The notes under the pieces were generated by a model. That model did no database searches. It saw nothing but the letters and a program-made list of their open reading frames with translations, and was not told where the DNA came from. A program made the translations under genes and the position numbers. From Haloarcula halophila (GTDB lineage: Archaea > Halobacteriota > Halobacteria > Halobacteriales > Haloarculaceae), in the NCBI RefSeq assembly GCF_029278565.1, contig NZ_CP119559.1:620001-684000 (forward strand): DNA of 64,000 bases, written 5' to 3'. Position 1 is the first letter of the stretch, and each line of letters begins with the position of its first letter. Below, one piece after another: positions 1 through 64,000 of this stretch.

Positions 1-1
1 C

Positions 2-238
2 AACGTCAAATCCGGCAGTGTCAAGGGCGGGCGCTCGCGCCCGGTCGTCGACCTCGTGGTCGGAGTCGGCGGGACACAACACACGGTCACGGCCAGCGTC
101 GAGGACCGCTCACACATGGACTATCCGCTGTTGCTCGGTCGAGACATCCTCAAACACTACCAAGTCGACGTGACCCGTCGAGCCGACGACGAAACGGACC
201 CCGACACGGAGGAAGAGGAAGAGACAGCCGAGGAGTAG
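2..238 (+). CDS. ATP-dependent zinc protease / retropepsin-like protein, C-terminal part
   Basis: This is the 3' end of a gene that begins before the window; the reading frame is open from base 2. The fragment holds an Arg-Pro-Val-Val strand, then a DRSHMDYPLLLGRDIL block. That pattern is typical of the putative zinc-protease family (PF05618) often found beside RimK-type ATP-grasp ligases, a single-domain aspartyl-protease-like fold. The tail after DV(T) is a run of Asp and Glu, as expected for a haloarchaeal protein. The stop codon TAG directly abuts the stop of the convergent glycosylase gene. The catalytic start of the domain is outside the window, so activity cannot be judged. Confidence 0.7.
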   Translation, partial: NVKSGSVKGGRSRPVVDLVVGVGGTQHTVTASVEDRSHMDYPLLLGRDILKHYQVDVTRRADDETDPDTEEEEETAEE

Positions 239-850
239 TTACTCCTCGACGACCTCGGCGACGCCGTCGGCGATGTCCTCCTCGGCCCGCCAGAGGTAGA
301 GGCTCGCGTAGCTCCGGTAGGGCGCCCATCGCTGGGCGAACGTCGCCATCTCCGCACGGTCGTACCCCTCGCCGACGACGGTTTCGAACCCCTTTCTGAT
401 CCCGAGATCCCCGACGGGAAAGACGTCGGGTCGCCCGAGCGAGAAGAGGAGTTGCATGTTCGCCGTCCACTCGCCGACGCCGGTGATCGCAGTCAGTTCC
501 GCCCGGACCGCGTCGTCGTCCATCTCGGCGAGGGACTCCCGCGAGTACCCCTCTTCCAGAAAGGCGTCGGCGACGGCGTTGACGTACCGGGTCTTCTGCC
601 GGGAGAGACCGGCGTCTTTCAGTAGCTGATCGTCGGCTGCCTGTACCCCCTCCGGGGTCACCTCGATGGCCTCGAACAGCCGTTCCCTGGTCGCCGCTGC
701 CGATGCCATCGACACCTGCTGGCGCAGGATCGACGTCACCAACCGCTGGAAGAGGTCGTCGGCCGGGTCCAGCGTGAGATCGCCGTGATGGTCGACCAGC
801 GGGCCGAGGTACTCGTCGGAGCGCAACTGCTCGTGGGGTGACTCGGTCAT
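239..850 (-). CDS. DNA-3-methyladenine glycosylase II (HhH-GPD, AlkA-like)
   Basis: A 203-residue base-excision repair glycosylase that removes alkylated bases from DNA. The helix-hairpin-helix is visible at residues 122-132 (ITGVGEWTANM), followed by the Pro-Val-Gly-Asp motif; Asp148 is the expected catalytic aspartate of the HhH-GPD family. There is no C-terminal Cys cluster, so it is not an endonuclease III type with a 4Fe-4S cluster. It lacks the N-terminal domain of E. coli AlkA, which matches the shorter archaeal and Bacillus-type AlkA proteins. The gene is convergent with the zinc-protease-like gene with no spacer. Substrate range is inferred from family only. Confidence 0.85.
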   Translation of the reverse strand: MTESPHEQLRSDEYLGPLVDHHGDLTLDPADDLFQRLVTSILRQQVSMASAAATRERLFEAIEVTPEGVQAADDQLLKDAGLSRQKTRYVNAVADAFLEEGYSRESLAEMDDDAVRAELTAITGVGEWTANMQLLFSLGRPDVFPVGDLGIRKGFETVVGEGYDRAEMATFAQRWAPYRSYASLYLWRAEEDIADGVAEVVEE

Positions 851-890
851 GATCCCGACGTAGTGGGCCGGCGGTGATGAACCTGACTGC

Positions 891-1442
891 TCAGCAGTCA
901 GCCGCCCGACGGGAGGTGTCGTCGGTCGCGCGGTCGTCGATCGGTTTCGCCGGGTTCCCGGCGACGGTCGTTCCCGGTGGAACGTCCTCGACGACCACGG
1001 AGCCGGCGCCGACCGTCGCGCCGTCGCCGACGGTGATCGGACCCAGAAGCGTCGCGTCCGCGCCGACGGTCACGTCGTCGCCCAACGTCGGATGGCGCTT
1101 CTCGCGGCGCATCGATGCACCGCCAAGCGTGACGCCGTGGTACAACAGGACGTCGTCCCCGATCTCGGCGGTCTCACCGACGACAGTTCCCATTCCGTGA
1201 TCGATGAACAGCCGGTCACCGACGTCGGCGGCGGGGTGGATCTCGACACCGGTGAGCAGCCGAGTCACGTGCGAGAGGAGCCGTGCGGCGAACGGGAACC
1301 CCCCTTCGAAGAGCGCGTGGGCGACTCTGAAGAGCCAGACGGCGTGGAGCCCCGGATACGTGAGGATGACCTCGACGGTGTTCCTGGCAGCGGGGTCTTT
1401 GGCGAGTGCGGTGCGAACGTCGTCTCGGAGTGTCTCGAACAT
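891..1442 (-). CDS. cysE: Serine O-acetyltransferase
   Basis: Acetylates L-serine with acetyl-CoA, the first step of cysteine synthesis. From the ATG at 1442 the protein has 183 residues: an N-terminal helical part (1-65) and then left-handed beta-helix hexapeptide repeats ([47 protein letters not shown]). The Asp81-His82 pair followed by [10 protein letters not shown] matches the active-site region of CysE. An upstream in-frame ATG at 1529 would add 29 residues unlike the family, so 1442 is preferred. A second cysteine gene (cysteine synthase, 38217-39128) lies elsewhere in the window. Confidence 0.9.
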
Positions 1443-1713
1443 GGTGTGGCGTGTGTCGTGTCGGGACGGTCGCTTGGATGCCGTGCGTGGGAGAACAACT
1501 GTCGCTGGCGCTACCGACAACAGCGACACGCCACTGAACCGCGGGCGAGTGGTTCGACCGCCGAGCCTTCGGGCGACGGGAGTACGGCACCCATCATATC
1601 CAGGTTTAACGGCGACGACCGGTTAAATGACGCGGTTAGGGTCGAATGAACTCCCCTGGAGTTCCTGAACGAGAGAAACGTTGAAACGTGGGCCGACAGT
1701 CTGAGTACACGTC
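1443..1713. other. Intergenic region between divergent cysE and the HAD-ECH fusion gene
   Basis: This 271-base divergent spacer contains AT-rich elements near 1595-1605 (catatccaggtttaac) and 1620-1628 (ggttaaatg), the only TATA-like sequences seen. If the first serves cysE, its mRNA would carry a leader well over 100 bases, unlike the mostly leaderless genes here. No RNA gene or convincing small ORF was recognised. Confidence 0.4.
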
Positions 1714-3678
1714 ATGGACTTCGAGGAGATCGAGACGATCACGGTACTGGGAGCCGGAAATATGGGCCACGGCATCGCAGAAGTCGCAGCGCTGGCCGGC
1801 TACGACGTGCGGATGCGGGACATCAAAGACGAGTTCGTCCAGGACGGCTACGACGACATCGAGTGGTCGTTGAACAAACTCGCCGAGAAAGAGCAACTCA
1901 CACAGGACGAGGCCGACGCGACACTCGACCGGATCACCCCGCTGGTCGACGTCGAGGAGGCGGTCAGTGACGCCGACGTGGTCATCGAGGCAGTCCCGGA
2001 GAAGATGGAGATCAAGAAAGACGTCTACGAGGAGGTCGAGGAGTACGCGCCCGAGGCGGCCATCTTCGCGACGAACACCTCCAGTCTCTCGATCACCGAA
2101 CTCTCGGAAGTGACCGAGCGGCCCGAACAGTTCTGCGGGATGCACTTCTTCAACCCGCCGGTCCGAATGCAGTTGGTCGAGGTCATCTCCGGCGCTCACA
2201 GCAGCGAGGAGACCCTCGATACCATCGAGCAACTGGCCGAGGCCTTCGACAAGTCGCCGGTCCGCGTGCGCAAGGACTCGCCCGGCTTCATCGTCAACCG
2301 CATCCTCGTCCCGCTGATGAACGAGGCCTGCTGGCTCGTCCACGACGACGAGGCCACCATCGCCGAAGTGGACTCGACGACAAAGTTCGACATCGGCCTC
2401 CCGATGGGGTCGTTCGAACTCTCCGACCAGGTGGGCAACGACGTGGGCCTGCACGTGCTTGAATACATGCACGAGGTTCTGGGCGAGCCCTACGCGCCGT
2501 GTCCGCTCCTCGAAGAGAAAGTCGAGAACGAGGAACTCGGAAAGAAGACCGGCAAGGGCTTCTACGACTACGAGAACGGGGGCGTCGACATCCCGACCGA
2601 CGCCGGGAGCGACCACGTCGAGAACCGCCTGCTGGCCGTGATGGCGAACGAGGTCGGCAAACTCGTCGAGAACGACGTCGCACCGGTCGGCGACATCGAC
2701 GACGCCGTCATGCTGGGCGGTGGCTTCCCCGAAGGTCCCGCGAAGCTGGCCGACAAGGCCGGACTGGAGACGCTCGTCGAGACCCTGGAGGCGGCCCACG
2801 AGGAGACCGGCGGGGAACGGTTTGCCGTCTCCGGGGGGCTCCGGAACGCGGCCACGGAGGGTGGCTTCTACGGGAGCGACGACGAGGGGACGACCGAGTT
2901 CGAGAACATCGTCGTCGACTACCCCGGCGAGATGGTCGGCCACGTCGAACTCGACCGTCCCCACCGGATGAACACGGTCAGTCCCGACCTGATGGACGAA
3001 CTGAGTGAGGCGATCGACCTGCTGGCCGAGGACGACGACGTGCGTGCGATCCTGCTGACGGGGGCCGGCGACAAGGCGTTCTCCGCCGGGGCCGACGTCC
3101 AGTCGATGGCCTCGAACGCGACCCCACTGGAGGCGGTCGAACTCTCGAAGAAGGGCCAGGAGACCTTCGGGAAACTGGAGGAGTGCCCGATGCCCGTCGT
3201 CGCGGGGATCGACGGCTACGCGCTGGGTGGCGGGATGGAACTGGCGACCTGTGCGGACCTGCGAGTGGCCTCCGAACGCTCGGAACTGGGACAGCCCGAA
3301 CACAATCTCGGCCTCCTGCCGGGGTGGGGCGGGACCCAGCGGCTGGCCAACATCGTCGGCGAGGGCCGGGCGAAAGAGATCATCTTCACCGCCGAGCGCT
3401 ACGACGCCGCGGAGATGGCCGACTACGGCTTCGTCAACGAGGTCGTCGCAAACGACGAACTCGACGACCGCGCGTTCGAACTGGCCGCCGACCTCGCCGC
3501 CGGCCCACCGGTCGCACAGCGGTTCACCAAACGGGCGATGCACGCGGGCCGCGACGACACCGAGGCGGGTCTGGAGGTCGAATCCCAGGCCTTCGGCCAC
3601 CTCATCGGCACCGACGACGTGATGGAGGGGATCACCGCGTTCATGGGCGACGGCGAACCGGAGTTCGAAGGGAAGTAA
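1714..3678 (+). CDS. 3-hydroxyacyl-CoA dehydrogenase / enoyl-CoA hydratase fusion
   Basis: A 654-residue bifunctional enzyme for consecutive steps of short or medium acyl-CoA metabolism (hydration of enoyl-CoA, then NAD-linked oxidation of 3-hydroxyacyl-CoA). Residues 1-300 carry the dehydrogenase: Rossmann GAGNMG at 13-18, the ATNTSSL and GMHFFNPP active-site segments, and a C-terminal KKTGKGFYDY region. A second dehydrogenase C-terminal-like segment follows, then an enoyl-CoA hydratase/crotonase domain from about residue 400 (FSAGADV oxyanion segment, DGYALGGGMELA). The order HAD-ECH is opposite to bacterial FadB and matches archaeal crotonase fusions. It stands alone between the cysE spacer and a sensor kinase. 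Confidence 0.92.
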   Translation: MDFEEIETITVLGAGNMGHGIAEVAALAGYDVRMRDIKDEFVQDGYDDIEWSLNKLAEKEQLTQDEADATLDRITPLVDVEEAVSDADVVIEAVPEKMEIKKDVYEEVEEYAPEAAIFATNTSSLSITELSEVTERPEQFCGMHFFNPPVRMQLVEVISGAHSSEETLDTIEQLAEAFDKSPVRVRKDSPGFIVNRILVPLMNEACWLVHDDEATIAEVDSTTKFDIGLPMGSFELSDQVGNDVGLHVLEYMHEVLGEPYAPCPLLEEKVENEELGKKTGKGFYDYENGGVDIPTDAGSDHVENRLLAVMANEVGKLVENDVAPVGDIDDAVMLGGGFPEGPAKLADKAGLETLVETLEAAHEETGGERFAVSGGLRNAATEGGFYGSDDEGTTEFENIVVDYPGEMVGHVELDRPHRMNTVSPDLMDELSEAIDLLAEDDDVRAILLTGAGDKAFSAGADVQSMASNATPLEAVELSKKGQETFGKLEECPMPVVAGIDGYALGGGMELATCADLRVASERSELGQPEHNLGLLPGWGGTQRLANIVGEGRAKEIIFTAERYDAAEMADYGFVNEVVANDELDDRAFELAADLAAGPPVAQRFTKRAMHAGRDDTEAGLEVESQAFGHLIGTDDVMEGITAFMGDGEPEFEGK

Positions 3679-3711
3679 CGACCCGGACGGAGTGAGACGC
3701 CGGCACCCGTT

Positions 3712-3720
3712 CTTTATAAC
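3712..3720 (+). promoter_or_regulatory. TATA box of the sensor kinase gene
   Basis: The sequence ctttataac lies about 40 bases before the GTG start at 3757, in the short spacer after the HAD-ECH stop. It is the only AT-rich element there and is placed as expected for an archaeal promoter with a very short leader. Confidence 0.55.
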
Positions 3721-3756
3721 CGATAACTCCCTAGCCGTTACCGTGTGGGTTGACAC

Positions 3757-5163
3757 GTGACCGAATCGCCGGTCCTGTACGTCGGGCACGATCACGAGAC
3801 GGCCGCGACGCTGGGAGACGATGTGACGACTGTCGGCTCCCTCGACGAGGCGCTTTCAGCGCTCGATGGAGTCGGTTGTATCGTCAGCGAGTACGACCTC
3901 GGCGAGCGTGACGGACTCGAACTGCTCGATGCCGTCCGGGATCGGCGACCCACGGTCTCGTTCGTACTCGTTCCCGAGACCGGCGACGGCGAGATCGCCA
4001 GCCGTGCCGTCGACGCGGACGTGACCGCCTTGCTCCCGCAGGACCTCCCCGAGTACGGGCGTCGCCTCCGTGAGCGGGTCGGTGAGCTACAGAATCCCGA
4101 CGCGGGCGAAGGTGGGCCACTGTTTTCGAAGATCGTCGACGGTGTGGGCGTCGGCGTCGCGCTATACGCCGCAGACGGTCGGTACCGCTACGTCAACCCG
4201 AACTACGTCGAGATGCTCGACCGCTCCCGTCAGTCCCTCGTCGACACTCCGATATGGGAGATCAACCCGGAGATCGATCCCGATCAGTTCGAGGAGTACT
4301 GGGACTCGTTCGACGTGGGCGAGACACGCCGTGCAGAGACGACACACCGGCGGTCGAACGGGACGGTACTCCCGGTCGAGACACATACCACGGCGATCAC
4401 CGTCGGCGACCGCCGATACCACGTCGGGACGATAACCGATATCAGCGACCGGCTAGCCGATCGGACTGAGCTCGAACGACAGAACGAGCGACTCGAACAG
4501 TTCGCCAGCGTGATCAGCCACGACCTCCGGAACCCCCTCGACGTGGCGATGGGGCGGACGACAGTCCTCAGTGAGGAGTGTGACAGCGAGCACCTGACGG
4601 TGATCTCGGGAGCGCTGGACCGGATGGACGCACTCATCAGCGACGTGCTCACGCTCGCACGCGAGGGCAGAGAGATCACGGACCCACAGCAGGTCGAGCT
4701 CGCGCAAGTCGCCGAGACGGCCTGGAAGACCGTCGGTACCCAGCAAGCGACACTCTCTGTCGAGGAACTGGGGGTGGTCCGGGCCGACGCGAGTCGGCTC
4801 CAACGACTGTTCGAGAACCTGTTTCGCAACGCCGTCGAACACGGTTCGACGGGCAATCGGACGGCGTCCGATGACGCCGTGGAACACGGCCGCGTCGACG
4901 GCGCAGATATCACGATCACCGTCGGGCGGTTCGACCCCGAGGGGTCGGTCGGGGGATTCTTCGTCGCCGACGACGGCGTCGGGTTCGAAGACGTCGACCC
5001 CGACGAGGTGTTCGAGGAGGGCTTCACGACGAGTGAGACGGGAACAGGATTCGGACTCGCGATCGTCCAGAGCGTCGCCGAAGCCCACGGCTGGACAGTC
5101 CGTGCACGACAGAGCGAACAGGGGGGCGCTCGCATCGACGTCCTCGGCGTCGAGTGGCGTTGA
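3757..5163 (+). CDS. Sensor histidine kinase with receiver-like, PAS, HisKA and HATPase domains
   Basis: A soluble 468-residue haloarchaeal signal-transduction kinase starting at GTG. Residues 1-110 form a receiver-like domain, about 125-235 a PAS sensor, then HisKA with phospho-acceptor His255 (SHDLRNPL) and a HATPase with N box (FENLFRNAVEHG), G1 (DDGVGF) and G2 (GTGFGLAIV). No membrane segments are seen, so it senses a cytoplasmic signal. In the receiver the usual phospho-Asp position reads Glu45 (SEYDL), so this domain probably cannot be phosphorylated normally. No partner response regulator is adjacent. The ligand and output are unknown. Confidence 0.88.
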   Translation: MTESPVLYVGHDHETAATLGDDVTTVGSLDEALSALDGVGCIVSEYDLGERDGLELLDAVRDRRPTVSFVLVPETGDGEIASRAVDADVTALLPQDLPEYGRRLRERVGELQNPDAGEGGPLFSKIVDGVGVGVALYAADGRYRYVNPNYVEMLDRSRQSLVDTPIWEINPEIDPDQFEEYWDSFDVGETRRAETTHRRSNGTVLPVETHTTAITVGDRRYHVGTITDISDRLADRTELERQNERLEQFASVISHDLRNPLDVAMGRTTVLSEECDSEHLTVISGALDRMDALISDVLTLAREGREITDPQQVELAQVAETAWKTVGTQQATLSVEELGVVRADASRLQRLFENLFRNAVEHGSTGNRTASDDAVEHGRVDGADITITVGRFDPEGSVGGFFVADDGVGFEDVDPDEVFEEGFTTSETGTGFGLAIVQSVAEAHGWTVRARQSEQGGARIDVLGVEWR

Positions 5164-5224
5164 TCGACGGTTGCCGCCACCGATTGGGGTGAGACAACGC
5201 CACAGGGAGCCGGCGTTTCGATGG

Positions 5225-5232
5225 GATTAAAA
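5225..5232 (+). promoter_or_regulatory. Box A promoter of the tRNA-Glu gene
   Basis: gattaaaa is centred about 29 bases before the first tRNA base at 5258, the expected TATA/box A position for an archaeal stable-RNA gene. Confidence 0.6.
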
Positions 5233-5257
5233 CGGAGCACCCGGTACAGTAGGATGC

Positions 5258-5362
<105 letters not shown>

Positions 5363-5462
5363 CATTCTCACGAGGTGTCTCCCGGAGAGCGTTGCGTTCG
5401 ACCGTCATCACCGATGATCCGGGAGCGACAGCTATTTTCGGTGACCGGACGACTGGCCGCCC

Positions 5463-6644
5463 ATGCAAGCAGTGATTCTGGCGGCGGGCGAAGGGACGCG
5501 GATGCGACCGCTGACGGCCAACACACCGAAGCCGATGCTCCCGGTCGCCGACCGGCCGCTCGTGGCACACACCGTCGATACGGCCATCGCCGCCGGTGCC
5601 GAAGAGCTGATATTCGTCGTCGGATACGAAGCCGACGACGTCCGGTCGTACTTCGGCGACAGCTACGGGGGTGTCCCGGTCTCGTTTGCCGTCCAGGCCG
5701 AGCAACTCGGGACGGCCGACGCCGTCGACGCGGCCAGCGAGTACATCGACGGTCCCTTCGCCGTCCTCAACGGCGACAACCTCTACGACGAGGCGAGCCT
5801 GACCGCGCTGTTCGAGGCCGCACCGTCGGTCGCAGCCTACCGCGTCGAGGACCCGAGCAACTACGGCGTGCTCTCGACGGACGGCGATACCGTCACCGAC
5901 ATCGTCGAGAAACCCGCCGACCCGCCGACAGAACTCGCCAACGCCGGCGCGTACGTGTTCCCGGCGGCGGCCCGGGAGTGGCTGAGTGTGCCACTCAGCG
6001 ACCGCGGCGAGCGCGAGATCACCGACGTACTCGCGAGAGTGATCGCGGAACAGACCGTCACCGCCGTCGAAGTCGACCGCTGGCTCGACGTGGGCCGGCC
6101 GTGGGAACTGCTCGAAGCCAACGAGTGGAAACTGGCCGAGATGGACCGCCGACTCGACGGCGACGTCCGCGGGGACGCCGACCTCCGAGGGACCGTCGTC
6201 GTCGAGGAGGGAGCCGTCGTCGAACCCGGCGTCGTGATCGACGGACCGGCACTCGTCCGATCGGGGGCGACGGTCGGTCCCAACGCCTACGTCCGCGGCG
6301 CGACGCTACTCGGGGAAGACGCCCACGTCGGCCACGGCGTCGAGATCAAGAACTCCGTCGTCGGGCGGGACTCGAACGTCCCGCACGTCTCCTACGTGGG
6401 CGACAGCATCCTAGGGTCCGAGGTCAACTTCGGTGCCAGTACGCAGGTGGCGAACCTCCGTCACGACGGGGAGGACGTGCGCATGACGGTCAAAGGTGAG
6501 CGGGTCTCGACCGGCCGCCGGAAGTTCGGTGTCGTCGCGGGCGACCGGGTCAAGACGGCGATCAACACGAGCCTCAACGCCGGCGTCGTGCTCTCGACGG
6601 GGGCGACGACGACCCCCGGCGAATCTGTCACCAGAGATCGGTGA
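5463..6644 (+). CDS. glmU: Bifunctional sugar-1-phosphate nucleotidylyltransferase / acetyltransferase (GlmU-like)
   Basis: A 393-residue enzyme likely making UDP-GlcNAc or a related nucleotide sugar. Residues 1-230 form the nucleotidyltransferase domain: the signature GEGTRMRPLT...PKPMLPV near the N-terminus, the metal-binding NGDN (about residues 102-105) and a VEKP segment. From about 235 the protein is a left-handed beta helix of hexapeptide repeats, ending with the ASTQVANLRHDG and GVVAGDRVKTAINTSLNAG segments seen in archaeal GlmU acetyltransferases (Sulfolobus ST0452 type). The exact sugar cannot be told from sequence. It follows the tRNA gene by 100 bases and probably forms its own transcript. 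Confidence 0.85.
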   Translation: MQAVILAAGEGTRMRPLTANTPKPMLPVADRPLVAHTVDTAIAAGAEELIFVVGYEADDVRSYFGDSYGGVPVSFAVQAEQLGTADAVDAASEYIDGPFAVLNGDNLYDEASLTALFEAAPSVAAYRVEDPSNYGVLSTDGDTVTDIVEKPADPPTELANAGAYVFPAAAREWLSVPLSDRGEREITDVLARVIAEQTVTAVEVDRWLDVGRPWELLEANEWKLAEMDRRLDGDVRGDADLRGTVVVEEGAVVEPGVVIDGPALVRSGATVGPNAYVRGATLLGEDAHVGHGVEIKNSVVGRDSNVPHVSYVGDSILGSEVNFGASTQVANLRHDGEDVRMTVKGERVSTGRRKFGVVAGDRVKTAINTSLNAGVVLSTGATTTPGESVTRDR

Positions 6645-6671
6645 TCGGTTCGGCTTCGGGACGGATATGTG

Positions 6672-6680
6672 GGATTAAGT
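6672..6680 (+). promoter_or_regulatory. TATA box of the small zinc-finger gene
   Basis: ggattaagt lies about 30 bases before the ATG at 6706, consistent with a leaderless transcript. Confidence 0.5.
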
Positions 6681-6705
6681 AGGGTGACACCGACGCTCAG
6701 ATACG

Positions 6706-6891
6706 ATGGTCGACCCGACATCGGATCACCACGAGGACATCGACAAGGACGAGGCGCCGAACTGTGCGACGTGTGGCGACCCCATCGCGAACGAGACCAC
6801 CCATCGCGTCCTGACCTGGATCGAAGAGGGAGCCGTCCAGACTGCCCACTTCTGTGACGAACAGTGTCGTTCCGACTGGGACGGGGAGTGA
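6706..6891 (+). CDS. Small haloarchaeal zinc-finger protein
   Basis: A 61-residue acidic protein with two Cys pairs, CATC near residue 20 and CDEQC near residue 50, plus a central HRVLTW segment. The spacing suggests one treble-clef-like zinc site. Proteins of this size with paired Cys motifs are abundant in haloarchaea and mostly uncharacterised. A TATA box 30 bases upstream supports expression. It is not obviously in an operon. DNA, RNA or protein binding is possible; nothing in the sequence chooses between them. Confidence 0.7.
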   Translation: MVDPTSDHHEDIDKDEAPNCATCGDPIANETTHRVLTWIEEGAVQTAHFCDEQCRSDWDGE

Positions 6892-7147
6892 GACGGTCCG
6901 ATCGCGTTCCCAGGCGACAGAAAGCCCGTTCTGTGGATCTCTGTTCGATTGCGTAGACGAGCCGTCGACACCGGATCGTCCGTGCGTATCTCCCCTCCCT
7001 GCTCCCGTATCCTGTCGTCTCGATCGGCCACTCGTGAGAACCACCACGGCACTCGTCTCCGCGGCCGACACACAGGCGCCCCCGACGAGCGGGCCGAGAA
7101 GTTCACAGCATCCTCGGACGAACTCGACGTTCGTCCACTGATCGCGT
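6892..7147. other. Convergent intergenic region
   Basis: 256 bases between the zinc-finger gene and the CNNM gene. I see no conserved ORF, tRNA or strong inverted repeat. It contains no recognisable CBS-domain remnant that would extend the CNNM gene. Confidence 0.3.
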
Positions 7148-7660
7148 TCACTCCTCGTCCTCGTAGGGGCGCTCGATGTCCGGCTGGCCGCCGATCCGTC
7201 TGGTTATCTGTCTGGTCAGCAGATCGAACGCGACGACGGCCGGATAGAGGAGCAGTTCGACGTACCGAAGCGGCCGGACGACCCGGAGCGCGTACGAGTT
7301 GGCGTGCCCGAGACCGTAGGACTTCGGGACGATCTCGCCCGCGACGAGGATGACGCTGCTTGCGACGACTGTCGTGACCAGGACCGCGACACTCGACTGC
7401 ACGTGATCGACCAACAACGCCGTCAGTAGGCTGGAGATCGCGATGTTGACGACGTTGTTCCCGACCAGGATCGTGACCAACAGGCGGTGTGGATCGGCAA
7501 GCACTTCGAGGGCCGCCGCTCCGCGGGGATCGGACTCGGCAGCGGCGGTCAGTGACTCTCGCGAGACCGTGAACAACGCCGTCTCGCTGCTGGAGAAGAA
7601 CGCACTCGCAGCCAGCAAGACGACGATAGTACCCAAACTCGACAGCGTCGACGTGTCCAT
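7148..7660 (-). CDS. CNNM (DUF21) domain membrane protein without CBS domains
   Basis: From the ATG at 7660 the protein has about 170 residues, with an N-terminal membrane helix, the FFSSSETALFTVSR motif, the VGNNVVNIAISSLLTA segment and the GEIVPKSYG motif, all hallmarks of the CNNM/CorC transmembrane domain linked to Mg2+ or Na+ transport. Full-length CorC/CNNM proteins continue with two CBS domains. This one stops just after the IERPYEDEE segment that would lead into them. A longer start at 7693 adds 11 non-conserved residues. Transport activity or partnership with a separate CBS protein is inferred only. Confidence 0.8.
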   Translation of the reverse strand: MDTSTLSSLGTIVVLLAASAFFSSSETALFTVSRESLTAAAESDPRGAAALEVLADPHRLLVTILVGNNVVNIAISSLLTALLVDHVQSSVAVLVTTVVASSVILVAGEIVPKSYGLGHANSYALRVVRPLRYVELLLYPAVVAFDLLTRQITRRIGGQPDIERPYEDEE

Positions 7661-7731
7661 ACCGACACCACACGCCCCATCCCGAAAGTCCACCCGGAAA
7701 GAATTATCCCGCTCGGGTGTACCCCTCCGGT

Positions 7732-8475
7732 ATGGAAGTCACGTTACTGGAAGCGACTTCGGACCCGGAGGAACTCGTCTGCAAGGCGGCCCGGAACGAC
7801 TACAGCGGGGAGTTCGTGGGCGGGCAGCCCTTCGACGCGACGATGGAGACCGTCGAAGGTGCGGACATGGAGGAAAAGAAGGAGACGCTCATCGGTCACC
7901 TGCTCGAACACGGCCACTTCGGCCCGTTCGAACACCCACAGATCACGTTCGCGGTGAAAGGCGTCTCCCGCTCGTGTATGGCACAGATCACGCGTCACCG
8001 ACACGTCTCCTTCGACGTCCAGTCGATGCGGTACGTCGCCTTCGACGACATCGACCCCGCAAAGGTCCGGGAGGGAGAACTGGTCGTCACCCCCCCGTCG
8101 GCGACCGACCCCGACTGGGTTGGCCGCAACCAGAAGACCGGCGATATCGACGAGGAGACGGTCGAGCGACGGACAGAAGTGTTCAACGACACCATCGAAC
8201 ACGCCGTCGAGTCCTACCAGGAACTCCTCGACCTGGGGATGCCACCCGAGGACGCCCGCTTCGTCCTCCCGATCGGGACGAAAGTCAACATCGTCATGTC
8301 GATGAACGCGCGGATGTTGATGCACGTCGCCGACATGCGCGCGGCGGCCGATGCCCAGTGGGAGATTCGAAACCTGACCGAAGACCTCCTGGATATCGCG
8401 GCCGACTGGTGTCCGATCACCTTCGCTCACTACGAGGAACACATGAAAAACCGGAAGAACCGGCTGGCACCCTGA
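7732..8475 (+). CDS. thyX: Flavin-dependent thymidylate synthase
   Basis: Makes dTMP from dUMP using FAD, NADPH and methylene-tetrahydrofolate. The 247-residue protein carries the ThyX signature RHRx7S at residues 88-98 (RHR at 88-90, Ser98), preceded by the HFGPFEHPQITF segment and followed by NARMLMHVADMR. The ATG at 7732 is preferred over 7717 because homologues start at MEVTLLE and an AT-rich element (gaattatcc) sits about 25 bases upstream. A long inverted repeat begins immediately after the stop. Confidence 0.96.
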   Translation: MEVTLLEATSDPEELVCKAARNDYSGEFVGGQPFDATMETVEGADMEEKKETLIGHLLEHGHFGPFEHPQITFAVKGVSRSCMAQITRHRHVSFDVQSMRYVAFDDIDPAKVREGELVVTPPSATDPDWVGRNQKTGDIDEETVERRTEVFNDTIEHAVESYQELLDLGMPPEDARFVLPIGTKVNIVMSMNARMLMHVADMRAAADAQWEIRNLTEDLLDIAADWCPITFAHYEEHMKNRKNRLAP

Positions 8476-8553
8476 TACTGCCGGCCGTAAGTTCGTAAAA
8501 ATGTTCGCCGCCCCGGGGTGGTGAATTATTTGAGTTTGTTACAGCCGGCAGTA
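8476..8553. repeat. 10-bp perfect inverted repeat flanking 58 bases downstream of thyX
   Basis: TACTGCCGGC at 8476-8485 is the exact reverse complement of GCCGGCAGTA at 8544-8553. The left arm starts at the first base after the thyX stop. The spacer contains ccccgggg and AT-rich stretches. It could be a thyX 3' structure, an operator for the following receptor gene, or a remnant of a small mobile element. Confidence 0.6.
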
Positions 8554-8622
8554 CGAGGACCCACCGACGACTCCGCGAGTGCTGAGTTGTACGGCCGTGG
8601 GACACCGTTGGTCGACAGACAA

Positions 8623-8632
8623 CATATTTTTA
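8623..8632 (+). promoter_or_regulatory. TATA box of the permuted LivK-type gene
   Basis: catattttta lies 26 bases before the ATG at 8658. The placement predicts a leaderless mRNA starting at that ATG, so it argues against the GTG at 8652 as start. Confidence 0.6.
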
Positions 8633-8657
8633 CGTTGGGGTTCAATCACGGGTGACT

Positions 8658-10049
8658 ATGTCTCGTGACAGCAGTCGACGAACGTTTCTGAAGCGAACCG
8701 GCGCGCTCAGTTCCCTCGGTATCGTGGGGCTGTCGGGTTGTACGACCGAACAGGCCGACGGGGGAAGTGGTGACGGCGGCAGTGATGGCGGCAGCGGTGA
8801 CGGCGGTGACGGCGGCAGCGGGGACGGTGGCGACGGCGGCAGTGGTGACGGTGGTAGCTCCGTCGGTCCCGACGTCCTCATCGTGGTCGGCTACCCACAG
8901 AGCGGCGTCCAACTGTTCAAGGACTACTACTCGGACTACGACGACGACGATGTCGACATCCTCGTCACCGACGGCCTCCAGTCCTCGGATCTGCCGGGCA
9001 ACGTCGGCAACGACATGTCCAACGTGATGGGGACGGCACCGACCTCCTCCGGCCCCGGCCGGGAGACGTTTGCCGACCTGTTCACCTCCGAGTTCGACTA
9101 CGACGAGCCCGGCGTGTTCACCTCCCAGGCCTACGACGCCAGCGCGGTCCAGATCCTCGCGAACGTCATGGCCGGCGAGAACGACGGCGAGGCCATCCGT
9201 GACCACATGCGTGTGGTCGCCAACCCCGGTGGAACGAGCTACGGTCCCTCGGAGCTCCCCGAAGCCGTCGAGGCGGCCGCAGCGGGCGAGAACATCAACT
9301 ACCAGGGTGCCTCCAGCAACGTCAATTTCGACGGAAACGGCGACATCACCTCCGCGCGCTACCAGGTCTTCGGGTTCAACAGCGACGGCTACGAGACCCA
9401 ACAGACCATCGACTTCGGTGCCTCCGGGAGCATCCCGGAGCCCGAGCCCTCGGCGAGTGGCTCCGACAGCGGGCGGACGGTCCGGCTGGGCGTCCTCCAG
9501 CCCGAGACCGGCGACCTCGGTCCGCTCGGTGTCGCGATCCGGGACGCCGCGCTCCTGCCGGCCCGGCAGCTCGAAGGGGAGGTCGACTTCACCTTCGACA
9601 CGCAGGTCGGTGACACCCAGTCACAGGCCCAGGCGGCCATCGACGCGGCGAACTCGCTGGTCAGCGCCGGTTACCCGATGATCACCGGTGCGGCGAGTTC
9701 CGAGTCGACGATCCAGGTCGCCAACAACGTCCTGACGAACAACGGCGTCGTCGCCTGCTCGCCGGCCTCGACTTCGCCGGCGATCACCTCCCTGGAGGAC
9801 GACGACTACCTCTTCCGGACGCCGCCGAGCGACGCGCTCCAGGGCCAGGTGCTCGCCCAAGTCTCCACCGAGGAACTCGGCGCCTCGACGGCCTCGACGC
9901 TGTATCTCAACAACAGCTACGGCCAGGCGCTCCAGGAGAGCTTCGTCTCCGCGTTCGAGGAGGCCGGCGGTTCGATCGTCAGCCAGGTCGGCTTCGAGTC
10001 CCAGCAGTCCTCGTACACCTCGCAACTCAACAGCGCGCTGAGCCAGTAG
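8658..10049 (+). CDS. livK: Branched-chain amino acid-type ABC substrate-binding lipoprotein, circularly permuted
   Basis: A 463-residue secreted receptor with a Tat signal (RRTFLKR at 7-13), lipobox Cys28 and a Gly-Asp-Ser linker (35-68). The type I periplasmic-binding fold is present but out of order. Residues 71-253 (PDVLIVVGYP to TIDF) correspond to the family's C-terminal half. A 19-residue Gly/Ser/Pro linker follows, and then 273-463 (RTVRLGVLQPETG to SYTSQLNSALSQ) correspond to the family's N-terminal half. In normal relatives LNSAL runs directly into PDV. The frame is intact, with its own promoter and T-tract. It faces livHMGF convergently and probably serves that transporter. The ligand class is inferred from the neighbours. 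Confidence 0.85.
   Translation: MSRDSSRRTFLKRTGALSSLGIVGLSGCTTEQADGGSGDGGSDGGSGDGGDGGSGDGGDGGSGDGGSSVGPDVLIVVGYPQSGVQLFKDYYSDYDDDDVDILVTDGLQSSDLPGNVGNDMSNVMGTAPTSSGPGRETFADLFTSEFDYDEPGVFTSQAYDASAVQILANVMAGENDGEAIRDHMRVVANPGGTSYGPSELPEAVEAAAAGENINYQGASSNVNFDGNGDITSARYQVFGFNSDGYETQQTIDFGASGSIPEPEPSASGSDSGRTVRLGVLQPETGDLGPLGVAIRDAALLPARQLEGEVDFTFDTQVGDTQSQAQAAIDAANSLVSAGYPMITGAASSESTIQVANNVLTNNGVVACSPASTSPAITSLEDDDYLFRTPPSDALQGQVLAQVSTEELGASTASTLYLNNSYGQALQESFVSAFEEAGGSIVSQVGFESQQSSYTSQLNSALSQ
8761..8862 (+). repeat. Gly-Asp-Ser linker micro-repeat
   Basis: Imperfect tandem copies of a ggcggcagtggtgac-like unit encode the flexible tether after the lipobox Cys. Such low-complexity coding repeats are common in haloarchaeal lipoproteins and are possible recombination points. 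Here the repeat ends right at the permutation junction. Confidence 0.75.
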
Positions 10050-10064
10050 CTCCGCACGCAGCCG

Positions 10065-10071
10065 TTTTTTT
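10065..10071 (+). terminator. T-tract terminator of the permuted LivK-type gene
   Basis: Seven consecutive T residues 16 bases after the stop codon, following GC-rich sequence, match an archaeal intrinsic terminator. It lies in the short gap before the convergent livF stop. Confidence 0.6.
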
Positions 10072-10081
10072 GCTCCGCCGA

Positions 10082-10837
10082 TCAGCCACCGAGGAACTCC
10101 CGGCGGACCTGCTCGTCGGAGAGTAACGTCTCGCCGGTGTCCTGATACCGGTTCTCTCCCTGCACGAGGACGTACCCCCGGTCACAGCGGCGCAGCGCCT
10201 CCTTCGCGTTCTGCTCGACCATCAGCACCGCCGTCCCGTCGGCGTTGATCTCGTCGATGCGGTCGAACATCTCCTCGACGAGGTCGGGTGCCAGTCCGGC
10301 CGACGGCTCGTCCAACAGGAGCAGATCGGGGTCGAGCATCAGCGCCCGCCCCATCGCGAGCATCTGTCGCTGGCCGCCCGAGAGCGTCCCCGCCTTCTTC
10401 CCCGATCGCTCCCGGAGGATCGGGAACCGGTCGTAGACGGCCTGGATGCGGTCCTCGGGGACCGAGTCGAGGATGTACGCGCCCATCTCCAGGTTCTCGC
10501 GGATCGAGAGGGTCTCGAAGACGTTGTCGCTCTGTGGAACGTAGCCGATCCCCTCGTGGATGATCTGGTCGGGCCGGAGCTGTTCGATGTTGAGCCCGTC
10601 GAAGACGACCTGTCCCCCCATGTAGGTCGTGAGCCCGAACACCGACTTCATCACCGTCGACTTGCCAGCGCCGTTGGGGCCGACGATGACGACGTACTCG
10701 TCGTCGGCGACGTCCATGTCCACGTCCGAGAGGACCTGGAGGTCGCCGTAGCCGGCGTCGAGATCACGGACCGAGAGCAGGCTCTCGGCCGGGTCGGGGA
10801 GCTCGACCGCCGCCGAGCGCTGTGCGGTCGGGCTCAT
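10082..10837 (-). CDS. livF: Branched-chain amino acid ABC transporter ATPase LivF
   Basis: A 251-residue cytoplasmic ATPase of the HAAT importer family. It shows Walker A GPNGAGKST, a Q-loop region at GYVPQSDNVF, ABC signature LSGGQRQML, Walker B LLLLDEPSAGLAP and an H-loop-like VEQNAKEAL; the LivF class normally has Gln or Glu-Gln at this switch. It is the last gene of livHMGF, and its ATG overlaps the livG stop by 4 bases (ATGA), implying translational coupling. The operon ends 32 bases from the convergent receptor gene. Confidence 0.95.
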   Translation of the reverse strand: MSPTAQRSAAVELPDPAESLLSVRDLDAGYGDLQVLSDVDMDVADDEYVVIVGPNGAGKSTVMKSVFGLTTYMGGQVVFDGLNIEQLRPDQIIHEGIGYVPQSDNVFETLSIRENLEMGAYILDSVPEDRIQAVYDRFPILRERSGKKAGTLSGGQRQMLAMGRALMLDPDLLLLDEPSAGLAPDLVEEMFDRIDEINADGTAVLMVEQNAKEALRRCDRGYVLVQGENRYQDTGETLLSDEQVRREFLGG

Positions 10838-11673
10838 ACGTCACCCCCCAGGTAGGCATCGAGAACACGGTCGTCGTTGCGGATCGTCTCGGCGTCGCCC
10901 TCGGCCAGTACGCTCCCCTGGTGCATGACGATGATGTGTTCACAGTGGTTCATGATGACGTCCATGTCGTGTTCGACCAGCAGGAAGGTCAGCCCGTCCT
11001 CACGGAGGTCGTGGATGCGTTCGAGCAGTTTCTCCTCCAGCGTCGGGTTGACGCCGGCCAGCGGTTCGTCCAGCAGGACCATGTCGGGTTCGGTCATCAG
11101 CACGCGGGCCATCTCTAGCAGTTTCCGCTGGCCGCCCGAGAGGTTCCCGGCGTTCTCGTGGGCGAGGTGGTCGATCTCGAAGAACTCCAGGGTCTCCCAG
11201 GCCCGTTCGACGACCTCGGTCTCGTCGCGTCTGACCCCGTCACGAAGTCCCGGCACCACTGCCCGTAGCGCGGACTCGCCGGCCTGATCGGGCGGGGCGA
11301 GCATGACGTTCTCCAGGACGGTCATCTCGGAGAGTTCGCGGGCGATCTGGAAGGTCCGGACGAGGCCGCGCTGGGCGATGGCGTACGGCGGGAGGCCCGT
11401 GATGTCCTGGCCGTCGAACCGGACCGTGCCGTCGGTCGGCGCGTGTGCGCCGGTGATACAGTTGAACGTCGTCGACTTGCCGGCACCGTTAGGCCCGATG
11501 AGACCGGTCAGTGCGCCCGGCCCGACGGCGAAACTGGCGCCGTCGACGGCGGTCACCCCGCCGAACTCCTTGCGCAGTCCGTCGACCTCCAGCAGCGGCG
11601 CGTCGATCGCCGCACTCTCGACCGCCGGCCCCTCCTCGGTATCGGTCTCGGCGTCGGGGACGGTCTCACTCAT
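10834..11673 (-). CDS. livG: Branched-chain amino acid ABC transporter ATPase LivG
   Basis: Second ATPase of the importer. From the ATG at 11673 it starts with an acidic N-terminal extension of about 25 residues, then LLEVDGLRKEFGGVTAVD, Walker A GPNGAGKST, signature LSGGQRKLL, Walker B MVLLDEPLAGVNP and switch VEHDMDVIM. The C-terminal LGG motif is typical of LivG. The start at 11673 overlaps the livM stop by 8 bases (ATGAGTGA). The longer in-frame start at 11745 lies deep inside livM and is rejected. Confidence 0.95.
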   Translation of the reverse strand: MSETVPDAETDTEEGPAVESAAIDAPLLEVDGLRKEFGGVTAVDGASFAVGPGALTGLIGPNGAGKSTTFNCITGAHAPTDGTVRFDGQDITGLPPYAIAQRGLVRTFQIARELSEMTVLENVMLAPPDQAGESALRAVVPGLRDGVRRDETEVVERAWETLEFFEIDHLAHENAGNLSGGQRKLLEMARVLMTEPDMVLLDEPLAGVNPTLEEKLLERIHDLREDGLTFLLVEHDMDVIMNHCEHIIVMHQGSVLAEGDAETIRNDDRVLDAYLGGDV

Positions 11674-12937
11674 CGGTCTCACCTCCCTCGGGTCGGTCCA
11701 GCGGGACGCTGCTTGCCGGTTCGGTTCGGTGGCCCAGCAACCCATCGGGTTGGCGCTGGATGATGAGGATCAAGACGACGCCGATGAGGACGAACCGCAG
11801 CGTCGAGATGTTGGCCGCCGTATAGGCGACCAGCGGGACCGGGTCGAGCGACGACAACGCCGCGACCGCTTCGACGATGTTACCCGGCGTCCCGCTGCCG
11901 GCCACGGGCGCGTACTCGCCGAGACGTGCCGGCACGTAGAACAGCAGGGCGGAGAAGGTCGCCGCACCGAGAATACTCCCCGTGTTCGATCCCGAGCCGC
12001 CGATGATGAGCGCGGCGAAGACGTAGAACGTGATCGCCGGCCGGAACTGCTGTGGGCTGATGTAGCCGGCCTGCCCGCGGAACAGGGCACCGGCCAGCCC
12101 CATCAGCGCACAGCCGATCATGAACGCCTTGATCTTGAACAGCCGGGTGTCCTTACCCAGCGACTGGGTGACCGTCTCGTCTTCCCGGATCGCCTTCAGG
12201 ACGCGGCCGAACGGCGAGTTCGCCACGCGGGTGAGCAGCCAGTAGGACCCGCCGACCACCGCGAGCAGGACCAGCCCGTACGCGATGTTGGCCACGTTCG
12301 GGCCGGAGACTCCCACGCCCTCGGCCGCAGCGACCAGGGGCTGGCCCGGTCCGTTGATCACTCCGGAGACGACACCACTCGGAGAGGCAAAGGAGATGCC
12401 GGTCCCACCGCCGGTCCCGAAGCGGGCACCGAACAGCTGGATCTCGGCGATCCCGCCCCAGTTGACGAACAGCCGGATGATCTCCGAGAGCGCGACCGTG
12501 ACGATAGCGAGGTAGTCGGCCTTGAGCCGCAGTGCCGGCAACGCGGCGACCGCGCCGACGACGGCGGCCATCACCATCCCACCCAGCAGTCCGACCCACA
12601 GCGGGAGGCCGAACCCGGGAACCCCGCCGGCACCGGGGTCAACCGGTGCGGTCAGGATCGCCGTGGTGTAGGCACCGACTGCCATGAACCCGGCGACGCC
12701 GATGTTGAACAGCCCGGTGTACCCCCACTGGAGGTTCAGCGCCAACACGAGGATCGCGTAGGCCGCGACGAGGATGGTGACGCTGCCGATGAAGCCGGCC
12801 GCGAGGTTCGGCCACTGCTGGCCGCCCACGAGGAACGCGAGGGCGGTCAACAGCAGCCAGATCCCGGCCAGGAAGCCGACGACCAGCACCGCATCGGGCA
12901 GGCCGTCCATGCGTGCCCGGACGCCAGCAGTGCTCAT
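11666..12937 (-). CDS. livM: Branched-chain amino acid ABC transporter permease LivM
   Basis: A 423-residue integral membrane permease with roughly ten hydrophobic segments. LivM hallmarks are visible: LQWGYTGLFNIGVAGFMAVGAYT, LPALRLKADYLAIVTVALSEI and the cytoplasmic EAA-like loop GRVLKAIREDETVTQSLGKD that contacts the ATPases. It overlaps livH by 4 bases upstream and livG by 8 downstream. It forms the channel with LivH. Confidence 0.95.
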   Translation of the reverse strand: MSTAGVRARMDGLPDAVLVVGFLAGIWLLLTALAFLVGGQQWPNLAAGFIGSVTILVAAYAILVLALNLQWGYTGLFNIGVAGFMAVGAYTTAILTAPVDPGAGGVPGFGLPLWVGLLGGMVMAAVVGAVAALPALRLKADYLAIVTVALSEIIRLFVNWGGIAEIQLFGARFGTGGGTGISFASPSGVVSGVINGPGQPLVAAAEGVGVSGPNVANIAYGLVLLAVVGGSYWLLTRVANSPFGRVLKAIREDETVTQSLGKDTRLFKIKAFMIGCALMGLAGALFRGQAGYISPQQFRPAITFYVFAALIIGGSGSNTGSILGAATFSALLFYVPARLGEYAPVAGSGTPGNIVEAVAALSSLDPVPLVAYTAANISTLRFVLIGVVLILIIQRQPDGLLGHRTEPASSVPLDRPEGGETDE

Positions 12938-14061
12938 GCAGTCGTCACCCCCGAGAAGATCCCGGACGGCCGCAACAGGAGCACGACGATGAGCACGAAG
13001 AACGCGGAGGCCTTCGTCAGTCCCGAGGGAAGCCAGATCAGCGCCATGCTGTCGACCAGGCCGATGACGACGCCCCCGGCCATCGCCCCGTAGATCGAAC
13101 CGATCCCCCCGAGGATGACCGCCGAGAAGATGAGCAACAGGAGGAGCCAGCCGAAGTTGAAGGAGATGGTCCCGCTCTCCAGGACCAGGAGATAGCCGCT
13201 CATCCCCGCGAGTCCGCCGCCAAGGATCCAGGTCAGGCGAACGACTCGCTCGGTCGGGATACCCGTCACGCGAGCCAGATCCTCGTTGTCGGCCATCGCA
13301 CGCATGGCCTTCCCCAGTTTGGTCCGCTGGAGCAAGACGTGGACGCCCAGCATCGCGACGACCGAGACCACCAGCAGCGTCAGTTCGTTGTCCGTGATCG
13401 TGACGGTCCCGCTGGGAAGCGCCAACAGCGTGACCTGGAGGCCACTGGTCGCGACACCGCTGGTCTGTGTCCCGAAGACGAACGCGATCCCGTACCGGAG
13501 CGCGAGCGCGACCCCGATCGACGCGATCAGCAGGGAGATGCTCCCCGAATCACGCATCGGTCGGTAGGTCAACCGATCGAGGAGCAAGACGAGTACGATC
13601 GAGCCAACGCTGGCCACGACGAGACCGGCCAAGACCGGAAGGAGCGTCGTGACGGCACTCAGTTGCTCCCCGGAGTTAAACAGGAACAGTTGATCGAGCG
13701 ACGCGCCCGTCCCGACGCCGGCGAGGATATAGGCGACGACCCAGCCGAAAAATGCGCCGGCGGTGACGGTATCCCCGTGTGCGAAGTTCGCGAAGTCGAG
13801 GATACTGTACGTCATCGAGAGACCGATTCCGGCCAACCCGACGGCCAGCCCGACCAGGATTCCGTCTAACACCATCGTCCCCAGCGAGGGGATAGTGAGC
13901 GATCCACCGATCAGTTTGATTCCCCCGAAATAGAGGTTCGTCCCACTCAGTTTCACGAGGAGGTCGAGCAAGAGGTACCCGATGACGGCGCCGACGGCGA
14001 TTCCACCGGGTCGCTCGACGACAAGGCGTCCTCGTTCTCTGACCGACTCTGCGATAGCCAT
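12934..14061 (-). CDS. livH: Branched-chain amino acid ABC transporter permease LivH
   Basis: A 375-residue permease and first gene of the operon. Family marks are LSMTYSILDFANFAHGD near residue 85, the TYRPMRDSGSISLLIASIGVALALR segment and the cytoplasmic loop LGKAMRAMADNEDLARVTGI. The N-terminus carries about 20 extra hydrophilic residues before the first helix, as usual in haloarchaeal LivH. The ATG at 14061 is supported by a TATA element 30 bases upstream. Confidence 0.94.
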   Translation of the reverse strand: MAIAESVRERGRLVVERPGGIAVGAVIGYLLLDLLVKLSGTNLYFGGIKLIGGSLTIPSLGTMVLDGILVGLAVGLAGIGLSMTYSILDFANFAHGDTVTAGAFFGWVVAYILAGVGTGASLDQLFLFNSGEQLSAVTTLLPVLAGLVVASVGSIVLVLLLDRLTYRPMRDSGSISLLIASIGVALALRYGIAFVFGTQTSGVATSGLQVTLLALPSGTVTITDNELTLLVVSVVAMLGVHVLLQRTKLGKAMRAMADNEDLARVTGIPTERVVRLTWILGGGLAGMSGYLLVLESGTISFNFGWLLLLLIFSAVILGGIGSIYGAMAGGVVIGLVDSMALIWLPSGLTKASAFFVLIVVLLLRPSGIFSGVTTA

Positions 14062-14088
14062 CTGTTGTAGGCCGTTCGGTGGTCGGGC

Positions 14089-14096
14089 CTAAATAA
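14089..14096 (-). promoter_or_regulatory. TATA box of the livHMGF operon
   Basis: On the minus strand ttatttag precedes the livH ATG by about 30 bases, predicting a leaderless or near-leaderless operon transcript. It is the only such element found ahead of the four overlapping genes. Confidence 0.6.
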
Positions 14097-14248
14097 CGCA
14101 CCGGAACAGACGGAGATTTGCGGGGTGAGTGATGCGTTCCCGGCGGGTACGGTGCCGCTGTCTCGGTAGCTCCCGGATATCGAGGGGTGGCTCCCCTGAT
14201 ATCGTCTGACACGCGACAGTTAAGCTACTGGACCGAGAACTGTGTGTT

Positions 14249-15163
14249 ATGTTCGTCGGTCACGCGCTGCTAGCGTTTGCCGTCGTCGTCCTGGTCGCCC
14301 AGCGACTCGGGGTGGCACCACGACGAGCGCTGCAGTTCGGTGCGGTGGCCGGCCTGTTCGCCGCTGTTCCGGACGTCGACATCGTCTACGCACCGATCGG
14401 ACTCCTCTTGCAGTCGGCCGAGACTGTCGGGCCGGACGTGTTCTGGGAGACGGCCAACGTCATCCACCGCGGGCCGACACACTCGCTCGTCATGGGGGCC
14501 GCCCTGGCCGTCACAGCCGTCTGCTGGCGACTGTCGACGTGGCCGGGGCGGCCGGTTGCCGTTGGAATCGCCACGGCGTTGATCGTCGTCGCGACGCTGT
14601 TCAGTGGCCCTGTCGGCGGTATCGTCACGCTCGTGTTCGTCACGAGCGGGATCGCCGTCGCGATAGTCGCCGGGCGTCTGGACATCGAGCCGTTGACCCT
14701 CCTGCCGCTGGCACTCGTCGGCTTGCTCTCACACCCCTTCGGTGACCTGTTTACCGGGTCGCCGCCACCGTTACTGTTCCCGTTCGACGGACAGTTGATC
14801 ACCGACCTGGTAGTGCTGCATCCCGACCCGACGATGCACCTCCTCGGAGCGTTCGCCATCGAACTGGGGACGGTGTGGCTGGCGGTGTACGCCTACGTCC
14901 ACAGCCAGGGCCAGTCGCTCACGCGGCTCGTCCACCCCCGTGCCTCGCTGGGAGTCGGGTACGCGGCCGCCGCGCTCGTCATCCCGGCACCGACGCTGGA
15001 ACAGTCGGCCCACTTCGTGTTCAGCGTCCTCGCGCTGGGCGCCGTCGCGACGCCGGTCAGACCGTTCAGTCGGGATGTCGACTGGCTCTCGACGCTCGTA
15101 ACCGGACTCACTGCCGTGACGATCGCGGCGCTCGCGTACGCCCTCGCGCTAGGTGCGCTCTGA
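14249..15163 (+). CDS. YdjM/DUF457-type membrane-bound metal-dependent hydrolase
   Basis: A 304-residue multi-pass membrane protein. Conserved polar residues typical of the YdjM family (PF04307) are present: Gly-His at 4-5, AAVPDVDIVY near residue 40, HRGPTHS near 74 and LLSHPFGDLFT near 155. The His/Asp set implies a metal-binding active site within the membrane, similar to phospholipase-C-like folds. The substrate is unknown. It precedes two further membrane proteins on the same strand by a 49-base gap, so a shared transcript is possible. Confidence 0.78.
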   Translation: MFVGHALLAFAVVVLVAQRLGVAPRRALQFGAVAGLFAAVPDVDIVYAPIGLLLQSAETVGPDVFWETANVIHRGPTHSLVMGAALAVTAVCWRLSTWPGRPVAVGIATALIVVATLFSGPVGGIVTLVFVTSGIAVAIVAGRLDIEPLTLLPLALVGLLSHPFGDLFTGSPPPLLFPFDGQLITDLVVLHPDPTMHLLGAFAIELGTVWLAVYAYVHSQGQSLTRLVHPRASLGVGYAAAALVIPAPTLEQSAHFVFSVLALGAVATPVRPFSRDVDWLSTLVTGLTAVTIAALAYALALGAL

Positions 15164-15212
15164 GGATTCCCGTTTGCGATAGACCTTTCCTCGTCCGACC
15201 GCACCCCCTGGT

Positions 15213-15833
15213 ATGAACCGCGACGTCCGTCGGTTGCTCCGGGACCAGCGAACCAACGCCCTCGCGGCCTGGAGCGTCGTCGTCGTCGTCGCCGCTGTGG
15301 TGGTGACGAGTCTCCTCAGCGGTGATCTCCTGTGGGCAGGGTTCGCGGCAGGGCTCGTCGCTATCGCCGTGTTGCCGCCCGTTTTGTTACGCCACCGGAA
15401 CGCGATGCTCCCCTGGGAGGTGCTCCTGCTCGCCGCGCTCCCGGTCGTCGGCCGGGTGTTCGCCACCGTACAGATGACCGGTAACCTCGCGAAGTACCTC
15501 TCCGTGGCGGCGGTCGCACTCATCGTCGCCGTCGAACTCCACGTGTTCACGCCGGTCCGTATGACACCCCGGTTCGCCGCCGCGTTCGTCGTCGTCACCA
15601 CCATGGCCACGGCGGGCATCTGGGCGGTCGTCCGGTGGGGTGCGGACCTGCTGCTGGGGACGACGTTCCTGCTCGATCCCGCGCTCTCCGAACACGCCAT
15701 CGAAGAGGCGCTGATGTGGGAGTTCGTCGCCTCGACGGCCGCGGGCGTCGGCGCCGGACTGGTCTTCGCAGTCTACGTCAGTCGACAGGTCGGCCTGAAC
15801 CGCGTCCCGGAAGACGTGAGGGTCGAACAATGA
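15213..15833 (+). CDS. Haloarchaeal integral membrane protein
   Basis: A 206-residue protein with about six hydrophobic segments and a short basic N-terminus (MNRDVRRLLRDQ). I do not recognise a catalytic motif. Conserved-looking acidic residues occur near AIEEALMWEF. Its stop overlaps the next ATG by 4 bases (ATGA), and the next product also has a membrane-embedded Glu-containing WEVIEF helix. The two proteins probably form a pair or complex. No function is assigned. Confidence 0.7.
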   Translation: MNRDVRRLLRDQRTNALAAWSVVVVVAAVVVTSLLSGDLLWAGFAAGLVAIAVLPPVLLRHRNAMLPWEVLLLAALPVVGRVFATVQMTGNLAKYLSVAAVALIVAVELHVFTPVRMTPRFAAAFVVVTTMATAGIWAVVRWGADLLLGTTFLLDPALSEHAIEEALMWEFVASTAAGVGAGLVFAVYVSRQVGLNRVPEDVRVEQ

Positions 15834-16501
15834 GACTACGCGACCGTATCGGGATCAGCGAGCGGTGGCAGAAACGGATCTCGCGAGGGATGATATTCGC
15901 GATGATCGGCCTGTTCGCCATCGGAATCGAGCGGGGGAGTACCGGAATCATCGTCAACACGGGCATCGGCCTGCTGGTCGCACAACTCCCGTCGGTGCTG
16001 GAACGGGACTACAACATCACGCTCGACCCCGCGTTGACGCTGTGGATCTCCGCTGCCGTGTTCCTTCACGCCGTCGGAGTCGTCGGGCTCCCGGGGGCTG
16101 AGCAGAACTTCTACGTCACGGTCCCGGGGTGGGACCATGTCACACACACGCTCTCGTCGTCGGTGGTCGCCGCCGTCGGCTACACGACCGTCAGGGCGCT
16201 CGAAGAACACTCCCCGGACCTCGTTCTCCCGCCGCGCTTTACCTTCGTGTTCATCCTGCTGTTCGTGATGGCCTTCGGCGTGTTGTGGGAAGTCATCGAG
16301 TTCTCGCTCGGGTTGTTGGCGACGACGCTGGGCAGCGGTAACATCCTCACCCAGTTCGGGCTCGAAGACACGATGCTCGATCTCGTGTTCGACACCATCG
16401 GCGCCATCGTCGTCGCCACGTGGGGCACAGCCCACCTCACCGATGTCGTCGGACACGTGGAGGGGTGGCTCGACCGGAAGGCCCGACAGGAGGACTCCTG
16501 A
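15830..16501 (+). CDS. Haloarchaeal integral membrane protein, coupled to the preceding gene
   Basis: A 223-residue membrane protein with about five to six hydrophobic segments. The segment pattern [12 protein letters not shown]...GVLWEVIEF...[13 protein letters not shown] matches a widespread family of small membrane proteins with conserved His, Trp-Glu and Asp residues (DUF2238-like); I assign this cautiously. These residues suggest a metal or proton site. The start ATG overlaps the previous stop (ATGA), so translation is likely coupled. The function is unknown. Confidence 0.68.
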
Positions 16502-16527
16502 ACCGCGTCCACCCAAACCGCCCCAGT

Positions 16528-16536
16528 AGTTTTATC
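16528..16536 (+). promoter_or_regulatory. TATA box of the dodecin gene
   Basis: agttttatc is about 30 bases before the ATG at 16564. It fixes that ATG, rather than upstream in-frame codons, as the start of a leaderless message. Confidence 0.6.
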
Positions 16537-16563
16537 CCCTACCGTGTGGCATGGTACCATGCC

Positions 16564-16764
16564 ATGGTGTTCAAGAAGATCACGCTGATCGGAACCAGTT
16601 CGGAGAGCTTCGACGCCGCCGCGGACGACGCTATCGAGCGCGCAGAACGGACACTCGACAATCTCAAATGGGTCGAAGTCGAGGAGTTGGGCGTCGAGAT
16701 CGGCAGCGTCGACGGGCGAGAGTACCAGGCCGAAGTCGTCGTCGCGTTCGAACTCGAAGAGTAA
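16564..16764 (+). CDS. Dodecin, flavin-storage protein
   Basis: A 66-residue subunit of the hollow dodecameric flavin-binding protein. It begins [16 protein letters not shown] and contains the flavin-sandwiching Trp in [15 protein letters not shown] (about residue 37), then the [11 protein letters not shown] strand. Halobacterium dodecin, whose structure and riboflavin/lumichrome binding are known, shares this layout. Role: buffering free flavins in the cytoplasm. It has its own promoter. Confidence 0.95.
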
Positions 16765-16982
16765 CGTCGTTACTGGGTCTCGGTGTCATCCGGTACTAAC
16801 CCATCGATAGCCCGTCGGGCAGAGCCACTCACCGCTGGCACCGACAGTTTTCGGGTGAATCACCGCTCGTTTCGCAGAATAACAGGGGTCACAGAACTGT
16901 TCACAAGAGCGTTGTCTTCAGAGGTATTGCGACGGGTCGACTGTTCAGTAGACGTGCATATACAGCACCGAGTTAGGAGTCT

Positions 16983-17087
16983 ATGCCCGGGCAATCCCAT
17001 CTGAACAGAGGGACGGGATCGTTGATCTTGCGTCGTTTGGAAAAAGACGATCCGCTGGAAGTTCTTCAACACCGTCTCAAGAAGTGA
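16983..17087 (+). pseudogene. Possible C-terminal gene remnant or 34-residue ORF
   Basis: ATG at 16983 to TGA at 17085-17087. The second half (ILRRLEKDDPLEVLQHRLKK) has helical, charged composition like a real protein C-terminus, but there is no promoter or recognised domain. It sits in the AT-richer segment that also holds the SDR gene. Confidence 0.2.
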
Positions 17088-17106
17088 GCCACGATACCAT
17101 CCCCCG

Positions 17107-17115
17107 TGTATAAAT
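17107..17115 (+). promoter_or_regulatory. TATA box of the SDR gene
   Basis: tgtataaat lies about 40 bases before the ATG at 17151 and is the strongest AT-rich element in the spacer. Confidence 0.5.
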
Positions 17116-17150
17116 GTGTTCCTAACAAACAGATCAACCGAGGTTCAATT

Positions 17151-17921
17151 ATGGAACGATTTTCAGACGAGACAGCGCTCGTCACTGGAGCTGGCTCCGG
17201 AATTGGCCGTGCAACAGCCCAACGCCTCGCAAACGAGGGAGCTACCGTAGTGGTCTCTGACGTAGACGAAGATCGCGGTGAGGACGTGGTTACAGCCATC
17301 GAGGATGACGGTGGATCTGCCACCTTTGTCTCAGCCAACGTTGCTGACTCTGAAGAGGTCCAACGATTGGTTGAGGCCACTGTCGATACATACGGAAGTC
17401 TTGATATTGCCGTCAATAATGCTGGTATTCTCACCGGTTTCACCGACATCACCGACATCACCGAGGATGATTGGGAGAAACTCATTGACGTGAATTTGAA
17501 AGGAGTGTGGGCAGGAATGAAGGCGGAGTTGTCCGTGATGGAAGAACAGGGCGAAGGAGTGATCGTGAACACAGCATCCGAAGCAGGGCTTGTCGGAATG
17601 GGGGGGCTCGGCAGCTACGTCGCTAGCAAACACGGCGTCGTGGGACTGACAAAGACAGCCGCTCTCGAATACGCCGAGCGGGGTATCCGCGTCAACGCGA
17701 TCGCGCCCGGTCCAACGGAGACGAACATCCAAGAAACGATGACAGGTGGTTCGGATCCCCGTGAACTGCCCTTCGATACAACTGCCATGGCTGAGGTGCC
17801 GATGGGGCGTCGGGCGGACCCAAAAGAGATGGCCGGTGTCGTGGCATTCCTGTGCTCTGACGACGCTTCCTTCGTGACTGGCGTCACTATCCCGGTCGAT
17901 GGCGGCCAAGCGGCCGATTAA
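17151..17921 (+). CDS. Short-chain dehydrogenase/reductase (SDR), possibly acquired
   Basis: A 256-residue classical SDR oxidoreductase using NAD(P)H. The cofactor motif is TGAGSGIGRA near residues 12-21, the NNAG motif near 89, and the catalytic Ser/Tyr/Lys appear as NTASEAG, then SYVASKHG. The C-terminal FVTGVTIPVDGG segment is typical of FabG-like enzymes. The substrate is not predictable. The start at 17151 (MERFSDE) is preferred to 17106. Codon use is visibly less GC-rich at third positions than in the neighbours, suggesting recent transfer together with the flanking AT-richer DNA. Confidence 0.9.
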   Translation: MERFSDETALVTGAGSGIGRATAQRLANEGATVVVSDVDEDRGEDVVTAIEDDGGSATFVSANVADSEEVQRLVEATVDTYGSLDIAVNNAGILTGFTDITDITEDDWEKLIDVNLKGVWAGMKAELSVMEEQGEGVIVNTASEAGLVGMGGLGSYVASKHGVVGLTKTAALEYAERGIRVNAIAPGPTETNIQETMTGGSDPRELPFDTTAMAEVPMGRRADPKEMAGVVAFLCSDDASFVTGVTIPVDGGQAAD

Positions 17922-17935
17922 ACTTACTCGGCAGT

Positions 17936-17954
17936 ATGTCCGGGGGTCGGACAT
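17936..17954. terminator. Hairpin downstream of the SDR gene
   Basis: ATGTCCG (17936-17942) and CGGACAT (17948-17954) form a perfect 7-bp stem with a 5-base loop, 14 bases after the SDR stop. It lacks a strong T-tract, so terminator function is only plausible. Confidence 0.4.
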
Positions 17955-18137
17955 GTTCGTCTCTCGCCCCTGTAGAGGAGACTGATGGACGTATCCGTGA
18001 GTCAGTGAACCCAGCAACCCGAATCGACCCCGAAGCATCACCATTCTACCGACTATACCCTCTGTACTGACCGATCGGATACCCGGATATCACGGTCCGT
18101 GAACCGTTCTACGATCCACGAAGATAGAATAGACTCC

Positions 18138-18518
18138 CTACGTCCGGAACGACTCGCCACACCCGCACTCGCTGACGATGTTCGGGTTCTCGACGTGGAA
18201 ACCGGCCCCCTGGAGTCCGCCCTCGTAGTCGAGGACCGACCCCGAGATGTAGTCCAGACTGGCGCCGTCGACGAACACCCGGAGTCCGTTGCGTTCGTAG
18301 ACCGTATCGTCGTCTTCGGGTTCATGTTCGAAGCGCATCCCGTAGGAGAGCCCCGCGCACCCCCCTTGCTGGACGAACAGTCTGAGTCCAGCGATGTCGG
18401 TGTCCATCCCTTCGCTGGCCAGCAGGTCCAGTGCCTCCTCGGCTGCGTGCTCGCTGACGGCGACCGCCGTCCGGTCCGGGTTCGGTTCCGGCTCGCCGTC
18501 CTCGGCTGTGCTGCTCAT
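18138..18518 (-). CDS. A-type iron-sulfur cluster carrier (HesB/IscA/ErpA family)
   Basis: A 126-residue protein that receives and delivers Fe-S clusters. The three conserved cysteines are present: Cys54 in GGCAGLSYGM and Cys118/Cys120 in the ECGCGESF end motif. The central DGASLDYISGSVLDYEGGLQGAGFHVENP region is diagnostic. An acidic 18-residue N-terminal extension is typical of halophiles. No other suf or isc gene is adjacent; hisD follows on the same strand upstream with a 48-base gap. Confidence 0.93.
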   Translation of the reverse strand: MSSTAEDGEPEPNPDRTAVAVSEHAAEEALDLLASEGMDTDIAGLRLFVQQGGCAGLSYGMRFEHEPEDDDTVYERNGLRVFVDGASLDYISGSVLDYEGGLQGAGFHVENPNIVSECGCGESFRT

Positions 18519-18566
18519 ACAACCAGTTGCGCGCCCGATCCTGTTAACCCTGACGGCGCGGGAGTT

Positions 18567-19838
18567 TCAGTCCTCGAAGCGCTTGCGGACGCTCTCGGCG
18601 TGGGCTTCGAGTCCTTCCGCCTCGGCTAAGGTCGTGATCGTCTCCGAGAGATCGGCGAGTGCGTCGTGGGAGAGTCGCTGGACAGTCGTCGACCGGACGA
18701 AGGTGTCGACGGAGAGCCCTCCGGTCACGCGAGCGCCGCCGCCGGTGGGCAACACGTGGTTCGTCCCGGTCGCGTAGTCGCCGGCGGCGACGGGACTGTC
18801 CGGCCCCAGAAACACGGAGCCAGCCGACGGAATCCGTTCGAGCAGTTCCTCGTCGTCGTCGGCCTGGATCGAGAGGTGTTCGGCGGCGTACTCTTCGGCG
18901 AACAGGACGGCCTCGCTCATCGAACGGGCGTGCAGGACCGCCGACGCGTCGTTGTCCAGCGCCGACCGGACGACCGCCTCCCGCTCCCGCCCGGCGGCCT
19001 GTTCGTCGACGGCCTCGACGACGGCTTCGGCCAGAGTCTCGTCGTCGGTCACGGCGACGACGGAGGCGTTCTCGTCGTGTTCGGCCTGGGCGACGAGGTC
19101 CGCCGCGACGAGGTCCGGGTCCGCCGTCTCGTCAGCGACGACGAGGATCTCGGAGGGGCCAGCCAGGAAGTCGATGGCGACGTCACCCCTGACCTCGGCT
19201 TTGGCGGCGGTCACCCACCGATTCCCCGGTCCGACGACGATGTCGGTGGCGCTGACCGTCTCGGTCCCGTAGGCCAGCGCCGCGATGGCCTGTGCGCCCC
19301 CGACCTGGTAGACCGCGTCGGCTCCGGCGACGTGGATAGCCGCCAGCGTGACGGGATTGATCGTCTCCGCGGGCGGCGTGGCGACGGCCACGTGGTCGAC
19401 GCCCGCGACCTTGGCCGGGATCACACCCATCAGGGCGCTCGACGGGTACGCGGCGGTCCCGCCGGGTGCGTAGACGCCGGCGCTGTCGAGGGGTCTGAAC
19501 CGACGGCCCAGCTCCCGCCCGTCGACGGTCTCGCGCCAGTCTTCGGGGACCTGGCGCTCGTGGAACGACCGGATGTTGTCGGCCGCGTGTTCGATGGCGT
19601 CGCGGACGTCTCCGTCTAACTCCTCGTAAGCGCGTTCGGCGGCGTCGGTGATGTCGACGTTGCCGACCTCCACGTCGTCGAACTCGCTGGCGAACCGGCG
19701 GAGTGCCACGTCGCCTTCCTGGCGGACCTGTGCGACGATATCGCTGACGTCGTCACGGACGGCATCGACACCCGCGTCCCGGTCGAACAGTGCCGCGCGC
19801 TCGTCCGGACCGAGGGCTTGGACGGAACGTACGTTCAT
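18567..19838 (-). CDS. hisD: Histidinol dehydrogenase
   Basis: Catalyses the last two steps of histidine synthesis, L-histidinol to L-histidine, using NAD+ and zinc. The 423-residue length fits. Motifs seen: YAPGGTAAYPSSALMGVIPAKVAGV, QVGGAQAIAALAYGTETV, VGPGNRWVTAAK, FLAGPSEILVVAD, AEHDENASV and the late EHLSIQADD plus TGTNHVLPTGG segments that hold the catalytic Glu/His and zinc ligands. No other his genes are in the window. It lies just upstream of the Fe-S carrier gene on the same strand. Confidence 0.97.
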   Translation of the reverse strand: MNVRSVQALGPDERAALFDRDAGVDAVRDDVSDIVAQVRQEGDVALRRFASEFDDVEVGNVDITDAAERAYEELDGDVRDAIEHAADNIRSFHERQVPEDWRETVDGRELGRRFRPLDSAGVYAPGGTAAYPSSALMGVIPAKVAGVDHVAVATPPAETINPVTLAAIHVAGADAVYQVGGAQAIAALAYGTETVSATDIVVGPGNRWVTAAKAEVRGDVAIDFLAGPSEILVVADETADPDLVAADLVAQAEHDENASVVAVTDDETLAEAVVEAVDEQAAGREREAVVRSALDNDASAVLHARSMSEAVLFAEEYAAEHLSIQADDDEELLERIPSAGSVFLGPDSPVAAGDYATGTNHVLPTGGGARVTGGLSVDTFVRSTTVQRLSHDALADLSETITTLAEAEGLEAHAESVRKRFED

Positions 19839-19887
19839 ACCCCGCGTTCGGGACGGGACGGAAAACGGGTTTCCCTTCGGGGCGGGG

Positions 19888-20544
19888 CTACAGTCGCGAG
19901 GCGACGTGGAGTGCGGCGACGAAAAGCGTGATCCCGACCATCGACACGCCGAGAACCGCGCTCACGAAGGGCGAGACGGCACCGACGACGCCGGCGGTCA
20001 GGAAGATCGACCCGATGACGATCGAACCGACGAGCAACAGCGCGTGGACCAGGAGGGCAGTGTCGGATCGTCGGAGACTTCCCAGAAGCGAGCGGACGCC
20101 GTCCGACTGATCCGCCCCGAGACGCTGACCCGGCGTGTAGTAGCTCGCTGCGGTTCCGTAGGCCGTCGTCCCCCCTCTGGTCTGTTGGTTCGGTGTCTCG
20201 GTCCGTGCAGTCGGTCCACTCCGATCGGGTGAGCCGTCAGCGTACTCGCCGGCGGCCTCGCTTGCAGTACGGGCGGTCTCGATCTCCCAGCCCGCGGTGG
20301 TGGGCTGCCGGCGCAGATAGGAGTCGTGACCCAGCCGGTCGTATAGCGCCCGCTCGTCCTCGTCGGTGAGGACCTCCTTCGCCGTCGTGAGCCGCTTGAA
20401 CTGCCTGGGTGCGTCGGCGGCCTCGCTGACGTCCGGATGGTGTTGTTTGACCAGGTCTCGATACGCCTCACGAATCTGGGCGGCGTCAGCGTCCGGACTC
20501 ACACCCAAGATGCTGTAGAACGTCTTCGCCTCGGGGGACCCCAT
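19888..20544 (-). CDS. DnaJ-domain membrane-anchored protein
   Basis: A 218-residue protein. Residues 8-75 are a J domain (FYSILGVSPDA, helix II, the invariant HPD at about residues 36-38, then ALYDRLGHDSYL). It lacks the Gly/Phe-rich region and zinc fingers of DnaJ. A disordered Ser/Thr/Asp-rich middle is followed by two strongly hydrophobic C-terminal segments (about 160-218). It probably recruits DnaK to the membrane. A clear TATA element (20567-20577) precedes the ATG. Confidence 0.85.
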   Translation of the reverse strand: MGSPEAKTFYSILGVSPDADAAQIREAYRDLVKQHHPDVSEAADAPRQFKRLTTAKEVLTDEDERALYDRLGHDSYLRRQPTTAGWEIETARTASEAAGEYADGSPDRSGPTARTETPNQQTRGGTTAYGTAASYYTPGQRLGADQSDGVRSLLGSLRRSDTALLVHALLLVGSIVIGSIFLTAGVVGAVSPFVSAVLGVSMVGITLFVAALHVASRL

Positions 20545-20566
20545 TGGTACATTAATCTTGTGGCCG

Positions 20567-20577
20567 AATATATAATT
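20567..20577 (-). promoter_or_regulatory. TATA box of the DnaJ-domain gene
   Basis: On the minus strand aattatatatt lies about 25-30 bases before the ATG at 20544, the most AT-rich block in this 180-base divergent spacer. Confidence 0.65.
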
Positions 20578-20727
20578 GTACGGGCTGTTTCACGGTGAAG
20601 AAACCGCTGTCGAGTTTGGTTTCGTTTTCCGGTGTCGTCTGAGGTCGTAGCTCCGCGCCCGTCCAGCGAGGGGTCCGTTCCAGGACCGAGTCGCCGGACT
20701 GAAACGGTCGCTCGGCCAAGCGGTAGT

Positions 20728-21276
20728 ATGAACGATGTCCCTGACGGGTGGGCCGAGCAAGTACGTGAGAACCGCGCCGAGAAGGATCGGTTCTTCGCCG
20801 ACCACCGCCAGTCGCCGATCCCGCCGGCCGAACGCGACGAGTTCGACGGTCTAGCCTATTTTGCCCCGGACCCGACGTATCGCGTCACGGCGACGATCAC
20901 TGTCCACGACGATCCGGAGACACTCGATCTGGAGACGACGAACGGGCCACCGAGCCGCTACGAGCGCGTCGCGACGCTCTCGTTCACCCTCGACGGAACC
21001 GACTGCGAACTGGCGGGCTACCGACAGCCCGACGAGGATACGGCGACGCTGTTTGTGCCCTTCAGAGACAAGACGACCGGGCAACAGACCTACGGCAACG
21101 GCCGCTACATCGAACTCGAACTCGGCGGTTCGCTGACAGACGGTCAGGAGATCCCGCTGGATTTCAACCTGGCGTACGCGCCCTTCTGTGCCTACAGCGA
21201 GACCTTCTCCTGTCCGCTCCCGCCCGAGGAGAACTGGCTGGAGATCGCCGTCGAAGCCGGCGAACGGTCGCGGTAG
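20728..21276 (+). CDS. DUF1684 family protein
   Basis: A 182-residue cytoplasmic protein from ATG 20728 (MNDVPDGWAEQV). The ENRAEKDRFF start, the YGNGRYIELEL centre and the YAPFCAYSETFSCPLPPEENWL end are the signature blocks of the DUF1684 family, a beta-rich fold of unknown function found in bacteria and haloarchaea. Conserved Cys residues occur in FCAY and SCPLPP. The upstream start at 20632 adds non-conserved sequence. It is transcribed divergently from the DnaJ-domain gene. Confidence 0.82.
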   Translation: MNDVPDGWAEQVRENRAEKDRFFADHRQSPIPPAERDEFDGLAYFAPDPTYRVTATITVHDDPETLDLETTNGPPSRYERVATLSFTLDGTDCELAGYRQPDEDTATLFVPFRDKTTGQQTYGNGRYIELELGGSLTDGQEIPLDFNLAYAPFCAYSETFSCPLPPEENWLEIAVEAGERSR

Positions 21277-21326
21277 GTTCCCGTAGACGAACTGTTATCA
21301 GGCCCACGCCACTACCCGTGAGTATC

Positions 21327-22160
21327 ATGGCACGTGCAGCCGACGAACGCCAACAGTCCCTCCTGCAGACCGTCGTCGCCGTCGTCTCGGCACTGGGAAT
21401 CGGCGCCGGTGGTCTCCTCTTCGGAACGGCACTGACAGTCCTCGCGTTCCTCGTCCTCCAGTTCGGTGCGGGAATCGACCTGACGACAGCCCACCTCCTC
21501 GTCCTCGGGCTGATCTTCGTCCAAGGCGTCGGCTGTGCCGGCGTCGCACTGGCGTACGTCCGGTTCAGACCCCGGATCGCTCCGGCCATCCGCGACCTCC
21601 TGGGTATCGACGGGCCGCTCGTCCAGTTCGACATCCACGCGTCGGTCCCGTCGTTCAAGGACGTCGCCGTCGTCGTCGTGGGCTATTTCCTCGCGCTCGC
21701 CGCCGCGATCGGTGGCTCGCTACTGGCCTCCCAACTGGCGGTCGACACCGGAACCAACTCCGCGGCGGAGGTCGGTATGGAGAACCCGGAGATCATCCTC
21801 CTGTTGATCCCCGCCTCGCTGTTGCTCGTCGGCCCCGGCGAGGAACTGCTCTTCCGTGGCGTCGTCCAGGGCCGAATCCGGACGGTGTTCAACCCCGTCG
21901 TCGGGATTCTCGTCCCCAGCGTCGCGTTCGCCGGCCTCCACTGGTTCGCGCTCTCGGGTGGCTCGACGGCGGGCAACCTCTTCGTCGTGAGCCTGCTGGT
22001 CCTGCCGGCGCTGGTCTTCGGTGTCAGCTACGAATACACCGACAACATCGTGGTCCCCTCGCTGATCCACGGCTTCTACAACGCGACGCTGTTCACCGGT
22101 CTCTACTTCTCCGTGGTCTACGCCGACCAGACTGTCCAGAGCGCGTTGCTCGCGCTGTGA
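21327..22160 (+). CDS. CPBP family intramembrane glutamic protease
   Basis: A 277-residue multi-pass membrane protein of the CAAX-protease/bacteriocin-processing (Abi) group. The catalytic motifs are visible: GEELLFRG (EExxxR), FAGLHWF (FxxxH) and LIHGFYNATLF (HxxxN). In haloarchaea these proteases may process prenylated or other membrane proteins; the substrate is unknown. The ATG at 21327 is chosen over the GTG at 21318. It is convergent with the glycerate kinase gene with a one-base gap. Confidence 0.85.
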   Translation: MARAADERQQSLLQTVVAVVSALGIGAGGLLFGTALTVLAFLVLQFGAGIDLTTAHLLVLGLIFVQGVGCAGVALAYVRFRPRIAPAIRDLLGIDGPLVQFDIHASVPSFKDVAVVVVGYFLALAAAIGGSLLASQLAVDTGTNSAAEVGMENPEIILLLIPASLLLVGPGEELLFRGVVQGRIRTVFNPVVGILVPSVAFAGLHWFALSGGSTAGNLFVVSLLVLPALVFGVSYEYTDNIVVPSLIHGFYNATLFTGLYFSVVYADQTVQSALLAL

Positions 22161-22161
22161 G

Positions 22162-23478
22162 CTACGGAACGACCAGTACGCGGAGGTCGTTGACGTTCGT
22201 CCCGGTCGGTCCCGTCACGACGAGCCCATCGTGGTCGGCCAACAGCGGATAGGCGTCGTTTCGGTCCAGCGCCCCACGGACCGCTTCCCGATCCGGACGG
22301 TTCCCCGGCCCGAGGATCGCCCCGGCTGCGTCGGTCGCTCCGTCGATACCGTCGGTGTCGACCGCCGCGAGGACGCTGTCTTCGGGCAGGTCCGCGAGGC
22401 CACCGAGGACGAACTCCTGGTTCGGCCCACCGTGGCCGTCGCCCGAAACCGTAACTGTCGTCTCGCCACCCGAGAGGAGGACGGCAGGCGGTTCGATCGG
22501 CGTGCCGGTCGCACGGATCTCGGCGGCGATAGCCGCGTGTATCCCCGCTGCAGTCCGTGCCTCGCCGCGAACGCGCGACGAGAGGATCACCGGCTCGTAG
22601 CCGGCCGCCGCCGCTCGGTCCCTCGCCGCACGCAGCGCCGTCATGTTGGTAGCGACGACGTGCGTCGAGACCCGGTCGAAGGCCGGATCGCCCGCCCGCG
22701 GGGTCTCGGCCACCTCGCCACGAGCGCCGCGGTCCAGCCGACGACGGACGCTGTCGGGGACGGCCGCGTCGATCCCGTCGAGGACCTCCAGCGCGTCCTG
22801 AAACGTCGAACCGTCCGGTGTGAGCGGGCCACTGGCGATCACCGACAGATCGTCGCCGACGACGTCGCTGAAGACGACTCCACAGACACGGGCCGGCGTC
22901 AGTCGCCGTGCCAGGTGCCCGCCTTTGACTGCCGAGAGGTGCTTGCGGACGGCGTTGATCGACTCGATGGGAACGCCGCTGTCGAGCAGGGCCGTCGTCG
23001 TCGATCGCAAGTCGGCCAGCGGGATTCCGTCGGGGGCGACCATGCAGGCGCTCCCGCCGCCGGTTACCACTGCAAGAACGAGGGTCCGTTCGTCGGCGTC
23101 GTCGGCCGCTGCGAGCAACTCCCGTGTCGACTCGACGCCGCGCTCGCTGGGGAGCGGGTGATCCGCTGGCAGGACACGAACTCGGTCGGTGTCGACTGAA
23201 GCGTCGGTCACGACGACACCGCCGTCTAGCGCCGATCCGAGTTCGCGTTCGAGTGCTGCCGCGATGTGCCCGGCGCCGTTTCCCCCACCCAGGACGACCA
23301 CTTCGTCGTACTCGCGACGGTCGAACTGTTCGCCGGCGACCGTGATCGTCGTCCCGTCGACGGAGACCGCGGACGGTATCACGGTCCCGGGTCGAGCGCT
23401 CTCGATCCCACGTTCGAGACAGTCGAGTGCGACAGTTGTCGCCGGCTCCTCCGCTGCCCGCTCCCGGTCACGGATCAT
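22162..23478 (-). CDS. Glycerate 2-kinase (MOFRL family)
   Basis: Phosphorylates D-glycerate to 2-phosphoglycerate, linking serine/glyoxylate or sugar-acid breakdown to glycolysis. Residues about 1-230 form the GckA N-terminal domain (VVVLGGGNGAGHIAAALE, DHPLPSERGVEST, VVTGGGSACMVAP, INAVRKHLSAVKGGHLA). The C-terminal MOFRL domain carries LLSGGETTVTVSG, GGPNQEF and DTDGIDGATDAAGA. The start at 23478 (MIRDRERAAEE) is preferred over 23505, which adds nine atypical residues. Confidence 0.92.
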   Translation of the reverse strand: MIRDRERAAEEPATTVALDCLERGIESARPGTVIPSAVSVDGTTITVAGEQFDRREYDEVVVLGGGNGAGHIAAALERELGSALDGGVVVTDASVDTDRVRVLPADHPLPSERGVESTRELLAAADDADERTLVLAVVTGGGSACMVAPDGIPLADLRSTTTALLDSGVPIESINAVRKHLSAVKGGHLARRLTPARVCGVVFSDVVGDDLSVIASGPLTPDGSTFQDALEVLDGIDAAVPDSVRRRLDRGARGEVAETPRAGDPAFDRVSTHVVATNMTALRAARDRAAAAGYEPVILSSRVRGEARTAAGIHAAIAAEIRATGTPIEPPAVLLSGGETTVTVSGDGHGGPNQEFVLGGLADLPEDSVLAAVDTDGIDGATDAAGAILGPGNRPDREAVRGALDRNDAYPLLADHDGLVVTGPTGTNVNDLRVLVVP

Positions 23479-23536
23479 GTGGACCGGTATGTGATAGGCG
23501 TACAAGAGCGTTCGAGTCGTGCTCGCGGTCTCGAAC

Positions 23537-25606
23537 TCAGGAGTTCAACTCGGAGATGGCCGTCATGACGTCGGTTACGTCGACGGGTTTCCCGCCGATC
23601 GACGATCCGGAGTTGTACGCGGTAATGACCGCCATCACGTCCTCCCTGTCGACGGTTCCGTCACCGTCGACGTCGAACCGACTGCTGTTCGCTGGCGGTT
23701 CGACGGTGATCGCGACCGTATCGGTGCTGGCCGCCGATCCGTCCTGAACCGTGACCTCGAACCTCAACGTCGTCTGAGTGCGAACACTCGGGGCCGTGAA
23801 CGTAGGCTGTGCAGTCGCCGCTCCCGACAACGAAACCGCCGGCCCGCCGGTCTGGCTCCAGGCATACGCTAAACTGTCCCCGTCCGGATCCGTCGATCCA
23901 GTCGCGTCCAGTGTGACCGTCGCGTCACTGGCCACCGAGGAATCCGGGCCGGCGTCGGCAGTCGGTGCCGAGTTCGACGGCGAGACCGTCACGTCCACCG
24001 TATCCGTCGCCGAGCCACCGTTTCCGTCGTCGACTCTCAGCTCGAACGTCAGCGTCGTTCGGCTGTCGACAGTGGGTGCGGTAAACTCCGGTGTCGCCGT
24101 GTTCGCGTCACGCAGAGAGACCGAGGGGCTATCGATCTGGTCCCAGGAGTACTCCAGCGCATCCCCATCCGGATCTGTCGAACCGGTCGCGTCCAGGGTC
24201 ACCGTGGCCCCGGCAGTCACCGACGTGTCCGATCCGGCATCTGCCGTCGGGGCCGCGTTCGGGGTCGATAGCGCCGTATCGACCTGGACGAGTCCGTACC
24301 CGGCTTTGTTGTCCCGTCCCGGCGACTCGATGTCGGTCGCCGTCTCGCGGAGACGCTGACGGACATCGTCGTTCGAGAGATCCCTGGTACCGTCTTCTAC
24401 GTCTTCACCGATTATCAGCGCCGCCGCGCCGGCGACGTGGGGCGCTGCCGCGGAGGTCCCGCCAAAGTAGGAGGTCCCACCGCCGATGTCCGTGGTGTAC
24501 TGTCCGGAACCAGGTGCGGCGAGTTCGACCTCCGAGCCTTCAGCGCTGAACTCCGTCGTCTGGTCGTCGCGGTCGGTCGCTGCGACCGCGATGGCATCGT
24601 CGTACTTCGCCGGGTACATAACCTCGTTTGTCGACGGGTCACCGTCGCCGTTGTTGCCGGCAGCCGCAACAACGATCGTATGGTCGCTGGCGTCCGCGAT
24701 CGCGTTCCGGAGAGTGCTCGTGTCGCTCCTGCCGCCGATACTCATCGAGAGTACGTCGGCGTCGTCGGCAGTCCCCATCGTCCCGTCGGGGCCTTTCAGT
24801 GCCGCGTCGATTCCGCTGACCCACCAGCTGTAGTACCCGATGCTACTCGCGTTCATCACCTTGATCGCGTAGAGATCAGCGTTCGGGGCGACGCCGACGA
24901 CGTCCCGGTTGTTGTCTTCGGCAGCGACGATCCCGGCGGCACGCGTTCCGTGCCCGTTATCGTCGTCTGCGCTCGCGAGCGTCCGTTCGTTCGCCCACCC
25001 GGAGAAGTTCGCTCCCCAGACGACTTTCTCGTCAAGGTCGGGGTGTTGGTAGTCGATCCCGCTGTCGAGGACAGCCACGTCAACCTCTGCAACGGCCTCG
25101 TCGTCGATCTGCTGTTGGGCGGTGGAGGCACCGATGCGGTCCACTCCCCAGGGTGTCCGCTGACTTTGCGTCGTCCCTGACTGAGCATCGACCGTACTCG
25201 CCGGAGTGACGGGGTCGGGTCCCTCGATCTTGGTATCGATGACCGCGGACTCGACATCCGGACGCGCACGGAGTCCCGGTAGTGCCGACCGGGGTGCGTC
25301 GACGAACAGTACCGGCATGAAGTCGACCGATCTCCCACCCGTGATATCGATTTCGGGGTGGGTCTCCCGCAGCGACGCGTCGTCCCGGGCATCGTCGCTC
25401 ACGAACCGGACGACGACACGGACGCGCTCGCCAGCCGCACCGTCAGACGCTGGGGCTGCCGTCTCCAGGGCGTCCGCTACCGAACCGGTCGGTTGGTCGT
25501 CGGCACTCTGCTGTCCCGCTCCGCCGAACGCGGTTCCCTGTGCCGGTGCCACAGCCAGGAGTACGACCAGGCAGAGGACCGTCACGGGGGAGCTTCCCCT
25601 CGCCAT
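23537..25606 (-). CDS. Secreted subtilisin-like protease with two PKD domains and a dockerin-like end
   Basis: A 689-residue exported protease from ATG 25606. After a hydrophobic signal and an inhibitor-like propeptide, the S8 catalytic domain has Asp181 (VLDSGID), His219 (NGHGTRAAG), oxyanion Asn318 (AAGNNGD) and Ser385 (GGTSAAAPHVAG). Two tandem PKD domains (PTADAGSD...TLDATGSTDPDGD) follow at about 450-640. The last 45 residues resemble a dockerin: one EF-hand-like calcium loop DVDGDGTVDREDV, then a degenerate second half. The position after GHGT is Arg rather than the usual His, but that residue is not catalytic. It likely degrades extracellular protein in brine. Confidence 0.9.
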   Translation of the reverse strand: MARGSSPVTVLCLVVLLAVAPAQGTAFGGAGQQSADDQPTGSVADALETAAPASDGAAGERVRVVVRFVSDDARDDASLRETHPEIDITGGRSVDFMPVLFVDAPRSALPGLRARPDVESAVIDTKIEGPDPVTPASTVDAQSGTTQSQRTPWGVDRIGASTAQQQIDDEAVAEVDVAVLDSGIDYQHPDLDEKVVWGANFSGWANERTLASADDDNGHGTRAAGIVAAEDNNRDVVGVAPNADLYAIKVMNASSIGYYSWWVSGIDAALKGPDGTMGTADDADVLSMSIGGRSDTSTLRNAIADASDHTIVVAAAGNNGDGDPSTNEVMYPAKYDDAIAVAATDRDDQTTEFSAEGSEVELAAPGSGQYTTDIGGGTSYFGGTSAAAPHVAGAAALIIGEDVEDGTRDLSNDDVRQRLRETATDIESPGRDNKAGYGLVQVDTALSTPNAAPTADAGSDTSVTAGATVTLDATGSTDPDGDALEYSWDQIDSPSVSLRDANTATPEFTAPTVDSRTTLTFELRVDDGNGGSATDTVDVTVSPSNSAPTADAGPDSSVASDATVTLDATGSTDPDGDSLAYAWSQTGGPAVSLSGAATAQPTFTAPSVRTQTTLRFEVTVQDGSAASTDTVAITVEPPANSSRFDVDGDGTVDREDVMAVITAYNSGSSIGGKPVDVTDVMTAISELNS

Positions 25607-25834
25607 GGAACAGTAAACCACATCGAGTCGTATGAACCTCTCGGCCCCAATTCAAGCATTGAGACCGGGTGCCCGGCCCATCGATGGTAGCGTCGCGACG
25701 GTAGGCTGGTGCCGGGATAGTCGTGACAGGCGGCCCCAGCGGAACTCTAGGACCATTAATGGATACTAACGGTTGTACAGTGACTAACCGCCCGGGCCAG
25801 AAGGAATTTATATGGGTACCTGTTCGCTTCGACT
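25607..25834. other. Divergent intergenic region between protease and zinc-ribbon genes
   Basis: About 230 bases containing the promoters of both genes; the zinc-ribbon TATA box is at 25804-25813. Nothing else was recognised. Confidence 0.4.
25804..25813 (+). promoter_or_regulatory. TATA box of the zinc-ribbon gene
   Basis: gaatttatat is centred about 27 bases before the ATG at 25835, predicting a leaderless mRNA. Confidence 0.65.
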
Positions 25835-26113
25835 ATGAGCCAGCCAGACGCACCGCGACAGAAATCGACGCTGTTCTGTTCGGACTGCGGATACGAGAGT
25901 CCCGCCCCGAGTGGGTGGCTGGAGTACACGCTCTCGGATCAGCGTCACAAGCGGTGTCCTCGCTGTTTCGCTCTCGTCACCCGACGCCCAGCCGAGCCCC
26001 CGACCGACGCCTGGGACCACAGCCGCGACCAGGTCCGCTCCGGGTTCGCACTCTGGCGTGCCGGCGTCTCACAGCTCAAACAATCCGTCGAGCAGTTGGC
26101 TGTACACGGTTGA
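25835..26113 (+). CDS. Small haloarchaeal zinc-ribbon protein
   Basis: A 92-residue protein with two Cys pairs, CSDC near residue 15 and CPRC near 41, forming a likely zinc ribbon, followed by a helical C-terminal half (WDHSRDQVRSGFALWRAGVSQL). The layout is conserved among haloarchaeal hypothetical proteins. There is no partner in an operon. It could be a transcription or RNA-associated adapter; this is not determined. Confidence 0.72.
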   Translation: MSQPDAPRQKSTLFCSDCGYESPAPSGWLEYTLSDQRHKRCPRCFALVTRRPAEPPTDAWDHSRDQVRSGFALWRAGVSQLKQSVEQLAVHG

Positions 26114-26580
26114 TGGTTCCGCGGCTCCCGTCGTAGGTTTCCCCCTCGTAATTTCTTCAAACCGCCAACGGACACGACGATAGCGGGCTAGAACTCGTAA
26201 GCAGTGACTGGCGGCTGAAGCAGTCTCTGTGGAGTGTGCTCCGACAATTACCACACACCGAACCGACTCACACAACGACCAGGAGGCTCAGCCGTGCTAT
26301 ACGAGTAATACGTGTGTCGCCCGGAACACTAACGTCCGGCATCATCCTGGGCGGCGTGCCAGGTCAGCCGGCAAACCCTCGTGCCGGGCGGGTCGTCCAC
26401 TGGACGACCAGTTGCGCGAGCGGCGTCAGCCGCGAGCGCGGGAGACGCAGAAAGCGTCTCCGAACTGCAACTGTCGCGCGCCCGGGTTCTCCGGACCTTC
26501 ATCGTCCCGAAGACGGGCCTCCGCCGGGGATTGAAGGCGCGCACTCGTCCTAACAGATAGGCGTACCTAAGCGTTCGCCC
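26114..26580. other. 467-base noncoding region with dense hairpins
   Basis: No protein gene is convincing here. The right part (about 26330-26560) is packed with inverted repeats, described separately as a putative structured RNA. The left part (26114-26330) is AT-richer and has promoter-like elements such as gctatacgag near 26295. No tRNA, SRP RNA or RNase P RNA signature was found. Confidence 0.4.
26392..26473 (+). ncRNA. Putative structured RNA or repeat element with nested perfect hairpins
   Basis: Perfect stems are GGTCGTCC/GGACGACC (26392-26399 with 26403-26410), GCGGC/GCCGC (26421-26425 with 26430-26434) and GGAGACGC/GCGTCTCC (26442-26449 with 26455-26462). An outer helix AGTTGC/GCAACT (26411-26416 with 26468-26473) encloses the last two as a three-way junction. 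The strand shown is arbitrary because the stems are symmetric. Whether it is transcribed, or is a dispersed genomic repeat, cannot be told from one copy. Confidence 0.35.
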
Positions 26581-27939
26581 TCAGACCGTGTAGTCGTCCT
26601 CGTGCAACTGGGCGTAGCGGCTGCCCCGGTAGCCGAACTTCCCCCACTTGTAGCGGGCGACCAGTTCGACGCCGTGGAGTCCGCCACGCAGTGCCGCGTC
26701 GGCCTTGATCCCCCGAACGTCCTGCAGGGCAGTTGCGGTCTCGAACGCGCGGTCCCAGTCGCTCGGCCCCCAGTCACGGACGAGATCCGCGAAGGTGACG
26801 TTCCGTCGGATCTCGTCGTCGAGGGCGGCCTGCCACTCGTCGTTGTACCGTTCCAGGCTGTCCTGTGCGGCCAGTCGACCGGCGATCTTCCCCGTTCGGA
26901 CGGCGACGTGGTCCCCGCCCTCGTGGAAGGCCGAGGTCCCCCCCATCGCACCGCCAGTGACGGCGATTCCGGCCCCGACCGGGGACTCGATCGGTCGCGT
27001 CGAGGAGATCGGATAGGTCTCGGTGCCGCCGGACTTCCCGCGGTCCTCGACGAGCGGGAAGTCCGCGAGTTCGTAGTCGGGGAACTGCCGGCGAAGCAGT
27101 CGGCGGATGTACTCGTTGCCCCGCGGGATTCCCTCGTCGCTCTCTTCGAGCAGGTCCCACTCGGCGACGTCGTAGTCGTCGATATCGAGCCCGATCGGCA
27201 TCGTCAGCCCGATCCGAGCGACCGGGGGGTCGTTGGGGAAGATCCACGGATAGGCCGTGTGGCCGGGCATGATCCCCCACCAGAACTCGATGTGATCGGG
27301 ATCGAACAGTTCCTCGGGCATCCGGCGGTGTTCCTGGTAGGCGATGTGGTTGGCCGTCGTCGACGGCAGGACGTCGCTCATCTGCTGGCCCGCCGGGAGG
27401 AACTGATCGAGGACTCCCCCCGTGACCGTCCGCTGTGGTCCGTCCGCGAGGACGACGTAGTCGGCGCTGAGATCGTCGCCGTCGGCCAGCCGGAGGGTGT
27501 GTCGGGGGTCGCCGTGGACGTCGGTCTCGACAGAGCGGACGCTGACGCCGACGCGATAGTCGGCACCTGCCGCCGTGGCCCGCTCCCGGAGCCAGTCGTC
27601 GAACCGGGCGCGGTGGAAGGTGAGGCCGAATCCGTCGTAACTGGCGTCGATGCCCGTCTCTGTCATGACGAGGTCGTTGTTCGGGCCGTAGAACTTCGCC
27701 CCGTCGAGTTCGCTGAGGATGACGTGATCGGGAATCTCGTCGACGGAGAACTCCATGAGGTCGATCCAGTAGTCCAACAGCCCGGCCGCGTCCGTCGAGT
27801 CCGGCCCCGTCCGGTCGCGGTCGGCCCTGGGTACCCCCTTCTCCAGGACCACCGCGTCCGCGCCGTGGTCGGCGGCGGCCGCTGCCGCCGAGGAACCGGC
27901 AGGTCCACCCCCGACGATAGCGACATCTACGTGTTCCAT
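26581..27939 (-). CDS. FAD-dependent oxidoreductase of the geranylgeranyl reductase family
   Basis: A 452-residue flavoprotein. The N-terminal dinucleotide motif VAIVGGGPAGSSAA (about 6-19) is followed by VVLEKG, a FHRARFDDWL substrate-proximal segment and ADYVVLADGP. The FAD-binding AVTGGAMGGTSAFHEGGDHVAVRTGKIAG region lies at about 345-375. Relatives reduce isoprenoid chains of archaeal lipids or menaquinone. The usual PxxYxWxFP motif appears as AYPWIFP, which supports this family. The exact substrate is uncertain; it may be a second GGR paralogue rather than the main lipid enzyme. Confidence 0.82.
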   Translation of the reverse strand: MEHVDVAIVGGGPAGSSAAAAAADHGADAVVLEKGVPRADRDRTGPDSTDAAGLLDYWIDLMEFSVDEIPDHVILSELDGAKFYGPNNDLVMTETGIDASYDGFGLTFHRARFDDWLRERATAAGADYRVGVSVRSVETDVHGDPRHTLRLADGDDLSADYVVLADGPQRTVTGGVLDQFLPAGQQMSDVLPSTTANHIAYQEHRRMPEELFDPDHIEFWWGIMPGHTAYPWIFPNDPPVARIGLTMPIGLDIDDYDVAEWDLLEESDEGIPRGNEYIRRLLRRQFPDYELADFPLVEDRGKSGGTETYPISSTRPIESPVGAGIAVTGGAMGGTSAFHEGGDHVAVRTGKIAGRLAAQDSLERYNDEWQAALDDEIRRNVTFADLVRDWGPSDWDRAFETATALQDVRGIKADAALRGGLHGVELVARYKWGKFGYRGSRYAQLHEDDYTV

Positions 27940-27971
27940 ACCGACTACGGTGCCACCCGGGCGGCTAAAAC

Positions 27972-28583
27972 CTACTGTCTCGCAGCCGACGACTGGGAGG
28001 GATCCGACTCCGGTCCCGTCAGGGTGGCCTCGAACGTCGTCTGCCAGCTCTCGACGTTGGTTGCTCGGTCGAGCGCGTCGTCGACGGCCGAGCGTTTCTC
28101 CCGGAGCCGGGAGAGCAAGCGCGCGTACTCCCCACAGTCGTCGAGTCGGGCCTGATCGACGGCGGATTCGAGTGTCGCCGCCCGGGAGGCCAGTGCAAAC
28201 AGTTCCTGGAGTTCCGACTGGAACTGTGTGACGACGCCGACGCGTTCGACGGCACTCAGCACCGCGTCCCGATCGACTGGTTTGGTGAGGTACTCGTCGA
28301 CCGGAATATCGAGTAGATCCACGTCGGGTTCGACGCCACTGATCATCAGGACTGCGGGCTCAAACGGCCCGGCCGCGACGTTCCGCGCCACCGTCTCGCC
28401 GTTCGACCCCGGCATCTCCCGATCGAGCACGAGGACATCGACCGTCTCGTCGAGCCGATCCAGAGCGGTGTCACCGTCGGCAACGGTGACTACGTCGTAG
28501 CTCTCCCCCAACCAGAGCCGGTAACACTCACGGAGATCGGGGTCGTCATCGGCGACCATGACACGCCCCACAGTATCGCTCAT
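27972..28583 (-). CDS. HalX-domain response regulator
   Basis: A 203-residue haloarchaeal regulator. Residues 7-120 form a receiver domain with the acidic pair ADDD, phospho-acceptor Asp in VLVLDREMPGSNG (about residue 54), a Ser in MISG and Lys in LTKPV. The C-terminal part (about 135-185, ATLESAVDQA...YARLLSRLREKRSAVDDAL) is a HalX helical domain. No DNA-binding domain is visible. A cognate kinase is not adjacent. Confidence 0.88.
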   Translation of the reverse strand: MSDTVGRVMVADDDPDLRECYRLWLGESYDVVTVADGDTALDRLDETVDVLVLDREMPGSNGETVARNVAAGPFEPAVLMISGVEPDVDLLDIPVDEYLTKPVDRDAVLSAVERVGVVTQFQSELQELFALASRAATLESAVDQARLDDCGEYARLLSRLREKRSAVDDALDRATNVESWQTTFEATLTGPESDPSQSSAARQ

Positions 28584-28773
28584 TCGTATTCATCTCTCGA
28601 TCCGGGATCTGATATACACCCCCGACTGTTGAGACCGTTTACGACCGTTTAATACCGACAAACCGGACGTTAAAACCATTGAAACCGCCAGTCTGGATAG
28701 TCAGTTTCGTTCGTCGACAGGGTTTTGCCGGAGCCGTTTGCAGCCAACGCATGCGCTCCCAGGGTGAGATTCG
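28584..28773. other. Divergent promoter region between the HalX regulator and hydroxyacid dehydrogenase
   Basis: 190 bases with an unusual run of related AT-rich words (gtttacgacc, gtttaatacc, gttaaaacc, attgaaacc) between 28640 and 28690. They could be several promoters or regulator half-sites. No RNA gene or ORF was recognised. Confidence 0.4.
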
Positions 28774-29730
28774 ATGACGGAGATTCTGGTATTACGCCAC
28801 AAGATCCACGGGATGGTCGCCGACCGATACGCCGACGCGCTCAGGGAACGGCTCCCCGACACACCAGTTCGGTTGGCCCGGACTCCCGACCAGGAACGGG
28901 ACCTCGTGACCGACGCGACCGTCGTCACCGGGAGTTCGTTCGCGCCGGCGCTGTTCGATCACGCCGAGGACCTCGAACTGTTCGCCAGCACCTACGCCGG
29001 CTACGACCATCTCCCGCTGTCGGAGTTCCGCGACAACGGCATCGCGCTGACGACCGCCTCCGGCGTCCACGGCCCGAACATCGCCGAGTACGTCCTGGGT
29101 GCCTGGCTCTCGATGGCGCGCGGGTTCCTCACCGCCCGACGACAGCAGCGTGACCGTGTCTGGCAGTCGTTCCAGGCCGACGATTTCGCGGGCAGTCGGG
29201 TCTGTGTCGTCGGGATGGGTGCGATCGGAACGGCGGTGCTGGACCGACTGGACGGGTTCGATATCGAGACCGTCGGGGTGCGACACAGTCCGGAGAAGGG
29301 CGGCCCGGCCGACGAGGTGTACGGCTACGACGACCTCCACACCGCGCTGGCGGACGCCCGCTACGTCGCACTGGCCTGCCCACTGACAGAAGAGACAAAC
29401 GGACTGCTCGACGCCGACGTGTTCAGGACGCTGCACGCCGAGACCGTGCTGGTCAACGTCGCCCGCGGTCCGGTCGTCGAGACCGACGCGCTGGTCTCGG
29501 CGCTCCGTCGGAACCACATCGGCGGTGCCGTCCTGGACGTGACCGACCCGGAACCGCTCCCCGAGGACCATCCGCTGTGGAACTTCGAGAACGTCCTGAT
29601 AACACCACACAACGCCGGACACACGCCATCGTACTACGATCGACTAGCCGATATCGTCGCCGAAAACGTCGAACGAGCCCGTGAAACCGGGTCCTGGGAC
29701 GGGCTCCGAAACCAGATCGATCTGCACTGA
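28774..29730 (+). CDS. D-2-hydroxyacid dehydrogenase
   Basis: A 318-residue NAD(P)-linked dehydrogenase of the phosphoglycerate dehydrogenase/glyoxylate reductase type. The Rossmann motif VVGMGAIGTAVL starts near residue 145. The catalytic Arg lies in NVARGPVVETDAL, the Glu in DVTDPEPLPEDHPL and the His in ITPHNAGHT. There is no ACT domain, so it is not a serA-type full enzyme. In haloarchaea such enzymes reduce 2-keto acids. The ATG at 28774 follows a GTGAGATTCG sequence. Confidence 0.88.
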   Translation: MTEILVLRHKIHGMVADRYADALRERLPDTPVRLARTPDQERDLVTDATVVTGSSFAPALFDHAEDLELFASTYAGYDHLPLSEFRDNGIALTTASGVHGPNIAEYVLGAWLSMARGFLTARRQQRDRVWQSFQADDFAGSRVCVVGMGAIGTAVLDRLDGFDIETVGVRHSPEKGGPADEVYGYDDLHTALADARYVALACPLTEETNGLLDADVFRTLHAETVLVNVARGPVVETDALVSALRRNHIGGAVLDVTDPEPLPEDHPLWNFENVLITPHNAGHTPSYYDRLADIVAENVERARETGSWDGLRNQIDLH

Positions 29731-29731
29731 C

Positions 29732-30193
29732 TCACTCGACGAGGATGTGCGCCGGCAGGTCGTCCCGGATAATCGTCTCGCAGTACTCACACCGGACACC
29801 GTCGTCGGTGACGGCAAAGCGTGAGTCGACAGGTTCGTCCTTCGTCGAGATGCAATTGTGGTTCGGACATTCGAGGACGCCCTCGACGACTTCCGGGCGT
29901 TCGACGCGGTGTTTCTCGACGACGTCGTACTCCCGGACGATGTTGATCGAGGCTGCCGGGGCGATCAACGAGAGGACGTCGACCTCGGCCTGGGAGAGTT
30001 CGCGCCCTTCGACTTTCACGATGTCTTTCTTGCCCAGGCGGTCCGAGGGGACGTTCATCGCCACGGAGAGTGCGTCGCCGCTCCCGTCGATCCCCAGGAT
30101 CGCAAGCACGTTCAGCGCCTGGCCGCCAGTGATGTGATCGATGACGGTGCCGTTCTTGATCTTCGAGACGCGGAGTTGCTGGTCGTCGGTCAT
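29732..30193 (-). CDS. pyrI: Aspartate carbamoyltransferase regulatory subunit
   Basis: A 153-residue zinc-containing regulatory chain of ATCase that binds nucleotide effectors. The N-terminal allosteric domain ([26 protein letters not shown]) is followed by the zinc domain with four cysteines arranged CPNHNC and CEYC. The ATG overlaps the pyrB stop by 4 bases (ATGA), giving coupled synthesis of the two chains. It is convergent with the dehydrogenase with a one-base gap. Confidence 0.97.
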
Positions 30194-31107
30194 CGTGGTT
30201 CACCTCCGAGTATCAGATCGAGCAGTGCCATCCGGACCGGAACGCCGTTGTGGGCCTGCTCGAAGTACTTCGCGTGGTCCGTCTGATCGATCTCGTGGGC
30301 GATCTCGTCGACGCGGGGGAGGGGATGCATCACCGTGAGATCGTCCTTCGCAACGTCGAGTGTCTCCCCGTCGATCTGGTACTGGCCGGCTACCTCGCGG
30401 TACTCGCTCTCGTCGGGGAACCGCTCGCGCTGGATTCGGGTCACGTACAGCACGTCGAGTGCTGGGAGGATCTCGTCGAGGTCGGTATGTTCCCGGACGC
30501 CTGCTCCCTGTTCGTGGAGGTCGTACCGGACCGACCGGGGCAGTTGCAGTGACTCGGGGCTGATGAAATGTTGGTGGGCGTCGACCGTCGTCAGCGCGTG
30601 AGCCAGTGAGTGGACTGTCCGTCCGTACTTCAGATCACCCATAATCCCGATCGTGAGGTCGTCGAACCCGGCGTTCTCTCGGATCGTATAGAGGTCGAGC
30701 AGCGTCTGTGTCGGGTGCTGGCCGGCCCCGTCGCCCGCGTTGACAAGCGGCACGTCGACGAACTCGCTGGCCATCTTCGCCGATCCCTCCATCGGGTGGC
30801 GGAGGACGAGCGCGTCCGCGTAGCCCTCGACGACCCGGACCGTATCGGCCAGCGACTCCCCTTTCTTGACACTGGATGATTCGACCGACCCCATGTCGAC
30901 GATGTCGCCACCCAGACGCTTCATCGCCGTCGCGAAGCTCATCTTCGTGCGCGTGCTGGGCTCGAAGAAGAGCAGTCCCAACAGCGTGTCGCTGTGCCGG
31001 TCGGCGAAGGCAGCCGGGTCCTCCGCGATCGTAGCGGCGTGATCGAGCACCTCCTCGATATCGGCCCGTGAGAGTTGTTTGGCGCTGATGATGTGGTCGT
31101 GCCGCAT
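30190..31107 (-). CDS. pyrB: Aspartate carbamoyltransferase catalytic subunit
   Basis: First committed step of pyrimidine synthesis: carbamoyl phosphate plus aspartate. From ATG 31107 ([14 protein letters not shown]) the chain has 305 residues, the standard size. It shows the carbamoyl-phosphate loop [12 protein letters not shown], the 80s-loop [19 protein letters not shown], the [16 protein letters not shown] segment and HPLPRVDEI. Longer in-frame starts upstream run through the region antisense to the next gene and are rejected. Confidence 0.97.
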
Positions 31108-31189
31108 CGTACTCGGAAGGGCGCCCCCGACGCTCTTGAATCTCCCGACACGGCGAAGGTTGAAATCGGGTGCCGAAGGGAACGCCGGT

Positions 31190-31816
31190 ATGCTCGCTAT
31201 CGCAGGCGGGAAAGGTGGCTGTGGGAAGACGACGAGTGCGCTCGGGATCGCCAGCGCGCTGGGCGCTCGCGGCCACCGGCCGCTCGTCGTCGACGCGGAC
31301 AGACAGATGCCCGATATCCACCACCGCGTCGGGATCGATCGGACCCCGGGAATCGAACGACTCCGTCGGACCGGACTCTCACCGCTCACCCGCCGATCGG
31401 ATCGGTTCCCACGTCTCGACGTGCTCCCGTGTGGTACCGCCGATCGGTCGACGCTCGCGAGCGCCCTCGAACAACTTCGGGGACGTGACCGACCGGTTCT
31501 GGTCGATTGTCCCGCCGGCGCCGGTCCCGACGCTGCCGTCCCGCTTCGCCGCGCCGACCGGAGTGTCGTCGTGGCGACACCGACCGAACAGAGCCTCCGA
31601 GACGCCGCTAAGACCGCGGCGATGGCCCGTGAACTCGATTCCCCTCCCTCGCTGGCCGTCCTCACCCGCAGCGACGGATCGACCCAACCGGGCGATCTCC
31701 TGGGGTGTCGGGACGTGGTACACGTCCCCGAGGTATCAGAACCTCCACTCGAAGCGAGGGGTGTCGCCGTTCGGTACGCAGCAGTCGCAAAACGCCTGGA
31801 TAAGCGGAATATTTAA
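31190..31816 (+). CDS. MinD/ParA-like P-loop ATPase
   Basis: A 208-residue SIMIBI-class ATPase. It begins [19 protein letters not shown], the deviant Walker A motif with signature Lys, and has DADRQMPD and [13 protein letters not shown] as switch/Walker B regions. It lacks the MinD C-terminal amphipathic helix in recognisable form. Haloarchaea carry several such paralogues for cell positioning or metallocluster assembly; the role here is unknown. It is divergent from pyrB and directly precedes the KaiC-like gene, whose promoter overlaps its stop codon. Confidence 0.82.
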
Positions 31817-31817
31817 T
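31809..31817 (+). promoter_or_regulatory. TATA box of the KaiC-like gene, overlapping the MinD-like stop
   Basis: atatttaat covers the TAA stop of the upstream gene (31814-31816) and sits about 30 bases before the ATG at 31845. It gives the downstream gene an independent leaderless transcript. Confidence 0.6.
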
Positions 31818-31844
31818 CCCGTGTGTTCTGTACTCCTCACTGGT

Positions 31845-32474
31845 ATGGTGAACCGGTTACGGACGGGCATCGACGTCCTCGACAGGAAACTCGACGGCGG
31901 GATCCCCGCCGGGAGTATCGTCACCCTGTCCGCACACCCGGCGAGCCAGGCGGAGCTGTTCCTCTACGAACTCACCGCCACGCGCGGGACCCTGTGGCTC
32001 TCGCTGGACCGGACCGCCGAGTCCGTCGTCGCCAGCATCGAACAGACGCCCGCCAACACCGGCGACCCAACGGTCCGGCACATCTCCGGCGAGGCCCCGC
32101 TGGACAACGCGGGCAAACTCGTCTCGGCGCTGCCCGAGACCTCGAACCTGATCGTCGATCCGCTGGACGTCCTCGAATCCCAGGAGCCACACTCCCGCTT
32201 TCGCGCGTTCATGAACGACCTCCAGAACCACATCGTCAACACGAACAGTCTGGGCATCCTCCACTGTCTCAACGGCCGGGACGTCCCGCCGCTGCGTGAC
32301 ACCACCGAGCACTTCGCCGACGTCGTCTTCCAACTCAACACCCAGATCGAGGGCGACGAGATCGCCAACCGGCTGGCGATCCCGAAGTTCCGTGGCGGCC
32401 GTGCGCCCAACGACGTGATCAAACTCGACCTCGTCGAGGAGGTCAGCATCGACACCTCCCGGGATATCGCCTGA
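31845..32474 (+). CDS. RecA/KaiC-like protein with degenerate Walker A
   Basis: A 209-residue protein aligned in layout with RadA/KaiC-type ATPases: the start LRTGIDVLDRKLDGGIPAGSIVTLSA, Walker B-like NLIVDPLDVLE, and a late RGGRAPNDVIKLDLVEE strand. The P-loop, expected after GSIVTLS, reads AHPASQAELF, without the Gly-Lys-Thr/Ser needed to bind phosphate. It is therefore probably not an ATPase but a scaffold or regulatory relative, a type common in haloarchaea. Its neighbour is a MinD-like ATPase. Confidence 0.75.
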   Translation: MVNRLRTGIDVLDRKLDGGIPAGSIVTLSAHPASQAELFLYELTATRGTLWLSLDRTAESVVASIEQTPANTGDPTVRHISGEAPLDNAGKLVSALPETSNLIVDPLDVLESQEPHSRFRAFMNDLQNHIVNTNSLGILHCLNGRDVPPLRDTTEHFADVVFQLNTQIEGDEIANRLAIPKFRGGRAPNDVIKLDLVEEVSIDTSRDIA

Positions 32475-32716
32475 CTAAACTTTTTCCGCTCGGGTTCGCT
32501 GGCGCGAACCACTCGCGCAAAAACTTTAGAAGCCAAAAACGCCGGACGCTCGGCAGAGCCTCGCGTCCGGTGAACCGGCGGCTCCGCCGCCGGATGCTCT
32601 CCGCCATCCCTGCCCTTCCCCGGGTCGGCCGACGGAGCGGCCTCCCGGCCACGCAGTCTGTGGTGAGTGCGATACGCGTCGCTGATCGGTGAAAAACGCG
32701 AGAAGCGTGGTCGGCG
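32475..32716. other. Convergent intergenic region rich in perfect hairpins
   Basis: Three perfect hairpins lie within about 100 bases: GGTTCGC/GCGAACC (32493-32499 with 32504-32510), CCGGACGC/GCGTCCGG (32543-32550 with 32564-32571, with an inner GGC/GCC) and CCGGCGGC/GCCGCCGG (32576-32583 with 32587-32594). The stretches ctttttcc and caaaaacttt flank the first. They may be bidirectional terminators for the two converging genes, or a dispersed element. Confidence 0.5.
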
Positions 32717-33664
32717 TTACTCCTCCGCGCCGTCGATCTCGTCGACGATCTCCTCGGCGTCGACGTCGGCGTCTTCCAGCGCTTCTTCGAGGTCGGCACC
32801 GCCGGGGCCGCCGCCCATGCCGCCCATCATGCCGGGCATGCCCATGCCGCCGCCACCGATCTCCTCCTGGACAATGATGCGGTCGACGCCGAGTAGCTGG
32901 GTGAGCTGCTGGGCGATCTGCTGTTTGCCCATCATCCACTGCTGGTTCATCGTCAGCTGGGGCGTCGCCTCGATGTAGAGGGTGTCCTTCTCGACCTCGA
33001 CGGTCTCGTACTCGGGTTCGGACTCCTCGTCGTCCTCGTCGTCGCTCTCGACGAGCTGTTCCTCTTCGACCGTCTCGGTCTCGAACCAGAGGTCGAGCTC
33101 CATGTCCAGCATCATCTGGATGATGCCCTGGGCCTTCTCCTCGCGGTCGGTGACCTCGGCGACGATCTCGTACTCGTACTCGACGTCCTCGCCGGCCAGC
33201 GGGTGGTTGAAGTCGACGCGGGCGCGTCCGCCGATGATCGTCTCGACGTGGCCCTGCTCGTTCTCGATCTGGACGTGCGCGCCGGGGTAGCGGTCGTCCT
33301 CCGGGATCTTGTCCTTCGAGATCGTCCGGACCTGCTCTTCGTCGTACTCGCCGAAGGCGTCGGCGGCCGCGATCCTGACGGTGCCCTCGTCACCGACTTC
33401 CTTGCCGGTGATGTCTTCCTCGACGTCCGGGAAGATGTGGCCCTCACCCAGAACGATCGTGCGGGGGCCGAACTCCTGCTGTTCGGTGTCGACACCCTCG
33501 TCTTCGGCGACTTCCTCGTCGGTCGTGTCGACGAGCGAGCCGTCCTCGACGGTGCGTGCGGTGTAGGCGAGTTTGATGACGTCGCCATCCTGCAGGCCTG
33601 CCTCGGTTGCTTCGTCTGCTCCTTCCTCAACGTCGTCGGCGTCGGCCTCGGACTCGTTGCTCAT
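32717..33664 (-). CDS. FKBP-type peptidyl-prolyl isomerase (SlyD-like) with GGM-rich tail
   Basis: A 315-residue folding helper. After an acidic leader, the FKBP core (about 25-190) shows DVIKLAYTARTVEDGSLVDTT, the IVLGEGHIFPDVEE active-site segment, an inserted flap domain as in SlyD/long archaeal FKBP, and GGRARVDFNHPLAGEDVEYEYEI. A C-terminal extension follows (about 190-265), then a Gly/Met tail (GGGGMGMPGMMGGMGG near residue 273) and a last acidic helix. The tail resembles that of thermosomes. It probably binds unfolded protein. Confidence 0.9.
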   Translation of the reverse strand: MSNESEADADDVEEGADEATEAGLQDGDVIKLAYTARTVEDGSLVDTTDEEVAEDEGVDTEQQEFGPRTIVLGEGHIFPDVEEDITGKEVGDEGTVRIAAADAFGEYDEEQVRTISKDKIPEDDRYPGAHVQIENEQGHVETIIGGRARVDFNHPLAGEDVEYEYEIVAEVTDREEKAQGIIQMMLDMELDLWFETETVEEEQLVESDDEDDEESEPEYETVEVEKDTLYIEATPQLTMNQQWMMGKQQIAQQLTQLLGVDRIIVQEEIGGGGMGMPGMMGGMGGGPGGADLEEALEDADVDAEEIVDEIDGAEE

Positions 33665-33712
33665 ACCGTGTTCGACTGTCGTGGCACTCTTAAGAACAAC
33701 GTTTCCCGTCGG

Positions 33713-34747
33713 TCAGCCGGGGTAGTCGCTCTCCGCGAGGATGCGTTCGAGCTTCGATTGCTCGATATTTCGGCCGGAAACGGGGATCACGACCGTCTGA
33801 CCGGCGAGTTCCTCGCGCATCTGGAACGCGGCCGCGACGGCAGTGGCACAGGCACCCTCCAGCACGATGCGGTCCTCACAGAAGACGCGGGCGACGCCGT
33901 CCCTGATAGCGTCCTCGGAGACGAGCCGGAAGTCCGCGAGGTCCTCGCGCAGGACCTCCATCGTGAGCGCGAACGGGACCCGCGTCGCGACACCCTCGGC
34001 CATCGTCTCCATGCGCTCGTGGGCGGCGAGCGTGTCCTCCTGCCAGGCCCGATACATCGCGGGAGCCGCCTCCGACTGTGCGCCGATGATCTTCGCATCC
34101 GTCTCGGCTCCCACCGTGAGACAGTAGCCGGCGGCGGAGGAGCCGCCGCCGATGGGGCTGAACAGGTAGTCGATCTCGCCGAGTTCGTCGAGGATCTCCA
34201 GGCCGGCGGTCCCGACGCCGGCGAGCAGCTTCGGCTCGTTGCCCGAGTGGACGTAGCGGGCCTGGCGCTCGACGGCCAACTCCTCGATGTACTCCCGGGC
34301 GTCGTCGTAATCGTCACCGTGGCGGATCACCTCGGCGCCGAGTCGGCGCATCTCCCGGACCTTGTCGTCGTTTGCCGCTTCGGGGACGCCGATCGTGACC
34401 GGAACGTCGAACTCGCGGCCGGCCCAGGCGACGGACTGGCCGTGGTTTCCGGAGCTTGCGGCGACGAGGCCCCGGTCGCGGAACTCCTCGGGCAGCGTGG
34501 CGACGAGGTTGACACCCCCCCGTACTTTGAACGCCCCAGTCGGGAGCGTGTCCTCGCGCTTGAGATAGACATCCGCCTCCAGCGCCGCCGAGAGGGGTTC
34601 GCTACGGACCAGCGGTGTCGTCGGGAGGTACTCGCTGACGACTTCTCCGGCGGCTTCGACGTCAGCGGGCGTCGGCGGTGTGAGGTCATGATACGGGAAG
34701 ACGGTCGTCTCGTCGGGCGACTCTACGGGTTCGTACTGACCGTCCAT
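33713..34747 (-). CDS. Threonine/serine dehydratase (PLP-dependent)
   Basis: Deaminates threonine to 2-oxobutyrate, and possibly serine to pyruvate. The 344-residue protein has the PLP-lysine segment VYLKREDTLPTGAFKVRGG (about residue 70), substrate loop AASSGNHGQSVAWAG, and phosphate-binding SPIGGGSSAAGY. It lacks a C-terminal ACT regulatory domain, as in catabolic TdcB-type or short archaeal enzymes, so isoleucine feedback is not expected through this chain. It is divergent from the CYTH gene. Confidence 0.9.
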   Translation of the reverse strand: MDGQYEPVESPDETTVFPYHDLTPPTPADVEAAGEVVSEYLPTTPLVRSEPLSAALEADVYLKREDTLPTGAFKVRGGVNLVATLPEEFRDRGLVAASSGNHGQSVAWAGREFDVPVTIGVPEAANDDKVREMRRLGAEVIRHGDDYDDAREYIEELAVERQARYVHSGNEPKLLAGVGTAGLEILDELGEIDYLFSPIGGGSSAAGYCLTVGAETDAKIIGAQSEAAPAMYRAWQEDTLAAHERMETMAEGVATRVPFALTMEVLREDLADFRLVSEDAIRDGVARVFCEDRIVLEGACATAVAAAFQMREELAGQTVVIPVSGRNIEQSKLERILAESDYPG

Positions 34748-34828
34748 ACACCCTCACGTGGTCCGGGGGACAGTAAACCCCGCGGTCGAAACAAGCGCTT
34801 TTTCACCGTGTCCGTCGTCCCGGGTCAC

Positions 34829-35371
34829 ATGTACGAAGTGGAGGTGAAGGTTCCGGCCCACCTCGCGACGGTTGCGGACCGCCTCGCCGACCTCGGAGCG
34901 GAACGGACCAGAACGGTCGTCCAGGAAGACACCTACTACGACGCACCCCATCGGGACTTCGCCGAGACCGACGAGGCGTTACGCGTCCGTCGGGAGACCC
35001 GCGAGGGGACGACGACGGCCCGGATGACCTACAAGGGACCGCTCGTCGACGACGAATCCAAGACGCGAACGGAGGTCGAGACGGGCGTCGACGACGGGGA
35101 TGACGCGGATGTGCTCTTTCGGAATCTCGGATTCGACCCCGTCGCCACCGTCGAGAAGGACCGCCGGTTCTACAGCTACGACGGCTACACGGTCACGCTC
35201 GACGCCGTCGAGGGCGTCGGCGAGTACGTCGAAGTCGAGACGGAAGTCGAGTCCGAAGACGCCGTCGAGGCGGCACGCGAGGGGGCATATGGCGTACTCA
35301 GGGACCTCGGACTCGACCCGGCGGACCAACGCCGGACGTCGTATCTCGGGATGTTGCTCGACGATTCTTGA
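34829..35371 (+). CDS. CYTH-domain protein (class IV adenylate cyclase / thiamine triphosphatase fold)
   Basis: A 180-residue triphosphate-tunnel protein starting MYEVEVKVPAHL, where EVEVK is the ExExK signature. Conserved charged strands follow: RVRRETR, RMTYKGPLVDDESKTRTEVE, VEKDRRFYSYDGYTVTLDAVEGVGEYVEVETEV. CyaB-type proteins may make cAMP or hydrolyse triphosphates; archaeal function is unsettled. The ATG at 34829 is supported by gctttttca about 27 bases upstream. The same frame is open far upstream but is antisense to ilvA/FKBP and not coding there. Confidence 0.9.
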   Translation: MYEVEVKVPAHLATVADRLADLGAERTRTVVQEDTYYDAPHRDFAETDEALRVRRETREGTTTARMTYKGPLVDDESKTRTEVETGVDDGDDADVLFRNLGFDPVATVEKDRRFYSYDGYTVTLDAVEGVGEYVEVETEVESEDAVEAAREGAYGVLRDLGLDPADQRRTSYLGMLLDDS

Positions 35372-35403
35372 GAGTTATTTTTCGACGCCGAACACTTCTC
35401 GTA

Positions 35404-35411
35404 AGTTATAG
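35404..35411 (+). promoter_or_regulatory. TATA box of the methionine adenosyltransferase gene
   Basis: agttatag lies about 30 bases before the ATG at 35438; a second AT-rich block (agttattttt) is at 35373-35382. Confidence 0.5.
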
Positions 35412-35437
35412 AACCCACCCCTGCCAACTACGCGGCA

Positions 35438-36640
35438 ATGACCGACCGGAACATCCACGTCAAGCCCGAGAGCGGGGTCGCAGTCGAAGACCAGGAAGTC
35501 GAGATCGTCGAGCGAAAGGGGATCGGTCATCCGGACTCCATCTGTGACGGCGTCGCCGAGAGCGTCTCCCGCCGGCTGGCGACCGCGTACATCGACCGCG
35601 TCGGGAAGGTCCTCCACTACAACACCGACGAGACGCAACTCGTCGCCGGGACGGCTGCGCCGGCCTACGGCGGCGGCGAAGTCCTCGAACCGATCTATCT
35701 GCTGATCGTCGGCCGGGCGACCAAGACCTACGAAGGGACCCGAATCCCGGCCGAGCGGCTCGCACTGGAGGCCGCCCGCGAGTACCTCGACGAGCAGTTC
35801 CCCAACCTCGACGTCGGCTCGGACGTCATCGTCGACGTACAACTGGGCGAAGGCTCGGGCGACCTCCAGACGGTCTTCGGCGAGGAAGCCGCCATCCCGA
35901 TGGCAAACGACACGAGCTACGGTGTCGGCCACGCGCCCCTCTCGGAGACCGAACGGATCGTCTACAACACCGAGCGCCGACTGACCGGGGAGTACGCTGC
36001 CGACAACCCCGTGGTCGGTGAGGACGTGAAAGTGATGGGCAAACGCGAGGGCGACCACATCGATGTGACCGTCGCCGTGGCGATGGTCGACGAGTACGTC
36101 GCCGGCCTGGAGGAGTACAAGGACGCCGTCGCCGACGTCCGCGAATACGTCTCCGGGTTGGCCGAGGGGTACACAGACCGGGACATCTCCGTCCACGTCA
36201 ACACCGCGGACGACTACGAGAACGAGTCGATCTACCTGACGACGACCGGGACCAGCGCCGAGCAGGGCGACGACGGCTCGGTCGGCCGGGGGAACCGCGC
36301 CAACGGCCTCATCACGCCCAACCGCCCGATGAGCATGGAAGCCACCTCCGGAAAGAACCCGGTCAACCACATCGGGAAGATCTACAACCTCCTCTCGACG
36401 TCGATCGCCGAGTCCGTCGTCGAGGAGGTCGACGGGATCCGTCAGCTCCAGCTCCGGTTGCTCTCACAGATCGGCTCACCCATCGACGACCCACACGTCG
36501 CCGACGCGATGCTGGTCACCGAAGACGGCGTCTCGGTCGGCGACATCGAGGCGGAGGTCCGTGCGGCCGTCGACGACGAACTCGCGGACGTGACTGAGAT
36601 CACTCGGCAGGTCATCGAGGGCGACGTGACGACGTTCTGA
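35438..36640 (+). CDS. mat: Archaeal-type methionine adenosyltransferase
   Basis: Makes S-adenosylmethionine from methionine and ATP. The 400-residue archaeal form is unlike bacterial MetK in overall sequence but keeps [17 protein letters not shown] near the N-terminus, the [12 protein letters not shown] segment, GQGD-equivalent and [32 protein letters not shown] blocks. It sits alone with its own promoter between the CYTH and DUF5804 genes. Confidence 0.97.
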
Positions 36641-36718
36641 CTCCCGGCGACGGCCCCCGCAAGAGCGCCGAACGGACGCACCGAAAGCTAAATCCACACA
36701 CGGCGTCTGTCCCCGACA

Positions 36719-37216
36719 ATGACACAGGTCTGTCTCGTCGGCGACGACGAGGTGAACCTCGGGTACGAACTTCTCTCCCGCGAGACGGCCAGAGACGCGT
36801 TGATGACGTACGACCTGCGTGAACCGTTCGAAAACACCGTCGCGGTCGAGACGGTGAGCCTGGGTGCGGCAGTCGCACTGCTGAACGACCTCAACTGGTA
36901 TCTGGTCCGTTTTGTCGACGCCGCGCTCGTCAAAGAGCCCTCGGTCAGTGAGACCGAGTGGCTCTCGCGGGACCTTGCTGCGGCAGTCAGGGACGACCGC
37001 GTCACACCCGACCAGACCGACCGGTTCCTGATGGTCTACGGCGTCGAGCAGCAGGCTGTCGAGACGGAGCAGGCCGGACCCGAGTCGACGGGGCCGCCCC
37101 GGCTCGTCGAACCGATGCTGGTCACGCGGACGGGCGAGGTCATCCCCGAATACGACCTCCGTGAGGTCGACGAGACGCTGGTCGTGCGGGTGACGGAAGA
37201 CGAGTTCGGAGCGTAG
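36719..37216 (+). CDS. DUF5804 haloarchaeal protein
   Basis: A 165-residue cytoplasmic protein. Blocks such as VCLVGDDEVNLGYELLSRETARDAL, SLGAAVALLNDLNWYLVRFV and EYDLREVDETLVVRVTE recur in haloarchaeal homologues often found downstream of the methionine adenosyltransferase gene. No catalytic motif is visible. This copy has a roughly 15-residue Glu/Gly-rich insertion before RLVEPMLV. The function is unknown. Confidence 0.78.
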   Translation: MTQVCLVGDDEVNLGYELLSRETARDALMTYDLREPFENTVAVETVSLGAAVALLNDLNWYLVRFVDAALVKEPSVSETEWLSRDLAAAVRDDRVTPDQTDRFLMVYGVEQQAVETEQAGPESTGPPRLVEPMLVTRTGEVIPEYDLREVDETLVVRVTEDEFGA

Positions 37217-37223
37217 GACGCGT

Positions 37224-37299
37224 GACGAGTGGTCGGTGTGTCAGAGGCAAGTCCGGGAACGGACGTGACCACTCGTCCGGTCCGGAAGCGTGCCGGACC
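37224..37299. repeat. Two adjacent perfect stem-loops after the DUF5804 gene
   Basis: GACGAGTGGTC (37224-37234) pairs perfectly with GACCACTCGTC (37267-37277), 11 bp. Its loop contains the hairpin GTCCG-GGAA-CGGAC (37251-37264). Immediately after it, GGTCCGG (37279-37285) pairs with CCGGACC (37293-37299). It starts 7 bases after the stop codon. It could be a terminator, a small RNA or an operator for the next regulator gene. Confidence 0.55.
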
Positions 37300-37446
37300 C
37301 ATCAGAGATAGAGTACGTCGGGGGTACTTATACCGATTGTCCGGGAACATTCCCACAGTGCGAAAAACCGCTGGACAGTTGCCCAGTGGATCGGATTCGT
37401 TGCTCAGTTTCTGTGGGAGCCGGTGCATTCATATCCAGTCAGTTAG

Positions 37447-38220
37447 ATGTCACTGCCGATGGGAGGCCCACCGGAATTCGTCGATACGATCGCTCGGCGA
37501 CGGGAGTTACTCACGCTGCTCGTGGAACCCAGAACCAAACCGGAACTCGTCGAAGCCACCGACGTCGCCCGCTCGACGGTCGACAGAGCGATCGAATCGC
37601 TCCGGGCGGACGAACTGGTCAGCCGCGAGGGAAGCACGTACACGGCGACCTACGCAGGCCGACACGCCGGTGACGCCTACGACCGGTTCGTCTCCCGGAC
37701 CCGGGCACTCCGGGCCGCCCAGCCCGTCCTCGATCCGTTACCGCCCGATATCTCGATCCCGGCGGCCGCTCTCGATAGCGCGACGGTCATCGAGACGACC
37801 CCGGAAGCACCCCTGGCACCCGTCCAGCACAACGCCGAACGGATCGCCGAGGCCAGCGAGTTTCGGGGCACCGGACCGACAGTTATCCCGCAGTACACCG
37901 AGCAGATAACCGCCCTCGTCGAGGACGGAGCGACCGTCGAACTAGTGTTGACCGACGGGGCCGTCGACGCGCTCCGCGAGAACTACACCGAGGACTACGA
38001 ACAGTTACGCGCCGCCGCCGATCTCTCGCTGTCAGTGACAGCGGAGCCGATGCCCTATGCGGTCTGGACTGCACAGACGCCGGATGGCCCGGTTAGCGGG
38101 CTCGTCGTCTACACCGACTCGGGAATCAGTGGGGTCGTCACGAACGACGCGGACGCGATGAACGACTGGGCGCGAGCCGAGTACGAATCCTATCTGGCGA
38201 GCGCGCGACCACTCGATTAG
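37447..38220 (+). CDS. Winged-helix transcriptional regulator, FilR1/DUF1724 type
   Basis: A 257-residue regulator. Residues 10-75 form a winged helix-turn-helix (RRELLTLLVEPRTKPELVEATDVARSTVDRAIESLRADELV). The remainder matches the FilR1 middle-domain family of archaeal regulators, with a long ligand-sensing beta/alpha domain (TVIPQYTEQITALVEDGATVELVLTDGAVDAL). An alternative ATG at 37459 would suit the nearby ttcatatcc promoter element better. Target genes are unknown. Its stop overlaps the stop of the convergent cysteine synthase gene. Confidence 0.85.
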   Translation: MSLPMGGPPEFVDTIARRRELLTLLVEPRTKPELVEATDVARSTVDRAIESLRADELVSREGSTYTATYAGRHAGDAYDRFVSRTRALRAAQPVLDPLPPDISIPAAALDSATVIETTPEAPLAPVQHNAERIAEASEFRGTGPTVIPQYTEQITALVEDGATVELVLTDGAVDALRENYTEDYEQLRAAADLSLSVTAEPMPYAVWTAQTPDGPVSGLVVYTDSGISGVVTNDADAMNDWARAEYESYLASARPLD

Positions 38221-39128
38221 TCGAACATCCCGGTCGACATGTACCGCTCGCCGCTGTCCCAGTAGACGGTGACGACGAGCGGGTCCTCGACGCCGTCGTC
38301 GAGGAGTCGCTGTGCCCACTCGCGTGCGGCGAGGTTCGAAGCGCCGGAGGACTGGCCGACGAGGATGCCTTCCTCCCGGGCGAGGCGGCGGCACTCCGCT
38401 TCGGCGTCGTCGAGTTCGACGGTGAGGACGTCGTCGATGAGATCGACGTCGGTGTTCGGGCTGACGAACCCCGGTCCCATCCCCTGGAAGCTGTCCTGGC
38501 CGGTCCCCGGTTCCATTCCGGAGAGGACGGCGTTGTCCGCGGGTTCGACGGCGACGATATCCATCTCGGGGAACGCCTCGCGGAGCCGCTTCCCGGTGCC
38601 ACTGATCGTCCCGCCGGTCCCGACGCCGGCGACCAGCGCGTCGACGGTCCGGTCGCCGACCTGCTCGATGACCTCCGCGCCGGTCGTCTCGTAGTGTGCC
38701 CGCGGATTTGCCGGGTTGTCGAACTGGCGCAACTGGATGTACCCAGCCTGATCCGTGAGTTCGTCGGCCCGATCTTTCGCCGTCGAGATGTCACCCTCGA
38801 CGAGTTCGATCTCCGCGCCGTAGGCTCGCATGATCTCACGGCGCTCGGGGGACTTCGAGGACGGCATCACGAGCACCACGTCGTAGCCCTTGACCGCGCC
38901 GACCATCGCCAACCCGATTCCGGTGTTGCCGCTCGTCGGTTCGACCAGCGTGTCACCCGACGCGAGGTCCCCCTCTCGCTCGGCCCGTTCGATCATGAAC
39001 GCCGCCGGCCGATCTTTCGCGGAGCCCCCTGGGTTGAACGACTCGACCTTGGCGGCGACTGTCGCCCCCGCCGGCGCATCGACCGACACCAGCGGAGAGC
39101 CCACGGTATCGAGAATATCGTCGTGCAT
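38217..39128 (-). CDS. Cysteine synthase (PLP-dependent O-acetylserine sulfhydrylase family)
   Basis: Forms cysteine from O-acetylserine (made by the CysE at 891-1442) and sulfide. From ATG 39128 (MHDDILDTVGSPLV) it has 303 residues. The PLP lysine is in NPGGSAKDRPAAF, the substrate loop is EPTSGNTGIGLAM, the phosphate-binding loop is AGVGTGGTISGTG, and the C-terminal GQSSGASNLAA is present. Upstream codons to 39272 encode a non-conserved Arg-rich stretch and are excluded. A short-type enzyme could also use O-phosphoserine or homocysteine/cystathionine substrates. Confidence 0.92.
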   Translation of the reverse strand: MHDDILDTVGSPLVSVDAPAGATVAAKVESFNPGGSAKDRPAAFMIERAEREGDLASGDTLVEPTSGNTGIGLAMVGAVKGYDVVLVMPSSKSPERREIMRAYGAEIELVEGDISTAKDRADELTDQAGYIQLRQFDNPANPRAHYETTGAEVIEQVGDRTVDALVAGVGTGGTISGTGKRLREAFPEMDIVAVEPADNAVLSGMEPGTGQDSFQGMGPGFVSPNTDVDLIDDVLTVELDDAEAECRRLAREEGILVGQSSGASNLAAREWAQRLLDDGVEDPLVVTVYWDSGERYMSTGMFD

Positions 39129-39235
39129 GCCTCCGGATACGCCAGGGAGACCTAAACCCCTACTGGAGCCCCCCATACCGTGTGGGTGATCGCGGGTCCC
39201 GGCAGGCTTTTCCGGCGGCTGGCCGATCGTCCAGT

Positions 39236-39670
39236 ATGGACGGCCGCGTCGGGGACACCTACGTCGCCGCACTCCAGCACGGCCTCGCGGACCGATCGGG
39301 CGACGAGACGCTGGTCGGTGTCGTCCGGGAACCGACGAGCTGGTTCCACGCTGCGGTCGACGAGAACATCCCGGAACTCGGTCCGCCTCCCGACCTACTC
39401 GCCGAGGCGAAACAGGTGACCGAGGAGTTCAAACGCCGAGGGATGTGCGACGAGGGCGCTCACAACGCCGCCTGGGAGGAGATCGACTTCGCTGATCGGT
39501 ACCGAACGGCTCTGGCGAGCGAGGCCGCGGCACGGGCAGCACTGGCCGATCTCCGTGGCCGCGTCGACGACGGCGAATCGGTCCTGCTCGTCTGCTTCGA
39601 GGGCGAATCCAAGCGGTGTCACCGCACGCTCCTCCGAGAGCGGTTGACGGCCCCAGAGCCCGTCGGGTGA
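39236..39670 (+). CDS. DUF488 family protein
   Basis: A 144-residue protein from ATG 39236. The C-terminal motif VCFEGESKRCHRTLL is the Cys-x-x-x-x-x-x-x-CHR signature of DUF488, whose two Cys may form a redox or metal site. The family's function is unknown. It starts a same-strand pair with a thioredoxin-like gene 39 bases downstream, suggesting a thiol-related role. This is inference only. Confidence 0.78.
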   Translation: MDGRVGDTYVAALQHGLADRSGDETLVGVVREPTSWFHAAVDENIPELGPPPDLLAEAKQVTEEFKRRGMCDEGAHNAAWEEIDFADRYRTALASEAAARAALADLRGRVDDGESVLLVCFEGESKRCHRTLLRERLTAPEPVG

Positions 39671-39709
39671 GCCGGGAACTTCAAGCCGGTGGCTCCGCTA
39701 TCTGCTGGC

Positions 39710-40105
39710 ATGAGCGACTCGGAGCGACTGGAGACCATGGAACCGAACCCGGTGTGGGTCGAGGACGCCTACACCGATTCGGTCGACGTACTGAAACGCT
39801 ACAGCGACGACCTGATCTTCAAGATCTGGGGCGGAGACTGGTGTAAGGACTGTCGCGCCCAGCTCCCCGATTTCGGGGCCGCGCTGGACGCAGCCGGAAT
39901 CCCGGACACGCAGATCTATCACTACCCCGTCGAGAAGGAGGACGACGGCTCCAAGACCGGCGAAGCCGTCGAGGCGTACGGGATCGAGTACATCCCGACT
40001 GTCGTCGTCGAACACGACGGCGAGGAGATCGCCCGCTTCGTCGAGGAGGAGCCGGTTCCGATCCTCGTGTACCTCGCAGACGAGATCGGGGCCGCGCTGG
40101 AGTAG
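39710..40105 (+). CDS. Thioredoxin-like protein
   Basis: A 131-residue thioredoxin-fold protein from ATG 39710. The active site WCKDC (about residue 49-53) has both cysteines, and the cis-Pro lies in EYIPTVVVEHDGEEIARFVEE. It probably reduces disulfides or peroxidised thiols in the cytoplasm. Its stop touches the stop of the convergent SSP411-type gene, which also contains a thioredoxin domain. Confidence 0.88.
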   Translation: MSDSERLETMEPNPVWVEDAYTDSVDVLKRYSDDLIFKIWGGDWCKDCRAQLPDFGAALDAAGIPDTQIYHYPVEKEDDGSKTGEAVEAYGIEYIPTVVVEHDGEEIARFVEEEPVPILVYLADEIGAALE

Positions 40106-42289
40106 TTACTCCTGACCCCACTCCAAGGCCGTCGTCAGGTCCGTCTGTGGCGGTGAGCAGGCGAAGTTCCGACAGGCGTAGACCGTCGGATTGCCCGCTG
40201 TCAGGCCGCGGCCGGCCCAGATCGGCGGCATCTCCGTGAGACCGAGATCCGCGAGCCACTCGTCGACGATATCGTCGGCGGCGGGCCGCCACGCCAGAAG
40301 CCGTCGCGGGACGTACGTCTCGGCGAGCGTCTCCGTCCATGCCTCCGGTGGGTTCTCGGGGTCACAGACGAGCGTCAGTTCCAGCGACCCCTGCTCGTAG
40401 GTATCTGTCGCCAGCGTGAGCGAAGCGTGCTGGAGCGGGTCCGACGAGGTCCGGTTCGCGTGGGTCCGGACGACCCCCTCGGCGACCGTCTCGAAGCGGT
40501 CGTCGGCCCGGAAGTGATCGAGCGCGAGCAGGAGGTCGACGGCCACGCCGGTGCTGGACGGCGTCGAGTGGTCGGTGAGTTCCTGGGGCCGGGCGACCAG
40601 CGCCTCCCCGCCGGTCGGCGTGAAGTACAGCGTCTCCTCGCCGTCGTCCCAGAACGCCTCGGTGATCGCCTCCGCCAGGTCCATCGCGAACGCCAGGTGG
40701 TCGACGTCGCCGGTCGCCTCGAACAGCGCCAGCGCACCACGGCCGAGGAACGCGTAGTCTTCGAGGTAGCCGTCGATCCCGACGTCGCCGTCCTTGTACC
40801 GTCGGGCGAGTCGGCCCTCGTCGGCGTCCCAGAGGTGTTCGCGGACGAACGACAGCGCGTCGGCGGCCACGTCGGCGTAGACGTCGTCGAGGACCAGCGC
40901 GCCCTCCGCGAGCGCGCGGATCATCAGCCCGTTCCACCCGGCGAGGACCTTCTCGTCCCTGGCCGGGCGCGGGCGGTCCTGGCGGGCATCGAAGGCCTGG
41001 TCCAGTGCCGACTCCAAGCGCTCCGTGACCTCGCTCTCGCTCAGTTCGTACTCCTCGGCGAGCACCGAGAGCGGTTTCCGCACGCCCAGTACGGCCGCAC
41101 CCTCGAAGTTACCACGGCCCGTGACGCCGTAGTACTCACAGAACAGGTCCGCGGTGGTCTCGTCGTCGATGGCGTCGTGGGCCTGGTCGGGCGTCCAGAC
41201 GTAGAACGCGCCCTCCTCGCTGTCCCCGTCGGGATCACTCGGCGGAGGGCTCACCGCGTCCAGCGTGCTGAAGAAGCCGCCCTCGTCGTGTTGCAGTTCG
41301 CGCTGGACAAACGCGAACGTCTCCCGGACGACGCTGGCGTACCGTTCGGAGCCGATCGCCTGATAGCCGGCCAGGAACGCCCGGGGGATCTCCGCGTTGT
41401 CGTACAGCATCTTCTCGAAGTGGGGTACCGCCCACTGCTGGTCGGTCGAGTAGCGGTGGAAGCCGCCGCCGACGTGATCGTACAGTCCCCGGTCGGCCAT
41501 CACGTCCAGCGTCTCCTCGACGACGGCCAGATAGCTGTCGTCCGCGCCGCCGTCGCCCGATCCCGTAGGGGCCGTCCCCGAATCGGCCGGTGACCCCCCG
41601 TCGGCGTGAGCACGTAACAGCGCGTGGAGCCGGCCGGTCTGGGGGAACTTCGGGCCGCCCGAGCCCCAGCCGCCGTTCTGTCGGTCGGCACCACGGTGGG
41701 CGATGGTCGCCGCGGTCTGGATCAGATCGTCGGCCGGGTCCTCGGGGTCGGCCGGCGTCGCCTCCAGGTCGCTCTCGATAGCGTCGGTCCACTGCTGAGC
41801 GCGGTTCTCCATCTCCGCGCGGTCCTCCGGGTCGGCCCACGATTCGGCCAGTCGCTCCAGCAGGTCCCCGAAGCCCGGTTGGCCGCGCTTCTCTTCGGGC
41901 GGGAAGTAGGTCCCCACGTAGAACGGTTCCCCCTCCGGTGTGAGCCAGGCCGACAGCGGCCACCCGCCGCCACCGGTCACCTGCTGGCAGATGCTCATGT
42001 AGACGGAGTCGATGTCGGGCCGTTCCTCCCGGTCGACCTTGATCGGGACGAAGTGCTCGTTGAGCAGCGCCGCCGTCGCCTCGTCCTGGAAGCTCTCCTC
42101 CTCCATGACGTGACACCAGTGGCAGGCAGCGTAGCCGATCGAGAGGAAGATGGGTTTGTCCTGCTCACGGGCGGCCGCCAGGGCCTGCTCGTCCCAGGGC
42201 TGCCAGTTGACCGGGTTGTCGGCGTGCTGACGGAGGTACGGGCTCTGTGCCTCGTCGAGGCGGTTCCGTGACGTGGGGTCGTCGCTCAT
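40106..42289 (-). CDS. SSP411/YyaL-type thioredoxin-domain protein (DUF255)
   Basis: A 727-residue protein. The first 170 residues match DUF255: PYLRQHADNPVNW, then ACHWCHVMEEESF with the Cys-x-x-Cys pair, and VKVDREERPDIDSVYM. The rest is an alpha/alpha-barrel like N-acylglucosamine epimerase/glycosyl hydrolase folds (DHVGGGFHRYSTDQQWAVPHFEKMLYDNA; EKVLAGWNGLMIRALA). The family is widespread from bacteria to human SPATA20 but biochemically unclear. The C-terminal CRNFACSPP motif is also conserved. Confidence 0.93.
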   Translation of the reverse strand: MSDDPTSRNRLDEAQSPYLRQHADNPVNWQPWDEQALAAAREQDKPIFLSIGYAACHWCHVMEEESFQDEATAALLNEHFVPIKVDREERPDIDSVYMSICQQVTGGGGWPLSAWLTPEGEPFYVGTYFPPEEKRGQPGFGDLLERLAESWADPEDRAEMENRAQQWTDAIESDLEATPADPEDPADDLIQTAATIAHRGADRQNGGWGSGGPKFPQTGRLHALLRAHADGGSPADSGTAPTGSGDGGADDSYLAVVEETLDVMADRGLYDHVGGGFHRYSTDQQWAVPHFEKMLYDNAEIPRAFLAGYQAIGSERYASVVRETFAFVQRELQHDEGGFFSTLDAVSPPPSDPDGDSEEGAFYVWTPDQAHDAIDDETTADLFCEYYGVTGRGNFEGAAVLGVRKPLSVLAEEYELSESEVTERLESALDQAFDARQDRPRPARDEKVLAGWNGLMIRALAEGALVLDDVYADVAADALSFVREHLWDADEGRLARRYKDGDVGIDGYLEDYAFLGRGALALFEATGDVDHLAFAMDLAEAITEAFWDDGEETLYFTPTGGEALVARPQELTDHSTPSSTGVAVDLLLALDHFRADDRFETVAEGVVRTHANRTSSDPLQHASLTLATDTYEQGSLELTLVCDPENPPEAWTETLAETYVPRRLLAWRPAADDIVDEWLADLGLTEMPPIWAGRGLTAGNPTVYACRNFACSPPQTDLTTALEWGQE

Positions 42290-42422
42290 GCCCCGGTATC
42301 GGAGTGCCGCGGGGAAAAGGGACGCGACGACACCGGAGTGAGGGGGCTAGTTCGGGTGAGCGACGCGCGGGCGACGGGCAGAGAGAGCAATACTTACGTC
42401 GGTCCCCGTCGCGAATTCGGAC

Positions 42423-43718
42423 ATGACAGAGACAGTGCTGCTCGTGGGTGGCGGGGGCCGCGAACACGCCGTCGCCCGTGCGCTCGGGGAGTCGGACGCC
42501 GACCTCTACGCCTGTGCCGGCAACCGCAACCCCGGCATCGCCGCGCTGGCCGAGGGGTTCGAGACGCTGGACACGACGAACCCGACGGCGGTGACGACCT
42601 ACGCCCGCGAGGTGGATGCGACGCTGGCCGTCGTCGGTCCCGAAGCACCGCTGGCAGCAGGGGTCGCCGACGCACTGGACGACGCCGGCGTCTACGCGTT
42701 CGGCCCCCAGGAGGCCGAAGCCCGCATCGAGACGGACAAGGCGTTCCAGCGCCGGTTCATGCGGGACAACGACATCCCGGGCTGTCCGGACTTCGAGACG
42801 TTCGACGACATGGAGGCCGCCTGTGCGTACGTCGACGACTACGACGGCGACCTCGCCGTCAAGCCGGCGGGACTCACCGGCGGAAAAGGCGTCCGCGTGA
42901 CCGGCGACCAGATCAGCAAAGCCGAAGCCAAGGAGTACATCCGGGAGTCGAACTACGACCGGATCGTCCTCGAAGAGCGACTCGTCGGCGAGGAGTTCAC
43001 GGTCCAGGCGTTCGTCGCCAACGGCGAGGTCCGCGTCACCCCCGCCGTCCAGGACCACAAGCGTGCCTACGAGGGCGACGAGGGACCGAACACCGGTGGG
43101 ATGGGCAGTTACTCCGACGCCGGCCTCGAACTGCCGTTCATGGACGAGGACGACTACATGGCCGCCGTCGACGTGATCGAGGCGACCGTCGACGCCCTGG
43201 AGGGGTACAAGGGCGTCCTCTACGGGCAGTTCATGCTCACCAGCGAGGGGCCGAAGGTCGTCGAGTTCAACGCTCGCTTCGGCGACCCCGAGGCGATGAA
43301 CACCCTCCCGGTGCTGAACACGCCGTTCCTCGACGTACTGACGGCCGCACGGGACGAGGAGTCGCTGCCCCAACTCTCCTTCCAGCCCAAGGCGACGGTC
43401 TGTAAGTACGCGGTTCCCGAGGGCTACCCGACCAATCCGGAGGCGGGCGCTCGGGTGACCATCGACGAGGAGAACGCCGGCGACGCGCTGTTGTTCTACG
43501 CCAGCGTCGACGAGCGGGCGGACGGCATCTACACCACGACCTCGCGTTCCTATGCTGTCGTGGGTGTCGCCGACAGCATCGGCGAAGCGGAGGAGATCGC
43601 CGAGCGCGCGCTCGACCGGGCGGGCACTGACGGTCTCCGAGTCCGTCACGACATCGGGACGGCCGATCTCGTCCAGCAGCGTCTCGATCACATGGCGGAG
43701 ATCCGCGGCGAGCGCTGA
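42423..43718 (+). CDS. purD: Phosphoribosylamine-glycine ligase
   Basis: Second step of purine synthesis: phosphoribosylamine, glycine and ATP to GAR. The 431-residue ATP-grasp enzyme begins TVLLVGGGGREHAVARAL and has VVGPEAPLAAGVAD, the ATP-grasp strand DLAVKPAGLTGGKGVRV, EERLVGEEFTVQAFV, the PNTGGMGSYSDAG motif and VEFNARFGDPE for metal binding. It has its own promoter-like element (aatacttac, near 42390). Confidence 0.97.
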   Translation: MTETVLLVGGGGREHAVARALGESDADLYACAGNRNPGIAALAEGFETLDTTNPTAVTTYAREVDATLAVVGPEAPLAAGVADALDDAGVYAFGPQEAEARIETDKAFQRRFMRDNDIPGCPDFETFDDMEAACAYVDDYDGDLAVKPAGLTGGKGVRVTGDQISKAEAKEYIRESNYDRIVLEERLVGEEFTVQAFVANGEVRVTPAVQDHKRAYEGDEGPNTGGMGSYSDAGLELPFMDEDDYMAAVDVIEATVDALEGYKGVLYGQFMLTSEGPKVVEFNARFGDPEAMNTLPVLNTPFLDVLTAARDEESLPQLSFQPKATVCKYAVPEGYPTNPEAGARVTIDEENAGDALLFYASVDERADGIYTTTSRSYAVVGVADSIGEAEEIAERALDRAGTDGLRVRHDIGTADLVQQRLDHMAEIRGER

Positions 43719-43819
43719 CCCGTCGCGGGAACTTTCAAGGAGGCCCTCCGAGTAGATCACCCCGTGGCAGGACTCGCCGTGAGCCGTCCCCGCTATCAGG
43801 CAACCGGTGGTGGGCCAGA

Positions 43820-45316
43820 GTGGTACTGACGACCGTCGACGTCCGGTCGTCTCTCAACGTCCTCGGATCGATTCTCCAGTACCTCGCGATTCCACTGACC
43901 GTCCCCGTAGTCGTCGCTCTCGTCTACGGCGAGTCACCGACGCCGTATCTCGCGGCCATCGCGGTCTCCGTCGGTGTCGGGACGGCCCTGGCACAACTGC
44001 CCCGGCGACGGATCTACGACCGCGAGGCGTTCCTGACGGTGTCACTCGCCTGGCTGTCGATCGCACTCGTCGGCGCGCTCCCGATGGCCATCGAAGGGAC
44101 CGGCGTCTTCGCGAGTCCGATAAACGCAGCCTTCGAGGGAATGAGCGGGATCACGACGACCGGCGCGACAGTCATACGGGATTTCGAGGCGCACTCCCAA
44201 GCACTGCTGATGTGGCGGCAGGTGCTCCAGTGGCTCGGTGGGTTAGGGGTCTTGTTGCTCGCGACAGCGGTGTTGTCCCGTCTCTCGGTTGCCGGCGCAC
44301 AGTTGATGGAGACAGAGTCGCGGACGGAAACCGTCACGAAGCTCACGCCCGGCATCGGAGACACGGCGAAGATCCTGGGACGGCTCTATCTCGGGCTGAC
44401 CGCCGGGGCGGCGCTGGTGTTGCTCGGACTCGGCGCGATCGGGGTGGCCCCGAAGATGACGCTCTACAACGCCGTCGCCCACGCGCTCACCGCGATTGCT
44501 ACAGCCGGGTTCTCACCCGAAGCCGAGAGTCTCGGTGCGTTCTCGCCGGCGGTCCAGTGGGCGACTGTCGTGTTCATGATCGTCGGCGCGACGAACTTCG
44601 CGCTCATCTACGCCGTCCTTCGGGGTGATATCGGCCGCCTGCGGAACAGTCCGGAGTTCCGGTTCTACGTCGGTATCCTGCTCACCGTCAGCCTCCTCGT
44701 GACCGGGTTGCTGTTCAGCAACCGGACGATCGCTGGCGGACTCGAACCGACCGTCCGACACGCGGTCTTCCAGACAGCCTCGATCGTAACCACGACGGGA
44801 TACGCCTCGACCGATTTCAACACCTGGTCCGCGGCCGCGAAACACGTCCTGTTCAGCTGTATGTTCATCGGCGGGATGGCGGGCTCGACGACCTGCTCGG
44901 TGAAAGCGCTCCGGTGGCTGATCGTCACGAAGTCGTTCTGGCGGGACCTCAACGTCGCCGGCCACCCACAGAGTATCGTCCCCGTCAGACTCGGCGCGGA
45001 AGTGGTCGACGAGTCGACGATCCGGGACGTCTACGCCTACACGCTGGTGGCCTTCGTCTTCTTCCTGGTCGGGACGGTCGTGCTAGTCGCGGACGGCGAA
45101 CGGGCGAACGCCCCGCTGACGGAATTCGAGGCGCTGTCGGCGGCCGCGTCGATGTTCTTCAACATCGGGCCGGCCTTCGGCCGGGCGGGACCGTACGGGA
45201 CCTACGACGGGTTCGCCCGATCGAGCAAGGTCGTGATGTTCCTGCTGATGTGGATCGGACGCATCGAGATCGTCCCGGTACTGGTGTTGCTGACGCCGAC
45301 GTTCTGGCGACGGTAG
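43820..45316 (+). CDS. trkH: TrkH-type potassium uptake membrane subunit
   Basis: A 498-residue membrane protein with the four-fold M1-P-M2 potassium-channel-like repeat. Selectivity-filter segments are visible: GMSGITTTGATV, TAIATAGFSPE, SIVTTTGYASTD and NIGPAFGRAGPYG. The start is the GTG at 43820. A TrkA-type cytoplasmic gating subunit is not adjacent, so it must be encoded elsewhere. Its nearness to mscS and dacZ suggests osmotic control. Confidence 0.93.
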   Translation: MVLTTVDVRSSLNVLGSILQYLAIPLTVPVVVALVYGESPTPYLAAIAVSVGVGTALAQLPRRRIYDREAFLTVSLAWLSIALVGALPMAIEGTGVFASPINAAFEGMSGITTTGATVIRDFEAHSQALLMWRQVLQWLGGLGVLLLATAVLSRLSVAGAQLMETESRTETVTKLTPGIGDTAKILGRLYLGLTAGAALVLLGLGAIGVAPKMTLYNAVAHALTAIATAGFSPEAESLGAFSPAVQWATVVFMIVGATNFALIYAVLRGDIGRLRNSPEFRFYVGILLTVSLLVTGLLFSNRTIAGGLEPTVRHAVFQTASIVTTTGYASTDFNTWSAAAKHVLFSCMFIGGMAGSTTCSVKALRWLIVTKSFWRDLNVAGHPQSIVPVRLGAEVVDESTIRDVYAYTLVAFVFFLVGTVVLVADGERANAPLTEFEALSAAASMFFNIGPAFGRAGPYGTYDGFARSSKVVMFLLMWIGRIEIVPVLVLLTPTFWRR

Positions 45317-45353
45317 CGAGGCGTTCAAGGGAGCGGCCGCCCTACTGGAAGCC

Positions 45354-45899
45354 GTGAGTGACGCCCAGCGTTCCGGACCCGACACCCGAGACGGCCAGAG
45401 CCGTCACGACCGACTCACCCGGACGCCGACCCCGGGGCCGCGAAATTCGCTGATGCACTGGCCGGAGGCGAAGTCGCCGCTGGGGCTGCTCGTCAACGCC
45501 GTCCTGATCTGGATCGTTCGGTACTCGCCGAGCCTCCAGTTCAAGAACTGGCTGCTCCGGCGACTGGGAGCGACGGTCGGGAAGGGGGTCTCGCTGGGCC
45601 TGACGGCGACGGTGGACGTGTTCTTCCCGGAGCTGGCGACGATCGAGGACGACGCCATCGTCGGCTACGACGCGACGATCCTCTGTCACGAGTTCCTCCA
45701 GGACGAGTACCGGACCGGCGAGGTCGTCGTCGGCGAGCGCGCGATGATCGGCGCCGGTGCCGTCGTCCTCCCCGGCGTCAGGATCGGTGCCGACGCACAG
45801 GTCGCCGCCAACTCCCTGGTCACCGAAGACGTGCCGTCCGGGACGACCGTCGCCGGCGTCCCGGCCACGCCAGTCGGCGGCCAACAGTCTCCGGATTAG
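45354..45899 (+). CDS. Left-handed beta-helix acyltransferase
   Basis: A 181-residue hexapeptide-repeat transferase starting at GTG 45354. A hydrophobic segment LGLLVNAVLIWIVRYSPSLQFKNWLLRRLGA precedes repeats (IEDDAIVGYDATILC, VVVGERAMIGAGAVVLPGVRIGADAQVAANSLV) and the closing SGTTVAGVPA. The His in LCHEF may be the catalytic base. Relatives acetylate sugars or other small molecules; the acceptor is unknown. It lies 37 bases after trkH and overlaps the mscS stop by 4 bases on the other strand. Confidence 0.83.
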   Translation: MSDAQRSGPDTRDGQSRHDRLTRTPTPGPRNSLMHWPEAKSPLGLLVNAVLIWIVRYSPSLQFKNWLLRRLGATVGKGVSLGLTATVDVFFPELATIEDDAIVGYDATILCHEFLQDEYRTGEVVVGERAMIGAGAVVLPGVRIGADAQVAANSLVTEDVPSGTTVAGVPATPVGGQQSPD

Positions 45900-46690
45900 T
45901 TCCGCACGCGGACGATACCCGACTGGAGGACCTGCTGGTTCGGGATGATGTACTCCCGACCGTCGCTCTCGACGTGTGTGACGAACATGTCGACTTCCTG
46001 GACGATCCCCTCGTGCTCGTCGATGATGACCTCGTCGCCGATACTGTACGGTTCAGTCAACAGGAGATAGATCCCGGCAGCGCCGGCCGACAACAGATCA
46101 CGGAACGCCAATCCACAGAGGAAGACCAACCCGAACGCGTAGGCGGCGAGCAGGATGAGCAAGGCGAGGGTGTCGACGCCGAGTTGCCCGAGTGCGATCA
46201 ACAGCGCGAGGTAGAAGATGCTGTACTTGACGAGTTCCGGCAGCACCGTCGCCTCCGGCATCTTGACGCTCCGGAGGCGTTCAGAGACGACGAGTTTCGC
46301 TTTGTCGGCGGCGATGAGCCCGACGATGACGGCGAAGGCAGCGATGAAGAGGTCCGGGAGGAACCCGGTCAATCGCGTCCAGTAGGCCTCGGGGCTGACC
46401 AACTGGGCGATGTTGAGTGCGACCGTGATCGCGATGACGTAGATGAAAAGCGCAGCCAGGTTCGAGATGATCCCGACTGTCGATGTCCCCAGACTCCGTG
46501 CGGTCCGCTCGAACGGCGTCCCCTCGACGGCCTCCTGGACGCCGAGTTCGTCCATGAACCGCCGTGAAGCACGCCAGACCAGATACCCGACGATGATCCC
46601 GAGGAGGAGGATCGCGATAGCGATGATCAACGTCCCCTCCGGGGAGAATATCGTCCGGATGGCGTTTGGCCAGTTGAATCCAGACTGCAT
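45896..46690 (-). CDS. Small-conductance mechanosensitive channel (MscS family)
   Basis: A 264-residue channel protein. Four to five membrane segments are seen, then the pore-lining helix GLVFLCGLAFRDLLSAGAAGIYLLLTEPYSIGDEV typical of MscS, and the beta domain VIIDEHEGIVQEVDMFVTHVESDGREYIIPNQ. The protein ends soon after the beta domain, lacking the large C-terminal cage of E. coli MscS. It lies 2 bases downstream of dacZ on the same strand, so the two are very likely co-transcribed. Confidence 0.9.
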   Translation of the reverse strand: MQSGFNWPNAIRTIFSPEGTLIIAIAILLLGIIVGYLVWRASRRFMDELGVQEAVEGTPFERTARSLGTSTVGIISNLAALFIYVIAITVALNIAQLVSPEAYWTRLTGFLPDLFIAAFAVIVGLIAADKAKLVVSERLRSVKMPEATVLPELVKYSIFYLALLIALGQLGVDTLALLILLAAYAFGLVFLCGLAFRDLLSAGAAGIYLLLTEPYSIGDEVIIDEHEGIVQEVDMFVTHVESDGREYIIPNQQVLQSGIVRVRN

Positions 46691-46692
46691 CG

Positions 46693-47505
46693 TCAGTACT
46701 CCTCTGGATCGATCTCCAGGACGAGTTCACCGCCTTTGAACGCCCGAACCATCCCATCGCTCTCCGAGAGCACGATCGCCGTCGCGTTCGTGTCCCGGGT
46801 GATAGCACCGCCAGCCATGTGCCGGGCACCGAGCCCTTTCGGGATGTCGACTCCTTCGGCGGACGGTTCGAGGTACCGGTACGCCGAGACGATCTTCCCC
46901 GAGTCCGAGATGATGAAGGCACCGTCGAGCCGCGAGAACTCCTTGAGCATCACGTTGACGATGGGGTCGCCGACGTGGACGTGGGACTTCTCGAAGGGGT
47001 TGTACGACAGCGGCCGGGACTTGTTCATCACCTTCCCGGCGTCCCCGACGACGAACAGGGCACCGACCGGCTTGCCTTTCTGGCCTTTCTTGCCCAGTTC
47101 GATTGCGACTTCCAGGACATCCCGGACAACATCCGGTTCGGCCCGGGAGTTGGTGAACAGATCGTAGACGCCCGACGGCGAGAACGTGTCCGTCTGGACG
47201 CGGACGACGGAGTTCGTCGTCCCGCCGAAGATATCCGCGATACAGACGATCTCGTCGCCTTCTTCGACGACCCCCAGTTCCAGCGCCCCTTCGATCCCGA
47301 ACCGGACCCGGCCTTCGAGGTCGATGAACTCGATGGGGAGTCCGACGAACTCCTCGGCTCCGACGGTGTTCTCGCTCGCGACGACGACCACCGAGACCTC
47401 CGTCACGTCCGCGAACCGCTCGAAGAACGCGGCCGTCGGCGAGAAGAGGAACACCGCATCGACGTCGGCGACGACATCGCCTAACAACTCCTGCAACTCG
47501 TTCAT
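46693..47505 (-). CDS. dacZ: Diadenylate cyclase (c-di-AMP synthase)
   Basis: Makes the second messenger c-di-AMP from two ATP. The 270-residue archaeal DacZ form has an N-terminal PK-like domain and a C-terminal DAC domain with the catalytic Asp194-Gly195-Ala196 (RLDGAFIISDSG) and ATP-binding GLGARHMAGGAIT (Arg228, His229). The start at 47505 (MNELQELLGD) is preferred over 47529. It is cotranscribed with mscS. In Haloferax, DacZ is known to be essential and linked to osmoregulation. Confidence 0.95.
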   Translation of the reverse strand: MNELQELLGDVVADVDAVFLFSPTAAFFERFADVTEVSVVVVASENTVGAEEFVGLPIEFIDLEGRVRFGIEGALELGVVEEGDEIVCIADIFGGTTNSVVRVQTDTFSPSGVYDLFTNSRAEPDVVRDVLEVAIELGKKGQKGKPVGALFVVGDAGKVMNKSRPLSYNPFEKSHVHVGDPIVNVMLKEFSRLDGAFIISDSGKIVSAYRYLEPSAEGVDIPKGLGARHMAGGAITRDTNATAIVLSESDGMVRAFKGGELVLEIDPEEY

Positions 47506-47530
47506 TGTACCTATCACGCATCTAGACACG

Positions 47531-47536
47531 AAAAAA
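47531..47536 (-). terminator. T-tract after cbiA
   Basis: On the minus strand six T residues lie about 33 bases after the cbiA stop and just before dacZ, consistent with termination of the cobalamin transcript. Confidence 0.4.
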
Positions 47537-47568
47537 GGTTGCGGGCGTCTGACGGTCCGAGCCGGTGG

Positions 47569-48894
47569 TCAACGCCCACGCATGGAGTCGAAGCTCGCTG
47601 ATAGGAACGCGTCGAACGCCCCGCTCTCGGCGTGGCAGTGGGCGTACGTTCCCACCGTCCGGTACTCGGTCAGTCCATCGTGATCGCCGTCGATTCCCTC
47701 GCCCCGGACGACATCGAACGCGAAGGTTGCGTCGTCGGCCACCGACGCCTCCGAGTAGTGGAACTCGTGGCCGCGGCGCCGTTCACCGTTCCCAGCCGTC
47801 ACCGTCTCCCGCCGGGCGCTGAGTTCGACGTGATCGAGCGCCTGGTACCGTTCGCGCATCCGGACCTGTGCCGGGAGGACCCCGGCCATCCCGTAGCGGT
47901 CGCCCTCGACGGTCGTCAGCGACTCCGAGAGTGCCATCAGCCCGCCACACTCCCCGTAAACCGGGAGGCCCTCGGCCGCTCGATCGGCCAGTTCGGCCAG
48001 CGTCGACGAGTCGGCGAGTTCGGGGCCGAACCGCTCGGGGTAGCCGCCGGGGAGGTAGACGGCGTCGGCGTCGGGCAGCGGGTCGCCGGCGACTGGGGAG
48101 AACTGCTCGACCGTCGCACCCGCTCGGAGCCGTTCGACAGTCGAGGGGTAGACGAAACAGAACGCGTCGTCGCGGGCGACGGCGACGACGGTATCGTCGT
48201 CCGTCGGCGTCGTGGTCTCGGCGTCGGCCGGCCGCTGTGCCGGCTCCATCGCCGCTAGCAGCCGATCAGTGCGGATGTGCTCGGCAGCGGCCGTCAGTGC
48301 CTTCCGGTCGACCGGGGACTCTGCACCCATCACAAGCCCGAGGTGTCGGTCGGGAATCTCCAGATCCGACTGTGGCGGAATCCGGCCGAAGTAGGTCAAC
48401 TCCTCGGGAAGGGCGTCCCGGATACCCTCGGCGTGGCGACCGCCGTGGGCCTGCTGGGCGAGGACGCCGGCCACGTCGATGTCGGCGTCGACGCGGTCGG
48501 CGTACGCCCGGAACCCGAGTGCCGTCGCGGCGACGCTTTGCATGCCGGCGCTGGCGTCGACCACGAGGACCACGGGGAGGTCCAGACAGTCCGCGACCCG
48601 GGCCGTCGAGCAGACGCTCCCGTCGTACAACCCCATCATTCCCTCGACGACACAGACGTCGCCGTCGCCGCGCCAGTAGGTCCGGCGGGTGCCGTCCGGA
48701 CCCGACAGCCACGGATCGAGGCTCCGCGAAGGCGTGTCGGTCACGGCGCGGTGGTGGCTCGGATCGATGAAGTCCGGACCGGCTTTCGCCGGCTGGACGT
48801 CCGTGCCAGCCGCTTCGAGAGCGACGAGCGTCGAAAGCGTCGCAACCGTCTTGCCGACGCCCGACTGCGTGCCGGCGAGGACGACGCCGTTCAT
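47569..48894 (-). CDS. cbiA: Cobyrinic acid a,c-diamide synthase (CbiA/CobB)
   Basis: Uses ATP and glutamine to amidate cobyrinic acid in the corrin ring pathway. The 441-residue protein has an N-terminal dethiobiotin-synthetase-like ATPase domain (VVLAGTQSGVGKTVATLST, KAGPDFIDPSHH, VVEGMMGLYDG) and a C-terminal class I glutamine amidotransferase domain (LPGGYPERFG, nucleophile Cys in VYGECGGLMAL, His in GHEFHYSE). Its ATG overlaps the cobT stop by 4 bases (ATGA). Confidence 0.95.
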   Translation of the reverse strand: MNGVVLAGTQSGVGKTVATLSTLVALEAAGTDVQPAKAGPDFIDPSHHRAVTDTPSRSLDPWLSGPDGTRRTYWRGDGDVCVVEGMMGLYDGSVCSTARVADCLDLPVVLVVDASAGMQSVAATALGFRAYADRVDADIDVAGVLAQQAHGGRHAEGIRDALPEELTYFGRIPPQSDLEIPDRHLGLVMGAESPVDRKALTAAAEHIRTDRLLAAMEPAQRPADAETTTPTDDDTVVAVARDDAFCFVYPSTVERLRAGATVEQFSPVAGDPLPDADAVYLPGGYPERFGPELADSSTLAELADRAAEGLPVYGECGGLMALSESLTTVEGDRYGMAGVLPAQVRMRERYQALDHVELSARRETVTAGNGERRRGHEFHYSEASVADDATFAFDVVRGEGIDGDHDGLTEYRTVGTYAHCHAESGAFDAFLSASFDSMRGR

Positions 48895-49889
48895 CGGTCG
48901 AGCAACTCCCCGTAGCTGTCCGCGAACGCAGCACGGACCTCGGCCATCGGGACACCGGCCCGCTCGGCCAGCGCGAGCGCGCCGCCCATCCCGACACCTT
49001 CCTTGGCTTCACCGGCGACGAAGCGGTTCATCCCGACGTGGTCCCTCTGATCGAAGCCGGGGTCGGTCACCGTCAGGTCGAGGTCGAGACCCTCGGCACC
49101 GGCCCGGAGATCCGCTGTCGGATCGTCGGCGACGTAACTGGTCGTCGCCAGCGATAGCGGCCCCTCGTAGCCGCCGTGACGGACCAGCGCGGCGACGGCG
49201 AGTTGCTGACTCCCGCCCGCGAGCGTCACCGCGGTGTCGGTCTCGACGGCGCCAGCGGTGAGGCCCGATAGCGTCGCGAGCACCGGGTCCCCCATCCGAC
49301 GGAGCGCCCGCTTTGGCTGTCCGGCAGCGTCGCCGGGGTCCAGTGAACTCGCCGCTAACCCCTCCTCGACGAGGTCCCGCTTCTGTTCGATGGGGTTCTC
49401 CGGGAGCGACGAGGAGACCATCACGTCTTCGCCCAGTGCCCGCAACACGCCCAGTGCGGTCGTGGTCCCACCCGGAACCGTCTCCGCGAGCCACAACTCG
49501 TCGTTGGGGAGCGCGTGGCCGAACTGTCTGGCCGCCTCGAAGGCACCGTAGGCCGTCGGCACCGTGTCCTGCTCGGTGATGTCCCGGCCGGGTTTCGCCC
49601 CGACCGACACCGTCGGTGCGGCCGTCGGCTCGCTCAGGCCGGCGTCGACGACGGTGACATCGAAACCGAGACAGTCCCGTACTGCCCGCGTAACCAAAGC
49701 CGGCGTCGGACAGCCATCGGGGCTGACCGGGACCGTTCCGGTTCTGACCGGCTGTCCGTACGTGAGGAGTTCCGCGTCGGCCGACGGCGTCGTCGACGCG
49801 AGGGACGGATCTGCGCCGGCGGCGCTGAGACCGGCCCGCTCGGCCGTCGCCGTCGTGCCCGCCGCCAGAACGAACCGTGTGTCGTGCAT
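48891..49889 (-). CDS. cobT: Nicotinate mononucleotide-dimethylbenzimidazole phosphoribosyltransferase-like protein
   Basis: A 332-residue archaeal CobT-type protein that activates the lower-ligand base for cobalamin. The C-terminal half has NaMN-binding segments (TVPGGTTTALGVLRALG, VSSSLPENP, TLAGGSQQLAVAALV, MGGALALAERAG). The archaeal family (TIGR00303) is annotated as putative CobT; activity is shown for few members. The start at 49889 (MHDTRFVLAAG) fits homologues. It is coupled to cbiA, forming a two-gene cobalamin unit without the rest of the pathway nearby. Confidence 0.85.
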   Translation of the reverse strand: MHDTRFVLAAGTTATAERAGLSAAGADPSLASTTPSADAELLTYGQPVRTGTVPVSPDGCPTPALVTRAVRDCLGFDVTVVDAGLSEPTAAPTVSVGAKPGRDITEQDTVPTAYGAFEAARQFGHALPNDELWLAETVPGGTTTALGVLRALGEDVMVSSSLPENPIEQKRDLVEEGLAASSLDPGDAAGQPKRALRRMGDPVLATLSGLTAGAVETDTAVTLAGGSQQLAVAALVRHGGYEGPLSLATTSYVADDPTADLRAGAEGLDLDLTVTDPGFDQRDHVGMNRFVAGEAKEGVGMGGALALAERAGVPMAEVRAAFADSYGELLDR

Positions 49890-49940
49890 GGGAAAGACCA
49901 CGCTCGCGGGCGGTGATTAACGCACCGGAACATGGCGTGT

Positions 49941-49949
49941 GATTTATAC
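49941..49949 (+). promoter_or_regulatory. TATA box of the 74-residue protein gene
   Basis: gatttatac lies about 28 bases before the ATG at 49973, predicting a leaderless message. Confidence 0.6.
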
Positions 49950-49972
49950 CCACAGCAACCGCGAGCCAGGGT

Positions 49973-50197
49973 ATGGAAGAGTTCGACGAACTCGTCTCCT
50001 CGCTGACCCCTCGCGAGGACAACGAGGCGATCAAATCGTACCAGAACACCACCGCCGTCGCCTGTCCCTCCTGCGAGGAGCCCTTCGACGACATGGTCGT
50101 CTGCAAACAGGAGTTCACCTCGTTGAACCTGGACTTCGAGATGGACCTCTGTACGACGATCCACGACGACGCCGTCGTCCTGTTCACGCACAAGTGA
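49973..50197 (+). CDS. Small haloarchaeal Cys-containing protein
   Basis: A 74-residue protein with CPSC near residue 31 and further Cys at about 44 and 60 (VVCKQEF, DLCTTIH), which could bind a metal. It is acidic, has a good promoter and is conserved in style with haloarchaeal hypothetical proteins; some are annotated as flagella-cluster proteins, but no archaellum gene is near. The function is unknown. Confidence 0.7.
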   Translation: MEEFDELVSSLTPREDNEAIKSYQNTTAVACPSCEEPFDDMVVCKQEFTSLNLDFEMDLCTTIHDDAVVLFTHK

Positions 50198-50328
50198 CCG
50201 GAGTGGCTGGATCGGTTCGCGATCCGACCGGCCGCGAGATGCGGAGAGACGAATCGTCTCGGTGACCCGCCTCGTGATCACGTCCTGTGGCACTCGGTTT
50301 AGCCCTCTGCAGAGCTGTCAATGTGGGA

Positions 50329-50337
50329 AAATATATC
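50329..50337 (+). promoter_or_regulatory. TATA box of the 129-residue membrane protein gene
   Basis: aaatatatc lies about 28 bases before the ATG at 50361. Confidence 0.55.
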
Positions 50338-50360
50338 CCCGACAGCGACCTTAGCAGTGT

Positions 50361-50750
50361 ATGAACGATGGCCCAGGGACTGGTGTCGGTCGTGCTGTCG
50401 AGTTCGTCGCACTCACCGAGCGCCGCCGTCTGCTGGTCGTTATCCGGGTCCCGGTCTTGTTCGTACTGCTGTTCGGATCCGTCGCGAACTACGGATCGTT
50501 CGTCGTCCTCCTCGCCGTGGGGTTAGCCGCGGTTCTGTACACCCGATCGACGGCCCGGGAGACGATAGCAGCCAGTGCCTACGGGGTCGGAGTGTTGCCG
50601 ATCGGGCTATTTCTGCTCGAACTGTACTGGAACGGAGCACAAGGAAGCACGGAGCCGTTGATCGGCACAGCAACACGGTTCCTCTGGCGGGCAGTCGTTG
50701 GGACCGTGTTGATCGGACTCGGACTGTGGCTTCGGCGCGCCGATCTCTGA
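50361..50750 (+). CDS. Small haloarchaeal membrane protein
   Basis: A 129-residue protein with about four hydrophobic segments: LLVVIRVPVLFVLLFG, FVVLLAVGLAAVLYT, YGVGVLPIGLFLLELYW and VVGTVLIGLGLWL. The short cytoplasmic ends are charged. No motif suggests a function. It has its own promoter and no operon partner. Confidence 0.62.
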   Translation: MNDGPGTGVGRAVEFVALTERRRLLVVIRVPVLFVLLFGSVANYGSFVVLLAVGLAAVLYTRSTARETIAASAYGVGVLPIGLFLLELYWNGAQGSTEPLIGTATRFLWRAVVGTVLIGLGLWLRRADL

Positions 50751-50910
50751 GCGCGCCACCACGAGCGCCTTCCCCCCGACCGGTGGCTCGTCTGTCGTGA
50801 CGAGCGAGGGACGGACGAGTATCGCAGTCGTTGCCTGACAGCCACACGACCGCTCCGCGCGAGCCGGTTTCAGTCCGTCTCTGGGGTTCCATCCGCCCGT
50901 TCGAGGGTGC

Positions 50911-50920
50911 ATATTTAATA
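50911..50920 (+). promoter_or_regulatory. TATA box of the RNase HI-like gene
   Basis: atatttaata lies 26-32 bases before the ATG at 50943 and only about 18 before the alternative ATG at 50934, so it favours 50943. Confidence 0.6.
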
Positions 50921-50942
50921 CCCCGTACCGCCAATGTCGGGT

Positions 50943-51587
50943 ATGGCCGCATACGGCCGGCCGACCCTTCGAGACCTGTTCGATGAATCACCGACGCCCC
51001 ACATCGCACACCCACCCCGAAGCCACCATCGGGACTTCTATCTCGCTACAGACGGTTCCTTCAGACCCCACAGTGGCGAGACAGCCGACCACGGTGGCGG
51101 GCTGGGCGTCGTCATCGAGACGTTCGACGGCCAGCGAGTGACACGGCTGTCGGTACCCGACACGGCCCCGGACAACAACGTCGCGGAGTACCGCGCGCTC
51201 CATCTGGGACTGGACGTTCTGGCGGCACGCGCACCCCGCGACGCCCGTGTCGGCCTCCTCATCGACCACGACCAGCTGGCGGGCAACGTCAACGCCGAAG
51301 TCCTCGCGACACACGGCTCCGTCTACGACCCGCCACACGCCGTCACTGTCCCCCGCAGGACGGGACTGCACTGGCGTGGCATCCAGGCTCGACTGAACGG
51401 CTTCACGGAGGTGAGAGCCGCCCGGATCTCGGGCGACCGGAATCCAGCCCATCCGTTGGCCAACGCACCGGACCAGTACGCACACGTCAACGGCGAACCC
51501 GACCGCTGTGTCCTCCCGCGGACGACCACCACCGACGACCGGGTACCCCCGCCGTCCCGATCCGAGCGCGGTGGCGCATCGGACTAA
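50943..51587 (+). CDS. rnhA: RNase HI-like protein
   Basis: A 214-residue RNase H fold protein. Acidic active-site positions are Asp37 (YLATDGSF), Glu82 (NNVAEYRAL) and Asp108 or Asp110 (LLIDHDQLAG). At the fourth position, usually Asp in N-x-x-AD-x-LA, the protein reads NPAHPLAN (His170), with Asp177 nearby. Archaeal type 1 RNase H proteins vary here, so activity is plausible but not certain. The 25-residue N-terminus and the Pro/Ser/Arg tail are extra. Role: removal of RNA from RNA-DNA hybrids. Confidence 0.8.
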   Translation: MAAYGRPTLRDLFDESPTPHIAHPPRSHHRDFYLATDGSFRPHSGETADHGGGLGVVIETFDGQRVTRLSVPDTAPDNNVAEYRALHLGLDVLAARAPRDARVGLLIDHDQLAGNVNAEVLATHGSVYDPPHAVTVPRRTGLHWRGIQARLNGFTEVRAARISGDRNPAHPLANAPDQYAHVNGEPDRCVLPRTTTTDDRVPPPSRSERGGASD

Positions 51588-51864
51588 CACCACGCCGGTC
51601 GCCGTTGCTCCACAGCGTTTCCCTCGATTCTACCCGCGTCCTCGATCACCGTTTACCGACGGCTTCTGTCTCCGATCGTAAGTGACGGGCTGAAAAGTGC
51701 CGAACAGTCGGTTCCGTTGCGTTCGTACGGCCCAGTATCAGGGTGAAAGTCACTCATAACTTATCAGCTACCTTTGTGACCACTCATGGTACGTTCGGAA
51801 AACTGCATACGAGTAACAATTAAGACGGAGCAGCCACGTATTGATAACGAGGTGGTGAGTGCGT
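51588..51864. other. Intergenic region, AT-richer right half
   Basis: 277 bases. The right half (51690-51860) is AT-richer and carries caattaag and attgataac elements ahead of the small membrane protein gene at 51865. I see no RNA gene or clear repeat. Confidence 0.35.
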
Positions 51865-52107
51865 ATGAGTACCCGTAGTGGTAAAACTGGTCGACAACGC
51901 GAACAGCCAGGCGACCGAGTGGCCAATCCGGGACCGACCAGAGACGATCTGGTCCTCGCACTCATTCCAGTGGTCTTCTTGACGACCGTACTGTTGGCAG
52001 AACTGGTCGGTATCCCGCTGCGGACGGCACTGATCGGTGCCTCGCTCGTGGGTACTGTGGCCGTCGCCGATGCGCTCTTTCTGAACCCGCCCACACGCAG
52101 GGGCTGA
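51865..52107 (+). CDS. Small haloarchaeal membrane protein
   Basis: An 80-residue protein with a polar N-terminal 28 residues and two hydrophobic segments (LVLALIPVVFLTTVLLAELVG and LIGASLVGTVAVADALFL). The ATG at 51865 is chosen over 51859. The function is unknown. Similar short two-helix proteins are frequent in haloarchaeal genomes. Confidence 0.55.
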   Translation: MSTRSGKTGRQREQPGDRVANPGPTRDDLVLALIPVVFLTTVLLAELVGIPLRTALIGASLVGTVAVADALFLNPPTRRG

Positions 52108-52175
52108 TCGGGACGGTGATCACCGCTGTCGCCGTCCGAACGCGACGCCAGGGGTAACTACGCCGCGCTGCGACG

Positions 52176-54428
52176 CTACTCCTGCTGTGCGTCGACGACC
52201 GCGACGCCGGCGAGGTTCACGATGTCTTTGACCTCGTCACCGCGCTGGAGGACGTGAACGGGTTTGTCCATCCCGACCAGCATCGGACCGATAGCTTCCG
52301 CGCCGCCCAGTCGCTGGAGGAGTTTGTAGCCGATGTTCCCCGCTTCGAGGTTCGGGAACACGAGGACGTTGGCCGGGCCATCGAGTTCGGCGAACTCGTA
52401 GGTGTCTTCGAGGATCTCCTCGACGACTGCGGTGTCGGCCTGCATCTCGCCGTCGACCGGGAAGTCGACCGTCTCGTCACTGCGGAGCCGTTCGACCGCG
52501 CGTCGGGGCTTTCGCGTCCCGGGGTTGTCGACGCTGCCGAAGTTGGAGTACGACAACATCGCCGCACGCGGTTCGACGTTGAACCGTCGGGCCAGATCCG
52601 CGGTGTGTTTGGTCACTTCCGAGAGGACGGCGGCGTCGGGGTCCTGATTGACCGTCGTATCGGCACAGAACACGACGCGGTTCTTGAACGTCAGCATGTA
52701 GACGCCAGCGGCGTAGTCGGCGTCGTCCGCGGTTCCGATGACCTGCAGCGGCGGCCGGAGCGCCGACGGGTAGTGGTGGGTCAGTCCGGTCAGCATCGCG
52801 TCCGCGTCGCCCATCTCGACCATTACGCTCCCCAGATAGTTGCTGTCCCGGATCAGGTCTTCCGCCTCCCGCCGGGTGATCCCCTTGCGCTGACGGAGTT
52901 CGTAGAGCCGGTCGGCGTAAGCGTCGACGTCGGCGCTCTCGGGGTCGACGACGACGGGGTCGAACTCTAGGCCGAACCGGCGGCGAGTGGCCTCGATCTC
53001 GTCGGCGTCGCCCAACAGGATCGGCTCGGCGATCCCCTGCTCGACGAGCTGGTAGGCCGCCCGGATCATCTTCTCGTCGTGGCCCTCGGCCAGCACCACC
53101 CGCTTGGGGTCGCTCTTTGCCTTGTTGAGGACGACCCGCATCATCTCTCTGGACTTGCCCAGCCGGGCTTCCAGTCGCTCGACGTAGGCGTCCAGATCGA
53201 GTTCCTTGCGCGCGGCACCGCTGTCCATGGCAGCGCGAGCGACGGCCGGGGTGATCTCGAAGAGGACGCGGGGATCGAGCGGTTTGGGGATGATGTAGTC
53301 CGGCCCGAACTGGAGCGGTTGGTCGCCGTAGGCCTTGACGACGGCGTCGGGGACGTCCTGACGGGCCAGATCGGCCAGTGCTTCGGCAGCAGCGACTTTC
53401 ATCGCCTCGTTGATCTCGGTCGCCCGGACGTCCAGCGCGCCACGGAAGATGAACGGGAACCCGAGGACGTTGTTGACCTGGTTGGGGTAATCGGAGCGTC
53501 CGGTAGCCATGATCACCGTGTCGTCTCTGGCCTGTTTGGCGGTCTCGTAGTCGATCTCGGGGTCGGGATTGGCCATCGCGAAGACGATCGGATCGGCGGC
53601 CATCGACTGGACCATCGTCTCGTCGACGATACCGCCCACCGAGAGGCCGACGAAGACGTCCGCACCGGCCATCGCGTCCGCCAGGTCGCCGTCGGACACG
53701 TCGCTGGCGAACTCCCGTTTGAACTCGTTGAGTTCCTCGGTCTCGGCGCGGTCGGTCGTGATGATCCCCGAGGAGTCACACATCGTGATGTTGTCCTTCC
53801 GGGCCCCGAGCGAGACGTAGAACCGAGCGGTTGCGATGGCCGACGCCCCCGCACCGGAGAAGACGATATCGAGGTCCGAGAGGTCCTTGCCGGCGATCTC
53901 AGCCGCGTTCAACAACGCTGCCCCGGAGATGATCGCCGTCCCGTGCTGGTCGTCGTGGAACACCGGGATGTCCATCTGTTCCCGGAGTCGGCGCTCGATC
54001 TCGAAACATTCGGGTGCCTTGATATCTTCGAGGTTGATCCCCCCGAAGGTCGGCCCCATCGTGCTGATGGTCTGGACCATCGTATCGGCGTCGTGGGTGT
54101 CTAGTTCGACGTCGAAGACGTCGATATCGGCGAACCGCTTGAACAACACCCCTTTCCCTTCCATGACCGGCTTGCCGGCCTCGGGGCCGATGTCGCCCAG
54201 CCCCAGCACCGCCGAGCCGTTGGAGACGACAGCGACGAGATTCCCTTTCGCCGTGTACGTGTAGGCTTGTTCCCGGTCGGCCGCGATCTCCTCGCAGGGG
54301 GCGGCGACACCCGGCGAGTACGCCAGCGAGAGGTCTCGCTGTGTATTGGTCGGTTTCGTCGTCGCGATCTCGATCTTCCCTGGCGGGTCCTGGCTGTGAT
54401 AGTCCAGTGCGTCCTCGTCAAGTCCCAT
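52176..54428 (-). CDS. maeB: NADP-type malic enzyme fused to a phosphotransacetylase-like domain
   Basis: Oxidatively decarboxylates malate to pyruvate. The 750-residue protein is the MaeB type. Residues 1-410 form malic enzyme ([44 protein letters not shown], the NAD(P) motif [15 protein letters not shown], and MANPDPEI). Residues 430-750 resemble phosphotransacetylase ([30 protein letters not shown]) and usually act as an acetyl-CoA-sensing regulatory domain rather than an enzyme. It supplies pyruvate/NADPH during growth on organic acids. Confidence 0.96.
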
Positions 54429-54522
54429 GTCCGGAGGTGTCTCCGCATCAAGAAAAAGCCCCGTTTCGCGTCAAACATCGAACGGTACATCGACGGTTGT
54501 CGTATTCGACGGCCGGGGGGCC

Positions 54523-56460
54523 TCACTGCGTACCAGCCCCCTCGTCGGAGAGTTCCTCGACCCGAGCGACGAGTTCCTCGACGGCGGCAGTCTGTTGGTC
54601 CGTCGCGGCGACGATCTGGTCGGTCGCGTCCTCGGCTTCTCTGGCGTGTTCACGGGCGTCTTCGATCGTCGAGGTGATGTCTTCGATCGCCCCGGCCTGA
54701 TCGTCGTTCGCTTCGGCGACCTCCTGGATACCGGTCGCCGCGGACTCGACCGCGTCGCTGATCTCGTCCAGCGCCGAGAGCGCCTCCCCGATCTCGGACT
54801 CGGCACGCTGGACCTGTTCGTGCGAGGTCTCGACCATGTCGGCGGTCTCGGTCGCCTGTGCCTGGATCGCGTCGATGCTGTTGGAGATCTCGGCCGCGTG
54901 GTCGCTGGTCTCGTTGGCCAGGCTCTTGACCTCGTCGGCGACGACGGCGAAGCCGCTCCCGCTCTCGCCCGCCCGTGCCGCCTCGATGTTGGCGTTCAAC
55001 GCGAGCATGTTGGTCTGTTCGGCGACGTCGGCGATGACGTCGACGATCTCGCCCACCTCGTCCATCCGCGATTCCAGATCGGTGACGCTCTCGACGAGGT
55101 CCTCGCTCGTCTCGGTCAGCGTATCCGTCACCTCCTGGACGGTTTCGCTCGCCGCCGCACCGTCCTCGGCTGCCGAGAGGGCGCGGTCGGCGGACGACGC
55201 GACCTCGTTCGAGGTCGCCGCGACCTCTTGCATCCCTGCGCTCACGTCCTGGACGTTGTCGGCCGCCGTCGCGAGGCTCTCGGCCTGTTGCTCGACCTGT
55301 TGCTCGACCGTTCGTGCGGCCGACGCGGTCTGGTCGATCGCGCTCGCCAGTTCGGCCGTCTGGGCGTCCACCTGTTTGGTCAGCGCCTCGTGGTTCTCCG
55401 CCATGTTATTGAGTGAGTCGACCACGTCAAGCAGCGCCTCGTCGATGTATTCGGTCGAGTCGACGGACGCACGAGCGTCGAGGTCGCCCCGTTCGAGCGC
55501 CTGCATCGTCGTGCTCAGTTCCTCGACGAGCGCCGTGATCTCGCTGTGTCGCTCGGCCTCGGCGGTCCGATCCTGGACCATCTCGACGACTGCGACCACC
55601 TCGCCGTCCTCGTAGATGGGCGCCGCACTGAACGAGATGTGTCGGTCCTCGCCGTACTGGTCCTGCATGACGCTCGTATCCCGGTAGAGGGTGAAATCGG
55701 CCGAGTCGACCTTTGGAACGTCGTACTCGGTGTGGGTCTGTTCGGGCGCGTCGAGGACCTTGTCGGCGAGGGTCTTCGCTCGGCGGCCGTCCGGGTAGAA
55801 CGCCATGCTCGCCATCTCCATCGATTTCGCCTCCGTCTCGTCGACGCCGGTGAGTTCGGCCAGCGAGCTGTTCCAGGTGAGAATATCGCCGTCCGCATCG
55901 AGGACGAAAAGCGGCGTGCCGATGTGATGGAGGACATCGTGGAAGTCAATCGAGAAGCCCGTCTCACCGGACGACTCCGCTGGCGTCGGTTCGGTGGCCG
56001 TCGTCCCCGAATCGAAGGCGGCAAGTCCCGTCCGGCTCCGCTGGGTGAGGGCGTCGAGTTCGCGTCGGAGTTCCGCCTGCACGGCGTCGATCGTGTCCTG
56101 GGCATCAGTATCGAGCGTGTCCCGTAGGGTGTCGAAGGCCGCCTCAACGAGCGCGTCCCTGGCGACAGCCTGTGTCTCGACGAAGGGGTCCCGCCCGACA
56201 CCTGCCCCGCGGTACTCCTCGACGAGTGTCTCCACGTCGTCCCCACCGAGAGTCAGTTGTGCCGTAAGTTGGTGCTGTGCCGTCGACAGAGTTGCTTCGT
56301 CGCCGACAAGCGGTGTCAATCGCTCCGGGTCCGGGTCGTACGCTGATCCGAGCCGTCCCGCCGCCTCCCCGCGGGAAGCCCGCGTTCCCCCGTCAGTCTC
56401 GGCGGAACCGGTGGTGTCCGTCGTGCTGCCGAACCAATCGCGGAGCCGAGAGCGTATCAT
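54523..56460 (-). CDS. Soluble methyl-accepting chemotaxis transducer with PAS domain
   Basis: A 645-residue haloarchaeal transducer. An N-terminal helical region (about 40-150) precedes a PAS domain (about 170-295: [31 protein letters not shown]). A HAMP-like helix ([14 protein letters not shown]) leads to the long MCP coiled coil. The conserved hairpin tip [45 protein letters not shown] docks CheA/CheW. No membrane helices are visible, so it senses an internal cue. No che genes are in the window. Confidence 0.93.
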
Positions 56461-56570
56461 CTCTATCGATACCAGGATCTTTGTCGAATAATCATATAAG
56501 TTCGGGCCTCGGTATCAAACGCTGAACTGACCCGCAGTTTTCCGGGGTTCGTACCAGCCGAAAGGACCGA

Positions 56571-56580
56571 GAATATATAC
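56571..56580 (+). promoter_or_regulatory. TATA box of the ctaA gene
   Basis: gaatatatac lies about 27 bases before the ATG at 56602. Confidence 0.65.
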
Positions 56581-56601
56581 TTACAGCCCAGAGACACGGA
56601 T

Positions 56602-57093
56602 ATGACCACCCGTTTTCGGCGACTGGTGGCGGCGACGACCGGGCTCACGTTCGCACTCATCCTGCTCGGAGTGTACACGGGAGCAGTCGGTGCAGGGTTG
56701 ACCTGTGCCGGCCGCTGGCCGTTCTGTGACGGCTGGCTCGGACTGTTCCCGGCGAACTGGATGAGCTTCATCGAGTGGTTCCACCGCTTCGTGGCGATGA
56801 TAACCGGCTTCTTCATCCTCGGATCGGCCGTCGCGGCCTGGCGTGGTGACTACACGCGACGGATCAGGTACGCGACCGGCGCTGCGCTGGCAGTGCTGCC
56901 GGTCCAGGTACTGCTCGGTGCGAACACCATCTTCAACTTCGGTGCGGTGGCACAGGTCCTACATCACGCCGCGGCGCTCGCGATCCTCGTCTCGCTCGTC
57001 GCCGCGACCGCCTGGGCCTACGTCGAACCGCCGGCCGGCGGTCTCGACGCCGATCCGCAATCCGAGACGGCGACCTCCCACGCCGACGACTGA
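56602..57093 (+). CDS. ctaA: Half-size CtaA/COX15-type heme A synthase
   Basis: A 163-residue membrane protein with four helices, half of the eight-helix bacterial CtaA. It keeps GVYTGAVGAGLTC...WPFCDGW with two extracellular-loop cysteines (about residues 37 and 43), the heme-ligand His in WFHRFVAM and a later VLHHAAAL pair. Half-size versions are known in archaea such as Aeropyrum and act as dimers. It converts heme O to heme A for terminal oxidase. Confidence 0.88.
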   Translation: MTTRFRRLVAATTGLTFALILLGVYTGAVGAGLTCAGRWPFCDGWLGLFPANWMSFIEWFHRFVAMITGFFILGSAVAAWRGDYTRRIRYATGAALAVLPVQVLLGANTIFNFGAVAQVLHHAAALAILVSLVAATAWAYVEPPAGGLDADPQSETATSHADD

Positions 57094-57187
57094 TCGGTCC
57101 GAAGACCGGTCGTCCGAGGGAACCGTTTACAACACCAGTATTGGTCCCTTCGTAACACTAATCCCGGTCTATGCTGTGTACCCGAGT

Positions 57188-57985
57188 ATGTCAGACGAAG
57201 GGCTTTCACGACGGCAGTATCTCACCACGGTCGGCGGTTCGGCCGTCGCATTCAGCGTCGCCGGTTGTATGGGTGACGGCGGTAGCGGCGGCAGCGGTGG
57301 CAGCGAACCGACGATCACGGCCGGGACCGCCCCCGGGTTCCCGCCGTTCGAGATGAAAGAGGGCGGCGACCTCGTCGGCTTCGACGTCGACCTGCTCGAA
57401 GCCGTCGTCGAGGAGACCGACTACTCCTTCGAGGGCTGGGAGGAGTTCGAGTTCGACTCGCTGATCCCCGCGCTCAACAACGACAACATCGACGTCATCG
57501 CTGCTGCCATGACGATCACCGACGATCGCGACGAGAACATCGACTTCAGCGATCCCTACTACAGCGCCGACCAGTCGATCATCGTCCGCGCGGACGGCGA
57601 CTTCTCGCCGGGCAGTCTCGACGACCTCAGCGACCGTCCGATCGGCGCACAGAAGGGGACAACCGGGGAGGGCGTCGTCAACGAGGAACTCGTCGGCTCA
57701 CGGATCACCGAGGGCCAGTACAACGCCTACGACAACTACGTGCTGGCGGTCCAGGACCTGGAGAACGGCAACATCGACGCCGTGGTGCTGGACCAGCCGG
57801 TCGCCGAGACCTTCGCCGCGAACCGACCCGTCTCCGTCGCGTTCGTCTACGAGACCGGCGAGCGCTACGGCTTCGGTATCCGCGAGGGCGACAGCGACCG
57901 CCAGTCGGCACTTAACGACGGGCTGTCGACAGTTCGGGAGAACGGTACCTACGAAGAACTGACCCAGACGTGGTTCGGCGAGTAA
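57188..57985 (+). CDS. Polar amino acid ABC transporter substrate-binding lipoprotein
   Basis: A 265-residue secreted receptor from ATG 57188. A Tat-type signal (SRRQYLTTVGG) ends in lipobox AGC (Cys about 27), followed by a short Gly/Ser tether. The mature part is a type II periplasmic-binding domain (FPPFEMKEGGDLVGFDVDLLEAV; VIAAAMTITDDRDENIDFSDPYY; GAQKGTTGE). It is in normal order, in contrast to the liv receptor. The first gene of a four-gene amino acid import operon; it likely binds a charged or polar amino acid. Confidence 0.92.
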   Translation: MSDEGLSRRQYLTTVGGSAVAFSVAGCMGDGGSGGSGGSEPTITAGTAPGFPPFEMKEGGDLVGFDVDLLEAVVEETDYSFEGWEEFEFDSLIPALNNDNIDVIAAAMTITDDRDENIDFSDPYYSADQSIIVRADGDFSPGSLDDLSDRPIGAQKGTTGEGVVNEELVGSRITEGQYNAYDNYVLAVQDLENGNIDAVVLDQPVAETFAANRPVSVAFVYETGERYGFGIREGDSDRQSALNDGLSTVRENGTYEELTQTWFGE

Positions 57986-57989
57986 GCGG

Positions 57990-58664
57990 ATGCTCCAGGC
58001 GACCGACTGGGCGTTCGTCTTCGGGAACCTCGATTACCTGCTGGCCGGGGCAGCCGTCACCGTCGGCCTGACGCTGGCGAGCCTGTTGCTGGGGTTTCTC
58101 GTCGGCTTCCCGGCCGGGGCGATCGAGGTGTACGGGAACCCGCTCTCCAAGCGGGTGGTCGGGACAGCCGGTGTGATCCTCAGAGGGACACCGATCGTCG
58201 TCATCATGCTCGTCCTCTTTTTCGTCGTCTCGATCTCGCAGTCGGCGTTTATCACCGCGACAGTGGGACTGGGACTGCGGAGCGCGGCCTACCAGTCACA
58301 GATCTTCCGCGGGGCACTCCAGAGCGTCGACGAGGGGCAGATGGAAGCCGCCCGCTCGATCGGGATGAGCCGACTGGAGGCGATCCGCCACGTCGTGGTG
58401 CCACAGGCGCTGCGGCGCAGCATGCCGGGGTTCCAAAACGAGTTCACGATCGTCCTGAAAGACACCTCCATCGCCTTCGCCATCGGGCTGGCAGAGCTGT
58501 TGACCCGGGGGTACGACCTGTTCACGCAATCGGGCCGCTCGACGGCTGTCCTGGAGGTGTTCCTGGTCATCAGCGCGATCTACTTCGTGTTGACCTTCGG
58601 CACGAACCGGGCGCTGGACCGTCTGAGCGACTACTACGCGATTCCGACCGGTGAGAACGCATGA
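57990..58664 (+). CDS. Polar amino acid ABC transporter permease (first)
   Basis: A 224-residue permease of the HisMQ/GlnP family with about five helices. The opening block YLLAGAAVTVGLTLASLLLG, the LRGTPIVVIMLVLFF segment and the EAA loop EAARSIGMSRLEAIRHVVVPQALRRSMPGFQNEF are diagnostic. It starts 4 bases after the receptor stop and overlaps the ATPase start by 4 bases, so it is part of a tight operon. Confidence 0.93.
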   Translation: MLQATDWAFVFGNLDYLLAGAAVTVGLTLASLLLGFLVGFPAGAIEVYGNPLSKRVVGTAGVILRGTPIVVIMLVLFFVVSISQSAFITATVGLGLRSAAYQSQIFRGALQSVDEGQMEAARSIGMSRLEAIRHVVVPQALRRSMPGFQNEFTIVLKDTSIAFAIGLAELLTRGYDLFTQSGRSTAVLEVFLVISAIYFVLTFGTNRALDRLSDYYAIPTGENA

Positions 58665-59398
58665 GTCTGTTACGAGTCGAGGACGTCGACAAGTCCTACG
58701 GTGACGAGGAGGTACTGAACGGAGTCAGTTTCCGGATGGAACGCGGGGACGTCGACGTCCTGATGGGGCCAAGCGGCAGTGGGAAGTCGACGATGTTGCG
58801 CTGTATCAACCGCCTGACCGAGATCGACGACGGCGAGATCTGGCTGGACGACACGCTGGTCACCGGCGCCGACACGGACGTGAACGCGCTCCGCCAGGAG
58901 GTCGGGATGGTGTTCCAGGGGTTCAACCTCTTCGCCCACCTCACCGCCTTAGAGAACATCACGCTCGGCCTCAAGCGGGTCCGGGGGATGTCGGCCGAGG
59001 TGGCCCGCGAGCGTGGGGCCGAACACCTCGCTCGCGTCGGCCTGGCCGAACAGGCCGACTCCTACCCCGCGGAACTCTCCGGGGGCCAGCAACAGCGCGT
59101 GGGGATCGCCCGCGCGCTAGCGATGGAACCGAAACTGATGCTGTTCGACGAGCCCACGAGCGCGCTCGACCCCGAACTGATCGGCGAAGTGGTCGACGTG
59201 ATGCGTGATCTCGCCGAGGAGGGGATGACGATGTTGGTCGTGAGCCACGAGATGGGCTTTGCCCGTTCGGCGGCCGACAACATCGTCTTCCTCGACGACG
59301 GGCACATCGTCGAGTCGGGCAGCCCCGAGAAACTGTTCGAGCGGCCGGAACACGAACGGACGGAGGCGTTCCTGACCGGCCTCCAGGGCCACGAGTAA
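58661..59398 (+). CDS. Polar amino acid ABC transporter ATPase
   Basis: A 245-residue ATPase of the GlnQ/HisP type. Walker A is MGPSGSGKSTMLRC, the Q-loop is VGMVFQGFNLF, the signature LSGGQQQRVGIARAL, Walker B LMLFDEPTSALDPEL and the switch His in VVSHEMGFA. It drives import through the two permeases flanking it. Its ATG overlaps the previous stop (ATGA). Confidence 0.95.
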   Translation: MSLLRVEDVDKSYGDEEVLNGVSFRMERGDVDVLMGPSGSGKSTMLRCINRLTEIDDGEIWLDDTLVTGADTDVNALRQEVGMVFQGFNLFAHLTALENITLGLKRVRGMSAEVARERGAEHLARVGLAEQADSYPAELSGGQQQRVGIARALAMEPKLMLFDEPTSALDPELIGEVVDVMRDLAEEGMTMLVVSHEMGFARSAADNIVFLDDGHIVESGSPEKLFERPEHERTEAFLTGLQGHE

Positions 59399-59400
59399 CC

Positions 59401-60372
59401 ATGGGGGCAGAACAGTCGGCCGTCGAGGAGGTTCACACGACGGTCGACGTGGACAGACCGTGGGCACTGGCTGCGGTCGCCGTCTTCTGGGGCTGGCTCC
59501 TGCTCCGGTGGACGAACGACTATCTGCTCCCCGATTCACTGGCGGTCCCGCAGGACCAACCGTTCGTCCCCGCCGGGCCGTTCACCGCGACCGCCGAGGG
59601 GTTGCGCGGGCTGGCCAGCGACTTCGGGCTGTTCGGGCTCCCGTTCGACCTGCTGGCCGGCGCGTTCGGGTTCGCCGCCGGCGCCATCCCGTCGCTGCCG
59701 TCGCTGGCACGGGGCGCGTGGCTGACGATCGTCCTGACCGTGGCCGGGATCGCGTTCGGGTTCGTGTTGGCGGTCCCGCTCTCGGTCGCACGCGTCTACG
59801 GCGGGCGGGGGCTGCGCTGGCTCTCGCTGTCCTACACCGAACTCATCCGCGGCACGCCGCTGCTGGCACAGCTGTTCGTCCTCTACTTCGGGACCAGCCT
59901 GACCGGCGTCGTCCGCGTGCTACCCGGCGTCGGCCAGGGCTTCGTCCCCGGGTCGGCAGTGATCGTCGCCATCCTCGGGTTTACGCTCAACAGCGCCGCC
60001 TACCAGGCCGAGTACATCCGGTCGGCGCTCGAATCAGTCGACACCGGGCAGTTGACCGCGGCCCGCGCGATCGGGCTCTCGAAGGTCGATGGCATCCGTT
60101 ACGTCGTCCTCCCCCAAGGGCTTCGATACGCAATCCCAGGATGGTCCAACGAACTCGTCTACCTCATCAAGTACTCCTCGCTGGCGGCGTTTATCACCGT
60201 CCGGGAGCTGTTCTTCCGGACCGAGGAGATCGCCAACGCTACGTTCCGGTACACGGAGCTGTTCGTACTCGCCGCGCTGTTCTATCTCGCCTTGGTCGTC
60301 TCGGCGTCGATGCTGATGAACCGCGTCGAGGAACGGACCGCGGTGCCGGGGATCGGCGGCCGCGGCCGGTAA
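59401..60372 (+). CDS. Polar amino acid ABC transporter permease (second, N-terminally extended)
   Basis: A 323-residue permease. Residues about 95-315 match the HisMQ family (RGAWLTIVLTVAGIAFGFVLAVPLSVARVYG, ELIRGTPLLAQLFVLYFG, EAA loop AARAIGLSKVDGIRYVVLPQGLRYAIPGWSNE). Before them lies an unusual extension with one clear membrane segment (WALAAVAVFWGWLLLRW) and a Phe/Leu/Gly-rich stretch, giving a chain about 100 residues longer than its partner. It starts 2 bases after the ATPase stop. The operon thus encodes a heterodimeric permease. Confidence 0.92.
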   Translation: MGAEQSAVEEVHTTVDVDRPWALAAVAVFWGWLLLRWTNDYLLPDSLAVPQDQPFVPAGPFTATAEGLRGLASDFGLFGLPFDLLAGAFGFAAGAIPSLPSLARGAWLTIVLTVAGIAFGFVLAVPLSVARVYGGRGLRWLSLSYTELIRGTPLLAQLFVLYFGTSLTGVVRVLPGVGQGFVPGSAVIVAILGFTLNSAAYQAEYIRSALESVDTGQLTAARAIGLSKVDGIRYVVLPQGLRYAIPGWSNELVYLIKYSSLAAFITVRELFFRTEEIANATFRYTELFVLAALFYLALVVSASMLMNRVEERTAVPGIGGRGR

Positions 60373-61872
60373 TCACATGAAATCCGAGAGCCCGGACTGT
60401 GTGTCGTCCTCCTCGGCCTCGTCGCTGTCGGGCGTGTCCGGCTCCTCGCCCGTGGCCGACTCGCCGTCGGCGTCTCCACCCTCACCGAGTGTCACCTGCT
60501 GATCGGTCGGTTCGGCCCCGTCGTCGGTCTCCGTGTCGGTGTCGTCGGCCCCACCACTGGCCGTCGCGCCCTCGAAGGCACCGCCCGAGTGTTCGACCGC
60601 GGCCTCTGCCTGTCGCTGTTGTGCGTCCTCGACGATCGATTGGACCTTGTTCGTGTCCGTTCCCGACCCGGTAATAAAAGAGACGTGCTCGGCCTCCATC
60701 TCGTAGGTCGCGGCCATCGCGACGGTCAACTCGCGGTTCTTGCAGTGGTGGGTCATCGACGCGAGGAACGGCATGATCTCCCGACGGGCGGTCCGCATCG
60801 AGACACCGTCGATGGCGGCGATCTGCTGGGCGATGTCGTCTCGGGTCTCTCTGGTCCCTTTCGACCGGCCCAGCTTCGACCAGTAGCTCGGCGGGCCGTA
60901 GCGGGTCCAGCCGCCCTTGGTCCCGTCGCGTGCGGCCGCGACCCCGGCAGTCATGTTGTCGGTGGCGTATTTCCAGAACGAGTAGTTCTGTGTCGCCCGG
61001 ACCCGGCCGAGCCACCGGTCGGCGTTCGAGAGCGCACCGTAGGCCCGGGCGAGTTCGGCCCCCTCGTAGTCTTTGGGCATGTTGTCCTCGATCCAGTTGA
61101 TGAGGTCGTCGGGCGTCTCGTCGACGTCGTAGCTGGTTTTCAGTGCCGTCTCGGCGTCGGCCTCCTTGATGACCACGTCCAGGTAGTCGAAGATCCCCTC
61201 CGTCGTATCCCGGTCACCGGTGACCACGTCCTCGGCCGTGAGCCGGTCGGTCGTCTCGGCGATCGCCTGGAGGTCCTTGACCGCGCCACGGAGATCACCG
61301 CTGTTCTTCTCGGCGATCGTCTCCAAGGCCTCGTCCTCGTAGTCGATGTCCTCCCGGCGACAGATGTCCCGGAGGACGGGGACGATCGACCGCGGCGAGA
61401 TGTCCCGGAACTCGATCTCCTGGCAGTTGTTGCGCAGGCCCTTGGACATCTCGTAGAACTCGTTTGCGATCAACACCATCGGCTGGCTGGCTTCCTTGAC
61501 CAGAGAGGTGATCGCGCGAGCGCCCCCGCGGTCGGCGTTGCCGTGGATGTTGTCGGCCTCGTCCATGATGACGAGCCGACGACCCCCGCCACCGCCGGTC
61601 AGCGTCCCGGATTTGGCGGCCTCGCCGGCGACACGTTCGATGACGTCTTTGGTGCGGGAGTCGCTGGCGTTGAGTTCGATGGTCGGCCAGCCCATGTCCG
61701 CCGCCAGTGCGTGGGCAGCGGAAGTCTTGCCCACGCCGGGCGAGCCGTGGACGATGACCGCCTCGCGGTGGTCGTCCCAGGTTCGAGCCCACTCCTCGAA
61801 AGCGTCCCGGGCCTTGTCGTTGCCCCGGACCTCCGAGAGCGTGCTCGGTCGGTGTTTCTCCGTCCAGTCCAT
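60373..61872 (-). CDS. rfcL: Replication factor C large subunit
   Basis: Clamp loader large subunit that opens PCNA with the small RFC subunit. The 499-residue AAA+ protein starts MDWTEKHRPSTLSEVRGNDKA. Walker A is VHGSPGVGKTSAAHAL, Walker B RLVIMDEADNIHGN, and sensor 1/arginine segments follow (LIANEFYEMSKGLRNNC). The C-terminal third is an acidic, low-complexity region ending QSGLSDFM, a likely PIP-like PCNA-binding peptide. It is convergent with the permease gene with no gap. Confidence 0.96.
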   Translation of the reverse strand: MDWTEKHRPSTLSEVRGNDKARDAFEEWARTWDDHREAVIVHGSPGVGKTSAAHALAADMGWPTIELNASDSRTKDVIERVAGEAAKSGTLTGGGGGRRLVIMDEADNIHGNADRGGARAITSLVKEASQPMVLIANEFYEMSKGLRNNCQEIEFRDISPRSIVPVLRDICRREDIDYEDEALETIAEKNSGDLRGAVKDLQAIAETTDRLTAEDVVTGDRDTTEGIFDYLDVVIKEADAETALKTSYDVDETPDDLINWIEDNMPKDYEGAELARAYGALSNADRWLGRVRATQNYSFWKYATDNMTAGVAAARDGTKGGWTRYGPPSYWSKLGRSKGTRETRDDIAQQIAAIDGVSMRTARREIMPFLASMTHHCKNRELTVAMAATYEMEAEHVSFITGSGTDTNKVQSIVEDAQQRQAEAAVEHSGGAFEGATASGGADDTDTETDDGAEPTDQQVTLGEGGDADGESATGEEPDTPDSDEAEEDDTQSGLSDFM

Positions 61873-61962
61873 TAGGTCGTAGTTGGCCCGACTTGCGTTT
61901 AGGGATTGCGGAGGGCCGTGTTCCGGTACCCTTTTGTTCGCGTCTATCCAGCTTGTGGACTA

Positions 61963-62670
61963 ATGACAGGCGGAGCCCGAGCCGATCTCGCGGAGAAGAT
62001 CGCCGGCGAGGTGGCACTGAGTGGCGAGCCGGGTGCGACGCTCCGCAAGTGGCGGACCGACTTCGACGTCGCACAGACGGAGCTCGCCGACCACCTCGAC
62101 GTCTCGCCGTCGGTGATCTCGGATTACGAGAGCGGGCGCCGCGACAACCCGGGGATCGGCGTCCTCCGACGGCTCGTGAGCGGGCTGCTCGACATCGACG
62201 AGGCCCGCGGCGGCGAGCACATCCGCCAGCACGCCCGGGTGATCTCGGCGGGGTTCGACAGCGACGTGGTCCACGATCTCCGGGAGTACACCGCAAACGT
62301 CGGCGTCGAGAGCGTCTACGAGGCGACCGACGCCGTCGAGCTAGCCCGAGGGAGCACCGACACGGTCTCGGGCCACACCGTCATCAACTCGATCGAGGCG
62401 ATCAGACGGCTCTCCTCGGACGAGTTCTACCAGCTGTACGGCCAGTCGACGAACCGGGCGCTGGTGTTCACCGGCGTGACCCGCGGCGAATCACCGCTGG
62501 TCGCGCTCCGCGTCGTCTCCCCGACCCCGAACGCCGTCGTCCTCCACGGAATCGCCGAGGACGACGTCTGGGAACACGCGGCCGATCTGGCCCGCATCGA
62601 CGATTTCTCGCTCGCGGTCACTGACACCGATCTGGACGATCTGCTCGCCGGACTCCGGACGATCCCCTAA
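61963..62670 (+). CDS. XRE-type helix-turn-helix regulator with archaeal C-terminal domain
   Basis: A 235-residue regulator from ATG 61963. An N-terminal helix precedes the HTH at about 23-75 (LRKWRTDFDVAQTELADHLDVSPSVISDYESGRRDNPGIGVLRRLV). The C-terminal domain (about 85-235) resembles the COG1709 archaeal family, with a conserved GHTVINSIEAIRRLSSDEFYQLYGQSTNRALVFTGVTRGESPL segment. The ligand and targets are unknown. It is divergent from rfcL and convergent with the last gene, overlapping by 4 bases. Confidence 0.85.
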   Translation: MTGGARADLAEKIAGEVALSGEPGATLRKWRTDFDVAQTELADHLDVSPSVISDYESGRRDNPGIGVLRRLVSGLLDIDEARGGEHIRQHARVISAGFDSDVVHDLREYTANVGVESVYEATDAVELARGSTDTVSGHTVINSIEAIRRLSSDEFYQLYGQSTNRALVFTGVTRGESPLVALRVVSPTPNAVVLHGIAEDDVWEHAADLARIDDFSLAVTDTDLDDLLAGLRTIP

Positions 62671-63809
62671 CAGCCGGCGTAGGCCGACGAGCTCCGGAAA
62701 CCGGTCGCGTTCAGATGGTCCGCGGTGGTCCCTGAGAGCTGTTCGGTCGGGGAACCGGTCGTCAGCCAGCCGTCGGAAGTGTGGTAGCCCCCCGACAGCT
62801 CCCCGGCGACCATATGTAACAGCGCATGGGTCGTCGCAGCCACCCGGAACGACACCGAGCCGGTGTACTCCGACCGTGGCTGTCCGTCGACGACGCCAGC
62901 GTAGCCAGGGGCGTCGACCCGGACCGCGGTCCGATCACTGGATACGCTCCCCAGCGCCACGTAGCGGTACGTACACCGGCGTGGACCCAACCGGTCAGCG
63001 CTGTACAGCCTCCGATATTCGGTGCCGTTGACGCCGACAGTCGCCCCCGAAACCGGTCTCTGTTCTGTCGTGAGATGGAGCCTGATCCCGGTCGATCCGT
63101 CGGGGTTCGCGACTGGCATCCGGTCCCAGATAGACCGGAGTTGCTGTCGTTCCGAGTCGCTGAGCGGCGAGGACTCCTCGTCGTGGCCGACGACAACGTA
63201 GAGGTCCTTCCGCTGTGGATCGGCTCCCGGTAACGCTGCGCCGGAGGGCGTCTCACCGGCTCGTTCCCAGGCGTCCGGGATTCCGTCGCCGTCGGTGTCG
63301 TTCGTGCCCGGTGCCGCCGGTCGCGTCGCGACCACGTCCCCGGCGAACACGCCAGCGTTCGGGTCGCCGGCGATATCGTCGGCCCCGCTGACCGCGCCAC
63401 TCTCACCGAGATCACCGATCGCGCCAGGCAACATCGCGACCCCGAGCAACATCACGCCCATCAACAGCATGATTCCCGTGGCCATCTTGACCAACGGCGA
63501 GTTCGGGACGACGAACCGATACGCCCTGACGAGCGGGCCACCACGGGTAAAAAACAGCGTGATCCCCTTGGTGACGAGGACGACGAGGAGAAACCCCGTC
63601 AACACGGTCCCGAGGATCGCCCCGACGTAGACGGCGACGAGGGGGATCTCACCCAGGCCGACAGACCCGCTCGGGACCCCCGGGACTGTCGGGCCGCCGT
63701 CCGGGGTCGCCACAACCTTCGGTTCGAGGAGAAATAACGCCCCGCAGACGCCGACGACGGCACCCGCGAGAGCCGCGGTCGGCTGTGGTCCGTACGACCA
63801 ACGTGTCAT
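62667..63809 (-). CDS. Haloarchaeal membrane protein with TSP3-like repeat and degenerate protease-like motif
   Basis: From ATG 63809 (MTRWSYGPQPTAAL) the protein has about 380 residues. Three N-terminal membrane segments are followed by an extracellular part. That part starts with a calcium-type DTDGDGIPDAWERAG (thrombospondin type 3-like) at about residue 175 and continues with a domain similar in outline to haloarchaeal metalloproteases. Where those have HExxH, this protein has HALLH in TTHALLHMVAGELSGGYHTSDGWL, lacking the catalytic Glu. It probably binds rather than cleaves. A longer start at 63917 is possible. Confidence 0.6.
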   Translation of the reverse strand: MTRWSYGPQPTAALAGAVVGVCGALFLLEPKVVATPDGGPTVPGVPSGSVGLGEIPLVAVYVGAILGTVLTGFLLVVLVTKGITLFFTRGGPLVRAYRFVVPNSPLVKMATGIMLLMGVMLLGVAMLPGAIGDLGESGAVSGADDIAGDPNAGVFAGDVVATRPAAPGTNDTDGDGIPDAWERAGETPSGAALPGADPQRKDLYVVVGHDEESSPLSDSERQQLRSIWDRMPVANPDGSTGIRLHLTTEQRPVSGATVGVNGTEYRRLYSADRLGPRRCTYRYVALGSVSSDRTAVRVDAPGYAGVVDGQPRSEYTGSVSFRVAATTHALLHMVAGELSGGYHTSDGWLTTGSPTEQLSGTTADHLNATGFRSSSAYAGC

Positions 63810-63956
63810 GCACAGTTGTGCCACAGTTGCGGACAAAACGGCTTCGGTTACTACTAGAGAACTGTCACAAACTGTATCGGACGGCTCCGGACCGGAGTCG
63901 GCGAAACTGTCGGCCAATGCGTCGCTTCGAGTCCGCTCCGAGCAGAGGCGTGCCGA

Positions 63957-64000
63957 CTACTCGACGTATCGGTACTTTCGTTCGCCCATACGACCCCAGC
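63957..64000 (-). CDS. Partial gene, C-terminal end only
   Basis: On the minus strand the frame WGRMGERKYRYVE followed by a stop enters from beyond the window edge. The short peptide looks like an ordinary protein C-terminus, but 14 residues cannot identify it. Coding status is tentative. Confidence 0.3.
   Translation of the reverse strand, partial: WGRMGERKYRYVE

Follow-up and report, generated by a model that had tools for sequence, protein, structure and literature searches.

A naturally circularly permuted LivK-type receptor gene of Haloarcula halophila: block order, spread among haloarchaea and origins

The gene at positions 8658–10049 (forward strand) of the window, i.e. the whole stretch of 64 000 nucleotides analysed here, encodes a LivK-type substrate-binding lipoprotein in which the C-terminal half comes first, followed by a linker and the N-terminal half. 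Is this order real, can such a protein serve an ABC importer and how did it arise? The order had been described in an earlier note on this DNA, and it was borne out by profiles of the canonical blocks and by the Pfam and PDB 3td9 matches of the un-permuted sequence. Beyond this single window, the permuted form is widespread and conserved, it has several apparent origins and a second permutation was found in the same family. We consider it probable that the whole is explained by a functional, naturally permuted type I receptor which arose in place, by permutation that recurred at the same loop, one lineage being permuted again.

The open reading frame is intact, from the ATG at 8658 to the stop codon at 10047–10049 (463 amino acids plus stop). 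A GTG at 8652 provides an alternative longer start. The Tat-type lipoprotein signal peptide claimed earlier was retrieved at 8658–8741 (MSRDSSRRTFLKRTGALSSLGIVGLSGC), with the twin arginines at residues 7–8 and the lipobox LSGC with Cys28. Both motifs are present in 70 of the 76 distinct permuted ORFs. On the same strand, the signal is followed by a Gly/Asp/Ser-rich tether between the lipid anchor and the folded domain (8742–8867), the C block (8868–9416, residues 71–253), the linker between the former C- and N-termini (9417–9467, clade A type, see below), the Na block (9468–9593, residues 271–312) and the Nb block (9597–10043, residues 314–462). The C block corresponds to the C-terminal half of a canonical protein and runs through the second half of lobe 2 into the end of lobe 1. 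It begins with PDVLIVVGYP and holds Asp105, the equivalent of Glu226 of the E. coli LBP. The Na block is the canonical N-terminus (beta1-alpha1 of lobe 1). The Nb block comprises the remaining N-part of lobe 1 and the first half of lobe 2, holds Ser348 and Thr372 (equivalents of LBP Ser79 and Thr102) and stops at the cut loop (NSALSQ-stop). The block boundaries proposed in the earlier note were right within two residues, with a linker of 17–19 amino acids.

A putative TATA-like element (ATATTTTTA, 8624–8632, forward strand) was recognized by eye about 30 nt before the ATG, a position that would suit a leaderless haloarchaeal transcript. A run of seven T (10065–10071, forward strand), also noted by eye, is a possible terminator. 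The receptor gene is convergent with livF (ABC ATPase, 10082–10837, ABC_tran, 108 bits). Then come livG (ABC ATPase with BCA_ABC_TP_C, 10834–11682) and the permease genes livM (11666–12937) and livH (12934–14061), all four on the reverse strand. Pfam (ABC_tran twice, BPD_transp_2 twice) and synteny agree with the complete livHMGF operon reported earlier. The sole other match to the family in this genome is weak (26% identity).

Block order was analysed using Na, Nb and C profiles built from canonical haloarchaeal LivK proteins only. The window protein was matched in the order C (260 bits), Na (65 bits), Nb (220 bits). Compared separately with LivK homologues, as the earlier note had proposed, the two halves thus map to the C- and N-terminal halves of one family. 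As encoded, the match to Pfam Peripla_BP_6 was split in two (91.6 bits), profile positions 1–186 matching residues 274–460 and thus the latter half of the chain. Once the canonical order was restored, the match ran in one stretch (profile 1–310) and reached 111.8 bits. Both scores lie above the curated cut-off of 31.7 bits and place the protein in Peripla_BP_6 / HAAT. The un-permuted sequence was aligned with the Thermotoga maritima LivK structure (PDB 3td9) over residues 3–317 with 64.3 bits; the N-terminal half alone gave 36.9 bits. The best matches were LivK/LivJ proteins and Peripla_BP_6, and homology to the MglB sugar family was not found. Since the blocks stand in the order C-Na-Nb and the match improves on un-permuting, both the permutation and its boundaries are confirmed. 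With a C block, a linker and then the N blocks instead of the canonical N-to-C order, the window protein is a permuted variant of Peripla_BP_6 / HAAT (LivK) and not an ordinary member.

The same order was found in related genomes, about 162 of the 392 haloarchaeal genomes sampled (about 40%, nine family groups). This number is a manual count of the genomes whose best match had E < 1e-80, matches of this strength being regarded as full-length and colinear. Chance is excluded because the arrangement recurs so often. The colinear order is present in 28 genomes of the genus of the window (its own included) and in many other families. Named isolates include Haloarcula pellucida (JCM 17820), Halomicroarcula rubra and Haloarcula amylovorans. 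Outside Halobacteriales, no permuted form was found among 295 genomes sampled across the phylum; 46 of these had matches, and the five matching genomes from outside the order matched with the N half only. Bacterial relatives (loci L010–L013 and L015; L numbers designate fetched loci) have the canonical order. Duplicate fetches included, the loci contained 86 ORFs in the order C-Na-Nb (P1), 93 canonical ORFs (K) and six in the order Nb-C-Na (P2, three distinct). Nearly all K, P1 and P2 genes lie in one arrangement, the receptor gene being followed by convergent livF, livG, livM and livH. Canonical orthologues hold the same locus in other haloarchaea, with about 50–65% identity block by block. 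Permuted receptor genes are under purifying selection (pairwise dN/dS 0.03–0.24, NG86). In the genus of the window, L093–L095 carry a canonical LivK paralogue with a co-directional livHMGF, apart from the convergent locus. In L052 (4875–6200), L053 (4578–6176) and L158 (4992–6308), a single permuted receptor has an RR signal and no evident lipobox; from their sequences, these proteins are perhaps soluble or anchored otherwise.

Every P1 protein is cut in the same loop (...SAL/xPD..., the slash marking the cut). By alignment of the un-permuted sequence, this loop maps to the C-terminal lobe of the E. coli LBP, whose lobe boundaries, as we assume them, were used to place the cut in lobe 2. The linker starts where canonical proteins end (TIDFGG-stop in canonical L177 versus TIDFGGSGDIPQPEP in clade A L016). 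It ends at the start of the canonical mature domain (SFEAKVGVL in canonical L091 versus SFTARVGVL and EFEARIGVL in clade C). A linker running from the canonical C-terminus to the mature N-terminus is what would be expected if tandem copies fused and the outer segments were lost. From these sequences, the most likely history begins with a canonical livK at this locus, which would have been duplicated in tandem, fused in frame and trimmed of its outer segments. The duplication-and-trimming event suggested in the earlier note is thus likely, given the linker ends and the tandem P1 copies at the locus in one genus, but the tandem livK ancestor was not retrieved: the fetched loci contained neither two canonical genes in tandem, the expected ancestor, nor a fused double gene as an intermediate. 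The tandem permuted pairs precede the same liv operon in L050, L152 and L183 (genus g46: G096, G198, G148 and others), and the copies nearest livF are without an obvious lipobox cysteine. In L078 (4995–6578), a canonical receptor has a Gly/Asn/Ser-rich, linker-like C-terminal tail.

The number of origins was estimated from trees. In a careful tree of the un-permuted receptor sequences (79 rows, 370 columns), P1 was split into four clades. Clade A contains the window and Haloarcula (linker IPxPEPSxSGS) and clade B contains L045, L147 and L148 (glycine-rich linker). Clade C (L047 type, linker DEDxxATAxDPVGVD) is nested among the canonical L091, L086, L170 and L171 (support 100/97 and 100/100). 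Clade D (linker GPSADSxPGGxGRT) is large and contains P2. A single clade of all permuted proteins was rejected (p-AU 0.0023); with the receptor tree alone, A+D, B+D and A+B were each not rejected. An independent LivFGMH operon tree (84 rows, 1239 columns) gave the same picture. In AU tests performed on quick trees (LG+G4), with groups named after the trees had been seen, the operon data rejected one clade for all permuted proteins (p 5e-5), C+D and also A+B+D (p 0.026), while the combined receptor and operon data allowed A+B as one clade and rejected A+B+D (p 0.0017). In the receptor, operon and combined trees, permuted proteins occur in three or four places. The permuted form arose more than once, a single origin being rejected (AU p 0.002 to 5e-5). 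As A+B is allowed and A+B+D rejected in the combined data, our best estimate from these sequences is three P1 origins (A+B, C and D). This count depends on the operon genes, and on receptor and operon having been inherited together, because the receptor tree alone allows A+D, B+D and A+B. A fusion of two distant paralogues is not favoured: trees of each protein half give the same permuted clades A–D, with sister groups that differ in places with weak support.

P2 was found in three genomes, at L074 (= L009, 4992–6413), L076 (= L008, 4755–6161) and L165 (4974–6419). These proteins are cut in lobe 1: they start at beta2 of this lobe and carry beta1-alpha1 at the C-terminus. All three lie inside clade D in the receptor tree, L074 and L165 also in the operon and combined trees, and the clade D linker is kept. 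P2 could be a product of P1 after another round of duplication; alternatively, P1 and P2 could both descend from one fused double gene. L165 begins and ends differently from L074 and L076, so the three proteins may not come from one event. In P2, the tether would again be attached to lobe 1, close to the canonical position. At least three independent LivK permutations at one syntenic locus, all at the same lobe-2 loop, plus one more inside a permuted clade, with the tether leaving lobe 1 for lobe 2 and later returning, form a scenario to which we give an even chance.

The alternative that survives best is that the permuted form arose once and that the canonical order was then restored several times, or the receptor exchanged between lineages. 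The cut loop common to all permuted forms could hint at fewer origins of this kind, P2 is a case of re-ordering within a lineage that was permuted before, and the receptor data alone let some clade pairs join. However, one clade was rejected by both receptor and operon data and A+B+D by the combined data. Clades A–D stay apart in both half-trees, and their linkers are unlike. Many reversions would also be needed (canonical L091, L086/L171, the L069 group, L184, L097/L173, the L084 group and L179). One gain with many reversions is mechanistically possible and less parsimonious; we regard a single origin as improbable and retain repeated permutation.

The predicted structure, another check proposed earlier, was obtained with AF2. 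The model made from 48 permuted homologues had a pLDDT of 88.3 and a pTM of 0.87; a single-sequence model (pLDDT 34.5) was set aside and only the alignment-based model was used. Its N half superposed on residues 1–192 of the leucine-bound protein 3ipc (Z 13.6, rmsd 2.3 over 189 residues). Foldseek and VIA are sequential and so aligned mainly the N half of the model. With PDB 5er3, the model was colinear over its residues 1–369 (Z 13.3, rmsd 4.2, 11% identity), a match that may reflect the exchange of two pseudo-symmetric lobes. LBP residues S79, T102 and E226, which we take to be those binding the amino-acid head group, align with S348, T372 and D105 (the acidic residue is kept, Asp for Glu), and these three residues are invariant in the 48 permuted proteins. 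The linked liv permease and ATPase genes are in keeping with membership of the family. From the confident model, the 3ipc match and the invariant S348, T372 and D105, we infer that the window protein is an amino-acid-binding flytrap for LivHMGF.

The permuted receptor would be exported by the Tat pathway and lipidated at Cys28. It would then fold as a normal two-lobed flytrap, with the flexible linker joining the old ends and the start of the chain lying midway through lobe 2. Lobe 2 would carry both chain ends and the lipid tether, which would be on lobe 1 in the canonical protein, and lobe 1 would be contiguous. Tethering through lobe 2, as the earlier note had it, is supported by the position of the cut. 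A possible effect of the tether site was also raised by Brautigam and colleagues for TpMglB-2 (PMC4990184). The most likely role of the receptor would be to hand an amino acid over to LivHMGF, the importer encoded next to it.

Membrane transducers are partners of some haloarchaeal binding proteins, and the permuted receptor might serve mainly in signalling, like the chemotaxis binding protein BasB, rather than in transport; this is very unlikely, as its gene adjoins livFGMH in nearly all loci read. That the window gene is decayed or non-functional is less probable still: the ORFs are intact throughout, dN/dS is 0.03–0.24, the ligand-site residues are invariant and the genome of the window is without a close second receptor. 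An assembly artefact or a collapsed tandem duplicate, suggested by an order unusual for the family and by the tandem copies in relatives, is ruled out with near certainty by the same order at 75–93% identity in independent assemblies (e.g. Haloarcula pellucida JCM 17820) and by about 162 genomes with the same synteny.

Canonical haloarchaeal LivK proteins (e.g. L067, L091 and L084) share with the window protein the orthologous locus, Tat/lipobox export and the adjoining liv operon. They differ by their N-to-C blocks, a tether on lobe 1 and the absence of an internal linker. The LivK/LivJ structures 3td9, 3ipc, 4n0q and 1usg resemble it in the N-half fold, the un-permuted sequence match and the ligand-site residues, but have another chain order and about 18–25% identity. 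Contrary to the earlier note, which knew of no described ABC receptor with a natural permutation, two cases are published. Glycine-betaine binding proteins have the type II fold and belong to a family unrelated to the window protein. Permuted ABC-importer binding proteins were recognized among them with CPSARST (2b4l versus 1r9l/1sw1, pairwise identity below 24%; PMC2395249). The other case is TpMglB-2 (Tp0684) of Treponema pallidum (Type Ic / cluster Bc), a natural permuted type I lipoprotein encoded beside ABC genes, which retains glucose binding and has relatives in many bacteria (PMC4990184). It belongs to a sugar family and is cut in the N lobe, its first three strands being at the C-terminus, and the moved part is weak in sequence match (PMC4990184). 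The window protein is likewise a natural circular permutation of a type I binding protein. In contrast, it is of the LivK family, is cut in lobe 2, has clear homology in both parts and belongs to a form with several origins. Only P2 (L074, L076 and L165) is cut in the N lobe as in Type Ic, and is in this respect closer to TpMglB-2 than P1. Searches of the open-access literature yielded no permuted receptor from haloarchaea or of LivK type, no cut in lobe 2 and no locus at which permutation had recurred; recurrent, lobe-2-cut permutation of LivK-type proteins appears undescribed.

Natural circular permutation is usually pictured as one event in the distant past, seen between proteins whose divergence is too great for a reconstruction. 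In this family, canonical, permuted and twice-permuted receptors stand at one locus with about 50–65% identity. This makes the route, the choice of the cut site and the effect of the tether directly open to study. The topology is present in about 40% of the sampled haloarchaeal genomes, and half-length profile matches may have masked such receptors. Permuted LivK receptors are natural templates for permuted amino-acid sensors. Recurrent permutation of LivK, if true, would mean that protein topology evolved in parallel, perhaps under selection for the position of the tether, and the locus offers a natural experiment on how proteins survive being cut and re-ordered.
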